In this document: positions 1 through 10,926 of the stretch, piece by piece
Numbering within the stretch: the stretch's first letter is position 1
Layout of the letters: the number at the start of each line of letters is the position of its first letter
Source of the DNA: Verrucomicrobiota bacterium
Lineage (GTDB): Bacteria > Verrucomicrobiota > Verrucomicrobiia > Verrucomicrobiales > DEV007
Direction: 5' to 3'
NCBI GenBank assembly: GCA_020629815.1
Contig: JAHDCN010000074.1
Location: 1-10,926 of the forward strand
DNA length: 10,926 nucleotides
Notes under the pieces: model-generated
Seen by the model: the letters and a program-made list of their open reading frames with translations, nothing else
Database searches by the model: none
What the model was told of the DNA's origin: nothing
Program-made: the position numbers and the translations under genes

Positions 1-48
1 CAGGTTTTGGTCCTGTTTGTCAAGGTTCGAATCCTTGCGGAGTTGCCA
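1..48 (+). tRNA. tRNA-Gln(UUG), 3' part only
   Basis: The window opens inside a tRNA. The anticodon stem CAGG/CCTG (1-4, 12-15) encloses the 7-base loop TTTTGGT (5-11), whose positions 34-36 read TTG, so it decodes CAA (Gln). After a short variable loop comes a perfect T arm: stem CAAGG/CCTTG (21-25, 33-37) around TTCGAAT. The 3' acceptor strand is CGGAGTT (38-44), followed by discriminator G45, which is usual for tRNA-Gln, and an encoded CCA (46-48). The D arm and 5' acceptor strand lie left of the window, so the acceptor stem cannot be checked. Confidence 0.88.
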
Positions 49-72
49 CTCTTTTAGTCCACGCAAAAGAGT
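48..72 (+). terminator. Possible terminator hairpin after the tRNA
   Basis: A perfect 8-bp inverted repeat ACTCTTTT/AAAAGAGT encloses a 9-base loop and starts at the last base of the tRNA CCA. It is AT-rich and has no T tract after it. It may be a weak terminator or a tRNA 3'-processing structure and is not a classic intrinsic terminator. Confidence 0.35.
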
Positions 73-78
73 TCTGCC

Positions 79-95
79 GTCTGGGGAGTTCAGAC
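79..95 (+). promoter_or_regulatory. SD sequence held in a small hairpin loop before the nuclease gene
   Basis: GTCTG (79-83) and CAGAC (91-95) form a 5-bp stem with loop GGGAGTT. The purine-rich GGGGAG (83-88), the likely SD for the ATG at 97, lies at the top of the stem and in the loop. The short stem could occur by chance, but its position one base before the start codon suits presentation of the ribosome binding site. Confidence 0.3.
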
Positions 96-96
96 T

Positions 97-1281
97 ATGT
101 CCGTTACCTTTCTCCATACCGCCGACTGGCAAATCGGCAAGCCTTTCGCGCGAGTTCCCGATGACGAAAAGCGGACTTTGATTCGTCAGGCACGTATTGA
201 TGTGATTCAACGTCTCGGTGAACTTGTGGAGGAGAAAAATGCAAAGTTCGTTCTGGTGGCCGGAGACCTATTCGATTCTCCCACTATCAGCAAAGCGGTG
301 GTTTCAGCAACCTGCAGCGCCATCGGTGCGTTAAAAGTGCCCGTCTTGGTCATTCCGGGTAATCATGACTTTGGCGGTCCCGGTTGCCTGTGGGAGCAGG
401 AGTTTTTTCTGAAGGAACAGCAAAGTTTAGCGCCGAATCTTCGGGTTTTATTGGAGCGTGAACCGATTGAGCTCGACGAATGCGTTATTTTTCCGTGCCC
501 GCTGCTACGCAGGCACGAGTCGCGTGATCCCTGTGGCTGGCTGGAAGACTTCGCTGAAGCTGATTTTGATAAGTTTGGTGGCAAGGCGCGGATCGTTTTG
601 GCTCATGGCAGTATTCAGGGATTTGATAGCCGCAGCTCGGAGGAAGGTGCTCCCAACCTGATCAGCCTCGATCGAATTCCACCCTGCTTTGACTACATTG
701 CTCTCGGTGACTGGCATGGAACGAAAGAAGTAGGGCAGAACCGCTGGTATGCCGGAACTCCGGAACAGGATCGTTTTGCGCGCGGCACTGAAAATGATCC
801 CGGGAATACTCTGGCCGTTACGATTCGCGATCGTGATTCTTTATTAGTCGAAAAGATTCAGACTGGTAGGCTTGGCTGGCATTTCATCGATTTCACATTT
901 TCCGATTCGCGATCCATAGAAGATTTGGAAGCGGAAGGAAGCCAACGATTCGCAGCGCGGGCAGGCAAAGATCTCCTGCATCTGACGTTGCGGGGATCAA
1001 TCGATTTTACTACACGCGAACAAATTGACCAATTGGTCGAGTCCTGGAACTCCCGTTTACTTCGAATCAAATTGTTCGATGAAACAACGATCCTTCCGTC
1101 TCAACAGGAGTTGGAAGCATTGGTCAATCGAGCCGGGGACCCTCTGATTGCCCGTGTAGCGGCTAAGTTGTTGCTGCGTAGTGAAAGTCACGATCCCGAA
1201 GAGCAAAAACTCGCTTCGCTGGCTTTGCAGGAGTTGCACCAGGTCGTTGCCCGGGAGAAAGGAGGCGATCCTTTCTCATGA
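97..1281 (+). CDS. SbcD/Mre11-like DNA repair metallophosphoesterase
   Basis: Calcineurin-like phosphoesterase of the SbcD/Mre11 group (COG0420 type), expected to act as a Mn-dependent nuclease on DNA ends with the ATPase encoded next. The motifs fall in family order: HTADWQIG (7-14), GDLFD (56-60), PGNHD (87-91), AHGS (169-172, His170) and GDWHG (204-208). The DxH of motif I is DxQ here (Gln12), and the usual GHxH is GDWH. I recall this variant from a subgroup of bacterial SbcD-like exonucleases, so it is probably functional. After about residue 240 comes a capping or partner-binding region that I cannot assign. The 394 aa length is normal. The ATG at 97 places the phosphoesterase fold directly at the N terminus and has GGGGAG upstream. 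The stop overlaps the next start (ATGA). E. coli SbcD orthology is not claimed; the partner's features point to the YhaO/YhaN-like branch. Confidence 0.9.
   Translation: MSVTFLHTADWQIGKPFARVPDDEKRTLIRQARIDVIQRLGELVEEKNAKFVLVAGDLFDSPTISKAVVSATCSAIGALKVPVLVIPGNHDFGGPGCLWEQEFFLKEQQSLAPNLRVLLEREPIELDECVIFPCPLLRRHESRDPCGWLEDFAEADFDKFGGKARIVLAHGSIQGFDSRSSEEGAPNLISLDRIPPCFDYIALGDWHGTKEVGQNRWYAGTPEQDRFARGTENDPGNTLAVTIRDRDSLLVEKIQTGRLGWHFIDFTFSDSRSIEDLEAEGSQRFAARAGKDLLHLTLRGSIDFTTREQIDQLVESWNSRLLRIKLFDETTILPSQQELEALVNRAGDPLIARVAAKLLLRSESHDPEEQKLASLALQELHQVVAREKGGDPFS
1255..1277 (+). promoter_or_regulatory. Perfect hairpin masking the SD of the SbcC-like gene
   Basis: GAGAAAGGA (1255-1263) is exactly complementary to TCCTTTCTC (1269-1277), with loop GGCGA. 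The stem ends on the base before the ATG at 1278. The only good SD, AGGAGG (1260-1265), starts in the 5' arm and ends in the loop, so the hairpin would hide part of it. Ribosomes finishing the upstream gene (stop 1279-1281) would melt the stem, which suits translational coupling of the two subunits. The structure is seen directly; its regulatory role is inferred. Confidence 0.55.
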
Positions 1282-3974
1282 AACTGATCTCCGTGACAGT
1301 TCGAAACTATCGGATTCACAAGGAGGTGAACATCCGTTTCGATTCCAGTCTCAATCTGGTAGGCGGTGAGAATGAGACGGGAAAAAGCACACTAACGGAA
1401 GCGATCCACCGGGTTTTGTTTTTAAAGTCGAAACAAACGGGAGTGTTGCAGGCTTCGATGATTTCGAATCGGCATCCCGGACATCCTGAGGTGGAGCTGG
1501 AATTCCAGTCCGGAGATCGTCGATACCGGGTAGCGAAGCGTTTTTCCGGCGCGAGCGGAACCACCTCACTGACTTGCGAAGGGGAAACGGCATTGACTGG
1601 CCCTGAAGCGGAGGAGCGGCTTGCTCAGGTGCTGGGTATTGATACAGCCGCGCAGTCGCGAATGACTCCCAATCTGCTCGCTACGCGTTGGAGTCATCTT
1701 TGGGTTTGGCAAGGTTCGGGATGGAATGATCCTTCAGAAGAAGCCACGCGGGAACAGGATTCTCTGCTCTCGCGCCTAAAGGATCAAGGTGGCGGTGGTG
1801 CCATGCAGTCTGAGCTGGATGGTTCGGTTTCTTCACTCATCGCTGACCTGCATGCGGGCAACTACACTGCCAACGGGTCAATCAAAGCACATTCGCCGCT
1901 ACAGAAAGCCCAACAGGAAATTGAGGAAGCAAGGGAGTATGCCACAAGATGCCAGGCTGAATACAATGAGCTTTCGGACGCTGTTTTGGCGTTTCAACGA
2001 GCAGAGAAGACGATTTCTGAAAGTGACCGGCAATTAAAGAAAAATGATTCCGACTCTTCCATTGCGAAGCAGAAACTATCCGGAACCAATGAACTGGAAA
2101 GTAGAATTCGATTACAGGATTCTGCCTTTCAAGCGGCCGAAAGAGAGTTCCGAATTTTACGAGAATCCGATACCAACCTGGCAGATCTGCAAACACAGAT
2201 TTCGCGATTGAGCGAACAGTTGGATCTCGAACAGAAGGATCTGAACCGTCTGGCCGACGCACGCGATCTGCGAAAAGAGAAACTTGGTGGAGTCGGTAGA
2301 ACCAATGACCATCTCGAACAAAAATTGCGGGATGCAGCCGACAAGAAAGAGCTGGCTGCTAACTACGTTCGGTTATTGGAAGTCTCGGCTCGGAATGACG
2401 AGATTTCGCGTCAGATCAGTGAGCTCACTGAAATCGAGGAGGGCTACAAGCTAAAACAAAGAGAGCTGGCAAGATTACCGGAGGTGACAGCAGAAGATCT
2501 GGAAAGATTGCAGAGAATTGAGAGCGACCTGGGGGAAGCTCGCGCTCTATTGGCTGCGATGGGTGCTAGGATTACTGTTGTCGAAACACAGGAAGCCGTT
2601 TCGATCGATGGCGAAGCTCTTTCTCCAGGTAGAGAAGCACGGGTTGATGAAGATGCTGTGATTTCTATTGGCGAAGCGACTAAGCTTCAGATTTCTCCGG
2701 GTGGCGGAACCTCGCTGGCGGAAGCCAGGGAACGTCAGCAGGAACTGAGTGCCCAAAAACAGAACTATCTATCGGGATTGGGCGTTGCCGATCTGGAAGC
2801 TGCCCGCAAATCACTTTCCGGCCGACAGATTTTGGAGACCGAGTTAGCCTCTATTCGAGCCACATTGAAGGGGCGGGACCTTTCGGCCTTCCAACGCGAA
2901 AAGGAAGGGATTCTGCAGGATTTGGAAGCTGCCAGAGCAGCGGTGGCCCGGCGTACAGACTTATTGACTGGCATTGCCCTGCCTGAGCCGTCTTCACTTT
3001 CCGAAGCCAGAGAATTGCTGGAAAAGAGCACTCTTTCTTTTGAGAAAGCGGAGCGAGATCAACGTGAATCGAAGAGCGAGCGAAACTCACTGCAACAACT
3101 GTTCGAGCAGGCAGAGGAAAAGTGGACGGGGCAAAAGCAACGTTGCGATGAACTCATCCGCAATCTCGAAGAGCGCAAAACCCGGGCTGGAGTTTTTGAA
3201 GAAAGTCATGGTCGCGCATCGGATCGAGCACAGAAGCTCGAAAAGCTGCGGAAGGCGGTTGGCGATGCCAAAACTGAACTGGAGAAGAGCCAACGTGAGC
3301 TTGCTGAGCTGCAGCCGGATCAACTGAAAAGCGATCTGGTGCGGTTTGATCGTGTCTCAAACGAGATGACACGCCTCCGGGATGAAGCGAGAGAGGAGCG
3401 GGCAGTAGCCAGAGAACAATTACGACGCGACGGCTCACGTGACCTTCGTGAGTTAGTAGAGGAAGCAAATGCGAGACTGGAAAAAGCCGAAGAACACTTT
3501 GTTGCCGAGGAGCGCAAGTCACGCGCAGTTCGCCTTCTGAAAGACTTGTTTTTCGAAGAACAACAGGAATTGGCTGATCAGTTCACAGGTCCATTAGTGG
3601 AACGAATTTCCGGCTATCTCGAATGCATTTTCGGCGTAGGTGCCACGGCATCCGTGGAGATGAATGAGAAAGGCTTTGGAGGGCTGAAACTCGTCCGGAA
3701 CGGGGAGACCTTTGAGTTTGATTCACTGAGTGGTGGAACCAGAGAACAGGCAGCAGCTGCTGTCCGGCTGGCGCTGGCAGAGATTCTGGCTGATCGCCAT
3801 GGCGGCAGCTTACCGATCGTGTTTGACGACGCGTTTGCTAATTCCGATCCCGGTCGAATCGAATCGCTCCAAAGAATGCTCGACCTTGGAGCTCGGAGAG
3901 GTCTGCAAGTAATTGTCCTCACTTGCGACCCAACCCGCTACGCCAGCCTTGGTGCACGAACAACCGCGCTTTAG
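1278..3974 (+). CDS. SbcC/Rad50-like (YhaN-type) coiled-coil ATPase
   Basis: SMC-like ATPase expected to form a complex with the upstream nuclease and gate its access to DNA ends. The N-terminal half-domain carries Walker A GGENETGKST (29-38). The C-terminal half has the ABC signature LSGGTREQ (817-824), Walker B IVFDDAF (about 847-853), the D-loop-like NSDP and a final strand VIVLTCD. Residues about 200-425 and 480-770 are Glu/Lys/Arg/Gln-rich with heptad-like spacing, as in long antiparallel coiled coils. No CxxC zinc hook is present anywhere. The middle (about 430-475) is instead a short beta-like, Gly-rich stretch (ITVVETQEAVSIDGE onward). The SGGTREQ signature resembles YhaN-type proteins more than E. 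coli SbcC, and at 898 aa it is shorter than SbcC (about 1,050). The start is set by the ATGA overlap and AGGAGG 12 bases upstream. Function as a DNA-end-processing ATPase is inferred from the family and the partner. Confidence 0.88.
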   Translation: MKLISVTVRNYRIHKEVNIRFDSSLNLVGGENETGKSTLTEAIHRVLFLKSKQTGVLQASMISNRHPGHPEVELEFQSGDRRYRVAKRFSGASGTTSLTCEGETALTGPEAEERLAQVLGIDTAAQSRMTPNLLATRWSHLWVWQGSGWNDPSEEATREQDSLLSRLKDQGGGGAMQSELDGSVSSLIADLHAGNYTANGSIKAHSPLQKAQQEIEEAREYATRCQAEYNELSDAVLAFQRAEKTISESDRQLKKNDSDSSIAKQKLSGTNELESRIRLQDSAFQAAEREFRILRESDTNLADLQTQISRLSEQLDLEQKDLNRLADARDLRKEKLGGVGRTNDHLEQKLRDAADKKELAANYVRLLEVSARNDEISRQISELTEIEEGYKLKQRELARLPEVTAEDLERLQRIESDLGEARALLAAMGARITVVETQEAVSIDGEALSPGREARVDEDAVISIGEATKLQISPGGGTSLAEARERQQELSAQKQNYLSGLGVADLEAARKSLSGRQILETELASIRATLKGRDLSAFQREKEGILQDLEAARAAVARRTDLLTGIALPEPSSLSEARELLEKSTLSFEKAERDQRESKSERNSLQQLFEQAEEKWTGQKQRCDELIRNLEERKTRAGVFEESHGRASDRAQKLEKLRKAVGDAKTELEKSQRELAELQPDQLKSDLVRFDRVSNEMTRLRDEAREERAVAREQLRRDGSRDLRELVEEANARLEKAEEHFVAEERKSRAVRLLKDLFFEEQQELADQFTGPLVERISGYLECIFGVGATASVEMNEKGFGGLKLVRNGETFEFDSLSGGTREQAAAAVRLALAEILADRHGGSLPIVFDDAFANSDPGRIESLQRMLDLGARRGLQVIVLTCDPTRYASLGARTTAL

Positions 3975-3980
3975 CACGCT

Positions 3981-3996
3981 GCGCTTGCGCCTTTTT
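3981..3996 (+). terminator. Weak terminator-like sequence between convergent genes
   Basis: GCGCTTGCGC followed by C and five T lies in the 28-base gap between the ATPase stop and the convergent peptidase stop. The GC-rich repeat can close only about 3 bp over a CTTG loop, so termination would be weak. It is the only terminator candidate in this gap. Confidence 0.22.
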
Positions 3997-4002
3997 GATG
4001 AT

Positions 4003-5205
4003 CTACTCCTCGCCTCGAAGAGCATTGAGGATGTAATCGCTGGGGCGGAAGTCCTCAATAATCACATGCTCTTCGTCGCCACGGTACAAACGCACCTGCT
4101 TGATATTGAAGTTGGGCGTTTTGTGAGGCGCAAACAGGATATCGTCGTGTGTCGAGTTCTCGTGTTTCTTGAACATCTCCGGCACGATGTCACCGCCAAG
4201 ATGATCATCGCGACCTGTCGCCAAGTGACAGGTTCCCAGAACTTTCTCATCCTGAATGTCAGCCCCGGATACGGGTAGCACCTGTGTGCCGAATCCAAGT
4301 TCCCCAAGAGTCCCTGTCATCGGATCGGCTGCCAAGCGCTGATTATGATCATCGATGGTGTCTTGATCACCTTCGATCAAGGTAGAACGAACGATGTTAC
4401 GGTTCTCCACGTCTAAGAGCCCAAGTGTGCCGTCCTCATATTTCATGGGGAACTGTCCATTCGCATCCAATGGGACGAAATAGACCTCTCCGGCTGGAAG
4501 GTTCGCGACGTCAGGAGTCTTTCCTTTGCAGAGACCATGCGATTTTTGGGCCTCCTGCCCGTCCAGACCAAGCCAGGAGGTAAGGATGGTTCCGTCTTCC
4601 AGCTCGAAATCGATTTCGACAGAGTCGGCTTTGGTCATCGCAAGACGCATCTTTTCCGCGTCGGAGCTTACCTCGTCGTAATCCACGGAAAGCCCGGATT
4701 TCAAAATGACATCATTGAGACCGTGGAGCGTTGCGCCACGGAAACCAAACTCTTTGCACTTTGCCGTGAGCGGTGCCGTGGCAGAAAAGGTCGAGATACA
4801 GAATATCAGGTCGTAGTTGGGATAGATGTCTTTATCGAGGCTCAGCTCATTGCCTTCAACGTCGTAGCACTCATCCTTCATGTCGAGGTTAGATCCCCAA
4901 GTCATGGGATATGCAAAAACCTCACCGCCTGTCATACCCAGTTCTTCCATGGCGCCATTCTGAAGACCTTCGTAGAAAACTTCATAGGCTTTCTGTTGGA
5001 TTTCGTGTCCCTCCTCTTTCAGATACTGATGGCCTTTCATCAGGCTCATATCTTCGAGATCAATCAAGATGCAGCAGCGACATCCCTTGGTCGGCTCAAA
5101 TACTTTGCCGAGCAGGTTCTCGAGGCTGAACTGCGGGAAGCGGCGCTTCTCCGGGTTGAGAACTACATCGAGAGAGAGGGTAGAAACTGAGGATGATAAA
5201 GACAT
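4003..5205 (-). CDS. Diverged M29-family aminopeptidase (AmpT/AmpS-like)
   Basis: Leucyl-aminopeptidase-like protein of the M29 (aminopeptidase T) family, predicted to be cytoplasmic since no signal peptide is visible. Metal-site motifs occur in family order: PAGEV (Glu240), GELGFG (Glu302), GTCHLATG (His327) and THDD (His353, Asp355). These match the Glu, Glu, His, His and Asp ligands known for T. thermophilus AmpT. The active-site Tyr, expected seven residues after the first His, is absent: Asp334 stands there, in GRDDHLGG. The N-terminal domain contains a Cys cluster (GCRCC) where the family usually has a plain strand. The canonical paralogue lies 108 bp upstream on the same strand. The start at 5205 has no SD and no in-frame ATG nearby. 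It could be an active peptidase of altered specificity or a non-peptidase paralogue. Confidence 0.75.
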   Translation of the reverse strand: MSLSSSVSTLSLDVVLNPEKRRFPQFSLENLLGKVFEPTKGCRCCILIDLEDMSLMKGHQYLKEEGHEIQQKAYEVFYEGLQNGAMEELGMTGGEVFAYPMTWGSNLDMKDECYDVEGNELSLDKDIYPNYDLIFCISTFSATAPLTAKCKEFGFRGATLHGLNDVILKSGLSVDYDEVSSDAEKMRLAMTKADSVEIDFELEDGTILTSWLGLDGQEAQKSHGLCKGKTPDVANLPAGEVYFVPLDANGQFPMKYEDGTLGLLDVENRNIVRSTLIEGDQDTIDDHNQRLAADPMTGTLGELGFGTQVLPVSGADIQDEKVLGTCHLATGRDDHLGGDIVPEMFKKHENSTHDDILFAPHKTPNFNIKQVRLYRGDEEHVIIEDFRPSDYILNALRGEE

Positions 5206-5289
5206 GTCTAAAAAATGTTTAACAACGGGCGTTACGTGAAAGTAGACGAACCGGATTCGAATTGCTTACAGGGATAGACGGCTGATAGG

Positions 5290-5306
5290 GCCAGTTAGTC
5301 ACTGGC
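5290..5306 (-). terminator. Hairpin after the canonical M29 peptidase gene
   Basis: A perfect 6-bp inverted repeat, GCCAGT/ACTGGC, with a 5-base loop lies 7 bases past the stop of the upstream peptidase, in the 108-base gap between the two peptidase genes. No T tract follows. It could be a weak terminator, an attenuator or an mRNA 3'-end stabiliser. I see no other feature in this gap and no clear promoter or SD for the downstream gene. Confidence 0.35.
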
Positions 5307-5313
5307 AACCCCT

Positions 5314-6411
5314 TTAGTAGTTGAGGCTGTGCAGGCTTTTTGCCACGAATTGGCCATTTTTCCGGATCAGTTTTCCATCGAACCAAATCTCTCCTCCGCC
5401 ATAGTCACGTCTCTGGATGTTGACTAAGTCCCAGTGCACTGCACTTCGGTTACCGTTGTCAGCGACTTCGTAGGCTTGACCGGGCGTGAAGTGGAAACTA
5501 CCTGCGATCTTTTCATCGAACAGAATGTCACGCATTGGCTCCTTGATCTCCGGATTAAAACCAATCGCGAACTCACCGATGTAGCGAGCACCGGCATCGG
5601 TATCGAGAATTTTGTTCAGAGCCTTGGTATTGTTCGAGGTAGCATTGACAATTTTCCCTTTTTCGAACTCGAGACAAACATTGTCGAAAGCGACGCCCTG
5701 ATAAATCGAAGGTGCGTTGTAGGTAATGATGCCCTCTACGGAGTTTTTGACCGGTGCGGTGAAACATTCACCATCGGGAATATTATGCTCACCGCCGCAG
5801 GCAAGGGCGGGGATACCTTTTTTGCTGAAGCGAAGATCGGTTCCTTTGCCTTTGATGTGAACCTCCTCGGTTTCGGTCATCAGTTTCTCCAAGGCATTCA
5901 TACCCCGCTTGAGCTTCCGATACTCCAGTAGACAGACCCGAAAGTAAAAATCTTCAAATGCCTCGGTCGACATCCCTGCGCTTTGAGCCATCGAAGGATT
6001 TGGCCAGCGAAGGACGCACCAGCGGGTATTGTTGACACGCTCATTCAAAACCGGGCGCATTTTCTCAGCCACCATTTGCATGTTGGCACCGGGAATATCA
6101 GAAAGTTCGTTGATGTTGTTGGAACCACGAATCGCAATATAGCAATCCATGGTTTTCATCTGATACATGGCATGTTTTGCGATCGCCTTGTATTGGTCTT
6201 CCGTCGCCTTCATGCCGAGTTCACGACTGATCCTGGCTTGGTTTACATTTACGAATGGCGTTGCTTTAGCCTTTCGAACCTCTCGAATAAGAGCGATGCC
6301 GACTTCTTCCGGAACATCAAAGAGATCTATCAGGACGTTTTCCCCGGCTTTTACGGCAGTGGAGTAGCGAACCAGTTGGCGGGCGAGTTGATCGATTCGA
6401 GAGTCGTGCAT
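5314..6411 (-). CDS. M29-family metalloaminopeptidase (AmpS/AmpT-like)
   Basis: Aminopeptidase of the M29 family, which removes N-terminal residues from peptides using a two-metal site. All expected ligands can be seen: PDGEC (Glu215), GEFAIG (Glu280), SFHFTPG (His307), Tyr314 seven residues later, and HWD (His326, Asp328). The N-terminal domain begins with a helix ([13 protein letters not shown]) and the strand GENVLIDL, as usual in the family. At 365 aa it is a little shorter than AmpT (about 410). No signal peptide is visible, so it is probably cytoplasmic and recycles peptides. The start is supported by GGAGG and AAGGA upstream of the ATG. It is divergent from the RfaE2-PurN fusion gene, with 62 bp between starts, and probably heads a transcript that continues into the diverged paralogue. 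Substrate preference cannot be read from sequence. Confidence 0.88.
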
Positions 6412-6414
6412 GAA

Positions 6415-6427
6415 TCCTTCAACCTCC
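6415..6427 (-). promoter_or_regulatory. Ribosome binding site of the canonical M29 peptidase
   Basis: Read on the - strand, GGAGG (6427-6423) lies 11 bases and AAGGA (6419-6415) 3 bases before the ATG at 6411. The first is at the long end of usual spacing and the second is very close. One of them probably serves as the SD, which stands out because most other starts here lack one. The divergent start at 6474 has no SD, and I see no convincing promoter in the 62-base gap. Confidence 0.4.
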
Positions 6428-6473
6428 GCGAAATCCGCATTGTGAAAAGTAGAAATTCGTTCGTAGTTAAGTC

Positions 6474-7541
6474 ATGCCGAATGGCTTTATATCATCATCG
6501 GAAGAAATCCGTGAATTGCGTGATTCCCTCGACGCGCAAGGCAGGAAGCTGATTCTTACCAATGGAGTTTTTGATCTGCTTCACGTGGGACATGTTCGCT
6601 ATCTCAATGAAGCGAAGTCGCTGGGAGACTGCCTGGTGGTCGCAATCAACGCTGATGAATCAGTTCGAGAGCTGAAGGGCCCGAATCGGCCGGTGTATTC
6701 GGCCGAAGAGAGGGCGGAGATTCTTTGTGCGCTCGAGGCCGTAGACCGCGTAGTAGTTTTCTCAGAGCGAAGGGCCAGCCGCGTCATCGAGGCGATCCAT
6801 CCTCACATTTACACCAAAGGGGGCGACTATACTCCCGATAGCTTGATTGATGAGGAAAAGCAGCTCCTTGATCGGCTCGGAGTGGAAATTCGAATCCTTT
6901 CTCTCGTCGCTGGCAAGTCAACTAGCGCGACCGTTTCGAAAATGGAGGCTACCGAAAGTGAGGTGCCGAAAATCGCGATTCTTGGATCGGGCAAAGGCTC
7001 CAATGCATCGGCAATAATTGAAGCAATTGAAGATGAAAAACTCGCGGCAGAGGTAGCCGTCGTCCTTTCAGATGAACCAGACGCGGGAATTTTAGAGATT
7101 GCCAGACAGAGTGGAATTGCGGCCATACCCATCGATCCCGGCACAGAGAAAGCGGGACAATTAACCGATGCAGCGATCAAAGAAATTCAGGATCGGTTGG
7201 AGGCAGCGAACGTTGAGTTGGTGGTTCTGGCTGGTTTTATGCGGATCATTCGGGAACCGCTATTGTCGGCGTTTCCAGAGAGAATTGTAAATATCCACCC
7301 CAGCCTGCTACCGAAGTTTCCGGGCTTACAAGCCTGTCAGAAGGCCCTCGATGCTGGAGAAATGGAATCCGGATGCACCATTCATTTGGTGGATGCAGGT
7401 GTAGACACGGGAAAAATTCTACGTCAGGAAGTAGTTCCGATTCAAGATGGAGACACAGTGGAGTCCCTGCAGGCAAGAATCCAGATGTCAGAGCACCAGG
7501 CTTATCCTGAGGTAATCGCGGAATTACTCCTCCGCGATTGA
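6474..7541 (+). CDS. rfaE2-purN: Fusion: heptose-1-phosphate adenylyltransferase (RfaE2) + GAR formyltransferase (PurN)
   Basis: Two complete enzyme domains lie in one frame. Residues 1-157 are a cytidylyltransferase-fold domain of the RfaE2/HldE C-terminal type, which transfers AMP from ATP to heptose 1-phosphate to make ADP-heptose for LPS core. Its marks are TNGVFDLLHVGH (29-40, HxGH at 37-40), NADESVRELKGP, KGGDYTPDSL and GKSTSAT (147-153). After a linker of about 8 residues, 166-355 are PurN, which formylates GAR with 10-formyl-THF in purine synthesis. It shows GSGKGSN (171-177), VNIHPSLLPKFPG with Asn273 and His275, and Asp311. These match the E. coli PurN triad N106/H108/D144 with identical 38-residue spacing from Asn to Asp, so both halves look catalytic. 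Met157 at the junction could be an internal start for free PurN, but no SD precedes it. The main ATG has no SD either. The 3' end overlaps the convergent prepilin gene by 18 bases. The pairing of pathways is unexpected. Confidence 0.9.
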   Translation: MPNGFISSSEEIRELRDSLDAQGRKLILTNGVFDLLHVGHVRYLNEAKSLGDCLVVAINADESVRELKGPNRPVYSAEERAEILCALEAVDRVVVFSERRASRVIEAIHPHIYTKGGDYTPDSLIDEEKQLLDRLGVEIRILSLVAGKSTSATVSKMEATESEVPKIAILGSGKGSNASAIIEAIEDEKLAAEVAVVLSDEPDAGILEIARQSGIAAIPIDPGTEKAGQLTDAAIKEIQDRLEAANVELVVLAGFMRIIREPLLSAFPERIVNIHPSLLPKFPGLQACQKALDAGEMESGCTIHLVDAGVDTGKILRQEVVPIQDGDTVESLQARIQMSEHQAYPEVIAELLLRD

Positions 7542-7907
7542 ACTGTAGGTCATGTTGCCAGATGTCAGTTGCAGATACGGCAGAACTTTTTGCTGTTGTT
7601 CTGGTGACATGGTTGGGATGCCGTAAAAGGAACCAGCAAAAGGACCTGTCTCAATCGTTCCGCCTTCGACTACTGCAGCGATAGCAGCTTCCAAATCATC
7701 TTCACCGTTAGAGAAATCCAATCCAGCTGCCCGTGCTGCAGAATAGATTGAGGCGACATTCTGAGCGTTTTTGCGGTTGGCTGATTCTTCCGCAGTAGCA
7801 CCAAAATTAGAAAATTGGGTAATACCGATTGCGCTCAAAATCCCGAGGATCGCAATGACGACGAGCATCTCGACCAGGGAAAAAGCAGCGGTATCCTTCA
7901 ACTTCAT
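7524..7907 (-). CDS. Type IV prepilin-like / pseudopilin protein
   Basis: A 127 aa protein with a class III (prepilin) signal: a short positive leader (MKLKDTAA), then FSLVEMLVVIAILGILSAI. The predicted peptidase cut is Ala8/Phe9, which places Glu at mature position 5 as the family requires. The -1 residue is Ala rather than the usual Gly, which is sometimes tolerated. The hydrophobic helix (9-30) anchors the unprocessed protein in the inner membrane. The remainder is a small globular domain without Cys, so the C-terminal disulfide loop of many type IV pilins is absent. No pilus or type II secretion genes are nearby, so it is an orphan whose assembly machinery must be elsewhere. It could be a pilin, a T2SS pseudopilin or one of the many orphan prepilin-type proteins of PVC bacteria. 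It has its own promoter-like sequence. Confidence 0.82.
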   Translation of the reverse strand: MKLKDTAAFSLVEMLVVIAILGILSAIGITQFSNFGATAEESANRKNAQNVASIYSAARAAGLDFSNGEDDLEAAIAAVVEGGTIETGPFAGSFYGIPTMSPEQQQKVLPYLQLTSGNMTYSSIAEE

Positions 7908-7922
7908 AATTATGGTAATTAT
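7906..7922. promoter_or_regulatory. Inverted repeat over the prepilin start and -10 box
   Basis: ATAATTA (7906-7912) and TAATTAT (7916-7922) form a perfect 7-bp inverted repeat around TGG. It covers part of the start codon and most of the TATAAT box. It could be a repressor operator, but the local sequence is very AT-rich, so chance is a real possibility. Confidence 0.3.
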
Positions 7923-7945
7923 AATTCATATTCAAAGAAGTTCAA
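7918..7945 (-). promoter_or_regulatory. Sigma70-like promoter of the prepilin gene
   Basis: On the - strand TTGAAC (7945-7940) is followed after 16 bases by a perfect TATAAT (7923-7918). The predicted transcription start is only a few bases before the ATG at 7907, so the mRNA would be almost leaderless, in keeping with the absence of an SD. The -35 overlaps the stop codon of the upstream ATPase gene (7944-7942). Confidence 0.5.
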
Positions 7946-8694
7946 GAATCCTCAGAAAATAAATAGCCTAACATTCTGTCGCGATCATTGAGGAAACGTT
8001 GAGTTACCTGGTAGGGTTCGCTTTCCTCCCAGCTTACCTCATCGATACCATCTTCTGAGAATCGGTAGATCGTTGCACCGGGGTAGCCCAATAGGATTGG
8101 CGAATGAGTCGCGATGATGAATTGGGAATGATCTTCGACCAAATCTTTCATCCGAACTAGAAAAGCCAATTGGCGTTGTGGCGACAACGCTGCCTCGGGT
8201 TCATCCAGCAGGTAGACCCCATCGCCACCAAAACGATTTAAAAACAGCGAGAAAAAGGCCTCTCCGTGACTCTGCTGATGTAGAGACTTTCCGCCGTAGC
8301 TGAAGTATCCGTCCGCTGTGGTCCAGTCTTCTTCAAAATCATCGAGCATACTGGCGAAATTGAAAAAATTCTCGGCCCTAAGAAAAAATCCATCCATCGG
8401 TCGCCCCCGTGGAGTTGGTTGATTGAGAAAAATCGAGCTTCCGAGATCGGACCAGAAATCCCGGTTTACCAAGTTGCGGCTGCGGGCACCACCTGCAGAA
8501 TCAAAACCCCATCGATCTGCTACGCCTTCCAGTATTGTGGATTTCCCAGAGCCATTCTCGCCAATAAAGAAGGTCACTCCTTTGTTCAACTTCAGACCAC
8601 TTTCCACTAAATCGGCGACCGCTGGAATCGAGTAAGGAAAGACCAATTCAACGTCTTCTCCAGAATCGCAGGTAATGCCTGAAAGGAAGGGCAT
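7942..8694 (-). CDS. Stand-alone ABC-type AAA ATPase (COG3910-like)
   Basis: A 250 aa ATPase consisting of one nucleotide-binding domain with nothing fused to it. It has Walker A GENGSGKST (45-53), an ABC-signature-like QSHGE (141-145), Walker B VYLLDEP (160-166, catalytic Glu165) and the switch histidine in IIATHSP (His197). The SHGE signature with a compact size fits the family of small predicted ATPases grouped as COG3910; that assignment is from memory and was not searched. No transmembrane segment or nuclease domain (TOPRIM, HNH) is present. The start lies 3 bases after the queC stop with no SD, so it is probably translated by ribosomes coming from queC. The cellular role is unknown. ATPases of this shape also occur in phage-defence systems, but no partner gene of that kind is nearby. 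Confidence 0.75.
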   Translation of the reverse strand: MPFLSGITCDSGEDVELVFPYSIPAVADLVESGLKLNKGVTFFIGENGSGKSTILEGVADRWGFDSAGGARSRNLVNRDFWSDLGSSIFLNQPTPRGRPMDGFFLRAENFFNFASMLDDFEEDWTTADGYFSYGGKSLHQQSHGEAFFSLFLNRFGGDGVYLLDEPEAALSPQRQLAFLVRMKDLVEDHSQFIIATHSPILLGYPGATIYRFSEDGIDEVSWEESEPYQVTQRFLNDRDRMLGYLFSEDS

Positions 8695-8697
8695 CGC

Positions 8698-9354
8698 TTA
8701 GCCGTATACAGTTGGGTCTTCGAGCCCTGCGAGAGCAAAGGCTTCAATCCGCTCTACGCAAGTGCCACATTTGCCGCAGTGAAGCTCATCGCCTTTGTAG
8801 CAAGACCAGGTTCGGGACCAATCTATTTTCAGTGCGTCGCCACGGCTGGCGATATCTTCTTTGCGCATGTCGATAAACGGGCGCAGGACTTCCAGTTTTT
8901 CATAAGTCCCGGAAGAAATGGCTTCAGACATCGGGCGCATGAAGTCTTCCCGACAATCAGGATAAATGGCGTGGTCACCCGAGTGGGCTGCAATTACCAA
9001 ACCGGCAGCGCCGCGACTTTCCGCAAAGCCAGCGGCGATGGAGAGCAAGATGCCGTTCCGAAACGGTACGACAGTTTGCTTCATATTCTCTGCTTCGTAG
9101 TGGCCCTCGGGAATCTCGCCGCCACTTTGCAACAGGTGGCTGGCAAAATGTTCGTTCATGAAAGGCAGTGCAATCACTTCGTGAGAAATTCCCAGGGCAT
9201 CGCAGTGTTCTTTCGCGAAAGGAATCTCTTTGTGGTTGTGCTTCGAGCCATAATCAAAGCTCAGTCCGGCAACTACATCGTGTCCTTCATCGACCGCTTG
9301 ATACAATGCGGTAACGGAATCCATTCCGCCACTTACCAGCACGACCACTTTCAT
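8698..9354 (-). CDS. queC: 7-cyano-7-deazaguanine (preQ0) synthase QueC
   Basis: QueC converts 7-carboxy-7-deazaguanine to preQ0 using ATP and ammonia, in queuosine biosynthesis. The PP-loop motif SGGMDS starts 8 residues after the chosen Met. A C-terminal zinc site has four cysteines in C-x7-C-x2-C-x2-C (in CYKGDELHCGKCGTC), close to the E. coli pattern. Family blocks VVPFRNGILLSIA and AAHSGDHAIYPDCR are also present. I chose the ATG at 9354 because QueC proteins usually begin about 7 residues before SGG. An upstream in-frame ATG at 9378 would add eight residues and overlap queF by 17 bases. Neither has a clear SD. The 218 aa length is normal. It lies 7 bases after queF and 3 bases before the ATPase gene, so these three are likely one transcript. 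Confidence 0.95.
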   Translation of the reverse strand: MKVVVLVSGGMDSVTALYQAVDEGHDVVAGLSFDYGSKHNHKEIPFAKEHCDALGISHEVIALPFMNEHFASHLLQSGGEIPEGHYEAENMKQTVVPFRNGILLSIAAGFAESRGAAGLVIAAHSGDHAIYPDCREDFMRPMSEAISSGTYEKLEVLRPFIDMRKEDIASRGDALKIDWSRTWSCYKGDELHCGKCGTCVERIEAFALAGLEDPTVYG

Positions 9355-9361
9355 GCAGCGA

Positions 9362-9787
9362 TCAGGCAGAAAACTCATCCGGGTACTGAGCCCGAGCGGT
9401 CAGTCGAATGCCACCCCGGGGAGAAAATTTCCCCTCAACCGACATCGAACGAGGTTGGCAGGCAGAGGATAGATCATCAAGGATTCGGTTCACAATGTCC
9501 TCATTGAACGAGGCCAGATTGCGGTACGAAGCCAGGTAAAATTTCAACGATTTGGTTTCGATACAATACTCGTCGGGAACATAGGTGATCAACAGGTGCG
9601 CGGTATCAGGCTGACCTGTCACCGGACAAACCGAGCAAAACTCAGGGTAATCCAGCTCGATGGTATAACTTCGCTGCGCATTTCGATTGGGAAAAACCTC
9701 CAGCTTTGCCTCGTCGGGATGCGACGGCAGACGGTTCTCACTGTGACCCAACAGGGTTAGCTCATCGACCAAAGAGGGTTTACTCAT
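9362..9787 (-). CDS. queF: NADPH-dependent preQ0 reductase QueF (short, type I)
   Basis: QueF reduces the nitrile of preQ0 to the amine preQ1, the base later inserted into GUN-anticodon tRNAs. At 141 aa it is the short, single-domain form (B. subtilis type). The nucleophile Cys54 and Asp61 lie in CPVTGQPD (54-61), the NADPH-binding block is ETKSLKFYLASYRN (77-90), and GKFSPRGGI follows near the C terminus. In the substrate-binding HE motif (His96-Glu97 in B. subtilis) the glutamate is kept (Glu96) but the histidine is Asn95. The ATG at 9787 is fixed by an upstream in-frame stop, and no SD is seen. queC follows on the same strand, so substrate maker and user are co-expressed. Three copies of a 14-base repeat lie across the start of this gene. 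Confidence 0.94.
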   Translation of the reverse strand: MSKPSLVDELTLLGHSENRLPSHPDEAKLEVFPNRNAQRSYTIELDYPEFCSVCPVTGQPDTAHLLITYVPDEYCIETKSLKFYLASYRNLASFNEDIVNRILDDLSSACQPRSMSVEGKFSPRGGIRLTARAQYPDEFSA

Positions 9788-9829
9788 AGACTCAACAGGG
9801 TTAGGTCAGAAGGGTAACAGGGTTAGCTC
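9750..9829. repeat. Three copies of a 14-base repeat around the queF start
   Basis: AACAGGGTTAGCTC occurs at 9750-9763 and 9816-9829, with a one-base variant (GGTC ending) at 9794-9807. The distances between copies are 22 and 44 bases. One copy lies inside queF, where it encodes part of DELTLLG, and two lie in the 52-base gap upstream. The gap also holds a 4-bp hairpin (CGGG/CCCG, 9829-9839) and no clear promoter. The copies may be operator sites or products of short tandem duplication. Confidence 0.6.
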
Positions 9830-9839
9830 GGGCTTCCCG

Positions 9840-10925
9840 CTACTTCTTGATTACAATTTCCACGCGGCGATTCAGCGCCTGTTCTTCCACATTACCGCTG
9901 ATTGGCACCATCGGTTTGGTCTTCCCATGTCCGACGACTTGCACTTTCTCTGTATTGATCCGCAGAGTGCCTGTCAGCCAATCCCGAACAGCCTTGGCCC
10001 GTTTCACACTGAGCTGCTGATTGTATTGCTCGCCGCCAAAGCTGTCGGTGTGCCCCTCGATGATATATTTGGCATCCGGGTTAGTCTGAATCATGAAAGC
10101 CAGCTTCATCATCGCCAAACGGGCTTCTTCTTTCAGCTCGAATTCATTGTAGCCGAAGAGAATATCAGTCGGCAAAATCCCTTTGATTTGTTGTCCGGGT
10201 TTCAATCCGGCGACACCGGCAGCGAGACCGTCCAGCGAAGTGTAGCCCTTGATGAATTCATCACCTTCATTGCCAAAAGCCTTCGACGCCGCATCTTTTA
10301 GAAACTGATCGGTATTCAGCCCTTTGCTTAGGTCTTCCGCCTGATCGAGCTTCATCACGACCTGGCTCTCGGCCACCCGGCTCGACGAATCGATCAGCTT
10401 ATTTCGCATGTCATTCAAATCCTGCGAGAGAACATCGGACACGGACAGGTTTAGAGAATCGGCTGCCAGATCGAGCGCCTGCTTGGGCACAGTTGGAGCT
10501 TCGGCGGAGAAAATTTGGGCGGAATCAACCGGAGCCATGCGCAGCGTTTCCTCCTTGAGTTTTTCCATCGCGTCGAACTCGTCGAGCGATTTGTCGATAG
10601 TATCCAGCTCGCTGAGCTTCTCCGGTTTGTCCGGTAGCTCATCCTGGGGAACATCACGTGGTTCATCGTATTCGTTGAGCAGTTCCTTTAGGCGATCTTC
10701 ATCGATAATCATCTGCTCCGCATCCCGCTGACTTCTCCAAACGATTCCTTCCTCCGGTCCGCTTGGCATCGCTCTCTGGATCGCGCCGAGAACGAAATAC
10801 ATCAGCACATGCAGAATCACCGAGATCAAAACGGCAAGCAGCACCCACCACCCGAGATTTCGGGTTTCCACTTTGAAGACCGAGCCCTGATTGGGCGCCG
10901 GATGCCAGTCATATTCTTCCGCCAT
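9840..10925 (-). CDS. Inner-membrane protein with TonB/TolA-like helix and C-terminal OmpA domain
   Basis: A 361 aa protein with three parts. A 25-residue cytoplasmic tail is followed by one transmembrane helix (about 26-49). Within it, Ser35 and His39 have the S-x3-H spacing of the TonB and TolA helices that couple to ExbB/ExbD or TolQ/TolR. Residues about 50-245 are an acidic, Asp/Glu/Lys-rich and probably extended periplasmic stretch with little recognisable fold. Residues about 250-361 are an OmpA/Pal/MotB peptidoglycan-binding domain: ILFGYNEFEL, GHTDSFGG, YNQQLSVKRAKAV and NRRVEI. Asp294 and Arg309 match the diaminopimelate-binding Asp/Arg pair of OmpA domains, with the same 15-residue spacing. 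It is likely an envelope-spanning tether or energised link; the role is inferred. The ATG lies one base from the window edge, so a longer N terminus cannot be excluded. queF follows 52 bases downstream. Confidence 0.82.
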   Translation of the reverse strand: MAEEYDWHPAPNQGSVFKVETRNLGWWVLLAVLISVILHVLMYFVLGAIQRAMPSGPEEGIVWRSQRDAEQMIIDEDRLKELLNEYDEPRDVPQDELPDKPEKLSELDTIDKSLDEFDAMEKLKEETLRMAPVDSAQIFSAEAPTVPKQALDLAADSLNLSVSDVLSQDLNDMRNKLIDSSSRVAESQVVMKLDQAEDLSKGLNTDQFLKDAASKAFGNEGDEFIKGYTSLDGLAAGVAGLKPGQQIKGILPTDILFGYNEFELKEEARLAMMKLAFMIQTNPDAKYIIEGHTDSFGGEQYNQQLSVKRAKAVRDWLTGTLRINTEKVQVVGHGKTKPMVPISGNVEEQALNRRVEIVIKK

Positions 10926-10926
10926 A

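Follow-up and report, generated by a model that had tools for sequence, protein, structure and literature searches.

A fused rfaE2–purN gene in Verrucomicrobiota with a likely origin in a tandem gene pair

We analysed a 10,926-nucleotide stretch of DNA from a member of the Verrucomicrobiota (the window), in which an open reading frame at positions 6474–7541 on the plus strand runs from an ATG start to a stop codon without internal stops and translates into a protein of 355 amino acids. Pfam places a CTP_transf_like domain at residues 28–137 (E = 4.2e-17) and a Formyl_trans_N domain at residues 166–348 (E = 4.3e-52). The reading of this frame, the Pfam and NCBIfam matches and the relatives of the protein identify a fused rfaE2–purN gene; a preliminary description, which had proposed a single chain of RfaE2 and PurN, named both domains correctly. 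On one side lies a divergent M29-type aminopeptidase gene (5314–6411, minus strand), recognized by domain search and with a homologue at 16 of the 41 loci compared, fused and PurN-only alike; on the other, a convergent pseudopilin-like open reading frame overlaps the end of the fused gene by 18 nt. Elsewhere in the window, an apparent SbcD/SbcC-type pair (97–3974, plus strand) combines a metallophosphatase with a long SMC-like ATPase, the two frames overlapping by 4 nt, and QueC and QueF genes of 7-deazaguanine/queuosine synthesis adjoin at 8698–9787 (minus strand). A 400-residue frame at 4003–5205 (minus strand) has no Pfam or NCBIfam match and only a faint similarity, over 108 residues (E = 0.01), to the neighbouring M29-type peptidase.

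The first half of the protein (approximately residues 10–158, 6501–6947, plus strand), which includes a predicted helix at residues 150–158, is an RfaE2/HldC-type adenylyltransferase domain according to Pfam, NCBIfam, AlphaFold2 and Foldseek. Foldseek matches it to HldC (PDB 5xf2; TM-score by target 0.86, 44% identity). The score against the NCBIfam model for RfaE2 (TIGR02199) is 165.6 bits, about 16 bits short of the curated cut-off of 181.5, and we therefore call the domain HldC-type, not a certified member of the HldC/RfaE2 family. We aligned 62 fused proteins (57 of 120 listed search matches plus 5 loci), and in all 62 the residues T29-N30-G31, H37, G39 and H40 of the HxGH nucleotidyltransferase motif (residues 37–40, 6582–6593, plus strand), N59 and D61, K68-G69 and K115-G116-G117 are invariant. 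The last of these leads into a likewise invariant GGDY motif (residues 116–119, 6819–6830, plus strand), with K115 directly before it, and corresponds to the KGG substrate motif of HldC. A study of HldC lists the motifs TNG, NSD, KG, EXTP and KGG (PMC7993394); in the window's protein NSD reads NAD, and EXTP is absent, its place taken by ERRA. EXTP is kept in neither the fused nor the unfused rows of the class in our alignment, and the HldE row (L060) reads EDTP. Because the TIGR02199 cut-off is missed and EXTP is not kept, the sugar substrate of the first half could differ from that of HldC.

The second half (residues 165–352, 6966–7529, plus strand) scores 198.4 bits against the PurN model TIGR00639, above the curated cut-off of 150.1, and Foldseek returns GAR transformylases (3auf, TM-score by target 0.84, 46% identity), so that by family membership it qualifies as a predicted GAR transformylase. 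N273, H275 and D311 (7290–7406, plus strand, first to last residue) are invariant in the 62 aligned fused proteins, as are G173, N177 and E340, with S176 kept in 58. We take these residues to be the Asn-His-Asp catalytic triad, the phosphate loop (GSG.GSN) and the GAR-contacting Glu, the triad spacing of +2/+36 being that of N106/H108/D144 in Escherichia coli. The catalytic motifs on which the preliminary description relied, HxGH and the triad, are thus preserved throughout the alignment.

Sugar formyltransferases have the same fold, and joining one to a nucleotide-sugar enzyme would make metabolic sense; on this alternative, the second half would be a sugar N-formyltransferase, of ArnA or VioF type, whose substrate is the nucleotide sugar that the first half makes. 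We disfavour this identity as very improbable. The TIGR00639 score compares with 40.7 bits for the ArnA model and 24.9 bits for the dTDP-sugar formyltransferase model, both far under their cut-offs; no further PurN was found in the window's genome; and PurN is retained where the heptose genes are missing (below). PurT scores above its cut-off in 38 of 56 genomes of the order, the window's own among them, so PurN may be partly redundant and its flux need not be essential.

Between the halves lies a variable linker (approximately residues 159–164, 6948–6965, plus strand) within a stretch, residues 153–164, at which mean identity among the 62 aligned proteins falls to 20%, compared with 74% and 62% for the two halves. 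An AlphaFold2 model built from the 62 fused proteins has two well-formed domains (mean pLDDT 89.9, pTM 0.69), with pLDDT dropping to 63 in the block of residues 141–150 and 56 in the block 151–160; the helix at 150–158 is predicted at low confidence. Given the pTM and the low confidence across residues 141–160, the relative placement of the domains in the model is unsure and offers no confident interface. The suggestion that Met157 might serve as a start for separate PurN production finds no support, and we rejected it: the column holds Met in 16 and Leu in 32 of 62 rows, and no Shine–Dalgarno-like run was seen by eye in the 40 nt upstream. Any Met at all occurs in 30 of the 110 junctions scored, after 10 of the 120 listed proteins that fell outside the pattern were dropped.

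Of 56 genomes sampled among relatives in the window's order, 40 carry the fusion, far more than chance would give: 39 as an unbroken match and one (G050) as two matches within one 435-residue frame. By family code, it occurs in 28 of 35 genomes of f1, 3 of 5 of f3, 5 of 6 of f4, 1 of 1 of f5, 3 of 3 of f6 and 0 of 6 of f2. Eleven of the other 16 genomes carry PurN alone (G007, G008, G022, G043, G055 and the six of f2, in which an RfaE2-type domain is found elsewhere, in a kinase–adenylyltransferase frame). G053 has rfaE2 and purN as two tandem genes; G025 has PurN and, on another contig, an unlinked RfaE2 of 42% identity; G016 has a PurN fragment; and G003 and G017, which are 53% and 52% complete, yielded no match of PurN grade. 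In a class-level sample, 7 of 188 genomes are fused, one of which (G218) lies outside the order. Across the phylum, 13 of 288 genomes match at E = 1e-62, a cut-off that detects only one-piece or in-frame matches, and all 13 belong to the window's class.

The draft genome from which the window comes is fragmented into 599 contigs, and two genes merged by misassembly or a frameshift would give the same appearance. We reject this explanation, to which we give next to no credence, because 40 of 56 relatives carry the identical architecture; both Pfam domains are, moreover, present in every one of the best 120 of 7,549 matching proteins, one of which is the window's own. The preliminary description had named such a merger, or separate intact copies of both genes elsewhere together with decay of the fused copy in relatives, as grounds for abandoning the fusion. 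Neither applies: we found no second purN or rfaE2 in the window's genome, which is 69% complete and holds two other formyltransferase-family genes (30–35% identical, unclassified). G031 has another C-terminal PurN fragment at the edge of a contig (L120, G031:C166), perhaps from a strain mixture or a duplicate. We found no description of an HldC–PurN fusion in the titles and abstract openings of the open-access papers retrieved, and the words purine, heptose and formyltransferase are absent from the main text of a survey of gene fusions (PMC4921024).

Outside the fusion, the two genes are often neighbours. Among 106 unfused genomes of the class in which both rfaE2 and purN were placed (a count that leaves out G050, since it is fused), 41 carry them in tandem and 65 apart. 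In 34 of the 106, rfaE2 directly precedes a co-oriented purN, the homologous stretches being no more than 120 nt apart; a further 7 fall within 500 nt. The 34 close pairs span 14 family codes, with 12 from family f12; such close pairing is far above chance for genomes of thousands of genes, part of it being shared descent. We read 15 unfused junctions, at which the distances are upper bounds because purN was taken to begin at the start codon nearest upstream of its domain: 5 overlap, by 4 nt (G095, G147 and G086) or 13 nt (G205 and G166), 4 have gaps of 2–6 nt (G053, G208, G213 and G077) and the other 6 have gaps of 24–33 nt. Nine of the 15 pairs lie in one frame and are split by stop codon(s), although these nine were noticed because they are in frame; in G053, the genes are 2 nt apart in another frame.

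With nine junctions already in frame, fusion would be mutationally easy, which favours a neutral event in which a stop codon or frame was lost in a tight operon and the product was tolerated without benefit. The five overlapping junctions are in keeping with a selected physical or regulatory unit: HldC and PurN would assemble into a complex, or each would regulate the other, initially as two co-translated chains and later as one. Spacing of −8 to +10 nt is regarded as predictive of coupled translation in a study in which gene pairs at this spacing encode heteromeric complexes in 30.4% of cases in E. coli and 45.2% in H. volcanii, compared with 6.8% and 5.6% for pairs more than 20 nt apart (PMC10666635).

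We built trees of PurN alone (65 rows), PurN within the order (51 rows), RfaE2 alone (45 rows) and both joined (43 rows); all are rooted at the midpoint, and gain and loss were therefore read from nesting and gene neighbourhood. The four agree in outline. The joined tree groups 28 fused rows together with G053 (SH-aLRT 97) and places the fused G218 beside the unfused G179, G205, G166 and G174. Forcing every fusion, G218 among them, into a single group is rejected (AU p = 0.0012, in a test that was not blind, the place of G218 having already been seen), whereas a single group without G218 is not (AU p = 0.186). At least two fusion events are therefore likely from the sequences compared, with that of G218 apparently an independent second one. 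The fusion of the order nests among unfused tandem pairs, and the position of G053 inside the fused group suggests that it is a re-split fusion. The single-gene trees are weakly resolved: on the 65-row PurN tree the fused label needs 8 changes, and in the order PurN tree the pairing of the fused G038 with G086, an unfused genome, at 95/97 would imply either a transfer or a third fusion. That the changes ran from pair to fusion and then to splitting or loss is the direction we infer. The preliminary description had considered that a neutral fusion became fixed in one lineage; 'one lineage' proves too narrow, because unfused tandem pairs are common in the class and the second fusion is apparently independent. 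Homologous frames also lie downstream of purN in families f4 and f45 (L099/L100/L106/L101 in G050, G053, G166 and G218), with one frame between purN and the homologue in G166; the copy in G053 is a UvrD-type helicase.

The window's genome has HldA-like (316 bits) and GmhA-like (184.5 bits) genes, both under strict cut-offs, and a GmhB-like HAD phosphatase (107 bits) above the cut-off of its family, to which other phosphatases belong as well. Among 35 scored genomes of at least 90% completeness (one further genome was undetermined), 32 have both the RfaE2 half and HldA, 3 have neither and none has one alone. The PurN-only G007 and G022 (sisters), G008, G043 and G055 each stand beside fused relatives in the tree, the pairing of G055 with G036 being strongly supported and the other placements less so in the order PurN tree. 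In these five genomes, there was no HldA match of 160 bits and no GmhA match above 42 bits; GmhB-like genes are missing from all but G055 (G022 is 63% and G055 86% complete). The co-absence of HldA and GmhA links the first half to heptose synthesis. On the tree, absence of the heptose half beside a retained PurN takes 4 changes or more; three phylogenetically independent pairs fall on supported branches, concordant in 2.8 on average and opposed in 0 (p = 0.25). No RfaE2 remnant was detected at the six loci of G007, G008, G022, G025, G043 and G055 (tblastn best E = 2.1). The PurN-only genes of G007, G008 and G022 share the neighbourhood of several fused genes, flanked by an aminopeptidase gene on one side and by M42 peptidase and gyrase genes on the other; in G022 one extra frame intervenes on the M42 peptidase/gyrase side, and the window's gene shares the aminopeptidase side only.

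Exceptions occur among fused genomes. HldA and GmhA were not found in G027, G038 and G045 (79–83% complete), nor GmhB in G027; in G032 (92% complete) HldA is partial and neither GmhA nor GmhB has a good match; GmhA was not found in G012 (84% complete), nor GmhB in G002 (75% complete). Heptosyltransferase-family genes, counted in 22 chosen genomes, number 1 in G007, 1 in G008, 0 in G022, 1 in G043, 6 in G055, 1 in the fused G032 and 2 in the window's genome. HldD epimerase scores above its cut-off in none of 33 genomes of genus g1 or 5 of family f3; most g1 genomes do have HldA and GmhA, and the pathway there may end with ADP-D,D-heptose, not the L,D form. The genes hldA and gmhA are adjacent in L123 (G010:C8 33278–34863), with a NusG-like gene just upstream, and by their coordinates are neighbours in many further genomes. 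PurN does not depend on the other half, since PurN-only genes stand in lineages without the heptose kinase, and the fusion seems to have come apart again where the sugar pathway was lost.

Our main reading, to which we assign a probability of roughly three in four, is that the bifunctional HldC–PurN protein is genuine, that it arose from an already tandem rfaE2–purN pair, and again independently in G218, and that its halves carry out separate reactions. Because no aligned member departs from the key residues of either half, two activities on one chain would be the plain reading. The first half would perform the HldC step, converting heptose-1-phosphate and ATP into ADP-heptose, with a separate HldA kinase, and the second would convert GAR and formyl-THF into formyl-GAR. 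That both halves are active we infer, as we do the exact sugar substrate of the first and the selective reason for the fusion. A tandem, tightly spaced pair would have been joined in the ancestry of the order, and once more in that of G218. Purines derive from ribose-5-phosphate via PRPP. Heptose derives from sedoheptulose-7-phosphate (PMC10221265). The two pathways have no common intermediate, yet both draw on pentose-phosphate sugars. Channelling between the halves is unlikely for lack of a shared intermediate: the substrates would differ and no hand-over would be needed. The first effect of a single chain would instead be obligate 1:1 co-production of the two enzymes.

Whether joining brought a benefit divides the two explanations raised above. 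Recurrent loss and splitting and a variable linker speak for neutrality; persistence across five family codes of the order with invariant key residues in both halves, and two origins, speak against it, and we regard a neutral fusion as quite possible, if somewhat short of an even chance. A selected unit, which might for example balance the use of sedoheptulose-7-phosphate for heptose against that of ribose-5-phosphate/PRPP for purines, would accord with tandem pairs in 14 family codes, overlapping junctions, the enrichment of close spacing for complexes and the two fusions. The C-terminal helix of HldC reportedly changes greatly upon ligand binding (PMC7993394), and PurN appears to be grafted onto this same helix. 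Control of competing pathways and complex assembly are among the reasons for fusion given in the survey cited above, which also notes unexpected links between disparate pathways (PMC4921024). Against a selected unit stand the 65 genomes with the genes apart, the repeated absence of the heptose half where PurN is kept, the apparent re-splitting in G053, the unlinked RfaE2 of G025, the unconserved linker and the missing confident interface; we hold it as a tentative possibility. The idea in the preliminary description that the fusion may couple LPS precursor and purine supply is likewise possible on the present evidence. A bolder version, which we consider unlikely, is that HldC and PurN are partners across the class, co-translated as a pair and on two occasions joined into one chain, so that the rate at which ADP-heptose forms is linked to purine synthesis, perhaps in a complex in which PurN feels the movement of the HldC helix.

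The fusion is real and old, marks most of the order and has a clear likely origin. It provides a case of a gene pair that became a fusion and was split again, between two pathways without a common intermediate and with natural controls for each step. It is also an annotation trap: among the 120 listed matches, most of which are nameless, the only name is 'phosphoribosylglycinamide formyltransferase', so that genomes with the fusion may seem to lack the heptose step. If the pairing is selected, it would represent an unrecognized link between an envelope sugar and purine synthesis.

Compared with known systems, the fusion is a new architecture made of known enzymes, ordinary in its parts and of interest for their repeated pairing. 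The bifunctional heptose kinase–adenylyltransferase HldE (RfaE) has an adenylyltransferase domain homologous to the first half (NF008454 matches over profile positions 324–473 of 475) and would catalyse the same step, but the partner is the HldA kinase in HldE and PurN in the fusion, where most genomes have a separate HldA-type gene; Pfam and NCBIfam find no N-terminal kinase domain in the fused chain, which sets it apart from HldE (PRK11316). HldC of Burkholderia pseudomallei (PDB 5X9Q/5XF2), a single-domain heptose-1-phosphate adenylyltransferase, shares the fold and the TNG, KG and KGG motifs, whereas in the window's fusion EXTP is replaced (ERRA) and PurN is attached. Stand-alone PurN (PDB 3AUF, 3P9X and 1CDE) has in common with the second half the whole domain, the triad and a score above the curated cut-off, the N-terminal HldC-type domain being confined to the fusion. 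Human GART, trifunctional according to the PDB and arranged as GARS–AIRS–GART, likewise holds a PurN-type domain inside a multifunctional chain, but the enzymes joined in GART all belong to one pathway.
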